Position numbers and translations under genes: made by a program | Shown: one piece after another, positions 1 through 64,000 of the stretch | Layout of the letters: each line of letters starts with the position of its first letter | Numbering within the stretch: the first letter of the stretch is position 1 | Assembly: GCF_000970025.1 (NCBI RefSeq) | Contig: NZ_CP009528.1 | Coordinates: forward strand, 620,001-684,000 | Direction of reading: 5' to 3' | From: Methanosarcina barkeri MS | GTDB lineage: Archaea; Halobacteriota; Methanosarcinia; Methanosarcinales; Methanosarcinaceae | Length of the DNA stretch: 64,000 nt | Notes under the pieces: generated by a model | Seen by the model: only the letters and a program-made list of their open reading frames with translations | Databases searched by the model: none | What the model was told of the DNA's origin: nothing

Positions 1-113
1 TGCTTTCCGTACTTTCCGTACTTCCCATACTTTCCGTACTTCCCATACTTTCCGTACTTCCCATACTTTCCGTACTTTCCGTAATTTCCATACTTTCCGT
101 ACTTTCCTTAGTA
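1..113. repeat. 9/18-bp tandem repeat at window edge
   Basis: Alternating 9-base units TTTCCGTAC and TTCCCATAC run from the first base to about 113, with a few point changes near the end. The array probably continues to the left of the window. It lies downstream of the minus-strand nitroreductase gene. No coding sense is apparent. The rest of the gap, to 319, shows nothing recognisable. Confidence 0.85.
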
Positions 114-319
114 TCTCTCTGTTGGGAGCCTGGTTTGGGAAAGTCTCTTACATTTCCAGCATCCAATAGATCCGGAAACGCGATTTATTTTTCAAAAAGG
201 TATTAACAGGCAAATTTAGCTCCTTTAAACGTTTTTTCGAAGATTCAAACCTTTAATAGCTCTATCTTGTTATTATTCATCTAATACAGTATGAATTTTA
301 TTCTGTTTTCTTCACAGCT

Positions 320-844
320 TCATTCTCTTCTCTGACCGTACTTATTGTGGTAGATTTTTGTTTTATTAAACCTGTCCTGGGGGCCTGGTTTCTGGTCAGG
401 ATAACCTAACGGTACAAAAGCTAGAGGAATTACATGTTCAGGCAGTCCGAAGGCTTTCCTGAAACCTTCAACCCTGTCCTTCATCGGATAAATTCCGGTC
501 CAGACTGCCCCAAGCCCGGCATCGTGAGCTGCAAGCAGGAGATTTTGGGTAGCTGCCGAACAGTCCTGAACCCAGAATCCTGGAGCCTTTTCAAGTGTTG
601 TATCCCCACAGACAAGAATTGCAAGAGGAGCTTCCCTGCACATACCTGCATAGGGGCTGAAAGTGGGAATTTCGTCAAGGAGCTTCCTGTCATCGATAAC
701 AATAAAGATCCAGGGCTGGGCATTGACCGCCGATGGAGCACTCATTGCGGCTCTGAGCAGTTCGGCAACAAGCTCCCTCGGAACGGGCCTGTTAGTGTAT
801 TTTCGAATGCTTCGGCGAGTGTGGATTGCTTCAAGAGTTTCCAT
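320..844 (-). CDS. Nitroreductase family FMN oxidoreductase
   Basis: A 174-residue protein of the nitroreductase fold, expected to bind FMN as a dimer and reduce a small substrate with NAD(P)H or another donor. The N-terminal RRSIRKY segment, the SAPSAVNAQPW segment near residue 36, the GLGAVW segment near residue 110 and the LGYP segment near residue 146 are the usual family landmarks, and the length is typical of compact members. The ATG start is preceded by GGAGGGG at good spacing. It follows an iron-sulfur flavoprotein gene on the same strand, with a gap of about 140 bases, and both may form one redox unit. The true substrate cannot be read from the sequence. Confidence 0.9.
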   Translation of the reverse strand: METLEAIHTRRSIRKYTNRPVPRELVAELLRAAMSAPSAVNAQPWIFIVIDDRKLLDEIPTFSPYAGMCREAPLAILVCGDTTLEKAPGFWVQDCSAATQNLLLAAHDAGLGAVWTGIYPMKDRVEGFRKAFGLPEHVIPLAFVPLGYPDQKPGPQDRFNKTKIYHNKYGQRRE

Positions 845-981
845 ATGAGACCCCTCCTATTCATTCCTGAAAGATCTGGGCGAGAAGATTTCAACCCAGT
901 TTTTTCTCGCCCTATTTTACTTTCTTCCCGTTTTTTACTTTCCGGTTTTTTAGTTCCAGATGTTATTATAATTTATTTTCT

Positions 982-1548
982 TCATTTGAACAGGTTAAGA
1001 CCTGCGTTTTTCGCTTTTTCCATAAGCTCTATATTATCCTTTACCTCTCCAGGAGCGTGATAGCCAACTCCTACAAGAACATCCTTTACTTCTGCCTGCA
1101 TAAAGCCAGAAACTTGACCTTTGAATTCCTCGTAGACACCTTTGAAAGCTGCCGGGTCAGGAGCACCCTGAGTTCCTACAATCACGGCTTTTTTCCCGGC
1201 AGGGAGACGGGGAGAGAAGTCTGCATTTATAAGAGAGTAGCAACGGTCAAGGAAAAGCCGCATCTGGCCTGTAAACTGACCAAAGTAAATTGGAGAACCA
1301 AAAACGACTCCATCTGCTGATGTAAGCTCCTCGAATACTTCCGTAAGGTCATCTTCAAGTTTGCACTTGTCATGGCCCTTACAATAGTCGCAGCCCTGGC
1401 AACCTTTGTAGTTCATCTCGTTGAGAATAAATGTCCGGGTTTCAGCACCTGCTTCTGCCGCGCCTTCCAGGACCTGCTGGACAAGGATATTCGTATTTCC
1501 GTTCTTTCGTGGGCTTCCTACAATGCCTATAACTTTCATTCTATTCAC
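982..1548 (-). CDS. Iron-sulfur flavoprotein (Isf-type, flavodoxin fold)
   Basis: A 188-residue NADPH-dependent FMN-reductase-like protein. The N-terminal GSPRKNGNTN loop binds the FMN phosphate. The compact motif CQGCDYCKGHDKC (Cys50, 53, 56, 62: CX2CX2CX5C) matches the [4Fe-4S] motif described for Methanosarcina Isf, which passes electrons from ferredoxin and can reduce O2 or H2O2. The later GSPIYFGQFTGQM segment is also typical of the family. An ATG three codons downstream is an alternative start. The gene is divergent from an HxlR-type regulator, with a repeat-filled gap between them, so control by that regulator is likely. Cytoplasmic electron transfer in oxidative stress is the best guess. 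Confidence 0.9.
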   Translation of the reverse strand: MNRMKVIGIVGSPRKNGNTNILVQQVLEGAAEAGAETRTFILNEMNYKGCQGCDYCKGHDKCKLEDDLTEVFEELTSADGVVFGSPIYFGQFTGQMRLFLDRCYSLINADFSPRLPAGKKAVIVGTQGAPDPAAFKGVYEEFKGQVSGFMQAEVKDVLVGVGYHAPGEVKDNIELMEKAKNAGLNLFK

Positions 1549-1590
1549 GCCTTTTAATTTTTTAAACTAAGCTTAACTTAGATATGACCT

Positions 1591-1663
1591 GAAATTAGGT
1601 CTAACCTGAATTGAGGTCTAACTCGAATTGAGGTCTAACTCGAATTGAGGTCTAATCTGAGTT
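1591..1663. repeat. 17-bp tandem repeat in divergent promoter region
   Basis: About four copies of a 17-base unit related to GAGGTCTAACTCGAATT lie between the iron-sulfur flavoprotein gene and the HxlR gene. The leftmost copies are degenerate (TTAGGTCTAACCTGAA). The position close to the flavoprotein start could matter for its expression, but the repeat may be neutral. Confidence 0.8.
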
Positions 1664-1788
1664 TCATTTTCTTTGAATTTATACTGGATTAATTTTTCAA
1701 TTGATGCCAGATTTTTCTTTCTTTAAGAAAATGTATTTATTGATATCTGATTTGCAATAACTATACTTATATACTATACATGCAATCC

Positions 1789-1815
1789 GGATACTAACTA
1801 ACAAAATGGATACTA
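1789..1815 (+). promoter_or_regulatory. Direct repeats GGATACTA before the HxlR gene
   Basis: Two identical 8-base boxes GGATACTA occur at 1789-1796 and 1808-1815, 19 bases apart start to start, ending 9 bases before the ATG. A TATA-like CTTATATACTATAC lies just upstream, near 1765-1779. The placement, between TATA box and start codon, fits an autoregulatory operator for an HxlR-type protein. This is inference from position and repetition only. Confidence 0.4.
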
Positions 1816-1824
1816 TGTGAGTAT

Positions 1825-2193
1825 ATGGTAAGTCAAATCCGGAATAACAAACATTGCCAGTGTCCTGTGGAAGCAACTCTGGAGGTAATTGGAGGCAAAT
1901 GGAAGCCTATTATCCTCTGGCAGTTGAGGACAGAAAAACTGCGTTTTTCAGGGCTCCAGCAAAGTATGCAGGGTATTTCACCCAAGATGCTTACGAAACA
2001 GCTCAGGGAACTCGAAGAAGACGGGCTTATTCTCAGGGAAATTTATCCTGAAATCCCACCTAGAGTTGAGTATTCACTGACCGAGTTCGGAAAGACTGTG
2101 CTTCCGGTCCTGGACGCTCTCTGCAAATGGGGAATTGAGTATCTTGGAAGAGAGTGCTTACTGGATGATCAATCGCTTAGTGATAGATCGTGA
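1825..2193 (+). CDS. HxlR-family winged-helix transcription regulator
   Basis: A 122-residue MarR/HxlR-type regulator. The N-terminal CQCPVEATLEVIGGKWK segment (residues about 12-28), with its conserved Cys, is the HxlR signature, followed by a winged helix-turn-helix (FSGLQQSMQGISPKMLTKQL, then the wing around YPEIPPRVEYSLT). Many family members sense redox state or electrophiles through this Cys. The gene is divergent from the iron-sulfur flavoprotein and nitroreductase genes, which are its probable targets. The ATG start has only a weak ribosome-binding site. Sure of the family; the inducer is unknown. Confidence 0.93.
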   Translation: MVSQIRNNKHCQCPVEATLEVIGGKWKPIILWQLRTEKLRFSGLQQSMQGISPKMLTKQLRELEEDGLILREIYPEIPPRVEYSLTEFGKTVLPVLDALCKWGIEYLGRECLLDDQSLSDRS

Positions 2194-2327
2194 CATAGAG
2201 AATAAGTTCAGATAAAGGTCTACAAACAACGCTCACGCAACAAATAAAAGTAAATCCTCTTCCTGCATCTTAATGTTAGTATTGAATTTTAAATGTTAGT
2301 ATTGAATTCTGCTTTTATCCGGAAAAT

Positions 2328-2434
2328 CTAAAGCATCAGGAAGACCTTAAAGTATTAGGGGAAATCTAAAGCATTAGGGAAGACCTAAAGCATTAGGAAG
2401 ACCTAAAGCATTAGGAAGACCTAAAGCACTAGAA
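2328..2434. repeat. 18-bp tandem repeat
   Basis: About five to six copies of a unit related to CCTAAAGCATTAGGAAGA. The last three are almost identical and the first ones are diverged. Confidence 0.85.
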
Positions 2435-2505
2435 TAGCTGGCACTAAGTTAATTTAAAATCGGAAATAATATTCCTTTAACAATATTTTCAGAAACATTG
2501 AAACT

Positions 2506-2622
2506 TTTGAAATTTAATTTATGAAATTTAATTTATGAAATTTAATTTATGAAATTTAATTTATGAAATTTAATTTATGAAATTTAATTTATGAAATTTA
2601 ATTTATGAAAGTTAATTTATTA
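2506..2622. repeat. 14-bp tandem repeat
   Basis: About eight copies of ATGAAATTTAATTT in perfect or near-perfect tandem, ending about 60 bases before the XPD-like helicase gene. Near-identity of the copies points to recent slippage. Confidence 0.9.
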
Positions 2623-2683
2623 ATCATCGGCAGATCAGAAAGTCACTGAATCATTGTAAATCGGGAAATCCCAGGTTAAACGT

Positions 2684-5008
2684 ATGACGCAAAAGAACGG
2701 ATATATGCGGTATTTTACGAAACAGAGTTGCTACCCTAACCAGGCAGAAGCCATGGAGAAAATCCACTTGGCTCTCCTGAACGAAAAAACTGTACTCTTT
2801 GAAGGAGCATGTGGAACAGGCAAGACTTTAAGTGCACTTGCCCCCGCATTGAGTGTGGCGAAAAAACTCAATAAGGTCGTTATTATAGTCACCAACGTCC
2901 ATCAGCAGATGGTTCAATTTATAAATGAGGCAAGAGATATTTCCCGGGACAACGACATAAAAACAATTGTTTTCAAGGGCAAGACTTCAATGTGCCCTGA
3001 AAATCTCGATTACGAAGAATGCAGGCTTAAAGGGGAAAATACCTATGACCTCCTTGACCTTGAGAGGGAAATTTCTTCAAAAGAAAAAGAGCTAAAGGAT
3101 GCTTATGAAAAATACAAACGGACAAAAGACCCTGCTCTTTATTCCCTGAGAACTGAGCTTGAAAAAGAACTCGAAGAAACTAAGAAAAAATCCCGGGCTT
3201 TGAGGAACAATTCTTGCCCGGAATTGTATGAAGTCCTGAAATTTGAAGGTAACGAATTTTCCAACTGGCTTTTTTCCGATGTAAGAAGCCCGGAAGAAAT
3301 CCTGGAGTATGCCGAAGACCGGGATATGTGTGGGTATGAACTGCTGAAAAAAGAACTCAAAAACGCCGAACTTTTAATTTGCAATTTTCATCATGTTCTC
3401 AGTGCCGAAATTTTCATGATGCTGCTTAAATGGCTTGAACGCGACCCTGAAGATATTATCCTGATTTTTGATGAGGCGCATAATATTGAGGCATCTGCGC
3501 GTTCTCATTCTTCAACAATGCTCTCGGAACTGACTATTGAAAAAGCCCTTTCGGAAGTAGGCGAAACTCCTGAATCTGACAACTCCCTTATGTTAGGTAA
3601 AGAAACTGGCTCAAGAGGTGGCATTCCCCTTGACCAGGACTACGCGGCTCGACTATATGCAAAAAAGTTGTTTACCTGCCTCCTGACCGCTCTCAGGGAT
3701 ACATATGATGCGAAATTGAAGTTCGGGGAAAGGAACCGGCTTGGAAAGCACTGGCGGGACATTCAGATCAGTGACCCTTATGAGCGCTTTGACATCTTGA
3801 AAGCTCGCTTTTTGCGGGAAGCGGTAAAGGAAGGTTTTGCGGATGAAGAAAAGGTTCTGACCCGGTTGCGGGAGATTGGCGAGTTTGGAGGAAGGCTGGA
3901 AGAGATTTATGCGGAAAATTACAAAAAAGGGCTTCTTACAGTTCCGAAACGTTCCCAGATCCGGTATGTTGCCGACTTTTTATCTTCTTATCTGGTACTT
4001 TCGGACAGGCAAAACTACTATCCAATTTTGAACGTGCGTAGGGATTTCAAAAGCGATAGAATAGCTGGCAGGATTGAGCTTTTCACATGCATTCCTAAAA
4101 ACGTGACCCAGCCTTTGTTTGATTCCGTTTATGCGGCAGTACTCATGTCGGCTACACTCCGGCCCTTTGAAATGATAAAATCCACGCTTGGCATTTCAAG
4201 GGAAGTGGAAGAAATCTCCTATGGCACGACATTTCCCAGGGAAAGGAGGCTTACCCTTGCGGTTTCCATTCCTCCGCTTTTTGCAAAGAATCGTGACAGC
4301 CCGGAAACGCTTGAGAGCTTGAAAGAAGCTCTGCTTGCAGCTACTGTTGCATCGCCGGGGAATGTGATTATTTACTTCCAGAGCTACGCTGAAGCACTCC
4401 GCTATACTAAACTCCTTGAGCCTGAACTTTCTATTCCTATTTTCCTTGATGAGACAGGGGTTTCATCCCAGGAAATCCGAAAGGAGTTTTTCAAAATCGG
4501 AGAGCAGGGAGGAAAAGCTTTACTTATAACCTATCTCTGGGGAACATTGAGTGAAGGTGTTGATTTCAGAGATTCCAGGGGCAGGACCGTGATTATAGTG
4601 GGAATCGGATATCCAGCCTTGAATGACCGAATAAAGGCTGTCGAATCTGCTTATGATGAAGTTTTCGGCTGTGGTGAAGGCTGGGAGTTTGCAGTTCAGG
4701 TGCCGACAATCAGAAAGGTCAGACAGGCAATGGGAAGGATAGTGCGTTCTCCAGACGACTATGGAGTAAGGATTCTCCTTGATTCCCGCTACCAGGGCTC
4801 TCAGGCACGTAAACTCGGTAAATTTTCGGTTTTTGATTATTTTCCATCTGAAGAAAAAAGAGAGTTCATCGACATTGCACCCAGAGACTTAGGAAGCCTG
4901 GTGGAAGAATTTTTTGCCCACGTCATGCCAGGTAATCCCGACAAAAATGAATCGGAGTCCCAGACTTCAAGTCGTGTGGGTTTCGGAAGCCTTGCTGAAA
5001 AGCTTTGA
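2684..5008 (+). CDS. Rad3/XPD-family ATP-dependent DNA helicase
   Basis: A 774-residue superfamily 2 DNA helicase. Walker A is GACGTGKT (residues 41-48) and the DEAH box is at 263-266. Four cysteines at about 104, 113, 178 and 216 between these motifs are placed like the [4Fe-4S] ligands of XPD. A charged helical stretch at about 126-175 sits inside the iron-sulfur domain. The C-terminal half has the family's SATL (near 490), the EGVDF motif and QAMGRIVRS motif VI. XPD-type enzymes unwind DNA 5' to 3' and act in repair. The C-terminal 30 residues are Ser/Glu rich. The gene stands alone between minisatellites and the PKD surface-protein region. The start is ATG without a strong ribosome-binding site. 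Confidence 0.93.
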   Translation: MTQKNGYMRYFTKQSCYPNQAEAMEKIHLALLNEKTVLFEGACGTGKTLSALAPALSVAKKLNKVVIIVTNVHQQMVQFINEARDISRDNDIKTIVFKGKTSMCPENLDYEECRLKGENTYDLLDLEREISSKEKELKDAYEKYKRTKDPALYSLRTELEKELEETKKKSRALRNNSCPELYEVLKFEGNEFSNWLFSDVRSPEEILEYAEDRDMCGYELLKKELKNAELLICNFHHVLSAEIFMMLLKWLERDPEDIILIFDEAHNIEASARSHSSTMLSELTIEKALSEVGETPESDNSLMLGKETGSRGGIPLDQDYAARLYAKKLFTCLLTALRDTYDAKLKFGERNRLGKHWRDIQISDPYERFDILKARFLREAVKEGFADEEKVLTRLREIGEFGGRLEEIYAENYKKGLLTVPKRSQIRYVADFLSSYLVLSDRQNYYPILNVRRDFKSDRIAGRIELFTCIPKNVTQPLFDSVYAAVLMSATLRPFEMIKSTLGISREVEEISYGTTFPRERRLTLAVSIPPLFAKNRDSPETLESLKEALLAATVASPGNVIIYFQSYAEALRYTKLLEPELSIPIFLDETGVSSQEIRKEFFKIGEQGGKALLITYLWGTLSEGVDFRDSRGRTVIIVGIGYPALNDRIKAVESAYDEVFGCGEGWEFAVQVPTIRKVRQAMGRIVRSPDDYGVRILLDSRYQGSQARKLGKFSVFDYFPSEEKREFIDIAPRDLGSLVEEFFAHVMPGNPDKNESESQTSSRVGFGSLAEKL

Positions 5009-5206
5009 AGTCCTTTGAGTTAATCCCTTCGAGTTACTTTAATAAATTTTACACTGTTTCATAACTGTTTGAATTGTTTAATATGTTAAACCTATTTGGA
5101 ACCCGACACTCATATATAATAAAAGAAGTTGCCCGTAGTTTATATTTAAACTTCAGGCACTAAATTACTTGGTGAACAGGTTTTTTGCAACTTGTTTTCA
5201 TGAAAC

Positions 5207-5286
5207 TTTTACTTACGACCTTTTTACTTATGTTACTTTTACTTATGTTACTTTTATTTACAATATTTTTTTCTTATGTTACTTTT
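5207..5286. repeat. 15-bp tandem repeat
   Basis: Imperfect copies of CTTTTACTTATGTTA fill this stretch, including the region just past the end of the decayed PKD domain. The gap 5009-5206 holds no gene; the sequence is AT-rich. Confidence 0.75.
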
Positions 5287-5573
5287 ATATAATTGACTCT
5301 GGTCTTCGTACCAGTGCCGGCTGCGTTACTTGCCTTAAGGCGTTACACTGTAACTTCCTGTTGTCGAATAGGATGTATGGGGTTCTGTATTGTTGAAAAG
5401 GTTTCATCCCCGAAACTCCAGTTCCATGCGATAGGGGAGCCTGAAGTATTGTTCTTAAAAGTCACGCTCAGCGGCGCATTCCCTATTCTTGGAGACCCCT
5501 GGAAACTTACAACCGGCTTTGACGCTGTTGTTCCTACCGTTAAACTGAGTTTTGTAGCGCGTTCAGCCCTTTG
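5274..5573 (-). pseudogene. Decayed PKD domain past the stop of the YVTN/PKD gene
   Basis: Reading on from the stop of the neighbouring surface-protein gene, the reverse strand still encodes a recognisable PKD domain: GNAPLSVTFKNNTSGSP, then WNWSFGDETFST, then a frame disruption and an in-frame stop near the middle, then NAAGTGTKTRVNYIKVT and a stop at 5274-5276. The duplicated GTGACAAAGTGACAAAG at the junction suggests that a short duplication or slippage put the present stop codon in place and cut this ninth domain off. Seen directly; the mechanism is inference. Confidence 0.75.
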
Positions 5574-8500
5574 TCACTTTGTCACTTTTATATAATTCCA
5601 TTTTGATTTTGTACTGCTTCCTGCTGCATTTGTTGCTGTGAGTTTAACCGTGTAAGTTCCTGCTGCTGAATATGTGTGTGTTGGACTCTTTTCTGTTGAA
5701 TATTTCCCGTCTCCGAAATCCCATTTCCATGAGGTTGGTGATCCTTTGCTAGTCTCCGTAAATTTTACCTTTAGCGGAGCTTTTCCTGATAGTGGCCATC
5801 CCCAGAAATCTGCAGTTGGAGCTTGTGAGGTCCCAGACACTTTTATATAATTCCATTTTGTTTTTGTACTGCTTCCTGCTGCGTTTGTTGCTGTGAGTTT
5901 AACCGTGTAAGTTCCTGCTGCTGAATATGTGTGTGTTGGACTCTTTTCTGTTGAATATTTCCCGTCTCCGAAATCCCACTTCCAGGAGGTTGGTGATCCT
6001 TTGCTGGTCTCTGTGAATGTTACCTTTAGTGGAGCATCTCCGGATAGTGGCCATCCCCAGAAATCTGCAGTTGGAGCTTGTGAAGTTTCTGTCACCATTA
6101 TATACTTTGATTTAGTTGCTGTGTTACTGCCTGCCGCATTTGTTACTGTAAGTTTAACAGTATATTTTCCTTCTTTAGAATATGTGTGTGTTGGACTCTT
6201 TTCTGTTGAAGTTTTTCCGTCTCCGAAACTCCATTTCCATTTAGTTGGCTTTCCTGTACTTTTGTCAGTAAATTTCACGCTTAAAGGTGCTGTTCCTGAT
6301 TTTGGAGATGCATAAAATACAGCAACTGGCGCTTGCGAAGTTTTCACTGTGATATACTTTGATTTAGTTGCTGTGTTACTGCCTGCCGCATTTGTTACTG
6401 TAAGTTTAACAGTATATTTTCCTTCTTTAGAATATGTGTGTGTTGGACTCTTTTCTGTTGAAGTTTTTCCGTCTCCGAAACTCCATTTCCATTTAGTTGG
6501 CTTTCCTGTACTTTTGTCAGTAAATTTCACGCTTAAAGGTGCTGTTCCTGATTTTGGAGATGCATAAAATACAGCAACTGGCGCTTGCGAAGTTTTCACT
6601 GTGATATACTTTGATTTAGTTGCTGTGTTACTGCCTGCCGCATTTGTTACTGTAAGTTTAACAGTATATTTTCCTTCTTTAGAATATGTGTGTGTTGGAC
6701 TCTTTTCTGTTGAAGTTTTTCCGTCTCCGAAACTCCATTTCCATTTAGTTGGCTTTCCTGTACTTTTGTCAGTAAATTTCACGCTTAAAGGTGCTGTTCC
6801 TGATTTTGGAGACGCATAAAATACAGCAACTGGTTTTGCTGTCACTGTGATATACTTTGATTTTGTCGCTGTGTTACTGCCTGCCGCATTTGTTACTGTA
6901 AGTTTAACAGTATATTTTCCTTCTTTAGAATATGTGTGTGTTGGACTCTTTTCTGTTGAAGTTTTTCCGTCTCCGAAACTCCATTTCCATTTAGTTGGCT
7001 TTCCTGTACTTTTGTCAGTAAATTTCACGCTTAAAGGTGCTGTTCCTGATTTTGGAGATGCATAAAATACAGCAACTGGAGCTTGTGAAGTTTCTGTCAC
7101 CATTATATACTTTGATTTAGTTGCTGTGTTACTTCCTGCCGCATTTGTTACTGTAAGTTTAACAGTATATTTTCCTTCTTTAGAATATTTATGTGTTGGA
7201 TTCTTTTCTGTTGAAGTTTTTCCATCTCCAAAATTCCATTTCCATTTAGTTGGTTTTCCTGTACTTTTGTCAGTAAATTTCACGCTTAAAGGTGCTGTTC
7301 CTGATTTTGGAGATGCATAAAATACAGCAGCCGGTTTTGCTGTCACTATGATATACTTTGATTTTGTTGCTGTGTCGATGCCTGCTGCATTGGTTACTTT
7401 AAGGGTTACTGTGTACTTTCCTGCTTTGGAATACTTATGAGTTGGATTCTGAAGGAATGACTTTGATCCATCTCCAAAATTCCATTTCCATTTAGTTGGT
7501 TTTCCTGTACTTTTGTCAGTAAATTTCACGCTTAAAGGTGCTCTTCCTGATTTTGGAGACGCATAAAATACAGCAACTGGAGTTTTCGGTTTTTGTACTT
7601 TGACAGAGCCTGTAAACTTCCCGAATGCAGCAGGCTCTTTTCCTACCTTCACCGTGGTTATAACCATATTTGTGGCTGTGTTAACTACAGAGACAGCGCC
7701 ACTTGTTTCTTTCGCCACATATGCCTTAGTTCCATCCGGACTGAAAGCAACCCCTAAAGGATAATTTCCGACTTTCACTGTAGCTGTAACCTTATTTGTC
7801 GCTGCATTTATCACAGAAAAAGTACCATCTCCATAGTTCGTCACATATACCTTTGTTCCAGCCGGGTTTACTGCAACTCCCCATGGGTATTTTCCTACTT
7901 TTACTCTTGCTGTAACCTTATTTTTTGCTGTGTCAATTACAGAAACATCGTACTCATTTGCCACATATACCTTTGTTCCCGCTGGATTAACTGCAACTCC
8001 GGTAGGGAGATTTCCTACCTTTATTGTGGCTGTGACCTTGTTTGTTGCAGTGTCAATAACAGAGACAGTGTTATCAAGAGTATTCGTCACATATACCTTT
8101 GTTCCAGCCGGGTTTACTGCAACTCCACAAGGATAATTTCCTACTTTTACTGTAGCTGTAACCTTATTTGTTTCAGTGTTAATTACAGAGACTGTCTTAC
8201 TGCCTTCGTTTGCCACATATACTCTTGTTCCCTCAGGGTTAATTGCAACTCCCCATGGGTTTTTTCCTACTTTCACTGTGGCTGTAACCTTATTTGTTGC
8301 TGTGTCAATTACGGAGATGGCGCCGCTTTTGTCTTTCGATACATATACCTTAGTTCCAGCGGGGTTGACTGCAACTCCGTAAGGATATCTTCCTACATTT
8401 ATCGTGGCTGTAACTTTGTTTGTTGTAATGTCAATTGCAGAAACAGTGGTACTGCCGCTATTCGTAATGTAGGCGTATCCAGCCGTGTTCGAAGTACTTT

Positions 8501-8600
8501 GTGCAGTAGCTGCCGATGTAGTAGAGAATATCAAAATTAAAAATAAAACAATGGCTGTTGAAGCTAACGCTACTGAACACAGTTTTTTGTTCACTTTCAT
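5574..8600 (-). CDS. Secreted YVTN beta-propeller protein with eight PKD domains
   Basis: A 1008-residue surface protein. Residues 1-33 form a signal peptide. Residues about 40-330 hold seven YVTN/NHL-like blades (repeated [18 protein letters not shown] and [10 protein letters not shown] patterns), which build a beta-propeller as in archaeal surface-layer proteins. Eight PKD domains follow ([16 protein letters not shown] ... WKWSFGDG), the last two of a diverged [11 protein letters not shown] type shared with the NosD-like protein at 10.5 kb. There is no C-terminal membrane anchor or sorting motif. The ATG is preceded by GGAG. It probably acts in the cell envelope or in cell-cell contact. Its 3' end appears truncated, because a further PKD domain lies decayed after the stop. 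Confidence 0.93.
6100..7085 (-). repeat. Near-identical 246-252-bp PKD-domain repeats
   Basis: Four consecutive PKD units in the YVTN/PKD gene are almost identical at the DNA level as well as the protein level, differing mainly in the linker (TSQAPVAVF versus AKPVAVF). This indicates recent expansion or gene conversion, so domain number is likely to vary between strains and assembly here may be error-prone. Confidence 0.9.
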
Positions 8601-8897
8601 TGTCTTACTCCGTTATATTTCGTCCTACATCCAGCAGGTAAATTGTTATTTCAAATATTTTCACTGATAGCTTTTTTGTGGGAACTTACATTAGTCTTAT
8701 ATCTCTTATTTGTAAATTGTCTGCTGCTTCTTTTTATGTAATGCTTGTACATATGTTAACACGTGTTAAATGCAGGGCAAATTAATAGGGTGTTTGAAAA
8801 GTGCTATCTTTGCATCCTCTTCATTTCAAGGGAAAATATTTTAACGAAAAAACCTAAAACAATCTTATCACATATTTTGGAAGTTAAACTGATTTTT

Positions 8898-9011
8898 TAA
8901 TGTATTTTTTTTATTCTTAATATTTTTTAGTTTTAATGTGTTTTTATTCTTAATATTTTTTAGTTTTAATGTGTTTTTATTCTTAATATTTTTTAGTTTT
9001 AATGTGTTTTT
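8898..9011. repeat. 33-bp tandem repeat
   Basis: Three and a part copies of a 33-base unit with the core TTCTTAATATTTTTTAG and TTTTAATGTG; the complete copies are identical. AT-rich and non-coding. Confidence 0.9.
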
Positions 9012-9436
9012 AGACATGAGTAAACTTTTCAACTTTCAGCAAATATATGAAGCCTACTTTTTCTCGTACAGTTTGAAGAGGATACTTATCCTGAAAAATA
9101 TCCAAATTTTTAATGTCGATCTGCCGAATACAGGTTTTTTTCTAAAACTCAGTTTCAAAATCCAGGTTTTTTTTCGTTTTTGGATTTGTAGAAAACCTAT
9201 CTAAATCAGCTTTAATTGGATCTGAAAATGAATGTGTAAAAGTATATCAGGTAGTTCAGTTTAAACAATTGGTAATTCTTTCTTTCCGATGATTTCCCAT
9301 GATAAACTTTAACATCAATATTAAGTTTTTCATGTTTCATGCATGTGCCAAAGGCTCATGAGGGTTTCTACGTAACCGCATATTTTAATTAACAGATTGA
9401 ACCGGAGTTTATAAAATCATGAAAATCGGGATGTAG

Positions 9437-9610
9437 CTATAAATAATCTTCAGGTCTAATATAATATTTATTAAGTACCTTATCCGTGTAGTTCAATTTT
9501 AGCGTCATATCATCTTGAACTGGTCCACCGTCGGTAATTATGTCTTTTCCACAATTTTTATAAAAACCATCTAGGGATCTTGCTATATCGATTATCTGTT
9601 AGATACTTCA
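9437..9610 (-). pseudogene. Possible remnant of an unknown gene
   Basis: The reverse strand stays open for about 55 codons up to a TAG stop at 9437-9439, with protein-like composition (GKDIITDGGPVQDD, then YYIRPEDYL at the end). Upstream the same frame is broken by several stops, although coding-like stretches continue to about 9750. I do not recognise the family. It could be chance, but the codon pattern looks like a decayed gene end. Confidence 0.3.
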
Positions 9611-10099
9611 GGCGGTAGATTATCTATTTTTCTTCCACGATCACTGATTCGCTCTATATTTGGATTTTTTATATTAAAGTGTTTCTAATTCTTGTCCAAA
9701 AACTTCGTTTTTGGTTAGAATTTCTGTTTTCTGTGTTTTTTGATGCGGTTTTATACATGAAATTCAACTTCAAGTTGAATTTACAAGAAAAACTTGGTCT
9801 TCAGCTCCATCTCAATTGTAAATCAAATGTAAATTTATGGTAGGCTCTTATAGCTAGATAGACTCTCAGACATTTAGTAAAATTTAGACTCAATCCTTTT
9901 TTAATCTCAACCTAATCCAGAAGGTTGAAGTTTAATCACTCCAAAATATCGAGGTACATGTAACTAAGAGTAACTGATGTTAACTCTAAAAACAGAATAA
10001 GAGAAAACAGAATTATAGTCTGTTTCGGTCGCCCACTATGACTCTTCCGTTGTGACCTAAACATACCTTTGCGTTCATTAAGTTTAGCCTTAATTTTTT

Positions 10100-10400
10100 C
10101 GTGTTTCAGTTTAAGAGTTTACTTGCTTTCAGAGTATACTCTCTGTCTTGTATTCTTGTCACTTTTATGGAATTTGTTTTTGTTATAGTACTACCGCCTG
10201 CCTCATTGCTTACTATAATGTAATTTTATATTTTCCTTTCTGTAAATACTGGTATTTTGGATTTTTTTCTCTTGAACTTATTTCATCCCCAAAACTCCAT
10301 TGCCATTTAGTGAGGGGTTTCGAAACTTTTATCAGTACAGATCACAGTTAATAGAGCTTTTCCTGAAATGGGAGACGCAGAATATGCAGCAACTGGTTTT
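10100..10400 (-). pseudogene. Decayed 3' end of a PKD-protein gene
   Basis: The reverse strand encodes, over several frames, pieces of one PKD domain: SASPISGKALLTV, KWQWSFGDEISSREKNP, YLQKGKYKITL, then NEAGGSTITKTNSIKVT. The order and wording match the last PKD domain of the subtilisin-like protein at 51-53 kb, and even the bases after it (related to AGAGTATACTCTGAAAGC) resemble that gene's 3' end. Several frameshifts and stops show that it is dead. It lies between two live PKD genes. Confidence 0.7.
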
Positions 10401-10520
10401 GCGATTTCCTATTTTATATACTATGACATCCACAAATGATTTTTGTGCTACTGCATTTTGCATCTTTATCTGAGACTGCAGAATCCCAGGAGGTTTATAA
10501 CCAAGTTTTCAAAGTTGCAG

Positions 10521-12713
10521 TCACTTTGCCACTTTTATATATTTCCATTTTAATTTTGTACTACTTCCTGCTTCATTTGTTGCTATGAGTTTAACCGTGT
10601 AAGTTCCTGCTGCTGAATATGTGTGTGTTGGACTCTTTTCTGTTGAATATTTCCCATCTCCAAAATCCCACTTCCATGAAGTTGGCGATCCTTTGCTCGT
10701 CTCCGTAAATGTTACCTTTAGTGGAGCGTTTCCTGATAGCGGCCAGCCCCAGAAATCTGCAGTTGGAACATCTGCAGTTGGAGCTTGTGAAGTTTTCACT
10801 ATGATATACTTTGATTTTGTTGCTGTGTTACTGCCTGCTGCATTAGTCGCCATAAGGTTAACAGTATATTTTCCGGCTTTAGAATACTTATGAGTTGGAT
10901 TTTTTTCTGTTGACGATGTTCCGTCTCCAAAACTCCATTCCCATTTAGTTGGTTTTCCTGTACTTTTATCCGTAAATTTCACGCTTAAAGGCGCTGTTCC
11001 TGATTTTGGAGATGCATAAAATACAGCAGCCGGTTTTGCTATCACTATGATATACTTTGATTTTGTTGCTGTATTACTGCCTGCTGCATTTGTTACTATA
11101 AGTTTAACAGTATATTTTCCTTCTTTAGAATATTTATGTATTGGATTCTTTTCTGTTGACGATGTTCCATCTCCGAAATCCCATTTCCATTTAGTTGGTT
11201 TTCCTGTACTTTTATCCGTAAATTTCACGCTTAAAGGTACTGTTCCTGATTTTGGAGATGCATAAAATACAGCAACTGGTGCTTGCGAAGTTTTCACTAT
11301 GATATACTTTGATTTTGTTGCTGTGTTACTGCCTGCCGCATTTGTTACCGTAAGTTTAACAGTATATTTTCCTTCTTTAGAATATTTATGTGTTGGATTC
11401 TTTTCTGTTGACGATGTTCCATCTCCGAAATCCCATTTCCATTTAGTTGGTTTTCCTGTACTTTTATCCGTAAATTTCACGCTTAAAGGCGCTGTTCCTG
11501 ATTTTGGAGATGCATAAAATACAGCAACTGGTGCTTGCGAAGTTTTCACTATGATATACTTTGATTTTGTTGCTGTGTTACTTCCTGCCGCATTTGTTAC
11601 CGTAAGTTTAACAGTATATTTTCCGGCTTTAGAATATTTATGTGTTGGATTCTTTTCTGTTGACGATGTTCCATCTCCGAAATCCCATTTCCATTTAGTT
11701 GGTTTTCCTGTACTTTTATCCGTAAATTTCACGCTTAAAGGTGCTGTTCCTGATTTTGGAGATGCATAAAATACAGCAACCAGTTTTTGCGATCCGGGTT
11801 TATAAACAACTAGAGGAAGGTTATCAGAATATATGCTACCTTTTATGTTTTTATATGCAGAATCGGAAATTCCATCCCCGTCTGCATCGGTTGCAGTATT
11901 GGAAAATCCTGTACCATCAGGTTTTCCCCAGAAGTTGCCTCCTATGTAAGGTCCGCCCACAATATTAGTACCTGCGGTTTTTTTGGTATTATATGTATTT
12001 CCTATCCCATTTCTAATAGTCATATTAGTGTCATTGAAGTAATTGTTGTAAATCTGGTTAGTGTCGCTTCTGGGGCAAACATAAAGCCCATAAACACTAT
12101 TATCTTGAACAGTATTACCTGAAAATGTGTTGCCGTCAGAGTTACCAACATGGATTCCACGACCGTTATTAAAAGCCGTATTTCCTGAAAGGGTATTGTC
12201 TGTAGCAGTCCCAAGTACAATTCCATATTCCCTATTGTTCGTAGCTATATTCTTTGAGATCTTATTTTCTTTGCAACGCAGGAGATATATTCCGTAACAG
12301 TTGTTCAAAAGTTTATTGTTCTCAACTATGCAGTTACTACACGAAGACAGACAAATTCCTGCATTGCCAGATCGAGTTGCTCCTACAGCCTTAAATCCAG
12401 TTATTTTTATGTTGTCTCCCTGTAAGAGGAACACACTGGCCCCCGAACTTTTGGCTTTGATTATCGTATTATCAGGATTTCCGGATTCTGACCTAATTGT
12501 AAGATCATCTTTAGTTACTATAATATTTTCAGTATATATTCCGGGTTTTACAGTAATTATATCGCCGGAAGACGAACTATTCACAGCATTTTGAATAGAG
12601 TCTCCTGGCTGCACTATAATCTCAGCCGCAGCTCCAAGACTTGATATTAATGATAATATGAAAATAGCTACTAATATAGTGGTTAATTTTTTTATTTTAA
12701 TTCCTCCATCCAT
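10521..12713 (-). CDS. Secreted NosD-like beta-helix protein with five PKD domains
   Basis: A 730-residue surface protein. A signal peptide covers about residues 1-30 (hydrophobic run after IKIKKL, cleavage near AAA-EI). Residues about 35-270 are parallel beta-helix repeats of the NosD/CASH type (GIYLLRCKENKISKN, NTLSGNTAFNNGRGIHVG patterns). Five PKD domains follow, the last of the [11 protein letters not shown] type shared with the neighbouring YVTN protein. It is probably an envelope or adhesion protein. The annotated ATG has no upstream ribosome-binding site. GGAGGAATT lies inside codons 3-5, ideally spaced for the ATA at codon 7, so either ATA is used or the original ATG was lost. Sequence exchange with the gene at 5.6 kb is likely. 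Confidence 0.9.
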   Translation of the reverse strand: MDGGIKIKKLTTILVAIFILSLISSLGAAAEIIVQPGDSIQNAVNSSSSGDIITVKPGIYTENIIVTKDDLTIRSESGNPDNTIIKAKSSGASVFLLQGDNIKITGFKAVGATRSGNAGICLSSCSNCIVENNKLLNNCYGIYLLRCKENKISKNIATNNREYGIVLGTATDNTLSGNTAFNNGRGIHVGNSDGNTFSGNTVQDNSVYGLYVCPRSDTNQIYNNYFNDTNMTIRNGIGNTYNTKKTAGTNIVGGPYIGGNFWGKPDGTGFSNTATDADGDGISDSAYKNIKGSIYSDNLPLVVYKPGSQKLVAVFYASPKSGTAPLSVKFTDKSTGKPTKWKWDFGDGTSSTEKNPTHKYSKAGKYTVKLTVTNAAGSNTATKSKYIIVKTSQAPVAVFYASPKSGTAPLSVKFTDKSTGKPTKWKWDFGDGTSSTEKNPTHKYSKEGKYTVKLTVTNAAGSNTATKSKYIIVKTSQAPVAVFYASPKSGTVPLSVKFTDKSTGKPTKWKWDFGDGTSSTEKNPIHKYSKEGKYTVKLIVTNAAGSNTATKSKYIIVIAKPAAVFYASPKSGTAPLSVKFTDKSTGKPTKWEWSFGDGTSSTEKNPTHKYSKAGKYTVNLMATNAAGSNTATKSKYIIVKTSQAPTADVPTADFWGWPLSGNAPLKVTFTETSKGSPTSWKWDFGDGKYSTEKSPTHTYSAAGTYTVKLIATNEAGSSTKLKWKYIKVAK

Positions 12714-13273
12714 TAAAATAAATTTTAGGTGAAACTTTCATTGTAAATAAAGGGGGTTTACACTGAATACCTACGTGAATGCACGAATGAAAAAGTATTC
12801 TCTTATTCAAAGAATTTGTTCATCTTTTGTAAGACTCTTTAAGTAAATTTCATTACTTGAGCTGAAATTCGAATAATAAGATATAAATATACTGGAATAT
12901 GTTATATTGAATAAATTAAAAATATAAAAAATATTATCCATGTAATTTATTTGTATTCGGATAATCCAGGTCACTTAACTTAATAGAATATCTTATTTAT
13001 AGGCTATTAACTTATTTTTATTTATCAAATATTTATTACTTTCAAAATAAGGGCGGCTTAGATTTTAGTTGCCCACATAAAAAAACAATAGCCTTCGAAA
13101 ACGATAAAAATAAGTTTCTCACTGGAATTAAAACTGGCTTTAAGTTAGTAAGCGTAGAATTACTCAAATATGATTAAGTCCAAAATTAATGTATCCAAAT
13201 TTAGATTAAAGATAAAAACGAAAGTATTTATTATCGTCATCTACGAAACAATATACAAAAAGGGGATGAAAAG
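12714..13273. other. 560-base AT-rich intergenic region
   Basis: Separates the divergent NosD/PKD gene and the GerW-like gene. It must hold both promoters, but the base composition is so AT-rich that single TATA boxes cannot be chosen. No repeats or small genes were noticed. Confidence 0.4.
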
Positions 13274-13741
13274 TTGGGTGTAGAAGCCACTATTAAAGAA
13301 ATTGCAGGTGAACTTGAGAGAATAGCGAATACTAAAACCGTAGTTGGAGACCCAATTACTGCTGCTGGGAAAACAATTATTCCTATTTCAAGGATTACAA
13401 TGGGTTTTGGAGCAGGTGGGGGAGAAGGCAAGAAAGACACTGAGTCGGGATATGGCGGAGGTGGAGGGGCAGGCGCGAAGATAGAGCCTGTGGCATTTAT
13501 TATGCTTTCTGAAGAAGAAGCTCGGATCTTCCGGCTCTCTGGACGAAGCGATGCCGGTTCAATCCTTAGCTCAATTCCTGATCTTGTGCCTGAGATTATG
13601 GACAAGCTCAAGGGCATGAGAGGTAAGAACAAAAAAGAAGAGGAATTGCAGGAACAGGAAGTTAAAGGAAGGGAAACTCCGGAAAAGGAAACTGTAGAAG
13701 GACCCGAAATCAAGGTCGAAGAAGAGGGATGTTTCCACTAA
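13274..13741 (+). CDS. GerW/YtfJ-family protein
   Basis: A 155-residue protein matching the YtfJ/GerW family, known in Bacillus as a spore protein but present in many non-sporulating bacteria and archaea. The family core is visible: TVVGDPITAAGKTIIPIS, then the Gly-rich GFGAGGGEG and GYGGGGGAGAK loops, then EPVAFIMLS. The C-terminus is a charged KE-rich tail. Start is TTG with AGGGGATG just upstream; the nearby ATG runs into a stop. It is followed after 117 bases by a DUF2953 gene, the same pair as Bacillus ytfJ-ytfI, which supports a shared function. The biochemical role is unknown. Confidence 0.88.
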   Translation: MGVEATIKEIAGELERIANTKTVVGDPITAAGKTIIPISRITMGFGAGGGEGKKDTESGYGGGGGAGAKIEPVAFIMLSEEEARIFRLSGRSDAGSILSSIPDLVPEIMDKLKGMRGKNKKEEELQEQEVKGRETPEKETVEGPEIKVEEEGCFH

Positions 13742-13858
13742 AGTTTCTACCGAATTTCCGGAACTAAAACCTATTTAAGGGACTTTCCAGGAAACGGAAT
13801 TAAAAAATATGGGTTTTCAGGATAGTCAGGACTATCCTCTTCTCCCTAACCTGTTAAT

Positions 13859-14833
13859 ATGCTGGTAATCACTTTTCTTCTGCTGGTTTTTCTGTTGATT
13901 TTATTCATACTTTTTACAGCAATAGGTCTCACTTTCAAGCTTAATGTCCTGAGCCTGGAAGAAAAGAAAGAACTTAGAGGTATATTTACTGTAAAATGGC
14001 TGTTCTTTTCCCATACCTTTTCCATAGAGGAACCTGAGGAAAGCGAAAGTTTTCCTGAAGAACCGGATAAATCGAGAAAGGATAAAACAATAAATGAGAA
14101 GCAAAATGAGATTGATCTGAAGAAAACTGAAAATGTAGGAGTCACTACAGAAACACAGAATAAGACTGAAGGGAAGAACAAAAAAGAGATTGAAGAAAAT
14201 GAAATCAAAGAAAAAAGAATGGAAGTGGATGAGAGTAAAGAAAAAAGAATAAAAGTGGATGAGAGTAAAAAAAATAGAATTGAAGTGGATAAGAGTAAAG
14301 AAAAAAGAATAGAAGAGAGTGAGGGCAAAGAAAAACTAATCGAAGGGGATAAGAAGAAAGAAAAATTGGGTCTAATTGCAAAGATAAGAGGAAATAAAGA
14401 GCCTGAGACTGAAGAAGCTCCAGAATCTGAAATGACTCCCAGAGAAATGCTTCACTGGGGGATGGAAGCATTCAAATCTCTCAGAAAACCTCTGTTTCGT
14501 CTATTTTCCGATTTGCTTAATGGAATAAAAATTAAACGTCTGGAATCTGACGTGACATTTGGCCTTTCCGATCCGGCAGACACGGGCATGCTCTGTGGAC
14601 TTATACACGCTGTTGCGGGACTGGCCTATAGCCGATGCAGGCACTGTAGTTTTTCCATTAACCCTGTGTTCATGAATCCGATGGTGGATTTCAGAGGGAG
14701 TATGGATATTCGTGTAAGGATATATTCTCTGATTTTTCCAATGCTTAAATTCATGTTTAACAGGAAAACTTTATCTTTTACTTATTCGATTATTAAGGAA
14801 AAACTCTGGGGGAAACGGAAGTTTAGTTCCTGA
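13859..14833 (+). CDS. DUF2953 (YtfI-like) membrane-anchored protein
   Basis: A 324-residue protein. One N-terminal membrane segment (residues 1-22, LVITFLLLVFLLILFILF) is followed by a short FKLNVLSLEE segment and a long charged insertion (residues about 60-180). The C-terminal DUF2953 core contains FGLSDPADTGMLCGLIHA and ends in basic residues. The insertion contains a repeated KEKRIEVDESK unit encoded by about 30-base tandem DNA repeats (14200-14360), a sign of slippage. It is downstream of the GerW-like gene, as in Bacillus, and the two may act together at the membrane. No enzyme motif is visible. Confidence 0.82.
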   Translation: MLVITFLLLVFLLILFILFTAIGLTFKLNVLSLEEKKELRGIFTVKWLFFSHTFSIEEPEESESFPEEPDKSRKDKTINEKQNEIDLKKTENVGVTTETQNKTEGKNKKEIEENEIKEKRMEVDESKEKRIKVDESKKNRIEVDKSKEKRIEESEGKEKLIEGDKKKEKLGLIAKIRGNKEPETEEAPESEMTPREMLHWGMEAFKSLRKPLFRLFSDLLNGIKIKRLESDVTFGLSDPADTGMLCGLIHAVAGLAYSRCRHCSFSINPVFMNPMVDFRGSMDIRVRIYSLIFPMLKFMFNRKTLSFTYSIIKEKLWGKRKFSS

Positions 14834-14895
14834 GCTAACGGAAATCTAGTTCCTGAGCTAACGGAAGTCTAATCCTGAGCTAAAATAAATTCAAT
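14828..14895. repeat. 23-bp tandem repeat
   Basis: Two good copies and further decayed copies of a unit with the core TTCCTGAGCTAACGGAA, starting at the very end of the DUF2953 gene and filling most of the gap to the next gene. Confidence 0.8.
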
Positions 14896-14934
14896 TCCTA
14901 AGCTTTATGAATAGGTAATGAGGTACAGATATAC

Positions 14935-15900
14935 ATGATTAAAGTAGTGACCCCATCCAGACTCCATCTTACCCTGATAGACCTCAATGCAGAGATAGGC
15001 AGGGTCGATGGGGGAGCGGGAATCACCCTGGAATATCCCGGCCTGGAAATTTCTGCGAGTAAAGCTGATAATATAGAGATCATCGGTAATTCTCTTCTAG
15101 CAGGCAAAATGCAAAAAGCTGTACAGGCCCTTCTTCCAACAGGAGAAGGAATAAAGCTGCATATTAAAGATAGTCTTCCTGATCATGTAGGACTCGGTTC
15201 CGGAACCCAGGCCTCACTGTCGGCAGCAGTAGCCGTAAACAGAACTTATGGACTGGGAAAAAGCGTTAGAGAACTTGCAGTCGCGGTCGGCAGGGGCGGC
15301 ACATCCGGGATAGGGGTTGCTGCTTTTGAAAATGGTGGTTTTATCTTGGATGGGGGGCATAAGTTCAAGGATAAAGGTGCATTTTCTCCTTCTTCAGCCA
15401 GCCACGTACCTCCTGGTCCTGTCCTTTTCAGAAGAAACTTTCCTGACTGGTCTATTGTCCTTGCAATTCCTGAAGGTAAAGGGGCGCACGATGCGGAAGA
15501 AGTGGATATTTTCAAGAGGTATTGTCCAATTCCTCTCGCCGAAGTTCAGGAAATTTCCCATGTGATCCTCATGCAGATGCTTCCTGCACTTGTCGAGGAA
15601 GACTTGGAAACTTTCGGAAAAGCGATTAACCACATCCAAACTGTAGGTTTCAAGAAAAGGGAAGTCGGACTTCAGTCACAGACTGTCCTGGATATCATGA
15701 ATTACATGCGTGACAACGGCGCGAGTGGCTCGGGCATCAGTTCTTTTGGGCCGGTAGTTTACGGAATTGTCGGAAGCGTCGAGGAAGGTAAAAGACTCCA
15801 GCAAGAAACCCAGCGCATGCTTGACGAGTCCCTTGGTGGGAGAGTCCTGCTCACAAAGGGAAGGAATCGGGGTGCTGACATCTCTGGAGGGCCAGATTGA
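14935..15900 (+). CDS. mptG: Beta-ribofuranosylaminobenzene 5'-phosphate synthase
   Basis: A 321-residue GHMP-kinase-superfamily enzyme. It condenses PRPP with p-hydroxybenzoate or p-aminobenzoate, losing CO2 and PPi, in the first committed step of tetrahydromethanopterin/sarcinapterin synthesis. Family features are the N-terminal TPSRLHLTLIDLN, the Gly-rich GLGSGTQASLSAA loop near residue 87 and GRGGTSGIGVAAFENGG near residue 120. The length is normal for the family. The stop overlaps the TTG start of nop5 by four bases (TTGA), so translation is coupled. The ATG lacks a strong ribosome-binding site. A confident family call. Confidence 0.93.
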   Translation: MIKVVTPSRLHLTLIDLNAEIGRVDGGAGITLEYPGLEISASKADNIEIIGNSLLAGKMQKAVQALLPTGEGIKLHIKDSLPDHVGLGSGTQASLSAAVAVNRTYGLGKSVRELAVAVGRGGTSGIGVAAFENGGFILDGGHKFKDKGAFSPSSASHVPPGPVLFRRNFPDWSIVLAIPEGKGAHDAEEVDIFKRYCPIPLAEVQEISHVILMQMLPALVEEDLETFGKAINHIQTVGFKKREVGLQSQTVLDIMNYMRDNGASGSGISSFGPVVYGIVGSVEEGKRLQQETQRMLDESLGGRVLLTKGRNRGADISGGPD

Positions 15901-16907
15901 AAATCAATACCTGGTTTGGAACTCTTGAAATCGACAGCACAGGAGAAATTCTGGAATCTCTATTTCTTTCAAAAGACATCCGGGAGCTTGCTCTCCATTC
16001 TCTTTCTTTGAGGGACAGCAAGTCGGATCTCCCTCCTGAAGGCTTTGACCTCAAAAATGCAGCTATAAAATCCGGGTTTGTAAACTCCCCTGCCGCGTAT
16101 TACTCCCTTTTACACGAAGTTACTCTGGAGGCTGCAAAACTTCAGGTCTCAGGTGCTCTTACTCCTGACCAGCGAATTATTCAGGCTGTAGAGGCCCTGG
16201 ATGATATAAATGAAACGACAAATGCTCTGTCGGAGAGGCTTTCTGAATGGTATGGTGGCTATTTCCCGGAAAGCGGGTTAGGCGGAGAAGATCTTGCACT
16301 TTTTATTGTAAAATACGGTTCCCGTGAAAATGTCGGTTCTGAAGACCCTCTTTATTCAAAAGCCAGAAATTCAATGGGTGCAAAACTTGAACCTGCAGAT
16401 GAAATACTCCTTATAGGTTTTGCAGAAAACGTGTGCAGTCTCTATGAACGGCGTCGACAGATTGAGGCTTATATTGAGAACAGTATGGAACTGGTTGCAC
16501 CTAACCTGAAACTTATTGCAGGCCCAATGCTTGGGGCAAGGTTAATAAGTCTTGCAGGAAGCCTCAAAAAACTTGCTGAGTTTCCCTCTAGCACCATTCA
16601 GGTTATAGGAGCCAGTAAGGCGCTTTTCAAGCATCTTAGAGCTCGGGCTCCATCTCCAAAACATGGGATCATTTACAGTCACCCTCTAATAAATACTGCG
16701 CCCTGGTGGGTAAGAGGAAAAGTAGCAAGAGCCGTTGCATCAAAACTTTCCCTTGCTGCGCGCATTGATTTTTATTCCGGAGAAATAGAGCCCTCTATTA
16801 TGGAAAAACTTGAAGCGAAAGTCCTGCAGATCAGGACTTTGAATCCCAGGCCTCCTCAAAAAAGGCAGGAAAGTGGAGCAAAGCCAAAGAAAAGGAGGAG
16901 AAAGTAA
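15897..16907 (+). CDS. nop5: Archaeal Nop5 (Nop56/58) C/D-box RNP protein
   Basis: A 336-residue scaffold of archaeal C/D-box small RNPs, which direct 2'-O-methylation of rRNA and tRNA. The N-terminal domain (about 1-110) binds fibrillarin, followed by a coiled-coil (about 115-180) and a Nop domain. The latter contains LKLIAGPMLGARLISLAGSL, QVIGASKALFKHL and the GIIYSHPLI segment that contacts L7Ae-bound RNA. The C-terminal tail is very basic (KPKKRRRK). Start is TTG overlapping the previous stop. The next gene, flpA, begins directly after its stop codon, so partner proteins are made together. Confidence 0.96.
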   Translation: MKINTWFGTLEIDSTGEILESLFLSKDIRELALHSLSLRDSKSDLPPEGFDLKNAAIKSGFVNSPAAYYSLLHEVTLEAAKLQVSGALTPDQRIIQAVEALDDINETTNALSERLSEWYGGYFPESGLGGEDLALFIVKYGSRENVGSEDPLYSKARNSMGAKLEPADEILLIGFAENVCSLYERRRQIEAYIENSMELVAPNLKLIAGPMLGARLISLAGSLKKLAEFPSSTIQVIGASKALFKHLRARAPSPKHGIIYSHPLINTAPWWVRGKVARAVASKLSLAARIDFYSGEIEPSIMEKLEAKVLQIRTLNPRPPQKRQESGAKPKKRRRK

Positions 16908-17588
16908 ATGCCTGAAATCAAAAGGTTGTCGAATGGGATCTTTGAAGTTATAAAAGACAAAAAACATCTTGCTACAAAGAACCTTGACTCTGGAAAAACC
17001 GTTTATGGAGAAAAACTAATTACGGTTGAAGGGGTTGAGTATAGGACATGGGACCCTCGCAGGAGCAAGCTTGGAGCCATGGTCCTGAAAAAATTTAACA
17101 CTCCACTCAAGGAAGATTCAAAGGTGCTCTACCTTGGGGCGGCTTCAGGTACAACGGTCAGCCATGTCTCTGATATTGTTTCGGAAGGTGCAGTTTATGC
17201 CGTTGAATTTGCTCCAAGGAGCATGAGAGATCTTATAGGACTTGCATCAAGGAGGAAAAATATCCACCCGATCCTTGCTGATGCGGGAAAACCGGACAGT
17301 TATTCTCATCTCGTTGAACCTGTGGACCTTATTTTTCAGGATGTCGCACAGCCCAACCAGGCCGAGATTGCTGCAAGGAACGCAGTTCGTTTTTTAAAAA
17401 GGGATGGATATCTCCTGCTTTCCATTAAAGCACGGAGTATAGATACTGTAGCTAAACCAAAAGAAGTTTTTAAGGCAGAGGTGAAGAAACTCGAACAGGC
17501 TTTTGAGCCCAGGTTTGAGATTCTCAATGCAAAGGACCTGATGCCCTATCACGAAGACCATCTTGGAGTCCTGGCGAAGTTGAAGTAA
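16908..17588 (+). CDS. flpA: Fibrillarin-like rRNA/tRNA 2'-O-methyltransferase
   Basis: A 226-residue SAM-dependent methyltransferase, the catalytic subunit of C/D-box sRNPs. The SAM motif VLYLGAASGTTVSHVSD (near residue 76), the acidic VYAVEFAPRS strand, DLIFQDVAQPNQAEI and the KARSID segment are characteristic of archaeal fibrillarin. The ATG follows the nop5 stop with no gap, with AGGAGGAGAAAG just upstream inside nop5 as ribosome-binding site. The length is standard. Function is certain from the family and the pairing with Nop5. Confidence 0.97.
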   Translation: MPEIKRLSNGIFEVIKDKKHLATKNLDSGKTVYGEKLITVEGVEYRTWDPRRSKLGAMVLKKFNTPLKEDSKVLYLGAASGTTVSHVSDIVSEGAVYAVEFAPRSMRDLIGLASRRKNIHPILADAGKPDSYSHLVEPVDLIFQDVAQPNQAEIAARNAVRFLKRDGYLLLSIKARSIDTVAKPKEVFKAEVKKLEQAFEPRFEILNAKDLMPYHEDHLGVLAKLK

Positions 17589-17776
17589 CACGTCCATTTT
17601 CCAGGTGTTTTCTGTTTTTTTCAGAAGAAACAGTAAAATATCATATTTCAGTGGACTCTTTTCAGTGGACTCTTTTAATCATTTAAAGAATTTCATGAGT
17701 AGATATTTTGCAGGCTCTATGTTAATAGATATGAGCCTCTAAAGGGGTTAAGCATTTTAAGAAGCATTGTAGGCTT

Positions 17777-18322
17777 TTACCTTTTGATGCTTACCAGTAA
17801 TCTTTTTTTCGTTACGGGCACCAGCTTTTTCCACTCTACGACGGCATCTTCGTAGAACTCATATTCGTCTACAGTTTTATCCGATAATTTGCCATCCACT
17901 TCATATACATAAAATCCATCTTCTCCATCCGTAGAGACGACCTTGACTCTGTTCCCCATTTTCTTAACTTCTACTGCAGCCACGCTTTTCAGAGCCTCAA
18001 GCAGAGTAGTACCCTGTTCAACCTCAAGTCTCTTGTTTTCTGCAAAGTGGTCCAGAAATGAATATATATTGTTCAGTTTGATGCCTATCATATGAGTATT
18101 TCCGAACTTTTTTCTTTCTACAAGGTTGGCTTTTTCTAATATTTTTACATGTTTGGCCGCCACAGGCACAGAAATCCCTATTTTTCTTGCCAGGCCGGAT
18201 ATGTGCATATCTCCTTCACTCAGGTGTTCTAGAATTGAGAGGCGTGTGTCGCTTGAAATAGCTTTAAAAAGATTTTCTCTGCCGCCGTTCATTCCATAAC
18301 TCTGCATAGCATTTACTACCAT
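17777..18322 (-). CDS. ArsR-type regulator with DUF4430-like C-terminal domain
   Basis: A 181-residue regulator. Residues about 15-95 form an ArsR-type winged helix (FKAISSDTRLSILEHLSEGDMHISGLARKIGI ... HVKILEKANLVERKK), without obvious metal-binding Cys. Residues about 100-181 resemble DUF4430, the transcobalamin-C-terminal-like fold: GTTLLEALK, then DGFYVYEVDGKLSDKTVDEY, then EDAVVEWKKL. This part is a pattern-level match, not proven. The gene is divergent from the DUF2162-ExbB-DUF2149 operon and is its likely regulator. If the C-terminal domain binds a corrinoid or other tetrapyrrole, the protein would sense the cargo of that system. ATGs at codons 6 and 11 are other possible starts. Confidence 0.8.
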   Translation of the reverse strand: MVVNAMQSYGMNGGRENLFKAISSDTRLSILEHLSEGDMHISGLARKIGISVPVAAKHVKILEKANLVERKKFGNTHMIGIKLNNIYSFLDHFAENKRLEVEQGTTLLEALKSVAAVEVKKMGNRVKVVSTDGEDGFYVYEVDGKLSDKTVDEYEFYEDAVVEWKKLVPVTKKRLLVSIKR

Positions 18323-18705
18323 GATGAACTCTATTTTATCTCAAATACTTATAATTATTGCTTTTGTTAGAACAAGTAAAGTAAACTATCAGATCTTTTC
18401 ATTGCCTTTTTTATATTTAATTTTAACAAATTTACTTTAATTACGGATTTTTCTTTTTCTTTTTTCTATGTCATTGCCTGGTAGCAAAGTAAATTTTTAC
18501 ATAATATTTGTTAAATTCTAACTCTAATTTAATATCAACGTCAACTGCCATCATTTAAAAAAAACTATTTTACTATTTTACTATCTTACAATTTTAACTT
18601 CTACACATAATCTAATTTTAACTTACTCAATTATTATTCATCCTCCCTAAGAAAACAGGGTGGATATAAACTTTTAGTCTAAAAAATGCACTCAATGAGC
18701 CATTG
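18323..18705. other. Divergent intergenic region
   Basis: AT-rich sequence between the ArsR-type regulator and the membrane operon. The only organised signal noticed is the operator-like element near 18336; the remainder, with runs such as TTTTACTATTTTACTATC, shows no gene. Confidence 0.4.
18336..18359. promoter_or_regulatory. Weak copy of the shared operator before the ArsR gene
   Basis: TTATCTCAAATA followed by CTTATAATTATT lies 14 bases upstream of the regulator's start codon. With one gap it resembles the element at 22998-23020 (TTACCCAAATA then CTAACAATTATT). If real, it would allow autoregulation. The AT-rich background makes chance similarity possible. Confidence 0.3.
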
Positions 18706-18749
18706 TTATCCAAAAAGATAACAATTATTACCCAAAAACCAGTTTTTAT
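18706..18749 (+). promoter_or_regulatory. Tandem TTAnCCAAAAA operator of the membrane operon
   Basis: Two boxes, TTATCCAAAAA (18706-18716) and TTACCCAAAAA (18728-18738), lie 22 bases apart start to start, that is two helical turns. Between them is GATAACAATTATTA. The same architecture, with the same 22-base spacing and the shared TAACAATTATTA core, occurs upstream of the CobN-like gene at 22998-23040. The position, 32 bases before the ATG, overlaps the expected promoter, suggesting repression or activation by one regulator. Confidence 0.6.
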
Positions 18750-18780
18750 TTAATTTTACTATAGATGCTCAGAAGGTATT

Positions 18781-19473
18781 ATGGATTCTGCGGCATTAAC
18801 TGTGATTGGAATTTTGATAGGTATCCTTGTTTTTGGAATTAAATCTGGAATAGGATGCGGATTTTCAAACATAAGTACAAGAGAAATTTTTGCAGTTGGA
18901 GGTAGTTATTTTCTTCTGGCCCTTTTATTCGGAAGCATTACTGACCACACAAACTTGGACGCTTTTGAAAAGTTTTCTTCAATGGGCATGGGAATCCATG
19001 TATTTGTTTCCCTGCTTCTGATAGTAACCGGGATTTACACCCAGAAAAAATGGAATTTAGGAAAAGATGTTTCTAGGCACACTTTCCTTGCTATATCCAT
19101 ACCCTGCCCGGTTTGTCTGGCAGCTCTTGCAGTCTCCTGCATACTGCTTTCAGAAAGTCTTAACCTTCCCGGGATAAAAGTAGGGCTACTTGTTGGAGTT
19201 GCTTTTTTTATAGCAGTAGTGGCTTCTTCTTTTCTTTTCAGGTTTGGAAAGGTCCGGTTTGGAAAAACCCCTGAAACTATGGGCAGTGCAATGATGATGA
19301 TAGGGATTTATTATCTCTTAGGAGCTCTGCTTATCCCTGCTTATATACAAACAAAAAAGATGAACCTTGTTTCAACCGGAGGAGGAGAAACAGGAATTAT
19401 GCCTCTTATGGCTTTTGGAGTTATTATCCTTGCAGGTTTTTTCCTGGAACGTATAAGGAGGCATGATCTTTGA
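18781..19473 (+). CDS. DUF2162 multi-helix membrane protein (HmuT-like position)
   Basis: A 230-residue integral membrane protein with about six hydrophobic helices, matching the DUF2162 family of putative transporters. A conserved-looking SIPCPVCLAALAVSC segment near residues 105-120 places Cys residues at the start of a membrane helix. It is the first gene of a three-gene operon; its TGA overlaps the TTG of the ExbB-like gene (TTGA). Families with DUF2162, ExbB/TolQ, DUF2149 and a CobN-like protein recur together, and from memory they occupy the hmuT-U-V-S places of Bacteroidota haem-uptake loci. A role in energised tetrapyrrole or metal uptake is inferred from this grouping. Confidence 0.8.
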   Translation: MDSAALTVIGILIGILVFGIKSGIGCGFSNISTREIFAVGGSYFLLALLFGSITDHTNLDAFEKFSSMGMGIHVFVSLLLIVTGIYTQKKWNLGKDVSRHTFLAISIPCPVCLAALAVSCILLSESLNLPGIKVGLLVGVAFFIAVVASSFLFRFGKVRFGKTPETMGSAMMMIGIYYLLGALLIPAYIQTKKMNLVSTGGGETGIMPLMAFGVIILAGFFLERIRRHDL

Positions 19474-20093
19474 GCCTTATGAATTTATTATCCAATATGA
19501 TGAATGTCTTCTCAACGGCTTTGTTAATTCCTGTAATGTTTCTTCTCACTATTCTCGTATTTGTTTCCTTGATTCAATTAGGAGAATTCCTTTCCGAATA
19601 TACAAAAAGGCGTAGAGACTGGAATAATCTGGAAACTAACTGCAAAAAAATTGAGTGCGAGCTTCAGAATTCAGATTTTTCGGAAGCATCCAGGGCTCTT
19701 GAAAACATCAAACAAAATTACATGGTCACTTCTTTTGCGCGAGATGCTGCAAAATACCTGAAAGAGCGACATTTTCTTGCTATTGAAAGGCTTTCGCAGG
19801 AATATGAAATCAAGATGGCAAAGCGTCTTGAACATACAAAGATAACCTCGACTATCGGTCCCATGCTTGGCCTTATGGGGACGCTTATTCCATTAGGTCC
19901 TGCTCTGATAGGGCTTTCGAAAGGAGAACTCGAAACTCTTGCGCAAAACCTGATGATTGCCTTTGCAACAACGGTTGTAGGGCTTTTTGCGGCTGGAATA
20001 GGCTACGTACTTACACAGGTCAGACGGCGCTGGTACTGGGAAGATATGTCGGATATCGATTATATCCTGGATACAATTGAGGAAAAGAACTGA
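19470..20093 (+). CDS. MotA/TolQ/ExbB proton-channel family protein
   Basis: A 207-residue ExbB/TolQ-like protein with three membrane helices: an N-terminal one (residues about 10-37), and a pair near residues 130-155 and 160-190. The hallmark TolQ/ExbB segment is present as KITSTIGPMLGLMGTLIPLGPAL, followed by AFATTVVGLFAAGIGYVL. ExbB proteins form a pentamer around a partner helix and use the proton gradient to do mechanical work. Start is TTG with AAGGAGG eight bases upstream and a 4-base overlap with the previous stop. In an archaeon without outer membrane or TonB the driven partner must differ, and the DUF2149 protein is the candidate ExbD equivalent. Confidence 0.93.
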   Translation: MSLMNLLSNMMNVFSTALLIPVMFLLTILVFVSLIQLGEFLSEYTKRRRDWNNLETNCKKIECELQNSDFSEASRALENIKQNYMVTSFARDAAKYLKERHFLAIERLSQEYEIKMAKRLEHTKITSTIGPMLGLMGTLIPLGPALIGLSKGELETLAQNLMIAFATTVVGLFAAGIGYVLTQVRRRWYWEDMSDIDYILDTIEEKN

Positions 20094-20126
20094 AGCTTAG
20101 TATCTCTTAGTAATGAGGAAGAAATC

Positions 20127-20573
20127 ATGCGAAAATCCAGAAGATACAGGCGGGCAGGGCTTTTAAAAGACGAAGATGAGCAAAACCCGATGGTCAACGT
20201 TGCAAATGTTTTTGATGTTGCAATGGTCTTTTCCGTAGCTTTGTTGGTTGCGCTTGTTATGTCATATCACCTCCCTGAACTTCTAAGCTCCAGTGAGGAT
20301 TTCACTATTGTCAAAAATCCAGGAGCTCAAGATATGAAGATCGTCATCAAAGAAGAAGGTAAACCCATTGAAGTAATGAACATGACCGATAACATAGGAG
20401 GGGGAACTGGAGAAGCTCTTGGAACGGCTTACAGGCTCGCCGACGGCAAGGTAATCTACGTACCTGATAGTAATGGTACATCTTCTTCATCAGGTGCATC
20501 TACATCATCAGGTACTTCTTCGTCGGGTACGTCTGCATCATCCCGTACAATTAAAGTATCTACTTCACAGTAA
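20127..20573 (+). CDS. DUF2149 protein, single-pass (ExbD-like partner)
   Basis: A 148-residue protein with one membrane helix at about residues 28-50 (VFDVAMVFSVALLVALVMSY). A small domain follows that contains MKIVIKEEGKPIEV and GGGTGEALGTAYRLADGKVIYVP. The topology (short charged N-terminus NPMVNVANVFD, helix, outside domain) and its place directly after the ExbB-like gene argue for an ExbD/TolR-like role. The last 30 residues are a Ser/Thr/Gly low-complexity tail (SSSGASTSSGTSSSG), probably outside the cell and possibly glycosylated. GAGG precedes the ATG. DUF2149 is of unknown biochemical function; the partner role is inferred. Confidence 0.82.
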   Translation: MRKSRRYRRAGLLKDEDEQNPMVNVANVFDVAMVFSVALLVALVMSYHLPELLSSSEDFTIVKNPGAQDMKIVIKEEGKPIEVMNMTDNIGGGTGEALGTAYRLADGKVIYVPDSNGTSSSSGASTSSGTSSSGTSASSRTIKVSTSQ

Positions 20574-20595
20574 TAATTTCAATAAAATAAATATT

Positions 20596-20726
20596 GAGCT
20601 TGTTTCAAAATCCTGACTATTCAGATTTTTGACCAAAAACTGGTATTTCATTTAGCTCTATTGATTCTGGTTTTATACTCCAATGAATTGTTTCGGAGGG
20701 ATTGGAGATAGTTTTGAAACAAGCTC
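20596..20726. mobile_element. 131-bp MITE-like inverted-repeat element
   Basis: A perfect 15-base terminal inverted repeat, GAGCTTGTTTCAAAA at 20596-20610 and its complement at 20712-20726, bounds 101 bases without a gene. It begins 22 bases after the DUF2149 gene. No clear target duplication could be seen. In RNA it would also fold into a long hairpin, so it may serve as operon terminator. The rest of the gap, to 21031, is AT-rich and shows nothing else. Confidence 0.55.
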
Positions 20727-21031
20727 GTTTATTTTTTAAATATAATAAACAATAAGCATTGCGTTTTTTCTTCATACTTATTGTCAAAGTATTAACTTTA
20801 ATACCTAATGAAAAATAATAAAAACTTAATGAAAAATTAGAAAAACAAATAAGAAAAACAGAAACAAAGTTTACTCTTTCCGTGTCCAGACGCGGCATGT
20901 AAATTTTATGATGTTTACGGACAAAGAAGTATTGAGCAAATGGCACATACAAATATATTTGCTTTCTGCTAAGAGTTATTAGCTCTCCCGATAAGGATAT
21001 TCTTTAATAGTAGGGGATTAAACTTATAGCC

Positions 21032-21826
21032 ATGACAGTTCTGGGCATAGTTGGCTGCAGAATATTTGAGGATGAAATTACCCATGTGCTTGCAAACGAT
21101 TCTTATATAGACAGGATATACATCATAGAAAACGAAGAAAACAAAGGTCTTCTGCACAAACTTGAAGCTGAAGGATGTAAACCAGTGTTCCTTCCCTTTT
21201 ACAAAATCAAAGCAGACCTGAGATGTAGTAATAAATTTAGCGTTATTGTCCAGCTTCAGGGGATGGGGCTTCATGTAGATCCTGCCCGGCTTAAAAATGA
21301 AACGTATACAAACGTTGATATTATGTCCAGAAGTGTGGACGGAATTCTACTTTTTTACGGCTCCTGCGGGCAGGCACTTTCCAGGATACAAAGAAATTTT
21401 GCTCATACGAGATGCCCTATAAAATCGCTGCAGGACAGGGACACAGATGAATCAATGAAACCCATTGAAGACTGCATTGCAGCAGCTCTCGGAGGTAACT
21501 CTCATTATCAGGAAATCCTGAAAAGTCACAGTGATACCTTTTTTTTAACTCCTATGTGGGCTGTAAACTGGAAGACCGCATTCAGAGTTGGTGATAAATT
21601 ACTTCTGGGCTTTGAATTTTCTCCTGAATATCTTAGAGAACTTGGTTACCGAAAAGTTGCCCGGGTTAACACAAAACTGTCTTATGAATCGGATTTTGAA
21701 AAAAAAGTTGAAGAATTTGCACATGACTTCGGTTTCGAGGTCATAGAACTGGAAGGAAACACTGAAATAGCGCAAAAATCGTATAACCATATGCGAAACA
21801 TGCTTCTCAGGCCGCTTAAGGTCTGA
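21032..21826 (+). CDS. DUF1638 domain protein
   Basis: A 264-residue soluble protein of the DUF1638 family. Visible conserved-looking parts are the N-terminal LGIVGCRIFEDEI, GILLFYGSCGQAL near residue 110, and RCPIKSLQDRDTDESMKPIEDCIAAALGG near residues 129-157, with several Cys that could bind a metal. DUF1638 genes occur in methanogens, sometimes near corrinoid or methyl-transfer genes, but the function is not known to me. It lies between the ExbB-type operon and the CobN-like gene, separated from both by several hundred bases, so it may be a separate unit or a cytosolic partner of the system. Confidence 0.78.
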   Translation: MTVLGIVGCRIFEDEITHVLANDSYIDRIYIIENEENKGLLHKLEAEGCKPVFLPFYKIKADLRCSNKFSVIVQLQGMGLHVDPARLKNETYTNVDIMSRSVDGILLFYGSCGQALSRIQRNFAHTRCPIKSLQDRDTDESMKPIEDCIAAALGGNSHYQEILKSHSDTFFLTPMWAVNWKTAFRVGDKLLLGFEFSPEYLRELGYRKVARVNTKLSYESDFEKKVEEFAHDFGFEVIELEGNTEIAQKSYNHMRNMLLRPLKV

Positions 21827-22335
21827 ATATATTGTTTATCTTGAAGGCATTTTCAAGTTATTGAAATATTCCCGTTATTGTGTTAATTTCAAGGTGACCA
21901 GCTTTAATTTAAAAACTATATGAAATTCTTCGTATTTTCCCAACGGTAGAACTTTTTTCGTCTTCAGTTACAGGACTATTTTTCAAGAAGAATATCACAT
22001 CTCCAAAATATTAAAAAGCCGTCATTTTTTTAGCTTATATATTTTCAGCTTACATATTTTTTAGGTTACATGATAGTTATTGGGTGACTCTTTAACTTGT
22101 GTAAAATCAGCCTATTGATGTTAATTTCAATATAATTGATAAGTGCAAGTATCAAACATTGAAAAGAGGAATCAATTCCCTCCAATTAAAGAAAATCAAT
22201 TTAAAAACATTTCTCCATTGAATTTTAAGACATGTTTATAGCCGAAAGTTAAGGGTCGAATTCGTCTTTTAGGTACTTGAGATACTTAACTATAAAAATA
22301 CGACAAAATAAAAAATTGAGTAGATATTTTAAGAC
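21827..22335. other. Intergenic region, no gene seen
   Basis: AT-rich sequence downstream of the DUF1638 gene. No open frame, repeat or strong hairpin was recognised before the repeat cluster starting near 22336. Confidence 0.4.
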
Positions 22336-22511
22336 AAATTACTCCCGGAAGACTGCAGTTTTAAGGAGGATATAAAATGGCAAATTACTCCTGGACTGCA
22401 GTTTAGAGAGACTAAAAATAGCAAATTACTCCCGGAAGACTGCAGCTTTAAGGAGGATATAAAATGGCAAATTACTCCTGGAAAACCACAGATTTACGGA
22501 GGTTTATAATG
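22336..22511 (+). repeat. Repeat cluster carrying ribosome-binding sites and starts
   Basis: Variants of AAATTACTCCCGGAAGACTG occur at about 22337, 22382, 22431 and 22468. Two are followed by the same AAGGAGGATATAAAATGGC block (22363-22381 and 22450-22468), and a third related block GGAGGTTTATAATGGC ends near 22512. The arrangement duplicates a translation start together with its ribosome-binding site. The AAATTAC core also resembles the dispersed repeat at 22774 and 60240. Confidence 0.7.
22377..22406 (+). CDS. Possible 9-residue leader peptide
   Basis: ATG with a near-ideal AAGGAGG ribosome-binding site opens a frame encoding MANYSWTAV, ending in TAG. It is repeated with variation 87 bases downstream. 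Whether it is translated is unknown. If TAG were read as pyrrolysine, only two more codons would follow. Confidence 0.3.
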   Translation: MANYSWTAV

Positions 22512-22577
22512 GCGTTTCATAAGACAAATCAAGTAAATCTGATTTGTCTATTAATAAAATTACATCTATATATATAA
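22464..22577 (+). CDS. Possible 37-residue small protein
   Basis: Begins with the same AAGGAGG ribosome-binding site and the same MANYSW start as the 9-residue frame upstream, then continues as KTTDLRRFIMAF and a hydrophobic end (LICLLIKLHLYI). A second start with GGAGG lies in frame at codon 16. No homologue is recognised. It may be a small membrane peptide, a leader, or a gene start left by a decayed element. Confidence 0.3.
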   Translation: MANYSWKTTDLRRFIMAFHKTNQVNLICLLIKLHLYI

Positions 22578-22773
22578 ACATTTCGTAGTTCTATGACATT
22601 ACCACATTTAATAAAAAAGAACAATACAAGTTAAAGTGAAAAAAGATATTATATAAAAATATTAATATAATACAAAAAAGAAAAGATGCTTAGAAAATAA
22701 GCAATTTCATTTATTGCAAAGTTATCCAATATGTTCAATTATGATAATTTTATAAGAGTTTCGCTGATTTATG

Positions 22774-22830
22774 GGCGGAAGAATAATGTCTCTTCGCTAT
22801 TTTGAGTGGGTAATTTACATTTAAGTTCTA
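22774..22830 (-). repeat. Dispersed repeat with ACCCACTCAAAATAGCGAAG-type core
   Basis: On the minus strand the sequence AAATTACCCACTC, then AAAATAGCGAAGA, closely matches 60240-60285 (plus strand) and more loosely 60410-60440. In one frame each encodes KLPTxNSEE. It is probably an end piece of a mobile element scattered in intergenic DNA. The flanking bases 22578-22773 and 22831-22997 hold no gene. Confidence 0.55.
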
Positions 22831-22997
22831 AATCTGACCTAACACATATACATGTGAAAAGATTCTCGTATAAATCACATTCAATATAGAGGATTATCTG
22901 GTTTATGTAGTTGTTTTTCAACTGAAAAAGTATCTTCAACCCTACAAAATAGAGAGAAATCATAGTATATTACGTAAAAACACCATCGAATCCGTTT

Positions 22998-23040
22998 TTA
23001 CCCAAATAACTAACAATTATTAGCCAAAAACTGTGTTTTA
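22998..23040 (+). promoter_or_regulatory. Tandem TTAnCCAAAwA operator of the CobN-like gene
   Basis: Boxes TTACCCAAATA (22998-23008) and TTAGCCAAAAA (23020-23030), 22 bases apart start to start, with CTAACAATTATT between them and GTGTTTTA after. This mirrors 18706-18749 in box sequence, spacing and order. It lies about 260 bases before the CobN-like start, so a leader transcript is likely. The leader (23041-23297) has no clear structure I could identify. Confidence 0.6.
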
Positions 23041-23297
23041 TGTATCTTATTCCCTAATGCTCCGAGTGTTGAATCTATCGTACAGAGTGGCTACTCATTG
23101 GATTTAGGAAGTTCTGTATTTTAATTACGTGTTAAAATCAAGAGCTTCCGGGTTCATTTTTGATGTCTAATAGCAGTTTCTGTATCATTTTTCAGATTCA
23201 TACTCTTTGATAATAAAATCACTCTGTGGGCCAAGCATCCTGATTATTTTTCTCACTGGGTGCTCCAGGGTTCATGATACATTGTTCTGGGGATAAG

Positions 23298-26200
23298 ATG
23301 CGTACGGCACAAGGTAGATTATTGGTTTTATGTGCAGTGGTCCTTTTACTGCTAGCACAGAACGTATCGGCTGATGAAAACCATGTAAATATTACTTTTA
23401 TCTGTTATGATGGGAGTGCCCTTGCTGCAGCAGAGCAGTCCAATCCATATAATGCAAGTATAAATGTAACATATATTTCGGGGTATTCCGATTTTAGCAA
23501 TGTCACTTTTGAAAACCAGGATGTAATATTTACTTATATGCTCTGGTCGCAGTTCAAAGATATCGGAGACGACCTTGAAAGTGCTCACGAAAACGGGACT
23601 GCACTCATAGATATTACTTCTGCAATAGATACAACATACATTAATACCTCAAGTTACGATAAGATTTTTTCCGGGACTACCCCCTATAATTCTACTGAAG
23701 AAAAATTCTTCTATAATATGGGTTCTAGAGGAGTTCTGAAGAAAAACACTGAGAACTTCCTTATATATCTCGCAAAAACTTATGGAGATAAACCCGAGCT
23801 TACGAAAGACTGGGTTTATGAAGATCCTATAGAATTCCCTGAAGCAGCTATTTATCATCCGGATGCTCGTTCTTCTACTAACGAATCTCAGCCAGACTGG
23901 TTTGAAAATACTACTGATTACCTTGAATGGTACTCTAACTCAACTAACTCAAATTCAACTAACTCAAATGAATCACGGCATATTTACGACAAGAGCAGAC
24001 CCACTATAGGGATATGGTTCCATGCTTCCGATTATACCGGTGACAACCTTGAAGTCATAGATGCTCTTATCCGTGATCTGGAAGGAAAAGGATGCAACGT
24101 TATTGCAGGTTTTGATACTTTTAACGATATTCATAAGTTTTACTTTGACGAAAATGGAGAATCTCTTGTCCAGTGCGTAATTTCTCTTAAGAGTTTCCGT
24201 TTGAATTATGATGATCCTGATAAAGGTGTACAGGAGCTTGAAGACCTTGACGTTCCTGTCCTCACGGGATTGGTTGTTACAAATCCTGCTAATTCGACTG
24301 ACATAGCTGATAGTAATAGAGGTATCCCCAGTGAAGAGGTTGTATACAAAACTCTGCTCCCGAGCATTGATGGGATTTTCGAGTACATTGTAATAGGAAT
24401 TGATAATTATGATTCCGCAACAGGTGAAAGCAACTATGAACCTCTGCCTTCTCAGATTGACTGGATGGTAAATAGGTCGATTAATTGGGCAAACCTGAAG
24501 TTAGAGGAAAACGAAGACAAGAAAGTAGCTGTGATTTACTATAATTATCCTTCAGGAAAGGATAATATTGTAGCAAATTATCTCAACTCCACCCAGAGCA
24601 TGTTTGAACTTCTTAATGCAATGAATAAAAGTGGCTATGAGGTCTCCGGAATCCCGGAAAACAGTAGTAAGCTCATGGAGATGCTTCAAGCACAGGGCAT
24701 CAATGTTGGTTCCTGGGCTCCTGGAGTTCTGAATGGAATGGTGGAAAACAGGACTGAGTGGGGCCTTCAACTCATACCTATGGATACCTATAAAGAGTGG
24801 TTTGAGTCTGAAATTCCCGAAAATCTGAGAGCCAATGTAACAGCTGAATGGGGAGAACCCTGGTCCGAAGATCTGCCTCAAAATAAGAGTGTTATGATCT
24901 ATGAGAATGAAACCGGTAAATACATTGTAATTCCAACGGTGCGTTTCGGAAATGTCTGGCTCATGCCTCAGCCTGCCAGAGGTACAGGACAAAATAATGA
25001 CACCCTTTACCACAGCAACGTTGTACCTCCCACACATCAGTACATAGCTTTCTATCTCTGGCTAAACCATGAATTCCAGCCTGATGCTCTTATTCATATG
25101 GGCACTCACGGTACGCACGAATGGCTCCCGGGCCCCACTTACGGCATGAACCGGACTTCAGACTGGTCTCCTCTCCTGCTGCAGGATATTCCGAATATCT
25201 ATCCCTATATTGTTGCCAACGTGGGAGAAGGAATAACTGCGGAGTACAGGGGTAATGCTCTAATTATTGACCATTTGACTCCAACCCTTGAACGCGGTGG
25301 GCTTTATGGAGATTTGCTAAACCTTTCAACTGATGTGGAGGAGTATTATGACCCCGGGATTTCTTCTCAGACAAGAGCAGGATATCAGAAGGCCATAGTA
25401 AATGAGATAATATCACTCAACCTCAGTGTTGATCTGGGAATAGAAAATGTAACCGCTCTTCAAGACTACAATGAAACGGAGTTTGGAAATTTCATTAAAA
25501 ACACTCTTCATGAATACCTGGAAGACGTAGGAAATGAAAATATCCCATACGGTATGCATATCCTCAGCCATGTTCCTACAACGAATATGACATATCCTGA
25601 AAGTGATGAACTTACCGGAATGGTAAGGGCTATGCTTGGAGGAAGCTTTGAGGATAATATCACTGCTGCTTTCTACCCTGAATCTTCGTATCCTCTCGGA
25701 ATTCCGTTAAACGATACAAAAGTTACCAAACTTGTCTGGGAAGTTGTAACCAATAATACAAGCGTTTCTCAGGCGCAGACTGCAGTTTATGGGAAAACTA
25801 ACAGCACAGTTGCACTTGATCTTGAACAGGGGCTGGATTATAAAGACAGGCTTCTTAACTGCGATGTGGAGATTGACAGAATTCTTTCAGCTCTGAACGG
25901 AGGATTTATTCCACCAGGCTCAGGGCTGGACCCTATAATGAATCCAGATGCAGTACCTACAGGGCGCAACTATTACAGCATAAATTCGAAGCTCTATCCT
26001 TCAGAAGCAACCTGGGAAGTTGGAAAGTCTCTTGCAATCCAGATGCTTGAGGACTATTACAATGAACACGGGGAATACCCTAAAAAAGTTTCATTCTCAA
26101 GGTTCGGGGTGGAGTTTATTGCGGACCACGGGACTCTGGAAGCCGAAGTGCTCTACCTGCTTGGAGTAAAACCTGTATGGGACGAGTACGGGTATGTAAC

Positions 26201-27626
26201 CGGAGTTGAAGCTATCCCTGAAGATGAACTATTGCCAAATTATGATACTTCAAAGCCTGGAAGGCCGCGTATTGATATCGTCTATACTACCGCAGGTATG
26301 AGGGATGCTTTCCCGGATAAGATCAAAATGATAGACAGTGCTGTGAAGCTTGCAAGCTCTCTTCCTGGCGTAAACTATCAAAACTATGTAAATCAGAGCT
26401 CTCTTACACTCTACGATTCCCTAATATCTGAAGGGTATGACAACGAGACTGCAACAAAACTCTCTACAATGCGCTGCTTTGCAGTAATGGACGGTACTTA
26501 TGATATAGGGGTCTCAGATGCTATCAGTGCAAGCGGGTCATGGGATAATGAAGAAGATATTGCAAACGTATACCTGGACAAGATGGGATACGCTTACGGA
26601 GAAGATTTCTGGGGAATACAGTCCAGAGCACTCCTCGAAGGCAACCTGAAAAACGTTGAAGCGTCAGTACATTCGTCCTCTTCAAATCTTTATGACTCCC
26701 TTGATAACGATGACCTTTTCCAGTACTTCGGCGGCATGAACCTGGCAACTAGGTATCTTAGCGGCAATACTCCGGAGATGTATATTTCGGACACAAGTAA
26801 CTCGGATGGGGCTCAGATGTTGGGAATGCAAGAGTATCTCAGCAAGGACTTGCGGGCCAGATATTTCAACGACAAATGGATTGAAGGAATGAAAAACTCC
26901 GGATACTCAGGCGGCAGCATGATGTCCGAATTTGTGGACAACCTCTTTGGATGGGAGGTAAGTGACCCTGACCTTGTGGACGATACAGTCTGGCAAGAAG
27001 TGTATGAAACCTATGTAAATGATCCTTCTATGAAAGAATGGTTCAAGCAGAATAATCCCAGTGCTTACCAGTCTGTAACAGCGAGAATGCTTGAGGCAGT
27101 CAGGCACGATTACTGGGCACCCTCAGATGATGTTATCGAAAGCCTTGCAAAGGAATATGAGGAGTCTGTGGCCGAGAATGGGGCTTCGTGTTGTCACCAT
27201 ACCTGTGGAAATCCCCTGCTTCATGAGTTTGTAAGTGGAAAGGTATCTGTTCCGGGCTACTCCGAGCAAATAGAAGCTGCAACTAAAGCCGAAACTCTGG
27301 AGACCACAGAAGAGACCCAGAGTAGTAGCAGTGGTAGTCATCACGATCATAATACTGGAAACGCTACCGTAGTACCAAAAGCCAGTTCATCCAGTAACCA
27401 GACGTCTCAAGAGTCGGACGGAGGATATGGTACAGATACTTCTGAACCTGATCCTGGAGTTCAGAAATCCTCAGATACTGATTATGTTGAAGGGTATGAG
27501 ATGCAGAAAGATTCTGCTGAAGAACCTGAGAATAGTGGTTTCTCATTTTCAGGATCTGATGTTATCGGAATTCTCTTTGTAGTGGTAGTCGCGGGTGGAA
27601 TTTACCTGGGTATGAGAAAGAGATAA
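23298..27626 (+). CDS. Secreted, membrane-anchored CobN-like (HmuS-like) chelatase-family protein
   Basis: A 1442-residue protein. From the ATG at 23298 (GGGGAT upstream) it opens with a clean signal peptide (hydrophobic VLCAVVLLLLA, cleavage near VSA-DE). An ATG 24 bases upstream is in frame but poorly placed. The body is the class-I chelatase large-subunit fold of CobN/ChlH, with HMGTHGTHEWLPG near residue 600. CobN usually has a Lys after LPG where this has Pro. Many NxS/T sequons fit an extracellular location. Near residue 1297 is CCHHTCGNPLLHEF, then a Ser-rich linker with SHHDHN, and a C-terminal membrane helix (VIGILFVVVVAGGIYLG) with a basic end. Cytosolic CobN enzymes insert cobalt and have no such anchor. 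HmuS-type relatives remove iron from haem. It is probably a tetrapyrrole-handling enzyme on the outer face of the membrane; the substrate is unknown. Confidence 0.85.
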   Translation: MRTAQGRLLVLCAVVLLLLAQNVSADENHVNITFICYDGSALAAAEQSNPYNASINVTYISGYSDFSNVTFENQDVIFTYMLWSQFKDIGDDLESAHENGTALIDITSAIDTTYINTSSYDKIFSGTTPYNSTEEKFFYNMGSRGVLKKNTENFLIYLAKTYGDKPELTKDWVYEDPIEFPEAAIYHPDARSSTNESQPDWFENTTDYLEWYSNSTNSNSTNSNESRHIYDKSRPTIGIWFHASDYTGDNLEVIDALIRDLEGKGCNVIAGFDTFNDIHKFYFDENGESLVQCVISLKSFRLNYDDPDKGVQELEDLDVPVLTGLVVTNPANSTDIADSNRGIPSEEVVYKTLLPSIDGIFEYIVIGIDNYDSATGESNYEPLPSQIDWMVNRSINWANLKLEENEDKKVAVIYYNYPSGKDNIVANYLNSTQSMFELLNAMNKSGYEVSGIPENSSKLMEMLQAQGINVGSWAPGVLNGMVENRTEWGLQLIPMDTYKEWFESEIPENLRANVTAEWGEPWSEDLPQNKSVMIYENETGKYIVIPTVRFGNVWLMPQPARGTGQNNDTLYHSNVVPPTHQYIAFYLWLNHEFQPDALIHMGTHGTHEWLPGPTYGMNRTSDWSPLLLQDIPNIYPYIVANVGEGITAEYRGNALIIDHLTPTLERGGLYGDLLNLSTDVEEYYDPGISSQTRAGYQKAIVNEIISLNLSVDLGIENVTALQDYNETEFGNFIKNTLHEYLEDVGNENIPYGMHILSHVPTTNMTYPESDELTGMVRAMLGGSFEDNITAAFYPESSYPLGIPLNDTKVTKLVWEVVTNNTSVSQAQTAVYGKTNSTVALDLEQGLDYKDRLLNCDVEIDRILSALNGGFIPPGSGLDPIMNPDAVPTGRNYYSINSKLYPSEATWEVGKSLAIQMLEDYYNEHGEYPKKVSFSRFGVEFIADHGTLEAEVLYLLGVKPVWDEYGYVTGVEAIPEDELLPNYDTSKPGRPRIDIVYTTAGMRDAFPDKIKMIDSAVKLASSLPGVNYQNYVNQSSLTLYDSLISEGYDNETATKLSTMRCFAVMDGTYDIGVSDAISASGSWDNEEDIANVYLDKMGYAYGEDFWGIQSRALLEGNLKNVEASVHSSSSNLYDSLDNDDLFQYFGGMNLATRYLSGNTPEMYISDTSNSDGAQMLGMQEYLSKDLRARYFNDKWIEGMKNSGYSGGSMMSEFVDNLFGWEVSDPDLVDDTVWQEVYETYVNDPSMKEWFKQNNPSAYQSVTARMLEAVRHDYWAPSDDVIESLAKEYEESVAENGASCCHHTCGNPLLHEFVSGKVSVPGYSEQIEAATKAETLETTEETQSSSSGSHHDHNTGNATVVPKASSSSNQTSQESDGGYGTDTSEPDPGVQKSSDTDYVEGYEMQKDSAEEPENSGFSFSGSDVIGILFVVVVAGGIYLGMRKR

Positions 27627-27672
27627 ACACAGAAGTATGGAATGAAATAAACAGAAAAATGAAATGAAATTC

Positions 27673-27700
27673 AAAAAGGGTTAAACCCTTTTTCTTTTTT
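27673..27700 (+). terminator. Hairpin terminator of the CobN-like gene
   Basis: AAAAAGGGTT, one base, AACCCTTTTT form a perfect stem, followed by a T-rich run (TTTCTTTTTT). It lies about 50 bases after the stop codon. Confidence 0.75.
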
Positions 27701-27766
27701 CTTAAAAAAGACTCTTTATTTTTGATTTTTGCTATTATTGATTTTCAGCACTAATTTTGTTCTTTT

Positions 27767-28213
27767 TCAGTCCGCTGCTCCCTCGTCTTTTTCTTCAGTC
27801 TCTTTTATGTAGGGCTTAATATCCAGCACGGGTGTCCCATTAATTGCATCAAGCCCTTTTACATGGAGCACATTACCCTCCACTTTCAAAAGCTCTACAA
27901 TGGTAAGTCCTATCCCATTAGGGCGATAAGGGCTCCGGCTGGCAAAGACTCCGGAGATTTCTCCGTCGTAATGGCGGCGGTGGATGAGTTTATATCCTTT
28001 AGATTTGTTGAAGTAAAACAGGATGTACAGTTTTTCAAAATCTTCGATTCTGTAAAGCCCATCGGTAAACTCTTTCTTGAGGACTATCTTTGAGACTTTA
28101 CTGTACACCTCTTCATTGTATACTGGTTCAAGGTAGTCGTTTTCGATGTAGCCTACAGGAACCATTTCAATTCCTTCGGAAGCCTCAGGAATTTCATTCA
28201 TCTTTTGCCTCAA
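27767..28213 (-). CDS. trmO: TrmO-type tRNA (t6A37) N6-methyltransferase
   Basis: A protein of up to 148 residues of the YaeB/TsaA (TrmO) family, which uses SAM to methylate t6A37 in tRNA decoding ACY codons. The family core is clear: VPVGYIEN, then the HRRHYDGEISGVFASRSPYRPNGIG region (residues about 78-102, with the conserved SPxRPNxIG loop) and VKGLDAINGTPVLDIKPYI. The upstream FmdE-like gene overlaps it: its stop lies inside this frame, and a second ATG at 28201 overlaps that region and is the more likely start (144 residues). The pair is co-transcribed. Confidence 0.93.
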   Translation of the reverse strand: MRQKMNEIPEASEGIEMVPVGYIENDYLEPVYNEEVYSKVSKIVLKKEFTDGLYRIEDFEKLYILFYFNKSKGYKLIHRRHYDGEISGVFASRSPYRPNGIGLTIVELLKVEGNVLHVKGLDAINGTPVLDIKPYIKETEEKDEGAAD

Positions 28214-28778
28214 AACATGGAATACAAACTATTTTTCCATTTTTAACCCTGCCCATAGGTTCCATGAAACCTTCTCCGCATTTGCTGCAGACCAGGGTGG
28301 GGTGAATTATGGCTTTTTCCGGTGGTTCGGCTTCAACTTCCCTAACCCAGAAAAGCTCTTCTTCGGGCATTTCCAGTATTCTCTGGCTTTTTGCGTCATG
28401 AGATGCACGAAACTCTCTTTCCTCTTCGGGGCTTGCAGTGCCTGCTCTCAATTTTGCGAAGAGTGTGGTGTGCCTTTCGTCCGGGGGGAGGGCATTGGGT
28501 TTCAGGGAAATTCTCAGAGCTTTATTATCGCCTCTTTTGAAGTACGTGTAAACATGTTTTCCGTGATCCTTGAAAATTAGATTCCCTTTCCCAAAGGTGC
28601 ACCCGTTTATTGCCTGAATGGCATCCACAGCGCATGACCGGTTTTCTACAATTGCGACCAGTTCTTCATCTTTGCTGCGGTCTTTGAAGTGATTGGCTGC
28701 AAGTGTTGCTACTCTGTAGCCAATGGAAAGTCCGGGACAGACATGCCCATGAAACTGTACTGCAGTATCGAAATCCAA
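28194..28778 (-). CDS. FmdE-family protein with C-terminal zinc ribbon
   Basis: A 194-residue protein of the FmdE family, named after formylmethanofuran dehydrogenase subunit E but usually not a subunit of that enzyme. The signature FHGHVCPGLSIGYR (residues about 8-21) carries the conserved His and Cys thought to bind a metal, followed by CAVDAIQAINGCTFGKGNL. The C-terminal CSKCGEGF...CIPCF is a treble-cleft or zinc-ribbon motif. The length is typical. It is translationally coupled to trmO. A role in metal or cofactor handling is likely; the molybdenum/tungsten connection is by name only. Confidence 0.9.
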   Translation of the reverse strand: MDFDTAVQFHGHVCPGLSIGYRVATLAANHFKDRSKDEELVAIVENRSCAVDAIQAINGCTFGKGNLIFKDHGKHVYTYFKRGDNKALRISLKPNALPPDERHTTLFAKLRAGTASPEEEREFRASHDAKSQRILEMPEEELFWVREVEAEPPEKAIIHPTLVCSKCGEGFMEPMGRVKNGKIVCIPCFEAKDE

Positions 28779-29568
28779 CTTTTTGACTCCTGATGTTTTT
28801 AGCTCTTAGTTTTACTGATTTCCACGTTAGACTGTCATGATAAAAATGATTAACCCACATTCTGCAGTATTTTTCGAAAATCAATATCTTTTCCTGATAA
28901 AGTTTTTGAAATAGATCTAATTAACTTAAACTCTTAATGGCATTTAGTGAATATTGAATGGTATCGTTTTTTGTCTCTAAACACACCATGTAGTCGCTTT
29001 GCCTTTGGCATAATAGTTCAATAGATCCTCATTTGATTGAAAATCGATAGCAGGAAAATTATGAACTATGAAGTTTTACTGCGGAAACTGGATTTACTTT
29101 GACGAAATAATTTCATATTATTTAGGTATTATTTATAGGTTTTTTGTTTGATTAATATTATAAAAGGTATCTCGTAATAAGAACAGGCTTGCTTTCGAGT
29201 AAGAACTAATGTAACTATTCAGCCTATCTAAACATGTCTGATGATATTGATTCTAGTGATAACGAGAAATCTAAAAAATAATATATAACAAATGAAGAAA
29301 CACAGTCAATAGCTAACAATTAAAAAAAATCAATTTACGCAAATTTGTCTGTTGAATCGTAGTATAAATTACTAATGATACTGTTTTATATAGGCTGAAT
29401 AAGTACAAAATAAGAATATTCACTCTGTACTGTTCTGAGTTTTTACTCTTGAAAAGGCATAAATACCGAACTTGAATTTGAATATTTTATATTTGTTAGT
29501 GTCTGAACGGAAAATACAGATCGGGTTTGAGATCACTAATTATCATTTATAAGCAGGACTCCGCTCAC
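28779..29568. other. 790-base gene-free region
   Basis: AT-rich sequence upstream of the FmdE-like gene. No open frame with protein-like character and no repeat was noticed. Part of it precedes the candidate RNA at 29600. Confidence 0.4.
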
Positions 29569-29599
29569 TTTATATAATATGAATTGAGAGTAATCAACC

Positions 29600-29776
29600 T
29601 CATCCAGAGAATATTATGAAAAATGTTTGATAAAATCCTATTCTATGTAAAAACTCCAAAAATAATTATTGGAATAATTATTATAATTGGGAGCCCTATT
29701 TGCCACCTCTGATAGGCTCCCAATTGCGTGATTCAACCCCTACGATTAAGAGAAAAACCCCTTAACTTTTAATCGT
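29600..29776 (+). ncRNA. Candidate structured small RNA with two hairpins
   Basis: A good TATA box (TTTATATAAT, 29569-29578) lies in an otherwise gene-free region, predicting a transcript from about 29600. Two strong stems follow. ATTGGGAGCC (29686-29695) pairs with GGCTCCCAAT (29715-29724), and CTAT/ATAG can extend it. ACGATTAAGAG (29742-29752) pairs with CTTTTAATCGT (29766-29776) with one G-T pair. A pyrimidine-rich TTGACTTTCCCTTT follows. No protein frame fits. The segment 29777-30108 shows nothing else. Strand and ends are inferred. Confidence 0.4.
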
Positions 29777-30108
29777 TGACTTTCCCTTTATGTTATAGAG
29801 GTATATAACCTATACGACTTTAAAATTTGCGCCACATTAAATTATTTAGCCACAGCAAAATCACAATCGTGAGGCTTAATAGCTGACCGTATCACTAAAT
29901 ATATTTTTTATATGTTAAAGTTTTACAAAAAGCGATGAAATTGCTTGAAAAGCAAAAAAAAATGTTATCTTTTTTTATCTGCTTAATAACTTATATTAAA
30001 TGTATATAAAATTCAATTTTCAGGTGAAAATAGATACAAAGTCTGGTTATAGAAACTAATTCATAATATATATATTTTAGAAATTAATATTCAATATAAT
30101 CTTTTTCT

Positions 30109-30544
30109 TGTTTTATCCCAAAATCCTTTCACTTTTTTAATTTTTATATTATAGTTGTGTATCTTATACAAGTGACCTATTATTTTACTTCAACTTCGAA
30201 TTTGTTTCATTTTACATAATCATTCCACAATACCAAAATGAAATTGAAATTTACTCTATTGGTCATCGGTTAAGGAATTTTCTTGCCTAAAAGCTATCGA
30301 TTTTGCATTAGAAGCCAGCTTAACTTTTAGCCTATTTACATGAAATGGATACCAAGTTCCAGCTCAGAATTTATTAAAATCTTTGAAAAATATTGAGGAA
30401 ATCGACGCAATTTATCACGATTCCTTACTTAACCGAAGACGCATGAAATTTACTCAACATTTAACTTTTTGCGTCGCTTGCTGTTGTATTGTGTATTGAA
30501 CTTCCAAATGGTCTTGAGTCTGCGAAATAATTTCAGGATACAAC
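30109..30544 (+). mobile_element. MITE family A, copy 1, interrupted
   Basis: The two outer pieces, 30109-30256 and 30445-30544, are together homologous over their whole length to the uninterrupted element at 33050-33286, in opposite orientation. Terminal sequences are TGTTTTATCCC at the left and the complement of GTTGTATCC at the right. The middle, 30257-30444, is a foreign insertion described separately. No target duplication is visible around this older copy. Confidence 0.8.
30257..30444. mobile_element. 188-bp MITE family B nested in MITE A
   Basis: Flanked on both sides by the 11-base direct repeat GAAATTTACTC (30246-30256 and 30445-30455), which is present once (GGAATTTACTC) at the matching place in the intact copy of element A. 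This is an empty-site proof of insertion. The ends are imperfect inverted repeats sharing TCGGTTAAG (30266-30274 and the complement at 30427-30435). Too short to encode a transposase; movement by a partner in trans is assumed. Confidence 0.8.
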
Positions 30545-30642
30545 GGTTTTGGGATCCGTTCAAAGATATAAAGCCTGATGTTTGGGTAAATATTAACTTT
30601 CTTAAAAATTCGTCACACTCTTTTCTAAAATTAAAAAAATTC

Positions 30643-31719
30643 TCAGAATTTTTCATTGCTCTGAGAAAAATTGAGAGTTCCAGGTAATCCCAGATTAAAT
30701 TTATATTTTTCAGGACTTGAAGCCTCAAGAATCTGATGCTTTATATAGTACAGTGCGTTCAGAATATTACCACTGTCTTCAGAATTCATATCTCCGGAAT
30801 AGGGATGGATATTTTCTTCAAGGGCATCCAGAAGCCCTGGATCAATGTCGTTTATGAAGTAAGTATCCAGAACCAGAAGGTTTGAAATCTGCTCGTAGAA
30901 TGACGTAAGTTCCCGAAGCCAGTTCGGCACTCCGTAATCTCTTGCATACTTTTCCCTGTTCAGAAACGCAAGGTAACCAGAGATAGTAGTTATAAGATCT
31001 TCAGTTAACATGTTGTCAGGAAACACGATTGGAAAATGTTTCATCGCTACAGGAGCTACATAACTCGGGTATATCATTTCAGACTTACAGACTGAAGGAA
31101 AGAGCCTGGCAATCGAACTGTTAAGCACTGCCGTAATATAGGCATACCTTTCTGGATCCTTGAGAACAATGCCACATCCGTTCTCAAATACATGGTTTCC
31201 TTCAGCATCATATGCAGCCTGCAGATGATAGCCTTCGGTAGCAATAATCTTAGGAGTATTAAAGTACTCCAGAAATCTTCTGCCTTTTATACTGTAGTCT
31301 GAAGATTTAAGGGGAGAGGTATCATGGAGGAACTTTCTTTTGAATTCCAGAATTCTCCCGTAAGCCATAGGGAATCTTGTCTTGAGTTCTTCTGGGGGAA
31401 TTACGTTGTATTCGTTCTTTTTTCCCACTGTGGACAATTCATAAGGCAGCATGAAACGATAAGGTGATGGGCGAAATGCAAATTTTTCGGAAAAGGCTCC
31501 TGATACATACGGATAAACAATTTCAGGTTCTATAAATACAGGTTTGCATAAGCCTTCGCAAAGATAATATGAGTCGGAACCGCCCTCTTCAGGAAGGTAA
31601 AGCCTGTGAAGCAGGCTGTTTTTTGTATTTATACCCTCTAAGATGTTCTCGGAGATATCTCCAAGTGTAACCGGGATTTCACAAATCTTTTCTACGATTT
31701 TGCTTTGTTTAACAAACAT
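30643..31719 (-). CDS. Orphan DNA-methylase specificity-domain fragment
   Basis: A 358-residue protein resembling the C-terminal target-recognition half of large type II/Eco57I-like restriction-methylases (TaqI-like specificity domain). The match is the PKIIATEGYHLQAAYDAEGN strand pair followed by YAYITAVLNSSIARLF, typical of the domain's 'laiLNS' segment. The methylase motifs NPPY and the SAM site are absent and no such gene precedes it, so it looks like the surviving C-terminal part of a larger enzyme. It has a long open frame and may still be expressed. The inverted MITE A copies bracket it and the next gene. Moderately sure of the domain, unsure of function. Confidence 0.55.
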   Translation of the reverse strand: MFVKQSKIVEKICEIPVTLGDISENILEGINTKNSLLHRLYLPEEGGSDSYYLCEGLCKPVFIEPEIVYPYVSGAFSEKFAFRPSPYRFMLPYELSTVGKKNEYNVIPPEELKTRFPMAYGRILEFKRKFLHDTSPLKSSDYSIKGRRFLEYFNTPKIIATEGYHLQAAYDAEGNHVFENGCGIVLKDPERYAYITAVLNSSIARLFPSVCKSEMIYPSYVAPVAMKHFPIVFPDNMLTEDLITTISGYLAFLNREKYARDYGVPNWLRELTSFYEQISNLLVLDTYFINDIDPGLLDALEENIHPYSGDMNSEDSGNILNALYYIKHQILEASSPEKYKFNLGLPGTLNFSQSNEKF

Positions 31720-32279
31720 CTATTTTCCACTTCTGTAGATTTACATTGTGAAATATATTCTTATGCACTTTTTATTTTTCAGGCCACACTTATCTGGATA
31801 GAGTCTATCAGTTGCATGATCATTCCTTAATTTGTTTAACTCTTTGGAGATCTTTGGATGTTATCTAATGGTTATTTATTGATAAATTTTTAATATGTTT
31901 TATTTTCAGATTCGTTTTTAAGTTTGGATTAGTGTTGCATAAATAAACCTAAAATTTTCCATACTTTTAACTTCATCAGGAGTTAAAAGTATGTCATTGC
32001 CGAACAATAATCCATCTGAAATCCAAACAATAATCCATCTGAAATCTATTTTGAAAGCTTTTTCTCTGTCATTTTATTCGTCAATTGTTTCTCCTGCATC
32101 CTATATTTTATTTCTCTCTTATCTATCTACACGGTAACCAATTTCCTAATTATAATATATATAACTTCTTATTATGTGGATAAATTAAGCAAATGTTTCA
32201 CATAATATAAAGAATCGTGGAAAAAAGTGAGTACTCGAAAAAGCCTGAAAAAATACTGCAAAAATTTTTTGCTAACTTG
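31720..32279. other. Intergenic region with strong hairpin
   Basis: No gene. CATACTTTTAACT (31960-31972) and AGTTAAAAGTATG (31981-31993) form a perfect 13-bp stem with an 8-base loop, not followed by a T run on either strand. Just after it ACAATAATCCATCTGAAATC is directly repeated (about 32006-32025 and 32026-32047). The hairpin could be an operator, an element end or a terminator for either neighbour. Confidence 0.6.
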
Positions 32280-32981
32280 TTATTTCTCTTCCATAAGTGT
32301 TATTCTCTTTTCCGTAAGATATCTTTTAAACCATTCTTCAGCCAGATTTGCGACTTCTTCTAAAGTGCCTGGTTCTTCAAAAAGATGGGTTGCTCCGGGA
32401 ACAATCTTAAGTTCTTTTTGTTCTGCTTTCAATCGGTCTAATGCCCACTGATTCATCTTTATTACTTGATAATCCTCTCCACCTACAATAAGTAGTGTTG
32501 GTGCCTTTACATCCGGCAGGGCCTTTTCAGCCAGATCAGGCCTTCCTCCTCTGGAAACTACTGCCTTTATAATATTCGTATGCTCTTTTGCAGCTATGAG
32601 TGCGGCTGCAGCTCCCGTACTGGCGCCAAAGTAACCTATGTTGAGATTTTTAGTCTCAGGATTGCTTAAAAGCCAGTTTGTTACGCTAACAAGCCGGTCT
32701 GCAAGCAGGTCAATATCAAACCTAAGGTGAGCAGTTATCATATCAATTCTCTCTTCCTCAGCTGTCAATAGATCAAATAACAGTGTTCCAAGGCCTTCTT
32801 TCTGAAGTTCCTGCGCAACATGCCGGTTCCGAGGACTGAAACGACTGCTTCCGCTGCCGTGTGCAAAAACAACAATTCCTTTTGCTCCTTCAGGAATTGT
32901 GAGGTTTCCTTCAAGTTTAATGGAATCAATTGGAATTTGTATTTCACTACTGCTTTTACTTTTACTCGATAATTCGCTCAT
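32280..32981 (-). CDS. Alpha/beta hydrolase (dienelactone hydrolase-like)
   Basis: A 233-residue hydrolase. The oxyanion segment VVFAHGSGSSRFSPRN (residues about 32-47), the nucleophile elbow GASTG near residue 119, Asp in VGGEDYQV near residue 174 and the catalytic His in PGATHLFEEPG near residue 200 complete the triad. The HGSGSSRxSPRNR wording is typical of hydrolases encoded beside, or fused to, a phosphoribosyltransferase. That partner gene lies upstream on the same strand, about 370 bases away, with a MITE in the gap. The substrate is unknown. Cytosolic. Confidence 0.9.
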   Translation of the reverse strand: MSELSSKSKSSSEIQIPIDSIKLEGNLTIPEGAKGIVVFAHGSGSSRFSPRNRHVAQELQKEGLGTLLFDLLTAEEERIDMITAHLRFDIDLLADRLVSVTNWLLSNPETKNLNIGYFGASTGAAAALIAAKEHTNIIKAVVSRGGRPDLAEKALPDVKAPTLLIVGGEDYQVIKMNQWALDRLKAEQKELKIVPGATHLFEEPGTLEEVANLAEEWFKRYLTEKRITLMEEK

Positions 32982-33049
32982 GCCAACTCCCTTAAAAGCT
33001 TTACTATTTTATATATCGGTGTTAATTATATATCGGCTTCTGAAAAACA

Positions 33050-33286
33050 GTGTTGTATCCTGAAATAATTTCGCAGATCCAAAACCATTTGAAAGTTCAA
33101 TACACAATACAGTAGCAGTCGATGCAAAAGGTTAAATGTTGAGTAAATTCCAATTCCATTTTGTATTGTGAAATAATCATGTAAAATAAAATAAGTTAGA
33201 AGTTGAAGTAAAATAATGGATCACCTGTATAAGATACACAATTGAAATAATAAATTAAAAAAGCGAAATGATTTCGGGATGAAACA
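33050..33286 (-). mobile_element. MITE family A, copy 2, intact with 14-bp target duplication
   Basis: A 237-base element flanked by perfect 14-base direct repeats GCTTCTGAAAAACA (33036-33049 and 33287-33300). Its ends are inverted repeats of about 24 bases with consensus TGTTnnATCCnGAAAT continuing into ATTTCGC. It has no transposase frame. It is the full-length relative of the interrupted copy at 30109-30544. It sits between the hydrolase and phosphoribosyltransferase genes, probably splitting an operon. Confidence 0.88.
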
Positions 33287-33354
33287 GCTTCTGAAAAACA
33301 TCAAATTATTGTATAAAAAGCACCAAACTATTTTAAAATGTTAAACAATTACTA

Positions 33355-34008
33355 TTATCTTGCCGGAAGAGCCCTTGCTTTATCCAGAAGTTCGCAGACA
33401 TCTTCATCGGTGGTTTGACTGAAGTTTCCGTACCAGGCTCCGACCCCATAGAATGGTTCAGGGGTGGCCATACATATTACTTCGTCTACTTCCTTTTTGA
33501 AAATCTCACACGTATCCGGTGCACCTGTGGGTACTGCAACCACTATTTTAGCCGGATTTTTAGTTTTAATGGCAGATGCAGCTGCACGCATTGTCGCACC
33601 TGTAGCAAGCCCATCATCTACTAAAATCACAGTCGAGCCGCTAATCTCAGGCTTGGGTCTATCTCCACGGTAAGTGCGTTCCCTGCGTTTAAGTTCCTTG
33701 AGCTCATTCTCAGCTACCATATTAATTACCCGTTCAGGTATCTGAAAAGACTTGACAATGTCTTCATTCAACACAAGGACATTGTCAGAAGAGATGGCTC
33801 CCATTGCCAGTTCTTCATTCCCTGGAACCCCCAATTTCCTTACTATAAACACATCCATTTTTACATTAAGTTCCTTTGCAACTTCAAACGCCACCGGAAC
33901 TCCACCACGCGGGAGCGCAAGTATCAACACATCTGAGCGATTTGCATATTTTGAAAGTTCTTTTGCAAGCTTTTTCCCGGCATCTACCCGGTCTTCAAAA
34001 AGTGCCAT
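33355..34008 (-). CDS. Phosphoribosyltransferase family protein
   Basis: A 217-residue type I phosphoribosyltransferase-fold protein. The PRPP-binding motif is VILVDDGLATGATMRAA (residues about 127-143). The N-terminal FEDRVDAGKKLAKELSKY and LALPRGGVPVAFEVAKEL, then VRKLGVPGNEELAMGAI, are typical of the subfamily that pairs with dienelactone-type hydrolases. The true base substrate of this subfamily is not known. The ATG start is preceded by a usable GGAC-type site. It is upstream of the hydrolase in the same direction. Confidence 0.92.
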   Translation of the reverse strand: MALFEDRVDAGKKLAKELSKYANRSDVLILALPRGGVPVAFEVAKELNVKMDVFIVRKLGVPGNEELAMGAISSDNVLVLNEDIVKSFQIPERVINMVAENELKELKRRERTYRGDRPKPEISGSTVILVDDGLATGATMRAAASAIKTKNPAKIVVAVPTGAPDTCEIFKKEVDEVICMATPEPFYGVGAWYGNFSQTTDEDVCELLDKARALPAR

Positions 34009-34507
34009 TTGTCCTTCAACCCCTGTCGAACTGGATTAATTGATAAGATAAGCAATGTTAATTTATAGTATCTATGTTCAAACCCTTAAACGTATAGAGT
34101 ATAAAATTTAAGCTTAAAATTTATATAATTACTCCCCTTTGAAATGGAACCCAGGAAAAAGTAAAAATTTGAAAATATTTATTTTTCTAGCTACTTGCCT
34201 ATTATGTAGTAGAGAATGAACCTGATAAAATTCACTTCTCTCATTAGTTACATTGTGTTATTCTATAGTTATACACAATTTTTATACTGCCTATAATATA
34301 GGCTTGATAGAAGTAAGGAACAAAATTCGTTATTCGGTTTGGCAATAGAGGACACAGAATCTAACTGATTGACTAAACGCTGTAAAATATTTTGTATTTC
34401 TTTAGTTAAACAATAAATTTTATCAGGTGTACAAAATTTTTTAAGCCATATTATTTTTTACTTATAGACAATTTTTTGAATAATTAATTTAAAATAATTT
34501 CTGCTCT
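34009..34507. other. 500-base intergenic region
   Basis: AT-rich, upstream of the phosphoribosyltransferase gene. No gene, repeat or stable hairpin recognised. Confidence 0.4.
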
Positions 34508-34699
34508 TTATATCCCCTGAAGTTGGGAAGTGAGTTGAGTGTGAACAAGTAAAGAATTGCCTGGAGGCCATTGATGATTCTTCTCTGAATCGGTATACTT
34601 GGGGAGCATATCGTCTGCGCTACTGTACTGGGGAACATAATAAACAGCGTGTAATGCCTCAGGTTTTCTTCTTATTCTCTTTTCTGCAATTCTTTTCAC
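34508..34699 (-). CDS. Possible small hypothetical protein (63 aa)
   Basis: A 63-residue frame beginning with GTG, basic at the N-terminus (MKRIAEKRIRRKPE) and mixed afterwards (YVPQYSSADDMLPKY). A GGAAGA stretch lies very close to the GTG. No homologue is recognised. Codon choice looks protein-like and nothing competes on the other strand, but the evidence is thin. Confidence 0.3.
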   Translation of the reverse strand: MKRIAEKRIRRKPEALHAVYYVPQYSSADDMLPKYTDSEKNHQWPPGNSLLVHTQLTSQLQGI

Positions 34700-34775
34700 T
34701 CTTCCTATTCCGTTATTTGCAGATTATTCAGGTCTTAAATTGAATTAACTCAGTATCATTCAATATTACTCGCTG

Positions 34776-34937
34776 TTAAAAACTCGACGTTAAAACCACT
34801 ACTCGATGTTAAAACCACTACTCAATGTTAAAATCACTACTCAATGTTAAAATCACTACTCAATGTTAAAATCACTACTCAATGTTAAAATCACTACTCA
34901 ATGTTAAAACCATTTATTCAATGTTATAGTCACTTTG
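34776..34937. repeat. 19-bp tandem repeat
   Basis: About eight direct copies of CACTACTCAATGTTAAAAT, the central ones identical and the outer ones diverged, without spacers. It lies about 65 bases upstream of the sensor kinase gene and may overlap its promoter. Confidence 0.9.
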
Positions 34938-35002
34938 TAAATCTAAACATTCAGTCTTATACGAAATTATGAATTCTTGAGGCGTTAGGTGCAAGGGGGT
35001 GA

Positions 35003-37051
35003 TTGAACATATCAGATGTAAGGCAAGGCACGCTAAAAGTAGACTTCTACGAATTAATGGTCTGGATAACCATAGTTATCTTGCTTTATCTGATTAGCCT
35101 TAACAATTACCTCCTCTTCCATATAGTGATAGAACTGTTCAGCGTTTACTTTGCATACGTGATATTTCTTATTATTTGGAAGTCAAGAAGTCGCCTTGAG
35201 AACCGATACCTTCTGATATTGGGAGTTAGCTACTTTTTCGTAGGGAGTTTTGACTTCCTGAGTGCACTTGCGTTCCACCACACGGGGACGTTTCCCGGAT
35301 TTGGTATAAACCTGACTGCTCGGTTCTGTATCATTGCAAGATTCCTGGAAAGCACTTCTTTTCTGGTAGCTCCGCTGTTTTTGATACGCACTGGTGAGAT
35401 TCAGGAGAGGAACGTCAAAACCCTTGAAAGCTCAATTTTTGCCTGGAAGGCATTTCTTGTATATGCGGTAGTTAGTGTTACCTGCCTGATTTCAATCTTT
35501 TTTTCCGAAAATTTCCCGGATTCTTATCTTCAGGGTTCTGGATTTACTCAATTCAAGGTAGCAAGTGGATACTTAATTTCTTTCATGCTTCTATGCTCAC
35601 TTTTTCTCCTGTATATTGTCAGGGATAGGTTCGAAGAAAAAGTTTTTAGTTTACTCTCAATCTCCATGGTTCTAGCAGGCTTTGTGTCACTGTTGTTTGC
35701 ATTCGACAGTCAAATGGGCGAGGCTCAAAGCAATATAGGTCTCTTCTTTAAATTATTGTCTTTTTATCTGGTCTATAAAGCAATCGTAGATATTGGGTTC
35801 GAAGAGCCTTGCAGTCTTTTCTTCAGGGAGCTTAAACACCGAGAAGAAGATTTCAGGCAGAAAGCCGTTTTCTTTGGGGACGAGTATGGTCATATTAGCA
35901 GAATGGTAGGTAAGAGATACCTGAATGAACATCGAAGTGCTAAGGAAAAAGACAATCCCAAAGATGGGCCAGACAGTTATAGTTCCTATATGCAAAATCT
36001 GCAGGGAATTGGATTTCAGTTTAATAAAGATTTTAAATTGATATTTCTCCATGGTCCTGTTGAGGAAATGACAGGTTATCCAAAGCAAGATTTCCTCTCG
36101 GGAAAAGTTGACTGGCAGCAAATAATAATATCTGAAGACAGCTCTGTTATTTCTAAAAAAGAGGATAAACTAAAGCTAAATCTTAATTCTATTGTTGAAA
36201 GCGAATATCGGATAAAGAAAAAAGACGGGGAGATAAAATGGGTTCGTGAGATTCTCCAGAGAATCTCGGATGAATCCGAAAGTTCTGGAAAGTTTCAGGG
36301 GCTGGTTTATGATATTACTGAATGCAAAATAGATGAAGAAGCTCTGGAAAAAATAGATAAAATTCGATTAAAAGAAGTCCATCATCGCATAAAGAATAAC
36401 CTTCAGGTAATCTCATCTCTCCTCAGCCTGCAAGCAGAAAAATTCGAAGATAAAGAGGTACTCGAAGCCTTCAGGGAGAGCCAGAATCGAGTCGAATCTA
36501 TTGCGATGATCCATGAGAGACTCCATGAGAGTGAAAATATGGATGCTTTTGATTTCTCAGACTACCTAAGAAAACTAACCACAGATCTTTTCAATTCCTA
36601 TAATGTAGGAAACAGGAATATAAGCCTCAAATTAAGCCTTGAACAGGTTTATTTGGGCATGAATACTGCCATCCCTCTTGGAATTATTGTAAACGAGATT
36701 GTTTCAAATTCCCTGAAGCATGCTTTTCCCGCGGGAAAAATAGGCGAAGTCAGCATAAATTTTGGTAAAGCTGAAACTTTTGCCGCAAAGTACGAGACTT
36801 CATGCTCGGATAAATACTGTCTATATAAGGGAGACTATACGGATTATAAGGACTGTCTAAACAATAATTTCCGTTACATACTTACAGTAGCCGATAACGG
36901 TATAGGAATTCCCGAAGAACTCGACTTTCAAAACACCGATTCCCTGGGGCTCCAGCTTATAAATATTCTTGCCAAGCAAATAGGCGGGTGTATAGAGCTT
37001 AAAAGGAGTCCAGGAACAAAATATATTATCTGTTTCAGTAATGAAGGGTAA
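35003..37051 (+). CDS. Membrane sensor histidine kinase (MASE3-like, PAS, HisKA_2)
   Basis: A 682-residue sensor. Residues about 15-260 are seven or so membrane helices with loops such as FHHTGTFPGFGINLTARFCIIARF, typical of the MASE3 sensory domain of methanogens. A PAS domain spans about 330-450 and ends in GLVYDITECKIDEEA. The phospho-acceptor is in EVHHRIKNNLQVISSLLSLQ (His near residue 460), the HisKA_2 type, followed by an HATPase with NEIVSNSLKHAFP and DNGIGIPEE. Start is TTG with AAGGGGGTGAT directly upstream. No response regulator is adjacent. Signal unknown. Confidence 0.92.
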   Translation: MNISDVRQGTLKVDFYELMVWITIVILLYLISLNNYLLFHIVIELFSVYFAYVIFLIIWKSRSRLENRYLLILGVSYFFVGSFDFLSALAFHHTGTFPGFGINLTARFCIIARFLESTSFLVAPLFLIRTGEIQERNVKTLESSIFAWKAFLVYAVVSVTCLISIFFSENFPDSYLQGSGFTQFKVASGYLISFMLLCSLFLLYIVRDRFEEKVFSLLSISMVLAGFVSLLFAFDSQMGEAQSNIGLFFKLLSFYLVYKAIVDIGFEEPCSLFFRELKHREEDFRQKAVFFGDEYGHISRMVGKRYLNEHRSAKEKDNPKDGPDSYSSYMQNLQGIGFQFNKDFKLIFLHGPVEEMTGYPKQDFLSGKVDWQQIIISEDSSVISKKEDKLKLNLNSIVESEYRIKKKDGEIKWVREILQRISDESESSGKFQGLVYDITECKIDEEALEKIDKIRLKEVHHRIKNNLQVISSLLSLQAEKFEDKEVLEAFRESQNRVESIAMIHERLHESENMDAFDFSDYLRKLTTDLFNSYNVGNRNISLKLSLEQVYLGMNTAIPLGIIVNEIVSNSLKHAFPAGKIGEVSINFGKAETFAAKYETSCSDKYCLYKGDYTDYKDCLNNNFRYILTVADNGIGIPEELDFQNTDSLGLQLINILAKQIGGCIELKRSPGTKYIICFSNEG

Positions 37052-37187
37052 TGAAGCCTTATTATTTCGAAATATCTGTCTGTCCTAGACTCTCCGTTTT
37101 GGAAAACTTTTTTCTTACCAAAAATTTTTCTTTTACCTTATCTAAGTAAAAAAGTCTATTTTTAGTTAGCTCTATTGAGGTGGCTCT

Positions 37188-37790
37188 ATGAAGCGCAACA
37201 CAATGGAATGGAAAGAAAAAAGAGCCAAGTTTCTAAAAGGTAAGACCTGTGAATGGTGCGGGTCTTCCGATTCTTTATGTATTCACATTCCCATAGCTTT
37301 TTCTCCGGCGCAGGTTAGCTCCGAAATTTACAGTGCTGCGTATACAAGGTTCAGGGAGGTTTACAGGCAGAGGAATCATAAGTTCGATCCTATCCCTACC
37401 GGCAAGCACCGTCACAAAAGCTATCCGTCCTGGCATAAAGCTGTACATAAAACCAAACCTGACCATCAGGCCTTGAAGAACAATTTATTGAAATTCTCCT
37501 TAAAGAGTCAGAAGAAAGTAATTTCAAGAAGCTTTATCATGAATGGCTAGAAGAAACCGGAAGTAAAGAATTAATTGACGAAAAAACTAAAAAAGCCGCG
37601 AAAGATTGCGAGTCTTTGACAAATGCGATTGTGCTCTGCAAAAGCTGCCATTTTGCAAGCCTCAGGGTATGAATCTCTGCCCTAAATGCAGGAGTAAGTA
37701 TAAGTCCGTAAATTATGAAACTTGTTTTGCCTGCCTGACGAAAGAAAAGAGGAGTTTCGGGAAAGGCAAGATCGCTAAGCTCCCTGAAAA
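37188..37790 (+). pseudogene. HNH-type endonuclease gene broken by two frameshifts
   Basis: Frame one encodes MKRNTMEWKEKRAKFLKGK and CEWCGSSDSLCIHIP. Near 37470 the reading moves to another frame, giving LEEQFIEILLKESEESN and, later, TNAIVLCKSCHFASL. Near 37665 it moves again, giving MNLCPKCRSKYKSVNYET with CFACL. The CxxC, N..CxxCH pattern is that of an HNH nuclease zinc site, and the last part is a second zinc ribbon. At least two single-base shifts are needed to restore one protein of about 200 residues, so it is a pseudogene unless the sequence has errors. The end is uncertain. Confidence 0.65.
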
Positions 37791-37844
37791 TTCAGAGATT
37801 CCCTCTATGTTGCTCTTTTCATCCTATAATCTATACAATCATTT

Positions 37845-38063
37845 TCAAAAAAGGGCCCAGCCGCTTCCTCCACATACCCTGCAAGTTCCATTCTCAAAAA
37901 TTCCGGAACCGTTACAAAGAGGACATACTATTGCAGGCTGAGCAACGAGTACATCACCATGTCCCCCGCAAGCTTCACAAATTCTGCCATTTGCGTACCC
38001 GGTTCCATGACAATGAAAGCATTTTTCCGGAGCGTATTCAGTGTCTATATAGCTATGAAGCAT
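37845..38063 (-). CDS. DnaJ-type zinc-finger protein (72 aa)
   Basis: A 72-residue protein made almost wholly of DnaJ-like cysteine-rich repeats: CFHCHGTGY, CEACGGHG, CPLCNGSGI and CRVCGGSGW, that is four CxxCxGxG-type units binding two zinc ions. It lacks a J domain. Such stand-alone fingers may assist protein or cofactor handling. It is convergent with the broken HNH gene. Good internal consistency supports it as a real gene. Confidence 0.75.
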   Translation of the reverse strand: MLHSYIDTEYAPEKCFHCHGTGYANGRICEACGGHGDVLVAQPAIVCPLCNGSGIFENGTCRVCGGSGWALF

Positions 38064-38462
38064 CTTATCACCTTTAAAAGGTATGATTACAGAAATATTG
38101 TCTCAAAAAATATTTTTGATACCTATTTTCATCTTTCTGGCTTAAAAGACCTTTCAAAAAGATAAAAAGGAAAAGGTTATAACTTAATTGCTGATTTTTT
38201 ATATATTTCAGTATCAACAGGCGTTCTAATTTATACTTATAATCTATTTTAAATAAGAATTTAAGAACCGCATTGGGATCTTCTCTTTATACTATTTATT
38301 CATAAATTTCTACACAATAAAATAAAATAAAATAAAATAAAATAAAATAAATTATAATAAAATAATTCCTACATAATAACATAAAATATTACTCTTCATG
38401 TTTCCTACCGTTTTATATAACATTAAAAAAATAATATTTGCTAAAGGAGATGTTCTTAAACT
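38064..38462. other. Intergenic region with AAAAT microsatellite
   Basis: AT-rich region before the PRC-barrel gene. It includes about eight copies of the pentamer AAAAT (about 38308-38352), and the TATA-like TTTTATATAAC near 38411-38421 is a likely promoter for the PRC-barrel gene. Confidence 0.6.
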
Positions 38463-39323
38463 GTGTCTGAAGGTGCAGGTTTTGAAACGGACGTTTCCTT
38501 AAATTTAGGGAGTTGGAATATGGTAGATAAGGATGATCTGGATTTTTTGTCAGCAAGTACGATAAAAGGGGGCAAGGTCGTCAATAGGGCAGGAGAGGAC
38601 CTTGGGAAGATTGAAGAAATAATGATTGACCTTCAAAGTGGAAAGATAGCATACGCTGTATTGTCTTTTAGCGAATTTATGGGTCTGGGCAACAAATTTT
38701 TTGCTATTCCCTGGCAAATTCTTACCCTGAGGCTGCACGAACACGCTTTCTTACTTGGCATTACTAAAGAAACCCTGGAAAGGGCAGGAGACTTTGAAAA
38801 AGGAAACTGGCCTCTGACTCGTGAAGAACTCGCCGGAACATATATTTCCTACGGGTACCAGCCTTACTGGCAGGTACAAACAGGAATGCCGGAAGAGGCC
38901 GAATCTGAAAGGATGACCCGGATGGAAACTATGACAGGCAGGGATAATCTGGATTTTTTGTCAGCAAGTACGATAAAAGGGGATAAGGTTGTCAATAAAG
39001 CAGGAGAACACCTTGGGAAGATTGAAGAATTAATGATCGATCTTGAGGATGGAAGAGTAGCATACGCTGCACTATCTTTTGGTGGATTTTTGGGCCTGGG
39101 CAGTAAGCTATTTGCTATTCCCTGGCAGGCTCTTCAAATGAAACTGCACGATCACGCCATCCTGCTTGATATTCCCAAGGATATCCTGGAAAAAGCAGAG
39201 GGTTTTGATAAGGATCACTGGCCTGTAACTAACCGTGAGTGGCTTTCTGCAATGTACAGCTACTACGGGTACCAACCTTACTGGAAGGCCGAGAGAATAG
39301 AAAGTCGGCCAGGTAATCTCTAA
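38463..39323 (+). CDS. Protein with two PRC-barrel domains
   Basis: A 286-residue soluble protein built of two homologous halves, each a PRC-barrel followed by a short tail. LDFLSASTIKGGKVVNRAG...GKIEEIMIDL begins the first and LDFLSASTIKGDKVVNKAG...GKIEELMIDL the second. Each half ends in a SYGYQPYW or YYGYQPYW tail. PRC-barrels occur in RNA-processing and photosynthetic reaction-centre proteins; the role in methanogens is unknown. The start may be GTG at 38463 (AAAGGAG upstream, spacing long) or ATG at 38520 just before the first domain, preceded by GGGAG. Confidence 0.88.
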   Translation: MSEGAGFETDVSLNLGSWNMVDKDDLDFLSASTIKGGKVVNRAGEDLGKIEEIMIDLQSGKIAYAVLSFSEFMGLGNKFFAIPWQILTLRLHEHAFLLGITKETLERAGDFEKGNWPLTREELAGTYISYGYQPYWQVQTGMPEEAESERMTRMETMTGRDNLDFLSASTIKGDKVVNKAGEHLGKIEELMIDLEDGRVAYAALSFGGFLGLGSKLFAIPWQALQMKLHDHAILLDIPKDILEKAEGFDKDHWPVTNREWLSAMYSYYGYQPYWKAERIESRPGNL

Positions 39324-39458
39324 CTTTAATTATATGGCGGATACAGGCATCAATTTACTGTCAAATAGGGACGCTGCTAAATTTGGATATGAACATCTGC
39401 AGCCAAAAATTAAGCTTGATTAGTTGGGTTTATGGTAAAAATTTTACATTTTTTTAGA

Positions 39459-39490
39459 CCCCTTGAAAAATGATTAGTTTTTTAAGGGGT
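39459..39490 (+). terminator. Hairpin downstream of the PRC-barrel gene
   Basis: CCCCTTGAAAAA and TTTTTTAAGGGG pair almost perfectly around a 7-base loop. It is about 135 bases past the PRC-barrel stop codon. No long T run follows, so it may also be a regulatory or processing hairpin. Confidence 0.45.
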
Positions 39491-40038
39491 ATTAAATCTT
39501 ATTTATTTAATCAAATATAGTGTAAATCCTTCTACAGTTTAAATACACTTATTTAATAACCTATTTGTTGTTTAAAGTACTTATCTATTTTAATTGGTAA
39601 ATTAAACGTTTATTTGTCCTTACTTATAACATTGAATTTTGTATGGATAAAAATGATATCAGATGCCTTATTTATAAATATACAGAAATTGTAAATGAAT
39701 CAAGTACTTATTTCGATTTTTTTCCTGATTTAAATGAGTATTATAAATTATTTATCTAAAAAATTAATTTTTAGAGAGTACCTTAATTAGAGAAACCCTA
39801 AATGCATACCTATTATTCAAAATAAGCATTGTATACCCTTAGATTTAGTACTGATTTGGAAGGGACCTTATTTTTTATAATTCATTTAGGACTTAAGCAG
39901 TTGAACTGAAGAATCAGCAGCATTAAACTATTAAATGTCTAAAATATGACTTTAATCCACAGTCTTTGAAGTAATTAATTTTGGTCTTCAAGTGTGTAAG
40001 TCCTATCATTGTCAGGTTTTACGGGTTAGATTATCTTT
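39491..40038. other. Gene-free AT-rich region
   Basis: Between the convergent PRC-barrel and DUF362 genes. No open frame with protein character, repeat or further hairpin was recognised. Confidence 0.4.
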
Positions 40039-41151
40039 TTATGTCAAAAGCCTTGCAAGCAGAGATTTTTTAATTTCTACCGCATCGCTGGGACATAGTT
40101 CACGACAGCAATAACACAGGATGCACTTCTCCTCATTGATCTTAAAACTCCCATCTTCGAGTCGCTCAATAGCGTTGGGAGAGCAGTTTAAATAGCAAGC
40201 TCCGCAGTGAGTGCATTTTCTTCTGTTGATCCTGGGATAAATCTTATAGTATTTGCCAAGGGTGCGGGTAAGAAAGGAAGGGGCTGTACTGACTCCTCCA
40301 CTTGATATTTTGAATTTCATTTTGACTTCTTTTAACGGAGTTCCGACTACAACAGGGCACTGATTTCCAAATCCTTTTTTCATGGCTCCTGCAGTCGTGG
40401 GAATTTTGAGGGGGTCAAAGCCTATCATTTCCGCAGCAACAATGTCCAGGGAAACACAGTCCTGGCTTGCCAGAATTACTCCGGAATTTACGGTTTTTCC
40501 ATGAGAAGGTCCGTTTCCTTCCATGCCTATAACTCCATCCATAACTGCAAAGCTGGGCCTGACAACCGAATAAAGGTCGGCAACAGCTTCACCAAAAAGA
40601 TCCCTTTTTCCAAGGAGATGTGCCTCTTTTCGGCACTTTAAAGGGAGAGTTCCGAAAAAGTTCTTGACCGCACCTGTATAGTAAGTAAGTTCATGAGTTT
40701 TTAATTTTGGGAGAGATATAACTACATCGGCTTCAAGGACAGGGTTTGCAATGTATAGTTTGTGGAATTGCAGGGGATCAGGGACATCTACCAGGGTAAA
40801 GCCTGCGGTTTCGAAATTTACTACCTTTGCTCCAGCTTTTCGGGCGGCTTCCTCTATACCTGAAGCTTTCAGGGCTTTTGAGGTGGTTCCTGGTCTTGAT
40901 ATCCCGGCTCCATCCCCTACAACAGGTCTTCCTCCTGCCTGAATCACAAACTTGCACATTGACGCTACAACTGAAGGATGAGTAGTTACTGCATTTTCAG
41001 GAGATGCAGCCGCAAGGATATTTGGTTTCAGGAGTACGCTGTCACCGGGACGGATTATATTCTCAAGGCCCCCGAGAAGCTCCAGAGCCTCAGCTATCGC
41101 TTTTTCTGTGCCAGAATAATCAGGGCAGTGGACTATGGATACTCTATTCAC
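40039..41151 (-). CDS. DUF362 protein with 2x[4Fe-4S] ferredoxin domain
   Basis: A 370-residue protein. Residues about 1-290 form the DUF362 domain (VLLKPNILAAASPENAVTTHP, GDGAGISRPGTTSKAL, SLPKLKTHELTYYTGAVKN). The C-terminus holds two [4Fe-4S] clusters: CTHCGACYLNCSPNAI and CILCYCCRELCPSDAV. It is an electron-transfer or iron-sulfur-dependent enzyme of unknown substrate, cytosolic. The ATG lies near the start of the gap to the HTH regulator. Length and domain order are those of the common archaeal form. Confidence 0.9.
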   Translation of the reverse strand: MNRVSIVHCPDYSGTEKAIAEALELLGGLENIIRPGDSVLLKPNILAAASPENAVTTHPSVVASMCKFVIQAGGRPVVGDGAGISRPGTTSKALKASGIEEAARKAGAKVVNFETAGFTLVDVPDPLQFHKLYIANPVLEADVVISLPKLKTHELTYYTGAVKNFFGTLPLKCRKEAHLLGKRDLFGEAVADLYSVVRPSFAVMDGVIGMEGNGPSHGKTVNSGVILASQDCVSLDIVAAEMIGFDPLKIPTTAGAMKKGFGNQCPVVVGTPLKEVKMKFKISSGGVSTAPSFLTRTLGKYYKIYPRINRRKCTHCGACYLNCSPNAIERLEDGSFKINEEKCILCYCCRELCPSDAVEIKKSLLARLLT

Positions 41152-41264
41152 GGCTGGAGAATAAATGGGTTTATTATTGAATTTCTTTCCGGTTCAAGGA
41201 TTTATCATCAAACTTTTTTCAGGTTCAATTAATCCATTTCTTCATTTATTTTGATCTTAATTTC

Positions 41265-41672
41265 TTATCTATTTTTGATCCCTATACTGAGATCTATTTC
41301 TTCAGCTATGCTTTCGAGTTCATCAAAAATTCTTTCCGAGTCTTTGCGCATCTCTTTCACCGCAGCTTTCAGGCTTCCCCCGCGGAGATATATCAGGCGT
41401 TTTTTTCTGTAAAGGAGACCTGAGTCATTAAGATTCCTTAGATGATGGTTTACTCTGGATATTTTCATCTCAAGGTCTTCAGCAAGGGCTTCAGAGGACG
41501 TTATTTCATCATTTGAGAGTCTATCCAGCAAGCTAAAAACTATCCTGGTGGCGGTATTTTCCGTATCTCTACCCGAAGAAAAGCCAAAGCTATCGCACAA
41601 CCATAAAAGATCGTCTTCCAGACTTTTGACGTGCGGTTTTTCAAGATATCTAAGGATTATCTGTTGAACCAT
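41265..41672 (-). CDS. Winged-helix regulator beside groESL
   Basis: A 135-residue DNA-binding protein. A helix-turn-helix of ArsR type lies at residues about 45-100 (RIVFSLLDRLSNDEITSSEALAEDLEMKISRVNHHLRNLNDSGLLYRKK), followed by a wing (LIYLRGGS) and a C-terminal helix (MRKDSERIFDELESIAEEI) probably for dimerisation. It is divergent from groES with about 240 bases between, so it is a candidate regulator of the chaperonin operon. No metal-binding motif is visible. Confidence 0.82.
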   Translation of the reverse strand: MVQQIILRYLEKPHVKSLEDDLLWLCDSFGFSSGRDTENTATRIVFSLLDRLSNDEITSSEALAEDLEMKISRVNHHLRNLNDSGLLYRKKRLIYLRGGSLKAAVKEMRKDSERIFDELESIAEEIDLSIGIKNR

Positions 41673-41768
41673 CAGTGTATATTTTACTAGATCTTGTATA
41701 TATAGTTTTTTTGTATTTTATCGATATCATTTCGATTTTTTGAGAATCATCATTATTTTTCCAGTAAC

Positions 41769-41821
41769 TTTTAAATATGAGTTCCGCATTATATGCAGAT
41801 AGTCAAGCGCATGAGCGCTCA
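41769..41821 (+). promoter_or_regulatory. groES promoter region with palindrome
   Basis: A TATA box TTTTAAATATG (41769-41779) is followed by the perfect 10-base palindrome TGAGCGCTCA (41812-41821) near the expected transcription start and 90 bases before groES. The palindrome's position just downstream of the start region suits a repressor site. Inference from position. Confidence 0.45.
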
Positions 41822-41909
41822 ATATATTACCCAATCCCATACTGATTTATAGCTACCAGTTAATGTTCAGCTAACATGGGGTCACTTACACATAAGGAGG
41901 AACAACAAA

Positions 41910-42188
41910 GTGATTATCAAACCTATTGGCGAACGAGTCTTACTTAAGCACCAGAAGAAACAAGAAGTGACAAAAGGCGGGATCTATATCCCGGAGTCTG
42001 CACGGCAGGAGAAAAAGGAAGGTGTTGTTATTGCTGTAGGGACTTTTGAAGATGGAAAGGAGCTTCCCCTGAAGAAAGGTGACCGTGTGATCTACGGGGG
42101 GTATCAGTCAGACGAAATTGAAATTGACGATGAAAAGTATCTTTTTGTCGATTTCAAGGATATTCTGGCAACAATTGCTAAGGAATAA
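41910..42188 (+). CDS. groES: GroES co-chaperonin
   Basis: A 92-residue group I co-chaperonin. It carries the N-terminal IIKPIGERVLLKHQKK, the mobile-loop region EVTKGGIYIPESARQEKKEGVVIAVG, GDRVIYGGYQSDEIEID and the end FKDILATIA. It caps GroEL for protein folding in the cytosol. Start is GTG with an excellent TAAGGAGG site. Methanosarcina are known to hold both this bacterial-type system and thermosomes, presumably acquired by ancient transfer. groEL follows after 132 bases. Confidence 0.97.
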   Translation: MIIKPIGERVLLKHQKKQEVTKGGIYIPESARQEKKEGVVIAVGTFEDGKELPLKKGDRVIYGGYQSDEIEIDDEKYLFVDFKDILATIAKE

Positions 42189-42314
42189 TGTTGAAAGAGG
42201 CCTATTCTGAAGAACATAGGTATAAGTATGTTCCTATTTGATTCATGGAACTTATGAGTATTCCAAATTTGATTCGGGAAAATATTTAATTCTATTTGAT
42301 TTTAATCCAGGTGA

Positions 42315-43931
<1,617 letters not shown>

Positions 43932-43933
43932 TT

Positions 43934-44199
43934 TTAGCTTTTTCCTTTTTTCCTTTTTTCAGAAAAAATATCTTCATTCTTTTTAGAGCCAAAAATCTTA
44001 GGTTTGGCTTTTTCACCTTTGAGTAAGTTGATTTCACTCGAAGCTTCTGGTTATCTTCCATGAGGAATTCAACCTCTTCATTCTGTTTTTCAATAATAGG
44101 AACCAAAATACGAAAAGCTTTGGCATATCTTTCATTTTTAATTTCATCTGGATTGGTGTCCAGTGAAGACAGCATTTATTTTAAAGCTTCGAGTTCCAT
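43934..44199 (-). pseudogene. Decayed N-terminus of an IS transposase
   Basis: An ATG at 44197-44199 with a GGAGTG ribosome-binding site begins MELEALK, then an in-frame TAA, then MLSSLDTNPDEIKNERY and EKQNEEVEFLMEDNQKLR. After a one-base shift near 44042 the frame continues as SEINLLKGEKAKPKIFGSK. The NQKLRDEINLLKGE-type wording is, from memory, that of the N-terminal coiled coil of common Methanosarcina transposases. A nonsense codon at position 8, a frameshift and loss of the catalytic part make it a remnant. An 83-residue frame from 44175 is still open but unlikely to matter. Confidence 0.6.
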
Positions 44200-44356
44200 T
44201 TTTTCACTCCAAAATATGATACGGAAAAATGGAACAACTATTATATTTGTTCGGTGGTTGAACCTCCATTGAATTCGAAGAGGACACATAAATGTGTTAA
44301 AATAGAAAAGAATTACGAATAGTGAAAATTAATAGATGTATAAAAATAGGAGAGAA

Positions 44357-45286
44357 TTAAGGACAGACAATAGTATCAAACAGCCCTACTACTAATTCTG
44401 CCAATTCTTTACTTTTTTCAGTTGAGGTCATCAGAGTATCGGCACGAGAAGCACGGCAACCAAGTCTCTCAAATGCGAATTCGTCCGCCTGATCCCGCTC
44501 ATCGAAAACAAAGACGTCCAGGAAGTCCTGATAATATTCAGCAACCCCCATTGATGAGACCTCAAGCCCGCATGCCTGCATGAGTTTCCCGGCAGGTCCG
44601 CTTACAGGGGCATTGCCAATTATTGGGCTAACTGCTACGACCTTTTTCTTTTTTAGCAGATCTTTCATGCCTGGCAGGGAAATTATAGGCCCTATACTCG
44701 TGATCGGGTTACTTGGTCCTATAAGGACTTTGTCGTCATTTTCAAGGGCTTCGAGCACCTTTGGAGAAATCGAAGCTTCGGAGATTCCCGTTATATCAAC
44801 ACCCAGCACTTCGGGTTCTCCATGTTTTCCGATCCAGAAATCCTGAAAATGTAGAATTGCCTCAGGAGTTTCTATATAGGTAGAAACAGGATCATCAGAC
44901 ATGGGCAAAATCTTTGCATCAATCCCTAAAATGGACGCAAGCTCTAAAGTCGCATCTGTAAGGGATGTTCCATTCCGGATAAAGTTCGAGCGAATAATAT
45001 GGTTTGCTCTATCACAGTCTCCAAGCTTCATGCTTTCGGTAATACCCAGTTTCTGCATACGTTCATAAGTCAGAAAGGTGTCGTCTTTTATACCCCACCA
45101 TCTTTTTCGGTCGATCTGGTCTGAGAATAAATAGAGTACTGTGTCCAGGTCAGGACAAATCAGATTCCCCGAAACCCATAGGTCTTCGGCAGTGTTTACA
45201 ACAACGTTCATTTCCTTCGCTGGGAGGATTTCCTTGAGTCCGTCAAGGAGCTTTGGAGTTCCGGTACCGCCTGAAAATATAATCAT
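44357..45286 (-). CDS. cofD: 2-phospho-L-lactate transferase (coenzyme F420 synthesis)
   Basis: A 309-residue CofD enzyme. It transfers a phospholactyl (or related) group from its guanosine-diphosphate-activated form to Fo, making F420-0. N-terminal SGGTGTPKLLDGLKEIL, VVNTAEDLWVSGNLICPDLDTVLYLF, WGIKDDTF and IGPSNPITSIGPIISLPGM are characteristic, and the length is as expected. The start is ATG. Divergent from the HD-domain gene, with a gap of about 115 bases. Confidence 0.97.
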   Translation of the reverse strand: MIIFSGGTGTPKLLDGLKEILPAKEMNVVVNTAEDLWVSGNLICPDLDTVLYLFSDQIDRKRWWGIKDDTFLTYERMQKLGITESMKLGDCDRANHIIRSNFIRNGTSLTDATLELASILGIDAKILPMSDDPVSTYIETPEAILHFQDFWIGKHGEPEVLGVDITGISEASISPKVLEALENDDKVLIGPSNPITSIGPIISLPGMKDLLKKKKVVAVSPIIGNAPVSGPAGKLMQACGLEVSSMGVAEYYQDFLDVFVFDERDQADEFAFERLGCRASRADTLMTSTEKSKELAELVVGLFDTIVCP

Positions 45287-45400
45287 GATAATACCATATC
45301 CGGCTTTCTTTTAAACTTTCGGGTAGCAGGGGTTTCTGCAAAATCTACCGTATCAGAGTAGTAGTAACAACAATATATAATGAAATCTGTCTAAAGAATA

Positions 45401-46597
45401 ATGAAGGTTGTCCTTGATCCTGTACATGGTTACATCGAGCTGGATGATTTAGTTCAGGATCTTCTTTCTACTCCCCAGATGCAGCGCCTGAGAAGGATCA
45501 GACAGCTTGGATTTTCAAACCTTGTCTACCCGGGAGCAAACCATTCGCGTTTTGAACACTCTCTTGGAACCATGCATCTGGCCTCAACGCTAACTAGGAG
45601 TCTAGATTCGATTGAAGATGACAAGAAAACCGAAATAAAAGCTGCTGCTCTTCTGCATGATATCGGGCATGGACCTTTTTCTCACGTTACCGAGAATGTA
45701 ATTGACAAATATACGCGGCGCAGACATGACGATGTAAAGGAAATCCTGGGGAAAGGAGAGATCAGAGAAGTCCTGAACAAATATGGAATTTCTCCCGGAA
45801 ACCTCGTAAAACACATAAAAGGAGAAACTTCTCTAGGGCAAATCCTTAGCAGTGAGATTGATGTGGACCGAATGGACTATCTTGTTCGAGATGCCCATTA
45901 TACAGGTGTATCCTTCGGCGTTGTGGATTACAATCGCTTGATAAAGAAGATGAATTTTCATGAGGATAGGCTTGTTGTAGATTATGGTGGGCTAAAAGCT
46001 GCCGAATCACTTCTGGTCTCACGTTTCTGGATGAATACATCGGTTTACTATCATCATGTAACCCGGATTTCGGAAGCTATGTGTTCCAGAGCAGTGGAGT
46101 ATATGATTGAAAATAATGAGCTTGACCCATTCAGACTCAGGTACATGGACGATATAGACCTTATTGCATCTATGAGAAACGCAACCGGGTATGCAGGGGA
46201 ACTTTCACGGCTGCTTGATGCCCGTAAACTCTATAAACGGGCCTTATATGTAGGTCTGGCAGACGTAGGAAAAGCTGTACTGAGGCACCGTGACCGAATA
46301 CGAAGGGTAGAAATAGAAATTGCAGAACTGGCCGGGGTTAGTCCTGAGTATGTGCTTGTGGACATTCCTAAGACACCTGAAATGCTGGAAATGCAGGCCA
46401 TGATAAAAACTGACCACAAAATGATTCCTCTTAATGAGGCTTCCCATTTCGTATCTATCCTGAGGGAAGCCGATATGGATAACTGGAGAATGGGGGTATA
46501 TAGCCCGAAAGAGCACTGTGAAGCTGTGGGAAAGGCTGCCAGAGACTATTTTGATGTTAATAAATCCCTTAAACAGTTTAAATTAAGTGATCTCTAA
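45401..46597 (+). CDS. HD-domain phosphohydrolase (dNTPase/SAMHD1-like)
   Basis: A 398-residue HD-superfamily protein. HSRFEHSLGTMHLA (residues about 48-61) and ALLHDIGHGPFSHVTE (residues about 83-98) hold the His and His-Asp metal ligands, and SSEIDVDRMDYLVRDAHYTG holds the last Asp. This layout is that of the YdhJ/SAMHD1-like group, many of which cleave dNTPs to nucleosides and triphosphate. The N-terminal DPVHGYIEL is also typical. The ATG start lies close to a TATA-like AATATATAATG. Substrate range is unknown. Confidence 0.9.
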   Translation: MKVVLDPVHGYIELDDLVQDLLSTPQMQRLRRIRQLGFSNLVYPGANHSRFEHSLGTMHLASTLTRSLDSIEDDKKTEIKAAALLHDIGHGPFSHVTENVIDKYTRRRHDDVKEILGKGEIREVLNKYGISPGNLVKHIKGETSLGQILSSEIDVDRMDYLVRDAHYTGVSFGVVDYNRLIKKMNFHEDRLVVDYGGLKAAESLLVSRFWMNTSVYYHHVTRISEAMCSRAVEYMIENNELDPFRLRYMDDIDLIASMRNATGYAGELSRLLDARKLYKRALYVGLADVGKAVLRHRDRIRRVEIEIAELAGVSPEYVLVDIPKTPEMLEMQAMIKTDHKMIPLNEASHFVSILREADMDNWRMGVYSPKEHCEAVGKAARDYFDVNKSLKQFKLSDL

Positions 46598-46616
46598 AGT
46601 AGAATAGATAAAAGAA

Positions 46617-46680
46617 AAAGAAAATCTCAAAAAATAATTTTAAAAAAGAAAATTTTAAAAAAGAAAATTTTAAAAAACGT
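46617..46680. repeat. Short A-rich tandem repeat
   Basis: About three copies of a 16-base unit AAAAAAGAAAATTTTA between the HD-domain gene and the LpdD-like gene. Confidence 0.7.
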
Positions 46681-46728
46681 AACGGAAAACCGGATTTTCC
46701 TTGAAATTTTAAGGGTCGAGGTAGGAAT

Positions 46729-47151
46729 TTGTTTCAGATTAAACGGAAAGTGGGAAAAATTGAGATCGTACTTGATGCAAAAAAGGTAGGAGAAGATTAT
46801 CTTCTGACCCTTACAGGCGGAGAGGAACATGTGGGAGCTGTTGCCGTAGGGCTTTTTGATGAGAAAAACCAGAGAGCAAGTTCATCGGTGATAACAATGC
46901 CCGGCCACAGGGAGGAATATCTTGCCTTGGATGGGGCAAGGCAGGTGAGCAGGGTCACAAAGAATACCTCGGTGTTTGTTGTCGGTATACACCAGGATGA
47001 TATCAGCCCTGAAGAAATAAAAAACATAGTTTCAGCCGCAGGGAAAATGGTGGAAAACTTCATTTCTTTTTACAAAAAAGGTGACGAACTGGAAGAGCAA
47101 GATAAAGATTTGAAGCAACGGCATGAGATGAATACTAGAAGTAAAGCATAA
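46729..47151 (+). CDS. LpdD-like / PAC4-like small protein
   Basis: A 140-residue protein matching the family described as prenylated-flavin chaperone LpdD-like (formerly grouped with proteasome assembly chaperone 4). The core is LLTLTGGEEHVGAVAVGLF, then SSSVITMPGHREEYLALDGARQVSRVT and TSVFVVGIHQDDISPEEI. Start is TTG with GAGGT upstream. The ubiX gene follows, and UbiX makes the prenyl-FMN that LpdD-type partners are thought to help insert into UbiD decarboxylases. That pairing supports the flavin-related reading over the proteasome one. The C-terminal 30 residues are charged and probably disordered. Confidence 0.75.
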   Translation: MFQIKRKVGKIEIVLDAKKVGEDYLLTLTGGEEHVGAVAVGLFDEKNQRASSSVITMPGHREEYLALDGARQVSRVTKNTSVFVVGIHQDDISPEEIKNIVSAAGKMVENFISFYKKGDELEEQDKDLKQRHEMNTRSKA

Positions 47152-47175
47152 GATGAGTACGAAAATAACAGTTAG

Positions 47176-47262
47176 AGATAATTATGGAAATAACTGCATA
47201 GAGAGAATAATGAAAATAACAGCATAGAGAGAATAATGAAAATAACAGCATAGAGATGAGTT
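47176..47262. repeat. 26-bp tandem repeat
   Basis: Three copies, two of them identical, of AATAATGAAAATAACAGCAT plus AGAGAG, between the LpdD-like gene and ubiX. Confidence 0.85.
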
Positions 47263-47296
47263 AAAGTATCAGCAGGAACATTAACGGCAGGATAAA

Positions 47297-47848
47297 ATGG
47301 AGATAACGGTAGGAATCAGTGGAGCTTCAGGGGTTCAGTACGGAATTCGACTTCTTGAAGTACTGGCGGAAAAAGGAATTAAAACTCATTTGGTTTTGAC
47401 GGATGCCGCAAAACAGATAATCGAAATTGAAACTGATTATATTCCAGAGACAGTGGAAAAACTCGCAACATGGAGCTATGCCCAAAAAGATCTTTCAGCA
47501 CCAATAGCCAGTGGCTCCTACAGGACAGGGGGAATGGTTATCGCCCCTTGCAGCATGAAAACTCTTGCAGCCGTTGCAAATGGAATATCCGATACTCTTC
47601 TTACAAGAGCTGCAGATGTTTGCCTTAAAGAGGAAAGAAAACTTATCCTGATGACCCGGGAAACCCCGCTTAATCTCATACACATCGAAAATATGCTCAA
47701 AGCTAAAAAAGCAGGAGCAAGTATCCTTCCCGCTTGCCCGGGGTTTTATTCGAGACCCAAAACTCTTGAAGACCTTGTAGATATTATGGTGGGAAGAACT
47801 CTTGACCTGTTCGGGGTCGAAAACGAGATTTATCGGCGCTGGAAATAA
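47297..47848 (+). CDS. ubiX: Flavin prenyltransferase UbiX
   Basis: A 183-residue flavoprotein-fold enzyme that attaches a dimethylallyl unit to FMN, giving the prenyl-FMN cofactor of UbiD-type decarboxylases. N-terminal VGISGASGVQYGIRLLE, the IASGSYRTGGMVIAPCSMKTLAAVANG segment, RAADVCLKEERKLILMTRETPLN and LPACPGFYSRPKT are all diagnostic. The length is normal. Weak AGGA lies before the ATG. No ubiD gene is in the window, so the decarboxylase must be elsewhere. Confidence 0.97.
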   Translation: MEITVGISGASGVQYGIRLLEVLAEKGIKTHLVLTDAAKQIIEIETDYIPETVEKLATWSYAQKDLSAPIASGSYRTGGMVIAPCSMKTLAAVANGISDTLLTRAADVCLKEERKLILMTRETPLNLIHIENMLKAKKAGASILPACPGFYSRPKTLEDLVDIMVGRTLDLFGVENEIYRRWK

Positions 47849-47969
47849 TGAAAAAATCCTCAGAGAATCCGAAAGAAATTCAAAATTCTGGAAAGCTCAG
47901 GCAGAAGGAGCTTGGATTTTTCTGAAATATTTTCCAGAGAAAGCATGACAGATCCATGTTCTAACGAAA

Positions 47970-47980
47970 GCTATATAAAG
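47970..47980 (+). promoter_or_regulatory. TATA box of the tRNA-Pro gene
   Basis: GCTATATAAAG lies about 40 bases upstream of the mature tRNA 5' end, the right distance for an archaeal promoter with a short leader. Confidence 0.65.
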
Positions 47981-48010
47981 GATAATCCCCTTTGAAGGGA
48001 AGTACCTATT

Positions 48011-48085
48011 GGGATAGTAGGGTAGCTTGGTCCATCCTCGAGCGTTTGGGACGCTTGGACCGCGGTTCAAATCCGCGCTATCCCA
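48011..48085 (+). tRNA. tRNA-Pro (anticodon UGG)
   Basis: The acceptor stem GGGATAG pairs with CTATCCC (48078-48084), with A as discriminator. The D arm has GGGT and ATCC. The anticodon stem GAGCG/CGCTT encloses the loop TTTGGGA with anticodon TGG at 48047-48049. The T arm is CGCGG-TTCAAAT-CCGCG. There is no intron, and the CCA end is not encoded. Folding was done by eye. Confidence 0.93.
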
Positions 48086-48698
48086 TTTACATATTTTTTA
48101 AATCTTTTCTATTTCGAGTCGTCTTTTCCGAAATTTGCATTGCTTTCTGTATCTATGAATCTCTCATACTGTTTTTATATCGTAGACATGTGTTGTTGAT
48201 CACATTTCGCAAAATAGGATAATCTATTTTTTGGGCAAACTTAAGTATAATTGTTCACCTTGCAATTTAACTGAGTTTACAATTTGGTTTTTTATTTAAT
48301 CTGCCCTGAGTTGAAATTCAAAAGACATATTTTTAATTTTTGTGTCTAAAGGCACTGCAGTTCCTACACGGATTATGTTATTCAAGCCAAATCTCCACTA
48401 AAACAACATCAAATAAAAAATTTTTATAAAACTAATGAACAAAATAAATATGTTTAAAAATCAGTATTGGATATTACTTATTACTTTTATTTTGTGGCAA
48501 AATAATAAATTGAAGAAACACAGTTTAACAGGTTGTCTTAAGGCTGTGTTTTTTTTATGATTGGGATAAAAAGCAGTGCTACGAATTTGCTGTAACTCAA
48601 ATGTCAAATTTTTCCATACTGTATAAAAATAGATACTCTGATGTTGTATTTTTCCCAGAAACCTCTTAAAATTTGTACTTGTTGAAAGGGGGTATGTC
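48086..48698. other. Intergenic region with terminator-like hairpin
   Basis: No gene. AAACACAG (48516-48523) and CTGTGTTT (48544-48551) pair, followed by a run of Ts to about 48556, like a terminator on the plus strand, though no plus-strand gene lies close upstream except the tRNA. The rest is AT-rich. Confidence 0.45.
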
Positions 48699-50299
48699 GT
48701 GAAAATTTCTAAAAGTGTTATACATCTATCAATAATTTTTATATTTCTGGTGATCATGACATCAAGTGTAGCAGTAGCTTATAGCTTGGAAGCTGAAAAG
48801 TTAACAAAAGTGGCATCCAATGTTGCGCTTGATTCAAATCCGGTTTGGTCTCCGGATGGAAAGGAAATTCTTTTCTCACGAGAAAACGGGCTGTATAAGG
48901 TTTGTTCGGATGGCACAGGAGAAAAGCAACTCACCTCTACAATGGGAAAGAATTTTACATCCGGTTACGCGTGGTCTCCGGATGGAAGCAAAATTTCATA
49001 TATTGAAAACAGATATGATGACGCTATGGGTCCCAGAAGTGATTTATGGATAATGAATTCAGATGGGACAGGAAAAAACAATTGCTTGATACTATTTGGT
49101 ACAGATATTATTATATATATACCTGGTTTCCTACAAGTTCAAAAATACTCTACGCTGAGATTTATGAAGAGATTGGTGGTTCCTATTGGAAAATGAATTC
49201 CGATGGATCTAATAAATATAACTTAGGAAACATGGGCATTGCTGACGGTATCGCCCTATCCCCCGATGCGTCAAAAATAGCAATTTGTGGACACGGTCCA
49301 GCTGACATTGACTACTATATTAACATTGGAAAGGTAGGTAAAGATTTTACCAGTCTTCGTTCTGGATTAATTACTCATCAAACTCAGTCCAGACAGTCAC
49401 AGATTTGGTCTCCAGATGGTTCAAAAATAGTATACTATGCCGGGGAAAACGAGTCCTATTGTGAAGATGAACACTCTGAAATTTATACTATAAAAGCCGA
49501 TGGTACTGGTAAAACTCAACTCACTTCAGATTCGGCAAATGATAATTCCCCTGTGTTTTCACCTGATGGAAGTAGAATTGTCTTTGTGTCAGATAAAGCT
49601 GGAAGTGAAGATATCTGGGTTATGAATGCTGATGGAAAAAACAAAGTTCAGTTAACATCAAACTCAGCATCGGATTTATTTCCTGTATGGAGTCCAGACG
49701 GCAAAAAACTTGCTTTTTGGTCTGATCGGGGAAGAAGCAATAGTATCTATATTCTGACCCTAGACAATGCGAAACCACCTGTTGCTGCTTTCTGTGCATC
49801 CTCTACTTCAGGAAGTGCTCCTTTGAAAGTCAGTTTCACGGATATGAGTACAGGCACACCAACTTCATGGAAATGGAGTTTTGGAGATGGAAAAATTTCA
49901 ACACTCCAAAATCCTGTGCACATCTATAGTCAAGCAGGAAAATATACGGTTAGTTTGACAGTAAAGAATGCAGCAGGAACAAATATGAAAACAATGACGA
50001 AATATATAACTGCAAAAACATCTCCTGTAAAACCGATTGCTGCATTTTCAGCTTCTCCTAGATCAGGAAAAGCTCCTTCAACTGTTTCATTTACTGACCA
50101 AAGTACAGGAAAACCAACTAAATGGAAATGGAGTTTTGGAGACGGAAAAACTTCAAGAGAAAAGAACCCAAAACATCATTATTTGCAGGAAGGAAACTAT
50201 AAGGTTACACTTACAGTAACCAATGCTGCAGGCAGTAGTACTGTGAAGAAGATAAATTACATAAAATTGACAACAAATACAAGACCCGGGATGTTCTAA
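48699..50299 (+). pseudogene. TolB-like propeller/PKD surface protein with frameshift
   Basis: One gene in two frames. Frame one (from GTG 48699, AAAGGGGG upstream) encodes a signal peptide and TolB-type blades (NPVWSPDGKEILFS, YAWSPDGSKISYI, DLWIMNSDGTGK). At an A6 run (49073-49078) the reading must gain one base to continue as KQLLDTIWYRYYY, further blades (NSPVFSPDGSRIVFVSD, LFPVWSPDGKKLAFWSD) and two PKD domains ending near TTNTRPGMF. The joined protein is about 533 residues and secreted. The single-base loss in a homopolymer could be mutation, phase variation or a sequencing error. The 3' end is closely related to that of the subtilisin-like gene downstream. Confidence 0.8.
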
Positions 50300-50323
50300 A
50301 AGCAAATAAACCTTAAATTGAAA

Positions 50324-50380
50324 TAATAGAAAAAAGACCAGGTCTAAACGGAGTGGGGAAATTGTTTATTAAATGTAATA
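50324..50380 (+). repeat. 3'-flank sequence shared with the subtilisin gene
   Basis: The bases after the TolB/PKD gene (with TAAACGGAGTGGGGAAATT) match those after the subtilisin-like gene at about 53343-53400. The duplicated unit therefore covers the last PKD domain, the stop and the 3' flank. Confidence 0.7.
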
Positions 50381-50490
50381 TTCAGCCTGGATAAACAACA
50401 TCAACGCCATCGTTATTAAGATTCAATGTACAAATCTCTGTGAATACGTTTTCTTTGATTGTTTGAGGTTGATTACGCTTTCTCACTGTT

Positions 50491-50566
50491 CATCTGTTAG
50501 TTATCAAACTCCCAGTTTTCGATTTTTCACTGTTGTCATCTGTTAGTTATTAAACTCCCAGTTTTC
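50491..50566. repeat. Direct repeat of 30 bases
   Basis: CATCTGTTAGTTAT, one variable base, then AAACTCCCAGTTTTC occurs at 50491-50520 and 50537-50566. Confidence 0.85.
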
Positions 50567-50781
50567 ATCAAAATTGACATCAATAAACTTTCTTGGTAGG
50601 CTGAATAAATAATTTAGCTTGGAAAGAACAGCTATCAAGCCTTGAGTGATTAGACTTAAACGGTTATTTGTGCATGTTATTCAAAGAATATTATGTTCGT
50701 TTTATCCTCTTCTTTTTTGAAAATAAGTCTCAACCTTTTTCTCACGTTCCGTAGGTTTCAGATAACTAGATAATTTTGATT

Positions 50782-50972
50782 TTAAAGTAAAATTGTGATA
50801 TTGATTACTGTATTGATATCACTGTCATGTTTTGTTTTGCAATTAGAATTTGTGTCTCTAACGTCAAGAGTCCAATTAGAGTTATAATATCCGCAAGTAC
50901 TACAAAATTTAGAAGAAGGTTCAAACTATCCTGTTCTCAGGACAGTTTTCCAAGCCATTTGACTTCATATTC
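50782..50972 (-). pseudogene. Decayed C-terminus of an IS605-type TnpB
   Basis: On the minus strand YEVKWLGKLS is followed, after stops and a frameshift, by SKFCSTCGYYNSNWTLDVRD, then NCKTKHDSDINTVINI and a stop at 50782-50784. This is the order and wording of the C-terminal zinc finger and the HDRDINAAxNI end of TnpB proteins. The first Cys pair is kept; the second pair is partly lost, and Asp/Arg in HDRD is now Ser. Nothing of the N-terminal RuvC part is seen nearby. A dead insertion-sequence remnant. Confidence 0.7.
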
Positions 50973-51374
50973 TAACCTTGCTACCGATATGTAACTTCAA
51001 AAATCATACTACTGGAATTTCTGAGATTCAATTCTATATGTTTACTTTTCTAAATTTCTATATTAACCATACTTTTTTTCATAATTTAGTATGATTAAAT
51101 ATCCATAATTCTTTTATTTTTAAGAATATTTGATATTATATTAAGCAGTAGATCTTTAGAGCTCAGAAGTATTTTATAATTGGACACTGATCTCTATAGG
51201 GGTTTAGTACTCTGTAATAAAGTTTAACGCCTGCATATCTGTCATAAAAACATAGCTACTTGACAGCTATATATATTAATTTTCTTGAATGCAGGGTCTG
51301 AAAACCCAAGTGGTTTGGTTACAGAAAGTCTTACCCACTAATAAAGAAATAACGTTGAAAAGGAGTGTGAATAT
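50973..51374. other. Promoter-side intergenic region of the subtilisin gene
   Basis: AT-rich. A TATA-like AGCTATATATATT (about 51267-51279) lies roughly 100 bases before the gene and may be its promoter. No other feature recognised. Confidence 0.4.
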
Positions 51375-53309
51375 GTGGAAAAAAAAATCCATAGGCCTTT
51401 AAGGAAAGATGTTTCTAAACTGTTATGTGTCATATGTACATCATTATTATTAGTATCTCTATTTTCATTTACCGGCTTGGCTGGAGATATAAACACATCC
51501 TCTACTATTAGCTCAGACGATAAGATCTCAACAAGTTTGACCTCCGAACTTACTAAAATTTCAGAAAACGAACAAATTCCAGTAATTATAACACTACCAA
51601 ATCAGAAGATCGCGTTTAATACTGCTGCTGGAAAATCTCAAATTGAGAGTGAACAGAAAAATCTCATAACGTTTCTTAAAAATGAAAAATCAAAAAACAA
51701 GGTAAATGAAATAAAATCTATTAAAATTATTAATGCTGTTGCTGCTAAGGTAACCCCTGAAGTTTTAACTTCTCTTGCCGGAAGATCTGACGTTTCGAAT
51801 ATTGAACTTGACAAAGTTGTCTCTATAAAAGGGCAATCAGAACTTTCTTTCAAAAAAATAGAATCATCAGCTACCCAGTCGAATAGTGCATCCATAAATG
51901 CATGGGGAGTGGATAAGATTAACGCGCCTGCAGTATGGAATCAGGGTATAACCGGTAAAGGAATAACTGTTGCTGTCGTGGATACAGGAATTGATGCGAC
52001 ACATCCTGATCTTGATGATCTTGATGACAATCCCAGTACAAATGATCCGAAAGTTGTCGGCTGGATTGACTATGTAAACTCAGAGTCATCTGCTTATGAT
52101 GATAACGGGCACGGCACTCATGTATCCGGAACCGTTTCAGGAACCGGGGCTAATGGAATACAAACAGGAGTTGCACCAGGTACAAAGCTGATTGTAGCAA
52201 AAGTTTTCGATTCAGAAGGTGATGGATATTTATCTGATTGTATTCTCGGTTTTGAGTGGGCAGTTAATAATAATGCCCGTATTATAAGTTTTAGCGGTGG
52301 ATCTTCAGAACATGATTCGTTATTTACAACCGCGATAAACAAGGTGGTGGCGGCAGGTGTAGTTCCTGTTATAGCGGCTGGTAATGATGGTGAGGGTGGA
52401 TCTGGCACAATCACATGCCCGGGTGATGAACTCAATTCACTCACTGTCGGTGCAACGGATTCCTCCGATGTAATCGCAGATTTCAGTGGTCGGGGTCCTG
52501 TCACTCTAAATGGCCAAAAATACGTTAAACCAGATTTCTCTGCGCCTGGTGTGTCTGTTCCTTCAACGTACCCAGGAGGTGAATATGCATATGGGACTGG
52601 AACTTCCATGGCAACACCACACGTTTCCGGTGCTGCAGCATTAATTCTGCAAAAAAACCCTACTATGACGCCGGCTGAAGTAAAGAAAGCATTAGAAGGT
52701 GCAGCAGTAGATCTTGGATCGGCAGGAAAGGATAATGATTACGGTTCAGGCAGGATCGATGCATACAGTGCAGTGTTTGGCAAAGGACCTGTTGCAAACT
52801 TTTCTGCAACTCCTACCTCTGGAAAAGTTCCATTAACAGTTGCCTTTACTGACACCAGTACAGGAACGCCTACTAAATGGTTCTGGAATTTTGGAGATGG
52901 ATCAAAGTCATACCACCAAAATCCAAAGCATAAATATTCCAAAGCAGGTAATTATACGGTGGCTCTAACAACAAAAAATACTAAAGGTAGTAACATGGTA
53001 ACAAAAACAGATTACATAGTAGTAGTCTCAAAACCTACTGCTGCATTTTCTGCATCTCCTACCTCCGGAAAAGCTCCATTAACTGTTGCCTTTACTGACC
53101 AGAGTTCAGGAAACCCCACTAAATGGAAATGGAGTTTTGGAGACGGAGCAATTTCAAGAGAAAAAAATCCAGAACATCAGTATTCACAGGAAGGAAAATA
53201 TAAGATTACACTTACAGTAAGCAATTCGGCAGGTGGCAGTACTGTAAAGAAGATAAATTACATAAAAGTGACAACAAATACAAGACCAGGGGTATACTCT
53301 AAAAGCTAA
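51375..53309 (+). CDS. Secreted subtilisin-like serine protease with two PKD domains
   Basis: A 644-residue S8 peptidase. The signal peptide is followed by an I9-type propeptide (about 45-150, ending in ISKIELDK-like VSNIELDKVVSIKG). The catalytic domain has Asp in AVVDTGIDATHPD (near 202), His in NGHGTHVSGTVSG (near 246) and Ser in GTGTSMATPHVSGAAAL (near 411). Two PKD domains close the protein, ending in TTNTRPGVYSKS. The start is GTG with AAGGAGTG upstream; the ATG two bases earlier is out of frame and soon stops. It acts outside the cell. The C-terminal PKD and the 3' flank are shared with the TolB/PKD gene upstream. Confidence 0.95.
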   Translation: MEKKIHRPLRKDVSKLLCVICTSLLLVSLFSFTGLAGDINTSSTISSDDKISTSLTSELTKISENEQIPVIITLPNQKIAFNTAAGKSQIESEQKNLITFLKNEKSKNKVNEIKSIKIINAVAAKVTPEVLTSLAGRSDVSNIELDKVVSIKGQSELSFKKIESSATQSNSASINAWGVDKINAPAVWNQGITGKGITVAVVDTGIDATHPDLDDLDDNPSTNDPKVVGWIDYVNSESSAYDDNGHGTHVSGTVSGTGANGIQTGVAPGTKLIVAKVFDSEGDGYLSDCILGFEWAVNNNARIISFSGGSSEHDSLFTTAINKVVAAGVVPVIAAGNDGEGGSGTITCPGDELNSLTVGATDSSDVIADFSGRGPVTLNGQKYVKPDFSAPGVSVPSTYPGGEYAYGTGTSMATPHVSGAAALILQKNPTMTPAEVKKALEGAAVDLGSAGKDNDYGSGRIDAYSAVFGKGPVANFSATPTSGKVPLTVAFTDTSTGTPTKWFWNFGDGSKSYHQNPKHKYSKAGNYTVALTTKNTKGSNMVTKTDYIVVVSKPTAAFSASPTSGKAPLTVAFTDQSSGNPTKWKWSFGDGAISREKNPEHQYSQEGKYKITLTVSNSAGGSTVKKINYIKVTTNTRPGVYSKS

Positions 53310-53458
53310 TAAATACTCTAAAAGCTAATAAACCCTTAAATTAAAAAAGGAAAAAAGATCAAGGTTAAACGGAGTGGGGAAATTATTTTATCAAATATGA
53401 TAACAAGATCATCTTTGATTATAATTTATAAATGCCTGGCACTAAATCTTCTAACGTT

Positions 53459-54640
53459 TCAGTCCGGTAAGGATAGATTTTCAATTTTCTGTAATATTGA
53501 AATATACTTATTTTCTATATTTTCCCATGAGTAATTTTGCAAAACAAACTCCATCCCATTTTTACCCATAACATTCCTCATTTCATCTCTTGCCAGTAGA
53601 AGGTCCAGACACGCCTTAAATTCCTCATAGTTTTCGTAGTACAGGCCGGCATTGCCTCTGATACACTGACCTTTTAACACGTCACACTTCCCATTTACAA
53701 GTACAGGAGTTTTACAAAGCCAGGATTCAAGCAGGACCATAGACAAACTTTCGTACTTTGAGGGCATTACTAATAGTTTTGCCGCTTTGATTCCTTCAAA
53801 CTTATCCTGTTCAGGAACAAAACCTAAGGAAAGGATATCAGGGCTTTGAGGGATCTTCATAGTCTGTTTTCCCAGTAACACGAGTTTAACCGAAGATTCC
53901 TTTTCCTTTTTATACCGAAGAAAATACTCAAACAGCTCCTGACAACCTTTAGACTCGTCTACTCTTCCGACAAAGATAATGAAATCATCCAGATTATACT
54001 TGCGGGCAAACAAAGCTGCATTAGTTTTATCCGGAATATCTATACCTACACCCACAACATCAGAAGGTATATTCGAAACCCTGAATTTTGAGGTGACAAA
54101 ATTCTTCTCTTCTTCGGTATTAAAAATAAACCGCCTGGGAGATTTGAAGAGCGAGTCAAATATCGACAAATAGATCGGAGGTTCGTCGTGTGCCGTAGGA
54201 ACAAGTAGAGCTTTTTCTTTCACCTGTGGAAGGCCGAAGAAGGTAGTACAGTAAAGATAGGTAAAAAAGATAAAGCAAGTATAATCATCTTTAGCATTTT
54301 TTATGTAATTTAATAAGTGTGTTGAATACGGGCCCTGCATTTTCATCCATTTAACTTCGTCTTCGTAGGTGGGGCTATTTCCAAGGATTTTCTCAGAGAA
54401 TTTATTAAATGCCAGTAAATCTCTTTCATAATCAACACGAAATCTCCTGACCCTCACTCCATTTAAGGTTTCGATCCCTGCAGGATATTCATTCTTCCAG
54501 GTTGTGTAGTCTACTGCACAGGTAGTTAACACTTCTACCTTAAAGTATTTTGATAAATGTTCAGCTACTAGCCTGCAGTGGAATTCGGCCCCTCCGTTAA
54601 CTTCCAGGCCATACCGCTGGACGACTAAAGCGATTTTCAT
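53459..54640 (-). CDS. Family 4 glycosyltransferase (GT-a, copy 1)
   Basis: A 393-residue GT-B-fold transferase. The N-terminal MKIALVVQRYGLEVNGGAEFHCRLVAEHL and a C-terminal donor-binding half with FIIFVGRVDESKGCQELFEYF and MPSKYESLSMVLLESWLCKTPVLV, including the EX7E motif, define it. It probably adds a sugar to a cell-surface or protein glycan. It is the last gene of a minus-strand operon; its ATG overlaps the stop of the fragment gene before it (ATGA). A dead relative lies at 59895-60598 in the duplicated part of the locus. Confidence 0.92.
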   Translation of the reverse strand: MKIALVVQRYGLEVNGGAEFHCRLVAEHLSKYFKVEVLTTCAVDYTTWKNEYPAGIETLNGVRVRRFRVDYERDLLAFNKFSEKILGNSPTYEDEVKWMKMQGPYSTHLLNYIKNAKDDYTCFIFFTYLYCTTFFGLPQVKEKALLVPTAHDEPPIYLSIFDSLFKSPRRFIFNTEEEKNFVTSKFRVSNIPSDVVGVGIDIPDKTNAALFARKYNLDDFIIFVGRVDESKGCQELFEYFLRYKKEKESSVKLVLLGKQTMKIPQSPDILSLGFVPEQDKFEGIKAAKLLVMPSKYESLSMVLLESWLCKTPVLVNGKCDVLKGQCIRGNAGLYYENYEEFKACLDLLLARDEMRNVMGKNGMEFVLQNYSWENIENKYISILQKIENLSLPD

Positions 54641-55185
54641 TCGACCACCTTTTGAATATAATCTTTTAGTAAATTTTTCATAGTCGGTCTTTCAAAATAT
54701 TTTAGTCTTTCATTGTAAACATTAAGGTCCAGTAAAAGTGGAAAAATCTCAGTATTTTTAAACCCCAGGTCATTTAGTCCTAGCTGAGTATATCGAGAAT
54801 TTGCCAGTGCCAGGTCGGTTATCTCTGGATTTAAATTGAGATCCTTTCTTCCCCGTACCAGTAAATACTGGATATAATCTTTGACTCCATAAAGATATTT
54901 TCCAGGCGTAATTCCATGAAACCTTATTATTTTTTTATCTGGTAATTGTTTTACATAATTAGAGACATCGGAGCCTATAGATAAATGAAATATTAACACG
55001 TTGTCTTTTGAAGAGACGTTGTCATATTCAAGATATTTAGCATCCATTTCAGGGTGGATATTTTCAGCGTAGATCTGTGAGTTATAACCCCATTTTCTAA
55101 GGGTTGTATTAATCTCAATAACTTCATTTCCTATTGCATCACCAGGACTAAAGGTTGGCAACATTTGATGAATTTCCATATTCAA
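54637..55185 (-). CDS. Truncated glycosyltransferase (GT-b, copy 1)
   Basis: A 182-residue protein aligning with the first half of the 351-residue GT-b at 60607-61662 (MEIHQMLPTFSPGDAIGNEV, NVLIFHLSIGSDVSNYV, IIRFHGITPGKYL, LGFKNTEIFPLLLDLN). After NVYNERLKYFE it ends in RPTMKNLLKDYIQKVVE, and the whole donor-binding half is missing. An internal deletion that rejoined in frame near the 3' end is the simplest explanation. Start may be TTG 55185 or ATG 55179. It overlaps its neighbours by four bases at each end, so the operon stays coupled. Probably inactive as an enzyme. Confidence 0.8.
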   Translation of the reverse strand: MNMEIHQMLPTFSPGDAIGNEVIEINTTLRKWGYNSQIYAENIHPEMDAKYLEYDNVSSKDNVLIFHLSIGSDVSNYVKQLPDKKIIRFHGITPGKYLYGVKDYIQYLLVRGRKDLNLNPEITDLALANSRYTQLGLNDLGFKNTEIFPLLLDLNVYNERLKYFERPTMKNLLKDYIQKVVE

Positions 55186-56357
55186 GCCTCTTCAAGAAAC
55201 CGTACATATTTTTCAACAATCAGGTCCCAGTTAAAGTTCTCATCTACATATTTCTTCCCATTTATAGCCATTTTTCTTCTTAACTGAGGATTATTTAAGT
55301 AAAAGTTAACGCATCCTTCAAATTCCTCGTAATTTTCAAAATACAATCCAGACTTACCTTTAATACAATGGTTCTTTGTTACAGCGCATCCGGAATGAAC
55401 CAGAACTGGGGTAAGACATAACCATGATTCCATTATCACTATTGAAAAGATTTCTTTAATTGAGGGTTGACAAAAAAGACTTGCAGCAGCAAACGCATCA
55501 TATTTATCCTGTTTCTTAACAAAACCCAGGTCAAATATCTCTTTTTTAAACTTTTCCGGGATACTGACCTCTCCGCTTCCCATCAAGATGAGCTTAAGCT
55601 CATTCTGATTTTTCAGCTTATACTTACAAAAAAAATCAATTAGAAGAGGAGTGTTTTTACCTGGCTCCCGCCTTCCAGCATAAAGAATGAAATCATCATA
55701 GATTCCATATTTCTCCCGAAATCTCTTTGCTTCAAAGGAAATACTGGTGTCTATGCCTTCTCCTATAATTATCTGCTTGCCTTTAATGTCGAATATTTCG
55801 TTTGCAAGTTTTTCTTCGGGTTCAGCATGGAATATTATCCCTGCCACGTTCTGGAACATATTCTTATAAATGTCCATATATGCGTAGCTCTCATCGTGAA
55901 GGCAGGGTATTAAATATGATTTTTTCGGGTGGATTTGAGACCCATAATATGTAGTTCCGAACATGTAAGGTATAAACAGGAAGTAATCGTAGTCGGAACC
56001 ATGAGCTTCAAGGTATCGGTAAAGATCGTCGCTATTAATCATCTCTTCGATGTATATCTGCTCTTCTTTCACCGAAAGTTTCTGGTTGTGTATCAATTTT
56101 GAGTTAACACGATCAAATAGTCTACTGTTCCTTTGTCGGACTTTAAATCTTCGAATTATAACATTATTTAGTTGGAATACTCCTTCTTCATAATAATTGG
56201 AGTTCCAATCCGAATTGAACTCTTTCACGCAGGTAGTAAGGATTTCAACTTCAATTCCATTTCTGGAAAGGTTCTCAGCCGTATTTTTATATTCACTTTC
56301 CGCACCGCCCGGAATCTCTCCATACCAGGGAACAACAAATGCAATCTTCATTAACAC
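55182..56357 (-). CDS. Family 4 glycosyltransferase (GT-c, copy 1)
   Basis: A 391-residue GT-B glycosyltransferase. The N-terminal IAFVVPWYGEIPGGAESEYKNTAENL is typical. The middle DYFLFIPYMFGTTYYGSQIHP with PCLHDESYAYMDIYKNMF is shared with the copy at 61659-62828, and the C-terminus has FILYAGRREPGKNTPLL and KEIFSIVIMESWLCLTPVLVHSG. GTG 56357 opens the frame, but ATG 56351 is better spaced from GGAG. It most likely builds the surface polysaccharide or protein glycan together with its operon partners. Confidence 0.92.
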   Translation of the reverse strand: MLMKIAFVVPWYGEIPGGAESEYKNTAENLSRNGIEVEILTTCVKEFNSDWNSNYYEEGVFQLNNVIIRRFKVRQRNSRLFDRVNSKLIHNQKLSVKEEQIYIEEMINSDDLYRYLEAHGSDYDYFLFIPYMFGTTYYGSQIHPKKSYLIPCLHDESYAYMDIYKNMFQNVAGIIFHAEPEEKLANEIFDIKGKQIIIGEGIDTSISFEAKRFREKYGIYDDFILYAGRREPGKNTPLLIDFFCKYKLKNQNELKLILMGSGEVSIPEKFKKEIFDLGFVKKQDKYDAFAAASLFCQPSIKEIFSIVIMESWLCLTPVLVHSGCAVTKNHCIKGKSGLYFENYEEFEGCVNFYLNNPQLRRKMAINGKKYVDENFNWDLIVEKYVRFLEEA

Positions 56358-56442
56358 TGCTCCAAAGTTATCTCACAACCTTAAAGAAAGTAGAAAGCAA
56401 GCAAAATCTCTACTTATTCATGATTTCCTGTCACTGGATTCT

Positions 56443-59400
56443 TTATTTCTTCCCGATCACCGCATAGTCCTGGGCTCCATATAAGGCATCGTTTATCATG
56501 TCTATGTTTTGGTTAGAGATATCAATCATTGATTTGTCCTGGTTGGTATCCTCAAGATTCGGAAACTTTCTCAATTTCATTTCAGGAGATACAGGGGACA
56601 AAAATTTCGTTTCAATATCACGGAAACCTGCATTGCTGACTAAAAATTTTAGAGTCTCTGGATGCACAGGTTTTATGTGAGAGAGATCTATGTAAAAGTT
56701 CGCGAGGGAGAATAAAGATAGAGGGTTAACGGTCTCGATAATAATGTAAAAACCGTATTTCATTTTTTTGTTGCACAGACTCAACATATTAACAAAATAC
56801 CTGGGATTGAGGTGTTCAACTACCTGACTTATGAAAATCCCATCGAGGCTTTTGTCCTTGATCTCTTCAAGAGCTTTTATAGCGTCTTTTAATTCGGCAT
56901 TCAGACCCTTAGATTTACAGAAGCTTATCATGTCCTCATCGACATCAATTCCTCGAGCATTGATACCTTTTTGTTTTGCTAGTTCCAGAAACTCTCCCCG
57001 TCCACATCCAATATCAAGCACATTGGTGCAATTCTCAAAATAACCTATAAAGTTTGTCTGATGCTGCAGGACATTTTCTCTTGAACCGCGGAATCTTTCT
57101 TCAAATACATAATAGTTAATCTGAGGATCAGCGTTTCCAGAGACAGTAGCCTGGGTGTTGGCCTTTCCGGATGCATTATTTTGAGCATTGGTCTTTCCTA
57201 AGGAATTATTCTGGGCAGCTCTTCCGGAAGAATTAATATGAGCATTAGCTTTTCCAGAGGCATTCGCCTGGGTGTTAGCCTTTCCGGAAGAATTTGTTCC
57301 CTGACTTCCAAGCTCTTTCTGTATTCTGGATTCAAGTACTCTGTTAAGCCAGGCTTTGTTCTCAAGGTCCAGATTAACAGCAGAAACTATAGATTCGACT
57401 TCTTTCTTTATACTGCTGACAACTTCAAATTTCAACTTTTCAGTTTCACTGCTTAGTTGCTCAACTTTAGATTTTAGTAGTTTGTTTTCATCCTCGAGTT
57501 GTTCTATTTCCGATTTTAATTTCTCCACTTTATTAGAACAGAAGTCTGCTGTCTCCCTTGCATCATTGAGAACGCCTGCAAGGTTATAATTAAGTTGACT
57601 TTGTTTCTGAAATACGGGATCGACATAACGTCTGACCTCTCCATGAACTAATTTTCTACCTTTTATTAAAAATGGGCCCAAAAATGGACGATGAGAACTG
57701 ATAGAATAGGTATCGTTACGAAGATCATAATCAGAATTAATTATTCCGGACCCCTGGGAACTTCTTTCATTTGAGGAGACCTCTGAAAATACATGTTCTA
57801 TCTCTTCAATGTCCTTTGGATCCTCATTTTCTTTTCTTTCCCTTATGTTCTCACGAATTTTTTCCATAATCTCTTCAACATTGATTTCATCGTCTTTAAT
57901 CTCGAACGTATCCATTTTTGATTCCTCTAACCTGCATTCATCCGGGTTTTGCTCAACTTTTGCGCTAATGTTAAGTAAAGGCTTATTAGTAATTTCCTGA
58001 AGCCAGAAACAGCCTTCTTGCACGAGGTCAATTTGCAACTGATATTCCCCATGCTCTTGAGGAGCGACAATATCCACTTGAAGATCCCGCTGTTCATTAG
58101 GATTTAAAGCAGGTAGTATTCCAGTCCTGAGTCCATCAAAAACTTCACACGTGCCATCAGTTTTCAACCAGTGATACGAGATATTCACAGGACAAGGAGG
58201 TAGAGATACGAGCCGCTCTTTTCCGTTATTCTTAAGAGTTATATGCAACTTGAATTTTTTATTTGAGAAAGTGTTAATTGAATCTTTTTCCGACAGAGCT
58301 TCTACATTTACTCCATTGCGGTCAAGTTTTCTGGGAGATAATAATTGAACAATCCGATCCCTGTCTAGATCTTCAAAAGAACTTACAGCAAGGATAGTTC
58401 TGGCATTATTATACTCTTCCGAACTAAAAGAGTGAGTGAGTGAACCTGCTAAATCTTGAGAATCGTTTACCCATGTCAATATATGTGAAAAATATTTATT
58501 TAAATTAAGGAATAGGCTTTGAGGAGTTTGTTCATTGACATGTCTCAGATCTTCATAAAACGTCCTGGGGTTTTCAGGAATATAAAGCCCTATTTCCTTT
58601 GCGATTTTTCGCTTTTCTTCATACGTATATTGGTAGTACAACTTATTGGGGTAAATATATGTAATAAATAAACCGTCTTCTTTAAGGAGTTCGGCGATTT
58701 TTAGAATAACTAATTCAAGTTTATCTTCTGGAACGCGCTCAATTAGATCTGTTGCAATAATTCTATCATATTTTTTATTAAACTTATGATTTAAAAAATT
58801 GTCTTGAATAAATTCCAGATTCTTCATCGAGCTATTGGCTAAATATTTAGCTTTAGCCGTCTTAATCGCAGAAGAAGAATCGTCAATTCCGGTCACATGA
58901 GCTCCAGACTTTGATAAGGTGTAGGAAAGCTCACCTCTGCCACAGCCTACATCCAGTATATTCATGTCTTTATTCGGATTAGCAAGACAGGATATGGAAA
59001 TTAAACGAGAATTTTCAAATTCTCTGCCTTTATACCTTTTATAAGAGTCAATAATGCCTTCTAGGTTCGAATTTTCCTTACTCAAGCCTTCTACGAACAT
59101 ATGCTTAGCTGAACTTTTAGTTTTAATCAGCAGTTCGCCTGCGTAGGAAGGTATTGTTACAGCAAATTCGATAAAGTCTTTATATTTATTTAAAAAATAA
59201 GTTGCGCTCAATAAATTTTCTTTAGACCAGAAATAACCGTCAACCAGAATCCATTTCCCTTTTTCCAGTGCAAGTTCTAAATTATGGAATGTACCGTCTC
59301 CATCCTGATGATCATTAATATGAATAAGGTCATAGAAATCTCCAGGTAATGTAGGCATTGACCGGCTATTGGCAAGCAAAAATTCTGCCTTGTAATTTTG

Positions 59401-59718
59401 TGTGATTCTTTTGGCCCAGTTCCCCGCCCCTTTATTTCCTCCAAAAGTATCAGAATCGTTATCTATCCCCAGATAAGTTGCATTTTCTGAAGCCTTAAGG
59501 AAAGTTATCGCACTATAACCGTATCTGACTCCGATTTCCAGTATAGACGTTGGGCGGATCATTTTTGCAATTGCAAATTTCATGCGGTAATAATCAACCC
59601 ACTCATTGAATAGATCTGATAATTTATCCCCAGGAAATACATAATTCCTAAAATCGTAGTTAGTATGGTTATAAATAGAGATTAACTCATCCATCATACT
59701 CCGTTCTCCAGAAAGCAA
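56443..59718 (-). CDS. Large multidomain methyltransferase of glycan locus
   Basis: A 1091-residue protein with three Rossmann methyltransferase-like parts. First, residues about 25-210 are CmcI-like (ILEIGVRYGYSAITFLKAS, DLIHINDHQDGDGTF). Second, residues about 225-430 contain NILDVGCGRGELSYTLSKSG. A beta-rich segment about 470-600 resembles the polysaccharide-binding part of Wzt. A coiled coil at about 735-800 and an Asn/Ala/Gly repeat at about 810-870 follow. The third methyltransferase part is the C-terminal 200 residues (VLDIGCGRGEFLELAKQKG...GIDVDEDMISFCKSKG). Such proteins cap or modify growing polysaccharide chains. GGAGAACGGAGT places the likely start at ATG 59697. Its relative lies at the window's right edge. 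Confidence 0.88.
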   Translation of the reverse strand: MLSGERSMMDELISIYNHTNYDFRNYVFPGDKLSDLFNEWVDYYRMKFAIAKMIRPTSILEIGVRYGYSAITFLKASENATYLGIDNDSDTFGGNKGAGNWAKRITQNYKAEFLLANSRSMPTLPGDFYDLIHINDHQDGDGTFHNLELALEKGKWILVDGYFWSKENLLSATYFLNKYKDFIEFAVTIPSYAGELLIKTKSSAKHMFVEGLSKENSNLEGIIDSYKRYKGREFENSRLISISCLANPNKDMNILDVGCGRGELSYTLSKSGAHVTGIDDSSSAIKTAKAKYLANSSMKNLEFIQDNFLNHKFNKKYDRIIATDLIERVPEDKLELVILKIAELLKEDGLFITYIYPNKLYYQYTYEEKRKIAKEIGLYIPENPRTFYEDLRHVNEQTPQSLFLNLNKYFSHILTWVNDSQDLAGSLTHSFSSEEYNNARTILAVSSFEDLDRDRIVQLLSPRKLDRNGVNVEALSEKDSINTFSNKKFKLHITLKNNGKERLVSLPPCPVNISYHWLKTDGTCEVFDGLRTGILPALNPNEQRDLQVDIVAPQEHGEYQLQIDLVQEGCFWLQEITNKPLLNISAKVEQNPDECRLEESKMDTFEIKDDEINVEEIMEKIRENIRERKENEDPKDIEEIEHVFSEVSSNERSSQGSGIINSDYDLRNDTYSISSHRPFLGPFLIKGRKLVHGEVRRYVDPVFQKQSQLNYNLAGVLNDARETADFCSNKVEKLKSEIEQLEDENKLLKSKVEQLSSETEKLKFEVVSSIKKEVESIVSAVNLDLENKAWLNRVLESRIQKELGSQGTNSSGKANTQANASGKANAHINSSGRAAQNNSLGKTNAQNNASGKANTQATVSGNADPQINYYVFEERFRGSRENVLQHQTNFIGYFENCTNVLDIGCGRGEFLELAKQKGINARGIDVDEDMISFCKSKGLNAELKDAIKALEEIKDKSLDGIFISQVVEHLNPRYFVNMLSLCNKKMKYGFYIIIETVNPLSLFSLANFYIDLSHIKPVHPETLKFLVSNAGFRDIETKFLSPVSPEMKLRKFPNLEDTNQDKSMIDISNQNIDMINDALYGAQDYAVIGKK
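57126..57300 (-). repeat. 27-bp minisatellite inside the methyltransferase gene
   Basis: Six to seven copies of a 27-base unit encode the 9-residue motif NASGKANTQ and variants (NSSGKANTQ, NNASGKANT, NSLGKTNAQ). The paralogue at 62.9-64 kb lacks this repeat, so it arose or expanded after the duplication. Confidence 0.85.
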
Positions 59719-59894
59719 TTTATTAGCGCAAGTGATTAACAGTTTATATGATTACTTTTCATAATGAATACTAATAGACTAACAATTTGATTTAGTTTGC
59801 ATATTTTATAAGTGAGTGATAGTAGAATAATAATAATTTGATTTAGATTGAATATTTCATATAAGTAATAGTTGAATAATAATTCGATTCTTTT
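59719..59894. other. Upstream region of the large methyltransferase gene
   Basis: Contains two to three imperfect copies of a roughly 60-base AT-rich unit with AATAATAATTTGATTTAG. It separates the two halves of the duplicated locus. Confidence 0.5.
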
Positions 59895-60598
59895 AATACA
59901 TCACACTTTCCATTTATAAGTACAGGAGTATTACAGAGCCAGGACTCGAGAAAGGACATGGATAAACTTTCGTACTTTTGAGGGCATTATTAATATTTTT
60001 GCCGATTTGATCCCGTTAAACTTTTCTTGATTCTTCACTGTTTTGTGTGGATTGAAAATAATTGCTTAGTTATAAAGTATTCAGACCAAATTGGAAAATA
60101 TCAAGCTTGAATGTGATTTTCAGCAACAACTGCTTCTCTATTTAATATATGTGACTTCAACATTTGGCATGAAAGTGCTTGAAATAACTTTCATATTTTT
60201 GTGCATGTTATTCAACGAATTTCATGCTCGTTTAGAAACTAAATGGAAGTTACCCACTCGAAACAGCGAAGATTCACTATTTCCAAAATAACCCAATGGA
60301 ATTCTCTAGGGAATTAACATATCGTACAGTTGCAAAAAAGAAATGCAAGAGACTTTAAACACATATGTTATTTTATTAATATGATCTCTCTAAAATTAGG
60401 AAAACTAAAATTTGAGTTACCCACATGAAATAGTGAAGAGCCAACATTAATTTAAAAGCAAAATCATCAAAAAAATATATGAATTAAATGTTGATCTGCC
60501 AAATGCAAGATAAATATTCAAATGCGAGCTTGTAGTGGAATTCGGTACCTTCGTTAACTTCCAGGCCGTAATGCTAGACTACAAAAGTTAGCTTATTT
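59895..60598 (-). pseudogene. Remnant of GT-a, copy 2
   Basis: Two short pieces match the intact GT-a at 53459-54640 in the same orientation. 59895-60030 matches about 53680-53815, with TTTATAAGTACAGGAGT and CAGAGCCAGGACTCGAG stretches. 60526-60598 matches the gene's 5' end, with AGTGGAATTCGG and TTAACTTCCAGGCC stretches. The middle of the gene has been replaced by about 490 bases of repeat-bearing DNA. The position right after GT-b, copy 2, is the same as in copy 1, proving that GT-a was part of the duplicated block. Confidence 0.8.
60240..60440 (+). repeat. Dispersed ACCCACTCGAAACAGCGAAG-type repeats
   Basis: AAGTTACCCACTC followed by GAAACAGCGAAGA (about 60250-60277) and a looser copy (GAGTTACCCACATGAAATAGTGAAG, in two parts, about 60414-60438) lie inside the dead glycosyltransferase. 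They match the minus-strand copy near 22774. They are probably ends of a mobile element whose insertion killed the gene. Confidence 0.55.
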
Positions 60599-60606
60599 TT
60601 TTAATA

Positions 60607-61662
60607 TTACTTCACCTTGGATAATATTCTTTCAAACTGAGTGATTATTTTTTCCCTTTTGAAATCATCCAATCTACCTTTCTGTTTCTTGACAATAATT
60701 GATCGTAGTCTTTCATCCTCTACCAATAAATTTACCATCTCAGCAATTTCACAATAATTCTTTTTGTTAACCAGAATTCCCGTATTCTCAAGAGTGAAGG
60801 GGATAGCTGTAGAGTTGTACGCTATAATTGGAACTTCAAAGTACATACTTTCCAGTACAGGAACACAAAAGCCTTCGTGTTCACTCATACAGATAAAAAC
60901 ATCAGCTAGTTTATAGTAAGAAATCAGGTCGTTAAATTTGATCTTACCTAATAAATGAACATCTTTTAGATTTAAGTTCTGGATCAGCTTTTTCAAATAA
61001 TCTGAATAAATTTCACAGCCTTCATAGCTGCCTGCCAGGAAAAGCCTTGATTTTGGGTTAATACGTTTATAATAATAAAATATTTTTATTATATCTTCCT
61101 GTCTTTTATGCGGGGTTACTCTCCCCACAAATAAGAGATTCACAAAATCATCATTATATTTCGACAGCAATTTTTCGTTTGGGTTTCTGTATTCATTAAA
61201 GTCCACTATTATAGGTAAAACATCGGTATTTTTAAATCCCATTTTTTGAAGTTCCAGTCTGTTGAATTCGGAAACGCCAACAGCAAGGTCTATGTGGTCA
61301 ACAAGTGACCTGAGTTCATTTTTTCCATTTTCCAGTAAGTTTACAAGAGTCTCGTTGACTCCAATAAAATAGTCAGGCGGGGTAATATTATGGTAAATCA
61401 TTATCTTTTTGTCGGGAAGTTTTGTAACAAATTCCGAAACTTCGGAACCGATGGAAAAGTGAAAAATTAATATGTTTTCTTTTGAAGAAACCTTCTTATA
61501 TTCGGTATAATTTTTTGCGTCAATTCCAGGATGTATATTTTGAGCATATATTTCGGATTTATATCCCCATTTATTCAGAACGCTTTTTATTTCTCGGACT
61601 TCATTGCCTATGGCATCTCCTGGAGAAATTGTTGGTAAGATCTGGTGAATCTCCATTTTCAA
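60607..61662 (-). CDS. Family 4 glycosyltransferase (GT-b, copy 2, full length)
   Basis: A 351-residue GT-B glycosyltransferase. The acceptor half begins MEIHQILPTISPGDAIGNEV, and the donor half has FVNLLFVGRVTPHKRQEDIIKIF, HLLGKIKFNDLISYYKLADVFICMSEHEGFCVPVLE (with EX7E-type EGFCVPVLE) and ITQFERILSKVK at the end. It is the complete form of the truncated gene at 54637-55185. Start is TTG 61662 overlapping the previous stop (TTGA), or ATG 61656. Cytosolic, in the surface-glycan operon. Confidence 0.93.
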   Translation of the reverse strand: MKMEIHQILPTISPGDAIGNEVREIKSVLNKWGYKSEIYAQNIHPGIDAKNYTEYKKVSSKENILIFHFSIGSEVSEFVTKLPDKKIMIYHNITPPDYFIGVNETLVNLLENGKNELRSLVDHIDLAVGVSEFNRLELQKMGFKNTDVLPIIVDFNEYRNPNEKLLSKYNDDFVNLLFVGRVTPHKRQEDIIKIFYYYKRINPKSRLFLAGSYEGCEIYSDYLKKLIQNLNLKDVHLLGKIKFNDLISYYKLADVFICMSEHEGFCVPVLESMYFEVPIIAYNSTAIPFTLENTGILVNKKNYCEIAEMVNLLVEDERLRSIIVKKQKGRLDDFKREKIITQFERILSKVK

Positions 61663-62828
61663 AAACTCCCTAAAAAGTCAATATATTTTTCTACAATTTT
61701 ATCCCAGCTAAAATTATCAATAACATACGACATCCCGTTCTCAGCCATAATCTTTCTGATAGCAGGGTTTCCCAGATAGAAATCGAGGCACCCTTCAAAT
61801 TCATAATAGTCATTAAAATAAAGTCCACCATTACATTTGATACAGTGGTCTTTAGTTACGGCGCAATTCCCATGTACCAGTACAGGGGATTTACATAACC
61901 ACGACTCCATTATTACAATAGAAAAACTTTCATTCAAAGAGGGCTGACACAAAAAAGTAGCCGCTGCATATGCATCATACTTATCCTGAAGTGGTACAAA
62001 CCCCAGATCAATAATGTCATTTCTACTTTCAGAGGGTATTTCTATTGTTCCACTACCAATAAGAACGAGCTTTAATTCATTCTTTCTATGCTTTTTATAT
62101 CTGGTAAAAAAATCAATTAGAAGAGGAACATTTTTCCCGGCTTCCTTCCTTCCTGCGTAAAGAATGAAGTCAGTTTTAATGCCGTATTTCTCCCGGAATC
62201 GGTCTGGATTATACACAAAATCCATATCAATTCCCTCTCCTAAAACAGTCTGCATGTTATTTAGGTTATAAAGATGATTCGCTAATATTTTTTCAGGAGA
62301 TGCATGAAAAATAATGCCTTTGACATTTTCAAACATAGTCTTATAAATATTCAGGTAAGCGTAGCTTTCATCATGAAGGCATGGAATTATAACTGATTTT
62401 TCAGGGTATATGCAGGATCCATAGTAAGTCGTACCGAACATATATGGAATAAATAAAAAGTAATCGTAATCTGTACCATGTTCAGCAATATAAGAATAGA
62501 GACCGGGGCTGTTAACCATTTCCCGCATAAACGTTTTCTCTTCATCGGGAGATATCTCAAGACCGCGCATAAGTTTATAGTTTATTTTATCAAAACGGGC
62601 AGTATCTCTTTTCCTTACTGAAAATCTGTGTATACTGACCCCATTTAAATTATAAATCCCCTCTTCATAAAAGTCAGTGCTCCAATCACTCAAGAATTCT
62701 TTGACGCAAGTAGTAAGTATTTCAACTTCAATACCGTGTTTTTGCAGGTTTTCAACTGTTCTTCTGCATTCACTTTCTGCTCCGCCAGGAATGTTCCCGT
62801 ACCAAGGAGTTACAAACGCTAGTTTCAT
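61659..62828 (-). CDS. Family 4 glycosyltransferase (GT-c, copy 2)
   Basis: A 389-residue paralogue of the gene at 55182-56357, clearly related along its whole length: LAFVTPWYGNIPGGAESECRRTVENL, YFLFIPYMFGTTYYGSCIYPEKS, PCLHDESYAYLNIYKTMF, FILYAGRKEAGKNVPLL, NESFSIVIMESWLCKSPVLVHGN. Both copies keep the donor-site motifs and should be active. ATG start. Coupled to GT-b by a four-base overlap. Divergence between the copies suggests an old duplication with possible change in sugar specificity. Confidence 0.93.
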   Translation of the reverse strand: MKLAFVTPWYGNIPGGAESECRRTVENLQKHGIEVEILTTCVKEFLSDWSTDFYEEGIYNLNGVSIHRFSVRKRDTARFDKINYKLMRGLEISPDEEKTFMREMVNSPGLYSYIAEHGTDYDYFLFIPYMFGTTYYGSCIYPEKSVIIPCLHDESYAYLNIYKTMFENVKGIIFHASPEKILANHLYNLNNMQTVLGEGIDMDFVYNPDRFREKYGIKTDFILYAGRKEAGKNVPLLIDFFTRYKKHRKNELKLVLIGSGTIEIPSESRNDIIDLGFVPLQDKYDAYAAATFLCQPSLNESFSIVIMESWLCKSPVLVHGNCAVTKDHCIKCNGGLYFNDYYEFEGCLDFYLGNPAIRKIMAENGMSYVIDNFSWDKIVEKYIDFLGSF

Positions 62829-62892
62829 AGTAATTTATCCCCGGATCACATAACATAAAATTATGATAATAATTCAAACATTATTTAGTCCC

Positions 62893-64000
62893 TCATTTTT
62901 TTCCGATGACCGCATAATCCTGTGCTCCGTATAAAGTGTTGTTTAACATATTGACGTTTTGATTATAAGTTTCAAACAGGACTTTCTCTCTGTCTTTTAG
63001 GTCATCAAAGTCCGGCAACTTCTTTAATCTCATACTGTCTGGAACGGGAGAAATAAATTTCGTCTCAATTTCGCGGAAATTAACTGCACTTAATAAAAAC
63101 TTGAGTGTTTCGGGATGTACTGGTTTTATATGAGTAAAATCAATATAAAAATTGGTAAAAGAAAAGAATGATAGAGGATTTACAGTCTCTACTATTAAAT
63201 AAAAACCATACTTAAGCTTCTTGTTGCAAAGGTTTAACATTTTGATAAGATAATTAGGAGCCAGATGTTCAACTACCTGACTGATGAAAATTCCATCCAG
63301 GCTTTTGTCTTCCATAGTTTGAAGAGTTTCAATTGCATCCTTTAACTCTACATTAAAACCTTTTGATTTGCAGAAACTAATCATATCTTCATCGATATCT
63401 ATTCCCTTCGCAACGATATCGTTCTGTCTGGCTAGTTCCAGAAATTCCCCTCTTCCACAACCGATATCCAACACATTTTTACAATCCTTGAAGTAATCTA
63501 AAAATGCTTTTTGATGCTGTTGAATGTGATCCCTTGAGCCTCTGAACTGTTCTTCAAATGCGTAATAATTTATTTCAGATTCATTGTTTTCAGATTCATT
63601 GTTTTCAGGTTTCTGTACCTTATGATTCTGCAAGTTTTTTTTTAAGCTGTTCTCAAGCACACTGTTAAGCCAGATTTTGTTATTCAGATCCAAATCAATT
63701 GCAGAAATAACGCTATTAACTTCAGATTTGATATTTTGGGAAGAATTTACTTTTAAATGCTCAAGCTCGGTTTTTAAATATCCTGCATCTGTTTTTAAAG
63801 ATTTAACATCAATTTTTAAACTTTTTGCATCGATATTTAGGCGTTCAAAATCAGTGTTCAAATTTCCGACATCAGTTTTTAAATCTTTAACCACATCTGT
63901 AACGCCAAAATTAAATTTTCTTTGTTTTTGGAAAACTGGATCAACATATCTCTGGACCTCTCCATGGACCATTTTTCTTCCTTCTACAAGAAACTTTCCT
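62893..64000 (-). CDS. Methyltransferase of glycan locus, copy 2 (partial)
   Basis: The C-terminal 368 residues or so of a protein whose start lies beyond the right edge; the frame is open to the last base (GKFLVEGRK precedes MVHGEVQRYVDPVFQKQ). The visible part has a coiled coil with repeated SLKTDAG-like heptads (residues about 25-75 of the visible part), then a methyltransferase domain (NVLDIGCGRGEFLELARQ, GIDIDEDMISFCKSKGF, DGIFISQVVEHLAPNYL) and the conserved end NTLYGAQDYAVIGKK. It is paralogous to the 3' third of 56443-59718, but without the NASGKANTQ repeat. First gene of copy 2 of the locus. Confidence 0.9.
   Translation of the reverse strand, partial: GKFLVEGRKMVHGEVQRYVDPVFQKQRKFNFGVTDVVKDLKTDVGNLNTDFERLNIDAKSLKIDVKSLKTDAGYLKTELEHLKVNSSQNIKSEVNSVISAIDLDLNNKIWLNSVLENSLKKNLQNHKVQKPENNESENNESEINYYAFEEQFRGSRDHIQQHQKAFLDYFKDCKNVLDIGCGRGEFLELARQNDIVAKGIDIDEDMISFCKSKGFNVELKDAIETLQTMEDKSLDGIFISQVVEHLAPNYLIKMLNLCNKKLKYGFYLIVETVNPLSFFSFTNFYIDFTHIKPVHPETLKFLLSAVNFREIETKFISPVPDSMRLKKLPDFDDLKDREKVLFETYNQNVNMLNNTLYGAQDYAVIGKK

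Follow-up and report, generated by a model that had tools for sequence, protein, structure and literature searches.

We propose, with confidence somewhat better than even, that a locus of the methanogen Methanosarcina barkeri MS represents an archaeal branch of the modules built around extracytoplasmic CobN-like proteins (HmuS/BtuS), and that it would serve to acquire corrinoids or their cobalt. The locus lies in what we call the window, the whole 64,000-nucleotide stretch analysed (positions 620001-684000 of the 4.57 Mb genome), and coordinates below are those of the window unless another locus is named. On the plus strand, the gene of a polytopic DUF2162 membrane protein (18781..19473; PF09930, E 1.4e-67) overlaps by 4 bp that of an ExbB/TolQ-type motor subunit with a TTG start (19470..20093; MotA_ExbB, PF01618, 3.1e-11), which is followed after 33 bp by the gene of a single-pass DUF2149 protein homologous to HmuV (20127..20573; PF09919, 9.7e-33). 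The gene of the CobN-like protein, on the same strand (23298..27626; PF02514, 1025 bits), starts 2.7 kb downstream of the DUF2149 gene with a DUF1638 gene in between (21032..21826, plus strand; PF07796, 6e-38), and is therefore considered a separate transcription unit. The four module genes are where the preliminary description of this DNA had put them, and the Pfam matches agree with the families it had named. It had also seen no outer-membrane partner, and indeed no HmuY or HmuR ORF was found in the part of the window from 12 to 34 kb.

Membership of the DUF1638 protein in the module is uncertain: one further genus has its gene beside CobN (36% identity, L124), and fragments occur in another two loci (L118, L121). 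The gap 20574-23273 was searched for the remnant of a second CobN gene and none was found. Between the DUF1638 and CobN-like genes, a 46-bp unit that includes an ATG and a GGAGG resembling a Shine-Dalgarno sequence occurs four times in tandem (22335-22513); matches to the repeat unit that we tested were confined to loci of the Methanosarcina barkeri MS genome.

The two transcription units are preceded by the same operator-like element, once upstream of the DUF2162 gene (18706..18739, plus strand; TTATCCAAAAAGATAACAATTATTACCCAAAAAC) and once upstream of the CobN-like gene (22998..23031, plus strand). Its pattern, TTAYCC-n-TAAC-n-TTANCCAAAAAC, includes the palindrome GTTATC-N6-GATAAC, and its exact core is found only twice in the 4.57 Mb genome, both times in this locus. 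Degenerate copies occupy equivalent positions in relatives (L117-L123 and L132). An ArsR-type regulator gene (17777..18322, minus strand; Pfam HTH_5, 4.6e-09) is divergent from the cassette formed by the DUF2162, ExbB and DUF2149 genes, and is kept beside it in seven genomes of the same genus and in one other genus, with orthologues 78-90% identical. The C-terminal domain of this regulator bears a weak resemblance to DUF4430, but its assignment to that family was rejected (E 0.0018, below the cut-off, and no confirmation by hhalign). An Rfam search across the locus for RNA elements gave no match, hence no riboswitch in the window.

The four genes form a conserved module. Among 295 genomes sampled across the phylum, 93 carry DUF2149, and in 40 archaeal DUF2149 loci, whose flanks were read for about 10 kb each way, ExbB adjoined DUF2149 every time (40/40), DUF2162 was present in 36/40 and a CobN-like gene was nearby in about 35/40 (32 on recount). 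When two listings were compared, 89 of the 93 genomes with DUF2149 also carried PF02514, and the four genomes of the own family that are devoid of DUF2149 are likewise devoid of PF02514. Such linkage is far beyond chance and bears out the earlier expectation that it would recur in other genomes. It might still be argued that the CobN-like protein has nothing to do with the neighbouring motor, the latter serving for instance the S-layer or envelope, given that in this genome the CobN-like gene lies in a unit of its own 2.7 kb away. However, the linkage is tight and conserved in archaea and bacteria, some relatives lack both, and the same element precedes the two units, which makes this very improbable. 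In other archaeal families (L153, L154, L155), ExbB-DUF2149 pairs without DUF2162 sit beside substrate-binding proteins, the one in L155 being BtuF-like.

In several archaeal loci (L119, L122, L129, L132, L133), two divergent surface CobN genes stand in tandem beside the cassette; Methanosarcinaceae-type genomes differ in keeping one or both of them, and the window retains the B copy. Three PF02514 genes are present in the genome, namely the CobN-like gene of the window, a second surface protein (L004:6815-11494), which has the same C-terminal anchor, and a cytosolic CobN (L005), in whose vicinity are ECF-type transport genes and an AAA+/VWA gene of the ChlI/ChlD-like kind. A copy of the shared element with 3 mismatches is located about 350 bp upstream of the second surface paralogue, and a secreted protein encoded about 4 kb from that paralogue (L004 15339-16133) matches DUF4430 (E 7e-10), a transcobalamin-type domain.

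Several features place the 1450-aa CobN-like protein at the cell surface. Its ORF opens at 23274, and the likelier start is the ATG at 23298, which gives a predicted signal peptide (23298-23372, plus strand; N-terminus MRTAQGRLLVLCAVVLLLLAQNVSA). The PF02514 domain (23739-27134, plus strand; residues 156-1287) is followed by a C-terminal membrane helix (27552-27611, plus strand) that ends in an RKR tail. Moreover, the protein contains 38 N-glycosylation sequons vs 16 expected from composition, when the cytosolic CobN paralogue contains 4 vs 5.9 expected. The sequon excess and the helix with its RKR tail argue for a surface-anchored protein, in keeping with the signal peptide and membrane helix announced in the preliminary description.

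Two CobN trees, a quick one of 67 rows and one of 49 rows under a mixture model, with bacterial modules taken exclusively from plasmids, united all extracytoplasmic CobN-like proteins in one clade (100/99), apart from bacterial and archaeal cytosolic CobN. The window protein was thus outside the cytosolic cobaltochelatases, as had been anticipated. Within the extracytoplasmic group, HmuS formed a separate clade (100/100) on a long branch, and the window protein fell outside it (98/98; 99 in the quick tree), grouping with other surface proteins of archaea and with six plasmid-borne modules from bacteria. By these trees, the CobN-like protein is a member of a sister clade of HmuS, in which some of the bacterial modules have cobalamin riboswitches. 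The preliminary description had spoken of an HmuSTUV-like system; S, U and V stand as homologues, ExbB and DUF2149 corresponding to HmuU and HmuV, but the CobN-like protein is not HmuS proper and no counterpart of T is present, as DUF2162 is not HmuT by HMM or hhalign.

The catalytic and heme-site residues of HmuS have been published (PMC12583661), so that the possibility of an HmuS-like removal of iron from external heme can be weighed residue by residue. The equivalent of catalytic His538 is retained in a GTHG motif (25101..25112, plus strand); it is kept, however, in nearly all rows of every group, so that it does not discriminate HmuS from the others. At the positions of His1209 and Glu1212, within LSLDHxxEFMGG in HmuS, the window protein has the CobN-type pair Asp/Gln (SLDNDDLFQYFGG; 26697..26735, plus strand). 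HmuS has His and Glu in 10/10 rows, whereas Asp and Gln are found in 4/4 bacterial CobN and in 17/22 and 15/22 archaeal surface proteins, respectively. The axial heme ligands Met79 and His254 (Met in 9/10 and His in 10/10 HmuS) are replaced by Leu and Ser in what is a loose N-terminal alignment, and Gln1198 and Trp1202 are also absent. The Met-rich insertion of HmuS, of about 120 residues, is missing as well: about 112 residues separate the aligned blocks vs about 258 in HmuS, with no Met-rich stretch between those two blocks. After the CobN domain, a CCHHTC motif (27189..27206, plus strand), a candidate metal-binding site, is shared by 21/22 archaeal surface proteins and by 0/28 cytosolic CobN/ChlH; its counterpart is a two-Cys version in HmuS and ACCDHTC in T. 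lovleyi. The best PDB match of the window protein is HmuS (475 bits vs 421 for CobN), and this, together with the retained His538 equivalent and with the extracytoplasmic clade and the motor genes that both have in common, speaks for heme de-chelation. Against it stand the separate HmuS clade, the residues and insertion just listed, the missing HmuY, HmuR and HmuT, and the cobalt/corrinoid contexts of relatives described below, and we regard it as unlikely.

What surrounds the module in relatives points to cobalt or corrinoids. In T. lovleyi, TBDT-DUF2162-ExbB-DUF2149-CobN is immediately preceded by two cobalamin riboswitches in tandem, and the neighbours of the module include cobT, bzaF and cobyric acid synthase. 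On a Comamonadaceae plasmid, a cobalamin riboswitch likewise comes directly before ExbB-DUF2149-CobN, and Azospirillum has one next to DUF2149; such an element was found beside the module in 3/7 DUF2149 plasmid loci scanned, and in 0/7 Bacteroidota heme hmu loci. In archaea, one operon reads CbiM-CbiQ-CbiO-DUF2162-ExbB-DUF2149-CobN-CbiT (L150) and two others contain CobN-CbiT-CbiL-CbiF (L145, L151), with identities given by NCBIfam; all three come from uncultured organisms. BtuF-like proteins are neighbours of the module in L153-L155 and L165. Altogether, cobalt/corrin genes were near 12/60 cassettes vs 0/20 control contigs, a modest difference (one-sided p ~0.02), and these contexts come from uncultured relatives and bacteria, no cobalt or corrin gene adjoining the cassette in the genus of the window. 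Because of the cobalamin riboswitches and of the CbiMQO and CbiT-L-F operons around relatives, heme, which the preliminary description had listed first among possible cargoes, is not favoured, and its corrinoid alternative fares better: for the archaeal clade, cobalt or a corrinoid is the best supported cargo, and likelier than heme. The CbiMQO neighbours would favour released Co2+, and the cobT/bzaF and BtuF-like neighbours a whole corrinoid.

Other contexts raise the possibility of nickel. On a Runella slithyformis plasmid (L166:1803-16061), genes for a TBDT, a membrane protein, ExbB, DUF2149 and a CobN-like protein lie within a hypABF-hypCDE cluster, the permease slot being taken by a weakly NicO/DsbD_2-like membrane protein, which suggests a nickel version of the module; the module thus seems to serve different metals. 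NikR is encoded near the Azospirillum module. Methanogens have a high nickel need, and the window module could accordingly supply F430, hydrogenase and CODH by capturing chelates or tetrapyrroles of nickel. Nevertheless, nickel contexts were fewer than cobalamin riboswitches and Cbi operons in the loci read, and the Asp/Gln pair is CobN-type; we therefore give this alternative a low probability.

With respect to the motor, the channel threonines of ExbB (Thr148 and Thr181, E. coli numbering) are kept in 135/136 and 130/136 sequences. The genome yielded no other MotA/TolQ/ExbB gene. No ExbD (PF02472) was found there and DUF2149 itself gives no PF02472 match, which leaves DUF2149 as the only evident partner. 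Asp30, at the start of the sole membrane helix of DUF2149 (128/129), aligns on D25 of ExbD and D23 of TolR, with an hhalign E of 0.11 that is not significant; the predicted DUF2149 model was too poor for a structure search. We propose that DUF2149 is an ExbD-like partner of ExbB. HmuU and HmuV have already been likened to ExbB and ExbD (PMC10100974), and HmuV has been said to have no known homologue (PMC13227078). T. lovleyi has its own exbB/exbD/tonB beside the module, in addition to ExbB/DUF2149, and it is therefore unlikely that ExbB/DUF2149 merely energises an outer-membrane receptor. As there is no outer membrane in the archaeon, the target of the motor is probably the CobN-like protein or DUF2162.

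DUF2162 has an invariant PCPxC, a near-invariant GCG and a near-invariant Cys26, and its AF2 model (pLDDT 81) shows eight helices and no significant PDB match. It may be a permease or an electron or metal conduit. The layout of Cys26 and PCPxC could suit a transmembrane thiol/metal relay. Homology to CcdA/DsbD could not be demonstrated, the proposal of a UreH/NicO/CcdA-like protein received no support, and identity with HmuT was rejected (0/80 Bacteroidota loci by HMM; hhalign E 0.47).

In the scenario of corrinoid or cobalt acquisition, the surface-anchored CobN-like protein would bind the tetrapyrrole ring on the outer side of the membrane. Together, ExbB and DUF2149 would form an ion-driven motor, its mechanical energy replacing the AAA+ ATPases of cytosolic class-I chelatases, with the CobN-like protein or DUF2162 as its target. 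The intact corrinoid, or Co2+ after demetallation, would then cross via DUF2162 or via CbiMQO/BtuCD encoded elsewhere. A broader version, which we advance only tentatively, is that ExbB/DUF2149 replaces the CobST/ChlID AAA+ motor for extracytoplasmic class-I chelatases in general, and that the archaeal surface version demetallates or imports corrinoids without an outer membrane. The chemistry might also run in the opposite direction, the protein inserting metal into scavenged metal-free rings instead of removing or importing it, for which CobN and ChlH, which insert metals, offer a family precedent and the CobN-type residues an argument. Yet no AAA+/VWA partner is adjacent, whereas the cytosolic paralogue has one in its vicinity, and metal-free substrate is expected to be scarce outside the cell, so that we hold insertion to be improbable.

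Archaeal HmuS and HmuV homologues were noticed earlier without a role (PMC12583661; PMC10100974 Table 3), and that of the archaeal HmuS/CobN homologues has been called unclear (PMC12583661). With this locus, these homologues gain a set of partners, a probable class of cargo and a host genus amenable to genetics. As far as the literature searched shows, the archaeal module with DUF2162, the operator-like element, the placement outside HmuS, the CCHHTC motif and the cobalt/corrin contexts are new, and no published work on DUF2162 was found there. Furthermore, the motor is here uncoupled from any outer membrane: should ExbB/DUF2149 prove functional in an archaeon, the job of powering HmuR assumed for them in Bacteroidota needs re-testing. 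HmuV has been suggested to be diagnostic of heme transport (PMC10100974); the archaeal locus speaks against this.

Four known systems can be compared with the archaeal module. Like HmuS-HmuT-HmuU-HmuV of Bacteroidota (PMC12583661, PMC10100974, PMC13227078), it combines a membrane-anchored extracytoplasmic CobN-like protein with ExbB (HmuU) and DUF2149 (HmuV), but it has DUF2162 instead of HmuT, neither HmuY nor HmuR and no outer membrane, and its CobN-like protein has CCHHTC where HmuS has two Cys and is devoid of the HmuS residues and Met-rich insertion. Cytosolic CobN, including the archaeal one with its ChlI/ChlD-like partner, shares PF02514 and, in bacteria, the active-site Asp/Gln, whereas the window protein is exported, sequon-rich, membrane-anchored, free of an AAA+ partner and outside the cytosolic clade. 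With ExbBD, TolQR and MotAB, the module has in common the channel threonines of ExbB and a single-pass partner with an invariant Asp starting its membrane helix; in contrast, HMM comparison does not identify DUF2149 as ExbD, and TonB, TolA and an outer membrane are absent. BtuS as a third CobN type dates to Rodionov 2003, as cited in PMC6460266. The bacterial BtuS or B12-riboswitch Hmu-like operons are also similar, as T. lovleyi has these four genes in identical order behind its two cobalamin riboswitches and BtuS-type proteins, like that of the window, are exported, membrane-anchored and accompanied by ExbB/DUF2149; the archaeal locus differs from them in its surface setting, in having no TonB receptor, and in using a protein regulator and an operator-like element in place of the riboswitch.

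Follow-up and report, generated by a model that had tools for sequence, protein, structure and literature searches.

A putative three-half-site operator common to a membrane operon and a CobN-like gene of Methanosarcina barkeri suggests a cobalt or corrinoid regulon

Genes and core promoters of the locus

We analyzed a window of 64,000 nucleotides from Methanosarcina barkeri MS (NZ_CP009528.1, positions 620,001 to 684,000). Coordinates are those of the window unless the genome is named. The plus strand carries three neighboring genes. They encode a DUF2162 predicted membrane transporter (18781-19473; PF09930, E 1.4e-67), a proton-channel protein of the MotA/TolQ/ExbB type (19470-20093; PF01618, E 3e-11) and a DUF2149 protein (20127-20573; PF09919, E 9.7e-33). 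A gene for a CobN-like protein of the chelatase family follows on the same strand (23298-27626; PF02514, 1025 bits). The product has an N-terminal signal-like segment and a C-terminal membrane segment. Its start at 23298 was taken from the conserved ATGCGTACG start; the list of open reading frames gives 23274. On the minus strand, divergent from the DUF2162 operon, lies the gene of our candidate regulator (17777-18322). It encodes an ArsR-type winged-helix protein with a putative C-terminal DUF4430-like domain, of the transcobalamin/SLBB type.

The first-pass annotation had linked the CobN-like gene with the membrane operon through a shared binding site. Gene order agrees with this link: in some relatives (L147, L149 and L372) a CobN-like gene stands immediately 3' of the DUF2149 gene. 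No bacterial DUF2162 homologs were found among plasmids.

Both promoters could be delimited on the plus strand. Core promoter 1 (18745-18770) is predicted from sequence and conservation, with a TATA-like octamer, TTTATTTA, at 18745-18752 and a conserved ATGCTC at 18765-18770. Core promoter 2 (23037-23062), predicted from sequence and alignment, has the octamer TTTATGTA at 23037-23044 and ATGCTC at 23057-23062. ATGCTC falls near the expected transcript start in both, and the start site is probably there. Known RNA elements were searched for in the region, and none was found.

Architecture of the operator

Upstream of each core promoter lies one element on the plus strand. Operator 1 (18706-18733) has the half-sites TTATCC (18706-18711), aGATAA (18716-18721, inverted) and TTACCC (18728-18733), with an A-tract to 18738. 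Operator 2 (22998-23025) has TTACCC (22998-23003), aaCTAA (23008-23013, inverted) and TTAGCC (23020-23025), with an A-tract to 23030. Aligned, they read TTATCC-AAAA-aGATAA-CAATTA-TTACCC and TTACCC-AAAT-aaCTAA-CAATTA-TTAGCC. With the orthologs included, the element is 28 bp long and consists of three half-sites, TTAnCC-N4-GGnTAA-N6-TTAnCC. The second and third form an 18-bp palindrome, GGnTAA-N6-TTAnCC, at 18716-18733 and 23008-23025. The inverted pairs are 10 and 12 bp apart, and the half-sites 22 bp apart repeat in the same direction.

Two direct boxes had been described at each promoter, 22 bp apart and with TAACAATTATTA common to both spacers. We found the box pairs, the offset and the shared spacer sequence as described. 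The repeat itself stands, as half-sites 1 and 3; the two-box description lacked the inverted half-site 2 that lies between them. Two dimers or one tetramer, the occupancy proposed with the two boxes, is thereby only one of the possible arrangements on three half-sites. The flanks had also been called otherwise unrelated, which does not hold: at both promoters the TATA-like octamer begins 12 bp, and ATGCTC 32 bp, past the end of half-site 3.

Rarity of the motif

Within the window the two-box pattern occurs exactly twice, and tolerance of up to three mismatches adds no further match. Shuffled windows give 0.15 expected matches, and one shuffle in 100 reaches two. The 4.57-Mb genome as a whole contains no exact match besides these two. 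The likeness of the two sites is thus not due to chance, and the possibility that the full motif is frequent in this genome can be set aside. Allowing up to three mismatches genome-wide, the counts were at or below those obtained with the pattern reversed as a control, so weight can be given to strong matches only.

Two other candidates were rejected. The palindrome alone is not specific as a genome-wide motif, with 121 matches at one mismatch and 145 in the control. Tandem arrays with a 22-bp period in G003, G025 and G027 match the pattern, but have a different core and were set aside.

Conservation at orthologous promoters

The DUF2162 promoter carries the site in 20/20 Methanosarcina orthologs, 42-43 bp from the ATG. 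Across these 20 promoters the mean identity is 0.87, 0.89 and 0.98 for the three half-sites, 0.69 and 0.73 for the spacers, and 0.52-0.61 for the upstream DNA. The 42 bases downstream of operator 1 show a conservation of 0.94. Nearly all cobN ortholog promoters in Methanosarcina carry the site as well, mostly 263-287 bp from the gene start, with few outliers. The site is therefore conserved upstream of the orthologous genes, and together with its rarity this supports the earlier view of one putative binding site for one regulator.

In the sister genus g11, the half-sites are perfect in four related genomes, and the spacer reads TTTT or TTCT. It means that the A-tract after box 1, previously taken as part of the motif, is not essential.

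Three Methanosarcina genomes (G011, G016 and G017) have no DUF2162 gene, no gene for the ArsR-type protein and no CobN orthologs. Their best site scores 16.3 bits, and orthologous promoters in other genomes score 28.9-36 bits by the same profile. Regulator gene, targets and sites are absent together in these genomes.

Candidate regulator

The winged helix of the ArsR-type protein matches HTH_5 (PF01022) over the cut-off (E 4.6e-9). This part is closest to CzrA/SmtB-type proteins, and its best solved relatives include CzrA, SmtB and NmtR. In the family, H40 and H58 are invariant and H77 nearly so. Residues 104-165 match DUF4430 with an E value of 0.0018 and 19.1-20.0 bits, below the cut-off of 23.8; the Methanosarcina orthologs in G028, G005 and G027 reach 24.3-25.0 bits, above it. 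Transcobalamins carry DUF4430 as their C-terminal domain (PMC4350170). When the C-terminal domain of the ArsR-type protein was compared, profile to profile, with the DUF4430 domains of secreted proteins of the genus, the match was not significant. PDB profile searches with either of them gave no informative match.

The divergent adjacency of the ArsR-type gene and DUF2162 is kept throughout Methanosarcina and in the genera g2, g4, g9 and g11. Likewise, ArsR paralogs adjoin cbiMNQO and BtuFCD in G034 and G035. The gene lies 384 bp from operator 1, and autoregulation through this site is only a possibility, which counts against the proposal. The earlier proposal of this protein as the regulator is nevertheless favored by the divergent adjacency, the joint absence and the domain content, and it is our predicted regulator too.

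Further sites and the candidate regulon

We built a motif profile from 35 sites of the two main classes (DUF2162 and cobN), so matches in these classes are not independent of it. The profile scan scores only 150 first-look candidates per genome. In M. barkeri MS, strong matches are the two window sites and a site at a cobN remnant adjoining cbiMNQO. Weaker matches lie upstream of a 1559-aa CobN paralog, upstream of a NosD gene that is followed by a gene for a secreted B12-binding-domain protein (PF02310, E 2.1e-22), and between BtuFCD-like (BtuF-like) and Nik/Opp-like transporter genes. In eight further genomes, most of the top sites stand in front of genes of the CobN family, the DUF2162 operon or the NosD/B12-binding pair.

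Two genomes fall outside the genera that supplied the profile. In G034 a site lies at each of two cbiMNQO clusters, one of which is an ArsR-cbiMNQO cluster. G035 has sites at DUF2162-ExbB-DUF2149, SBP5-methyltransferase-NikB, a CbiM gene and BtuFCD. These sites are the most independent evidence for the predicted cobalt or corrinoid regulon. The scan found no strong sites in some other genera, g3 and g5 among them, and the ArsR relatives there adjoin unrelated genes.

Transcript profiling under metal limitation had been suggested as a check. The wider set of neighbors points to cobalt and corrinoids and not to metals in general.

A recurrent class of site, represented at 63786 and missed by the profile scan, is followed after 735 bp by a HEAT-repeat gene. 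It has no visible link to cobalt and counts against such a regulon.

Proposed mechanism and alternative explanations

We consider it probable that both sites are operators of one factor, most likely the ArsR/DUF4430 protein, in a cobalt or corrinoid regulon. Judged from sequence, it is quite likely that the protein encoded at 17777-18322 binds the operator. A corrinoid, with about an even chance, is the likeliest ligand, and cobalt or nickel is its chief rival. It is possible, although somewhat doubtful, that the system works outside the cell to salvage a corrinoid or the cobalt in it.

The protein would act as a one-component regulator, in the best supported arrangement with a winged-helix dimer on the 18-bp palindrome. 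Further protein would touch the outer half-site, 22 bp upstream, which might add affinity or cooperativity. The protein-bound operator would sit just upstream of the BRE/TATA. This position could fit activation, or repression through a block of TFB. The C-terminal domain, apparently a beta-grasp of transcobalamin type, is predicted to sense a corrinoid or cobalt status. In this way the regulator would tune DUF2162-ExbB-DUF2149, surface CobN-like chelatases and the secreted B12-binding protein, and also the CbiMNQO, BtuFCD-like and Nik/Opp-like ABC transporters.

The same operator and regulon could respond instead to a metal ion, cobalt or nickel, through the ArsR fold (as in CzrA or NmtR) or through another regulator, for example NikR. 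CbiM-type and Nik/Opp-type transporters among the targets would suit this, as would the metal-sensor relatives of the HTH part and the three conserved histidines. However, CzrA-type sensors do not need a C-terminal domain such as the conserved, apparently DUF4430-like one found here, and the targets include the secreted B12-binding-domain protein and BtuFCD-like uptake. A NikR operator has inverted half-sites about 22 bp apart, and the direct 22-bp repeat with inverted pairs at 10 and 12 bp is unlike it. A metal-ion ligand thus seems unlikely.

A second alternative is an iron or heme regulon, in which the CobN-like protein takes iron from heme and the operator answers iron or heme. HmuS is such a CobN-like heme de-chelatase, encoded beside HmuT, HmuU and HmuV (PMC12583661, PMC13227078), and two CobN-like proteins of M. 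barkeri MS rise together with the iron and sulfur source in proteomics (PMC10846266). Nevertheless, the partners in the regulon are a CbiMNQO of the cobalt type, a B12-binding protein and a regulator of apparent transcobalamin type, and no heme-specific genes were seen among the neighbors examined. We regard this explanation as quite improbable.

Finally, that there is no regulator, and that promoters were duplicated together or AT-rich promoters are constrained, is highly improbable: the common TATA and ATGCTC offsets would allow a copied promoter and duplication clearly accounts for some of the spread along cobN paralogs (the remnant adjoining cbiMNQO), but the half-sites are kept while spacers and upstream DNA drift, the motif also precedes unrelated genes in other genera, and the genomes that lack the ArsR gene have no good copy of it.

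Relation to known systems

The cobalt or corrinoid regulon that we favor can be compared with three known systems. The first is that of the CzrA/SmtB-type operators, whose consensus is TGAA-N6-TTCA. The present element is likewise an imperfect palindrome with a TnAA-N6-TTnA core, placed at the promoter 12 bp upstream of the TATA, and the candidate regulator is a winged-helix protein of the same ArsR family. In contrast, here the half-sites are GGnTAA/TTAnCC, there is a third, outer half-site, the regulator has an extra C-terminal domain and the targets serve uptake, not efflux.

The second is the hmu operon of Bacteroidota, with a CobN-like HmuS, the putative permease HmuT, an ExbB-like HmuU and HmuV (PMC13227078). 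The CobN-like gene studied here is also linked with ExbB-like and membrane-protein genes. The likeness, in gene content only, comprises the CobN-like protein, the ExbB-like channel, a putative permease and a small extra protein. The present system differs from HmuSTUV in being archaeal, without HmuY or HmuR, and in a regulon that points to cobalt or corrinoids. Moreover, in the window the CobN-like gene stands apart from the membrane operon and is tied to it by the operator. A B12-sensing regulator with ArsR and transcobalamin domains, acting through the three-half-site operator, might control a surface corrinoid machine. Such a machine would be the archaeal equivalent of HmuSTUV, corrinoid taking the place of heme. 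The extracellular CobN-like chelatase, energized by ExbB, would then strip cobalt from environmental corrinoids or import them. This reading is tentative, and the chances are against it.

Recent papers describe the role of archaeal HmuS/CobN homologs as unclear and the rest of the operon as missing in M. barkeri. The proteomics study interprets its two CobN-like proteins as reuse of heme iron in the absence of the other operon genes (PMC10846266). The ExbB and putative permease genes are present in M. barkeri, with a predicted control element common to them and the CobN-like gene. The two proteins may correspond to the genes at 643298 and ~2134000 of the genome, and both of these genes have an operator site.

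The third is an ArsR-SLBB fusion of Methanosarcina, for which Burroughs et al. (2007) predicted a response to B12 or its precursors, or to some other soluble ligand (PMC1796856). It has an ArsR-like winged helix, as our candidate does, joined to an SLBB domain of the transcobalamin clade (DUF4430 type), to which the C-terminal half of the candidate may correspond. Their gi 72395507 is apparently an ortholog of the protein at 17777-18322. The type of regulator was thus already predicted in 2007. In the accessible part of that article the prediction names no operator or target gene; the operator and the cobalt or corrinoid regulon are proposed here. What is new is that the operator supplies candidate targets and a probable ligand class for this B12-responsive family. 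In the literature searched there was no earlier account of this specific operator, its regulon or its link to the CobN-ExbB system. The host belongs to a genetically tractable type of methanogen, with a metabolism that depends heavily on corrinoid enzymes.

In 2003, Rodionov and coworkers reportedly predicted for some archaea a DNA signal, the CBL-box, that would serve a hypothetical B12 regulator. The archaeal CBL-box and the present operator may overlap.

Proposed operators and leaders of CobN-like genes

The 5' leader of cobN (window 23045-23297, ~235 nt) contains a conserved hairpin, GGCAyCC...GGGGTGCC, with its 3' end ~35 nt ahead of the ATG. Base pair 229/261 shows a compensatory change, from G-C to A-U, in 6 of the 18 sequences. 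Rfam gave no match for this hairpin. It may represent a second control layer, at the RNA level. On the 5' side of operator 2, which precedes cobN, the window presents tandem short imperfect repeats at 22330-22510, GCAAATTACTCC(C/T)GGAAGACTGCAG..TTTAAGGAGGATATAAAATGGC. These are possibly decayed copies of a leader or of a small ORF.

The cobalt-type transporter genes cbiMNQO adjoin a truncated CobN-like ORF of 217 aa in the source genome (L013:7158-7811; G000:C2 about 1421160-1421810). This ORF has a full operator and leader. Since its counterpart in genome G004 is intact (1509 aa), it looks like a decayed copy.

Operator-rich islands surround CobN paralogs at loci L144/L145 (G003:C1:2014000-2054000) and L139. 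There, the genes around the paralogs encode surface proteins of the NosD/PKD type as well as secreted proteins with DUF4430+FIMAH.

Other operator-like sites

A recurrent class of site lies between two secreted HEAT-repeat protein genes (L014:5787-5819; G000:C2:63786-63818), 735 bp upstream of the closer gene start. It recurs in several Methanosarcina genomes.

Genome G003 also presents tandem 22-bp repeats, TTATCCAAATAtAGTATACTGT, at C1:2285957-2286078. They contain a perfect ACAGTATACTGT-like palindrome and are present in G025 and G027 too. Judged by sequence, this is an operator-like array distinct from the three-half-site operator.
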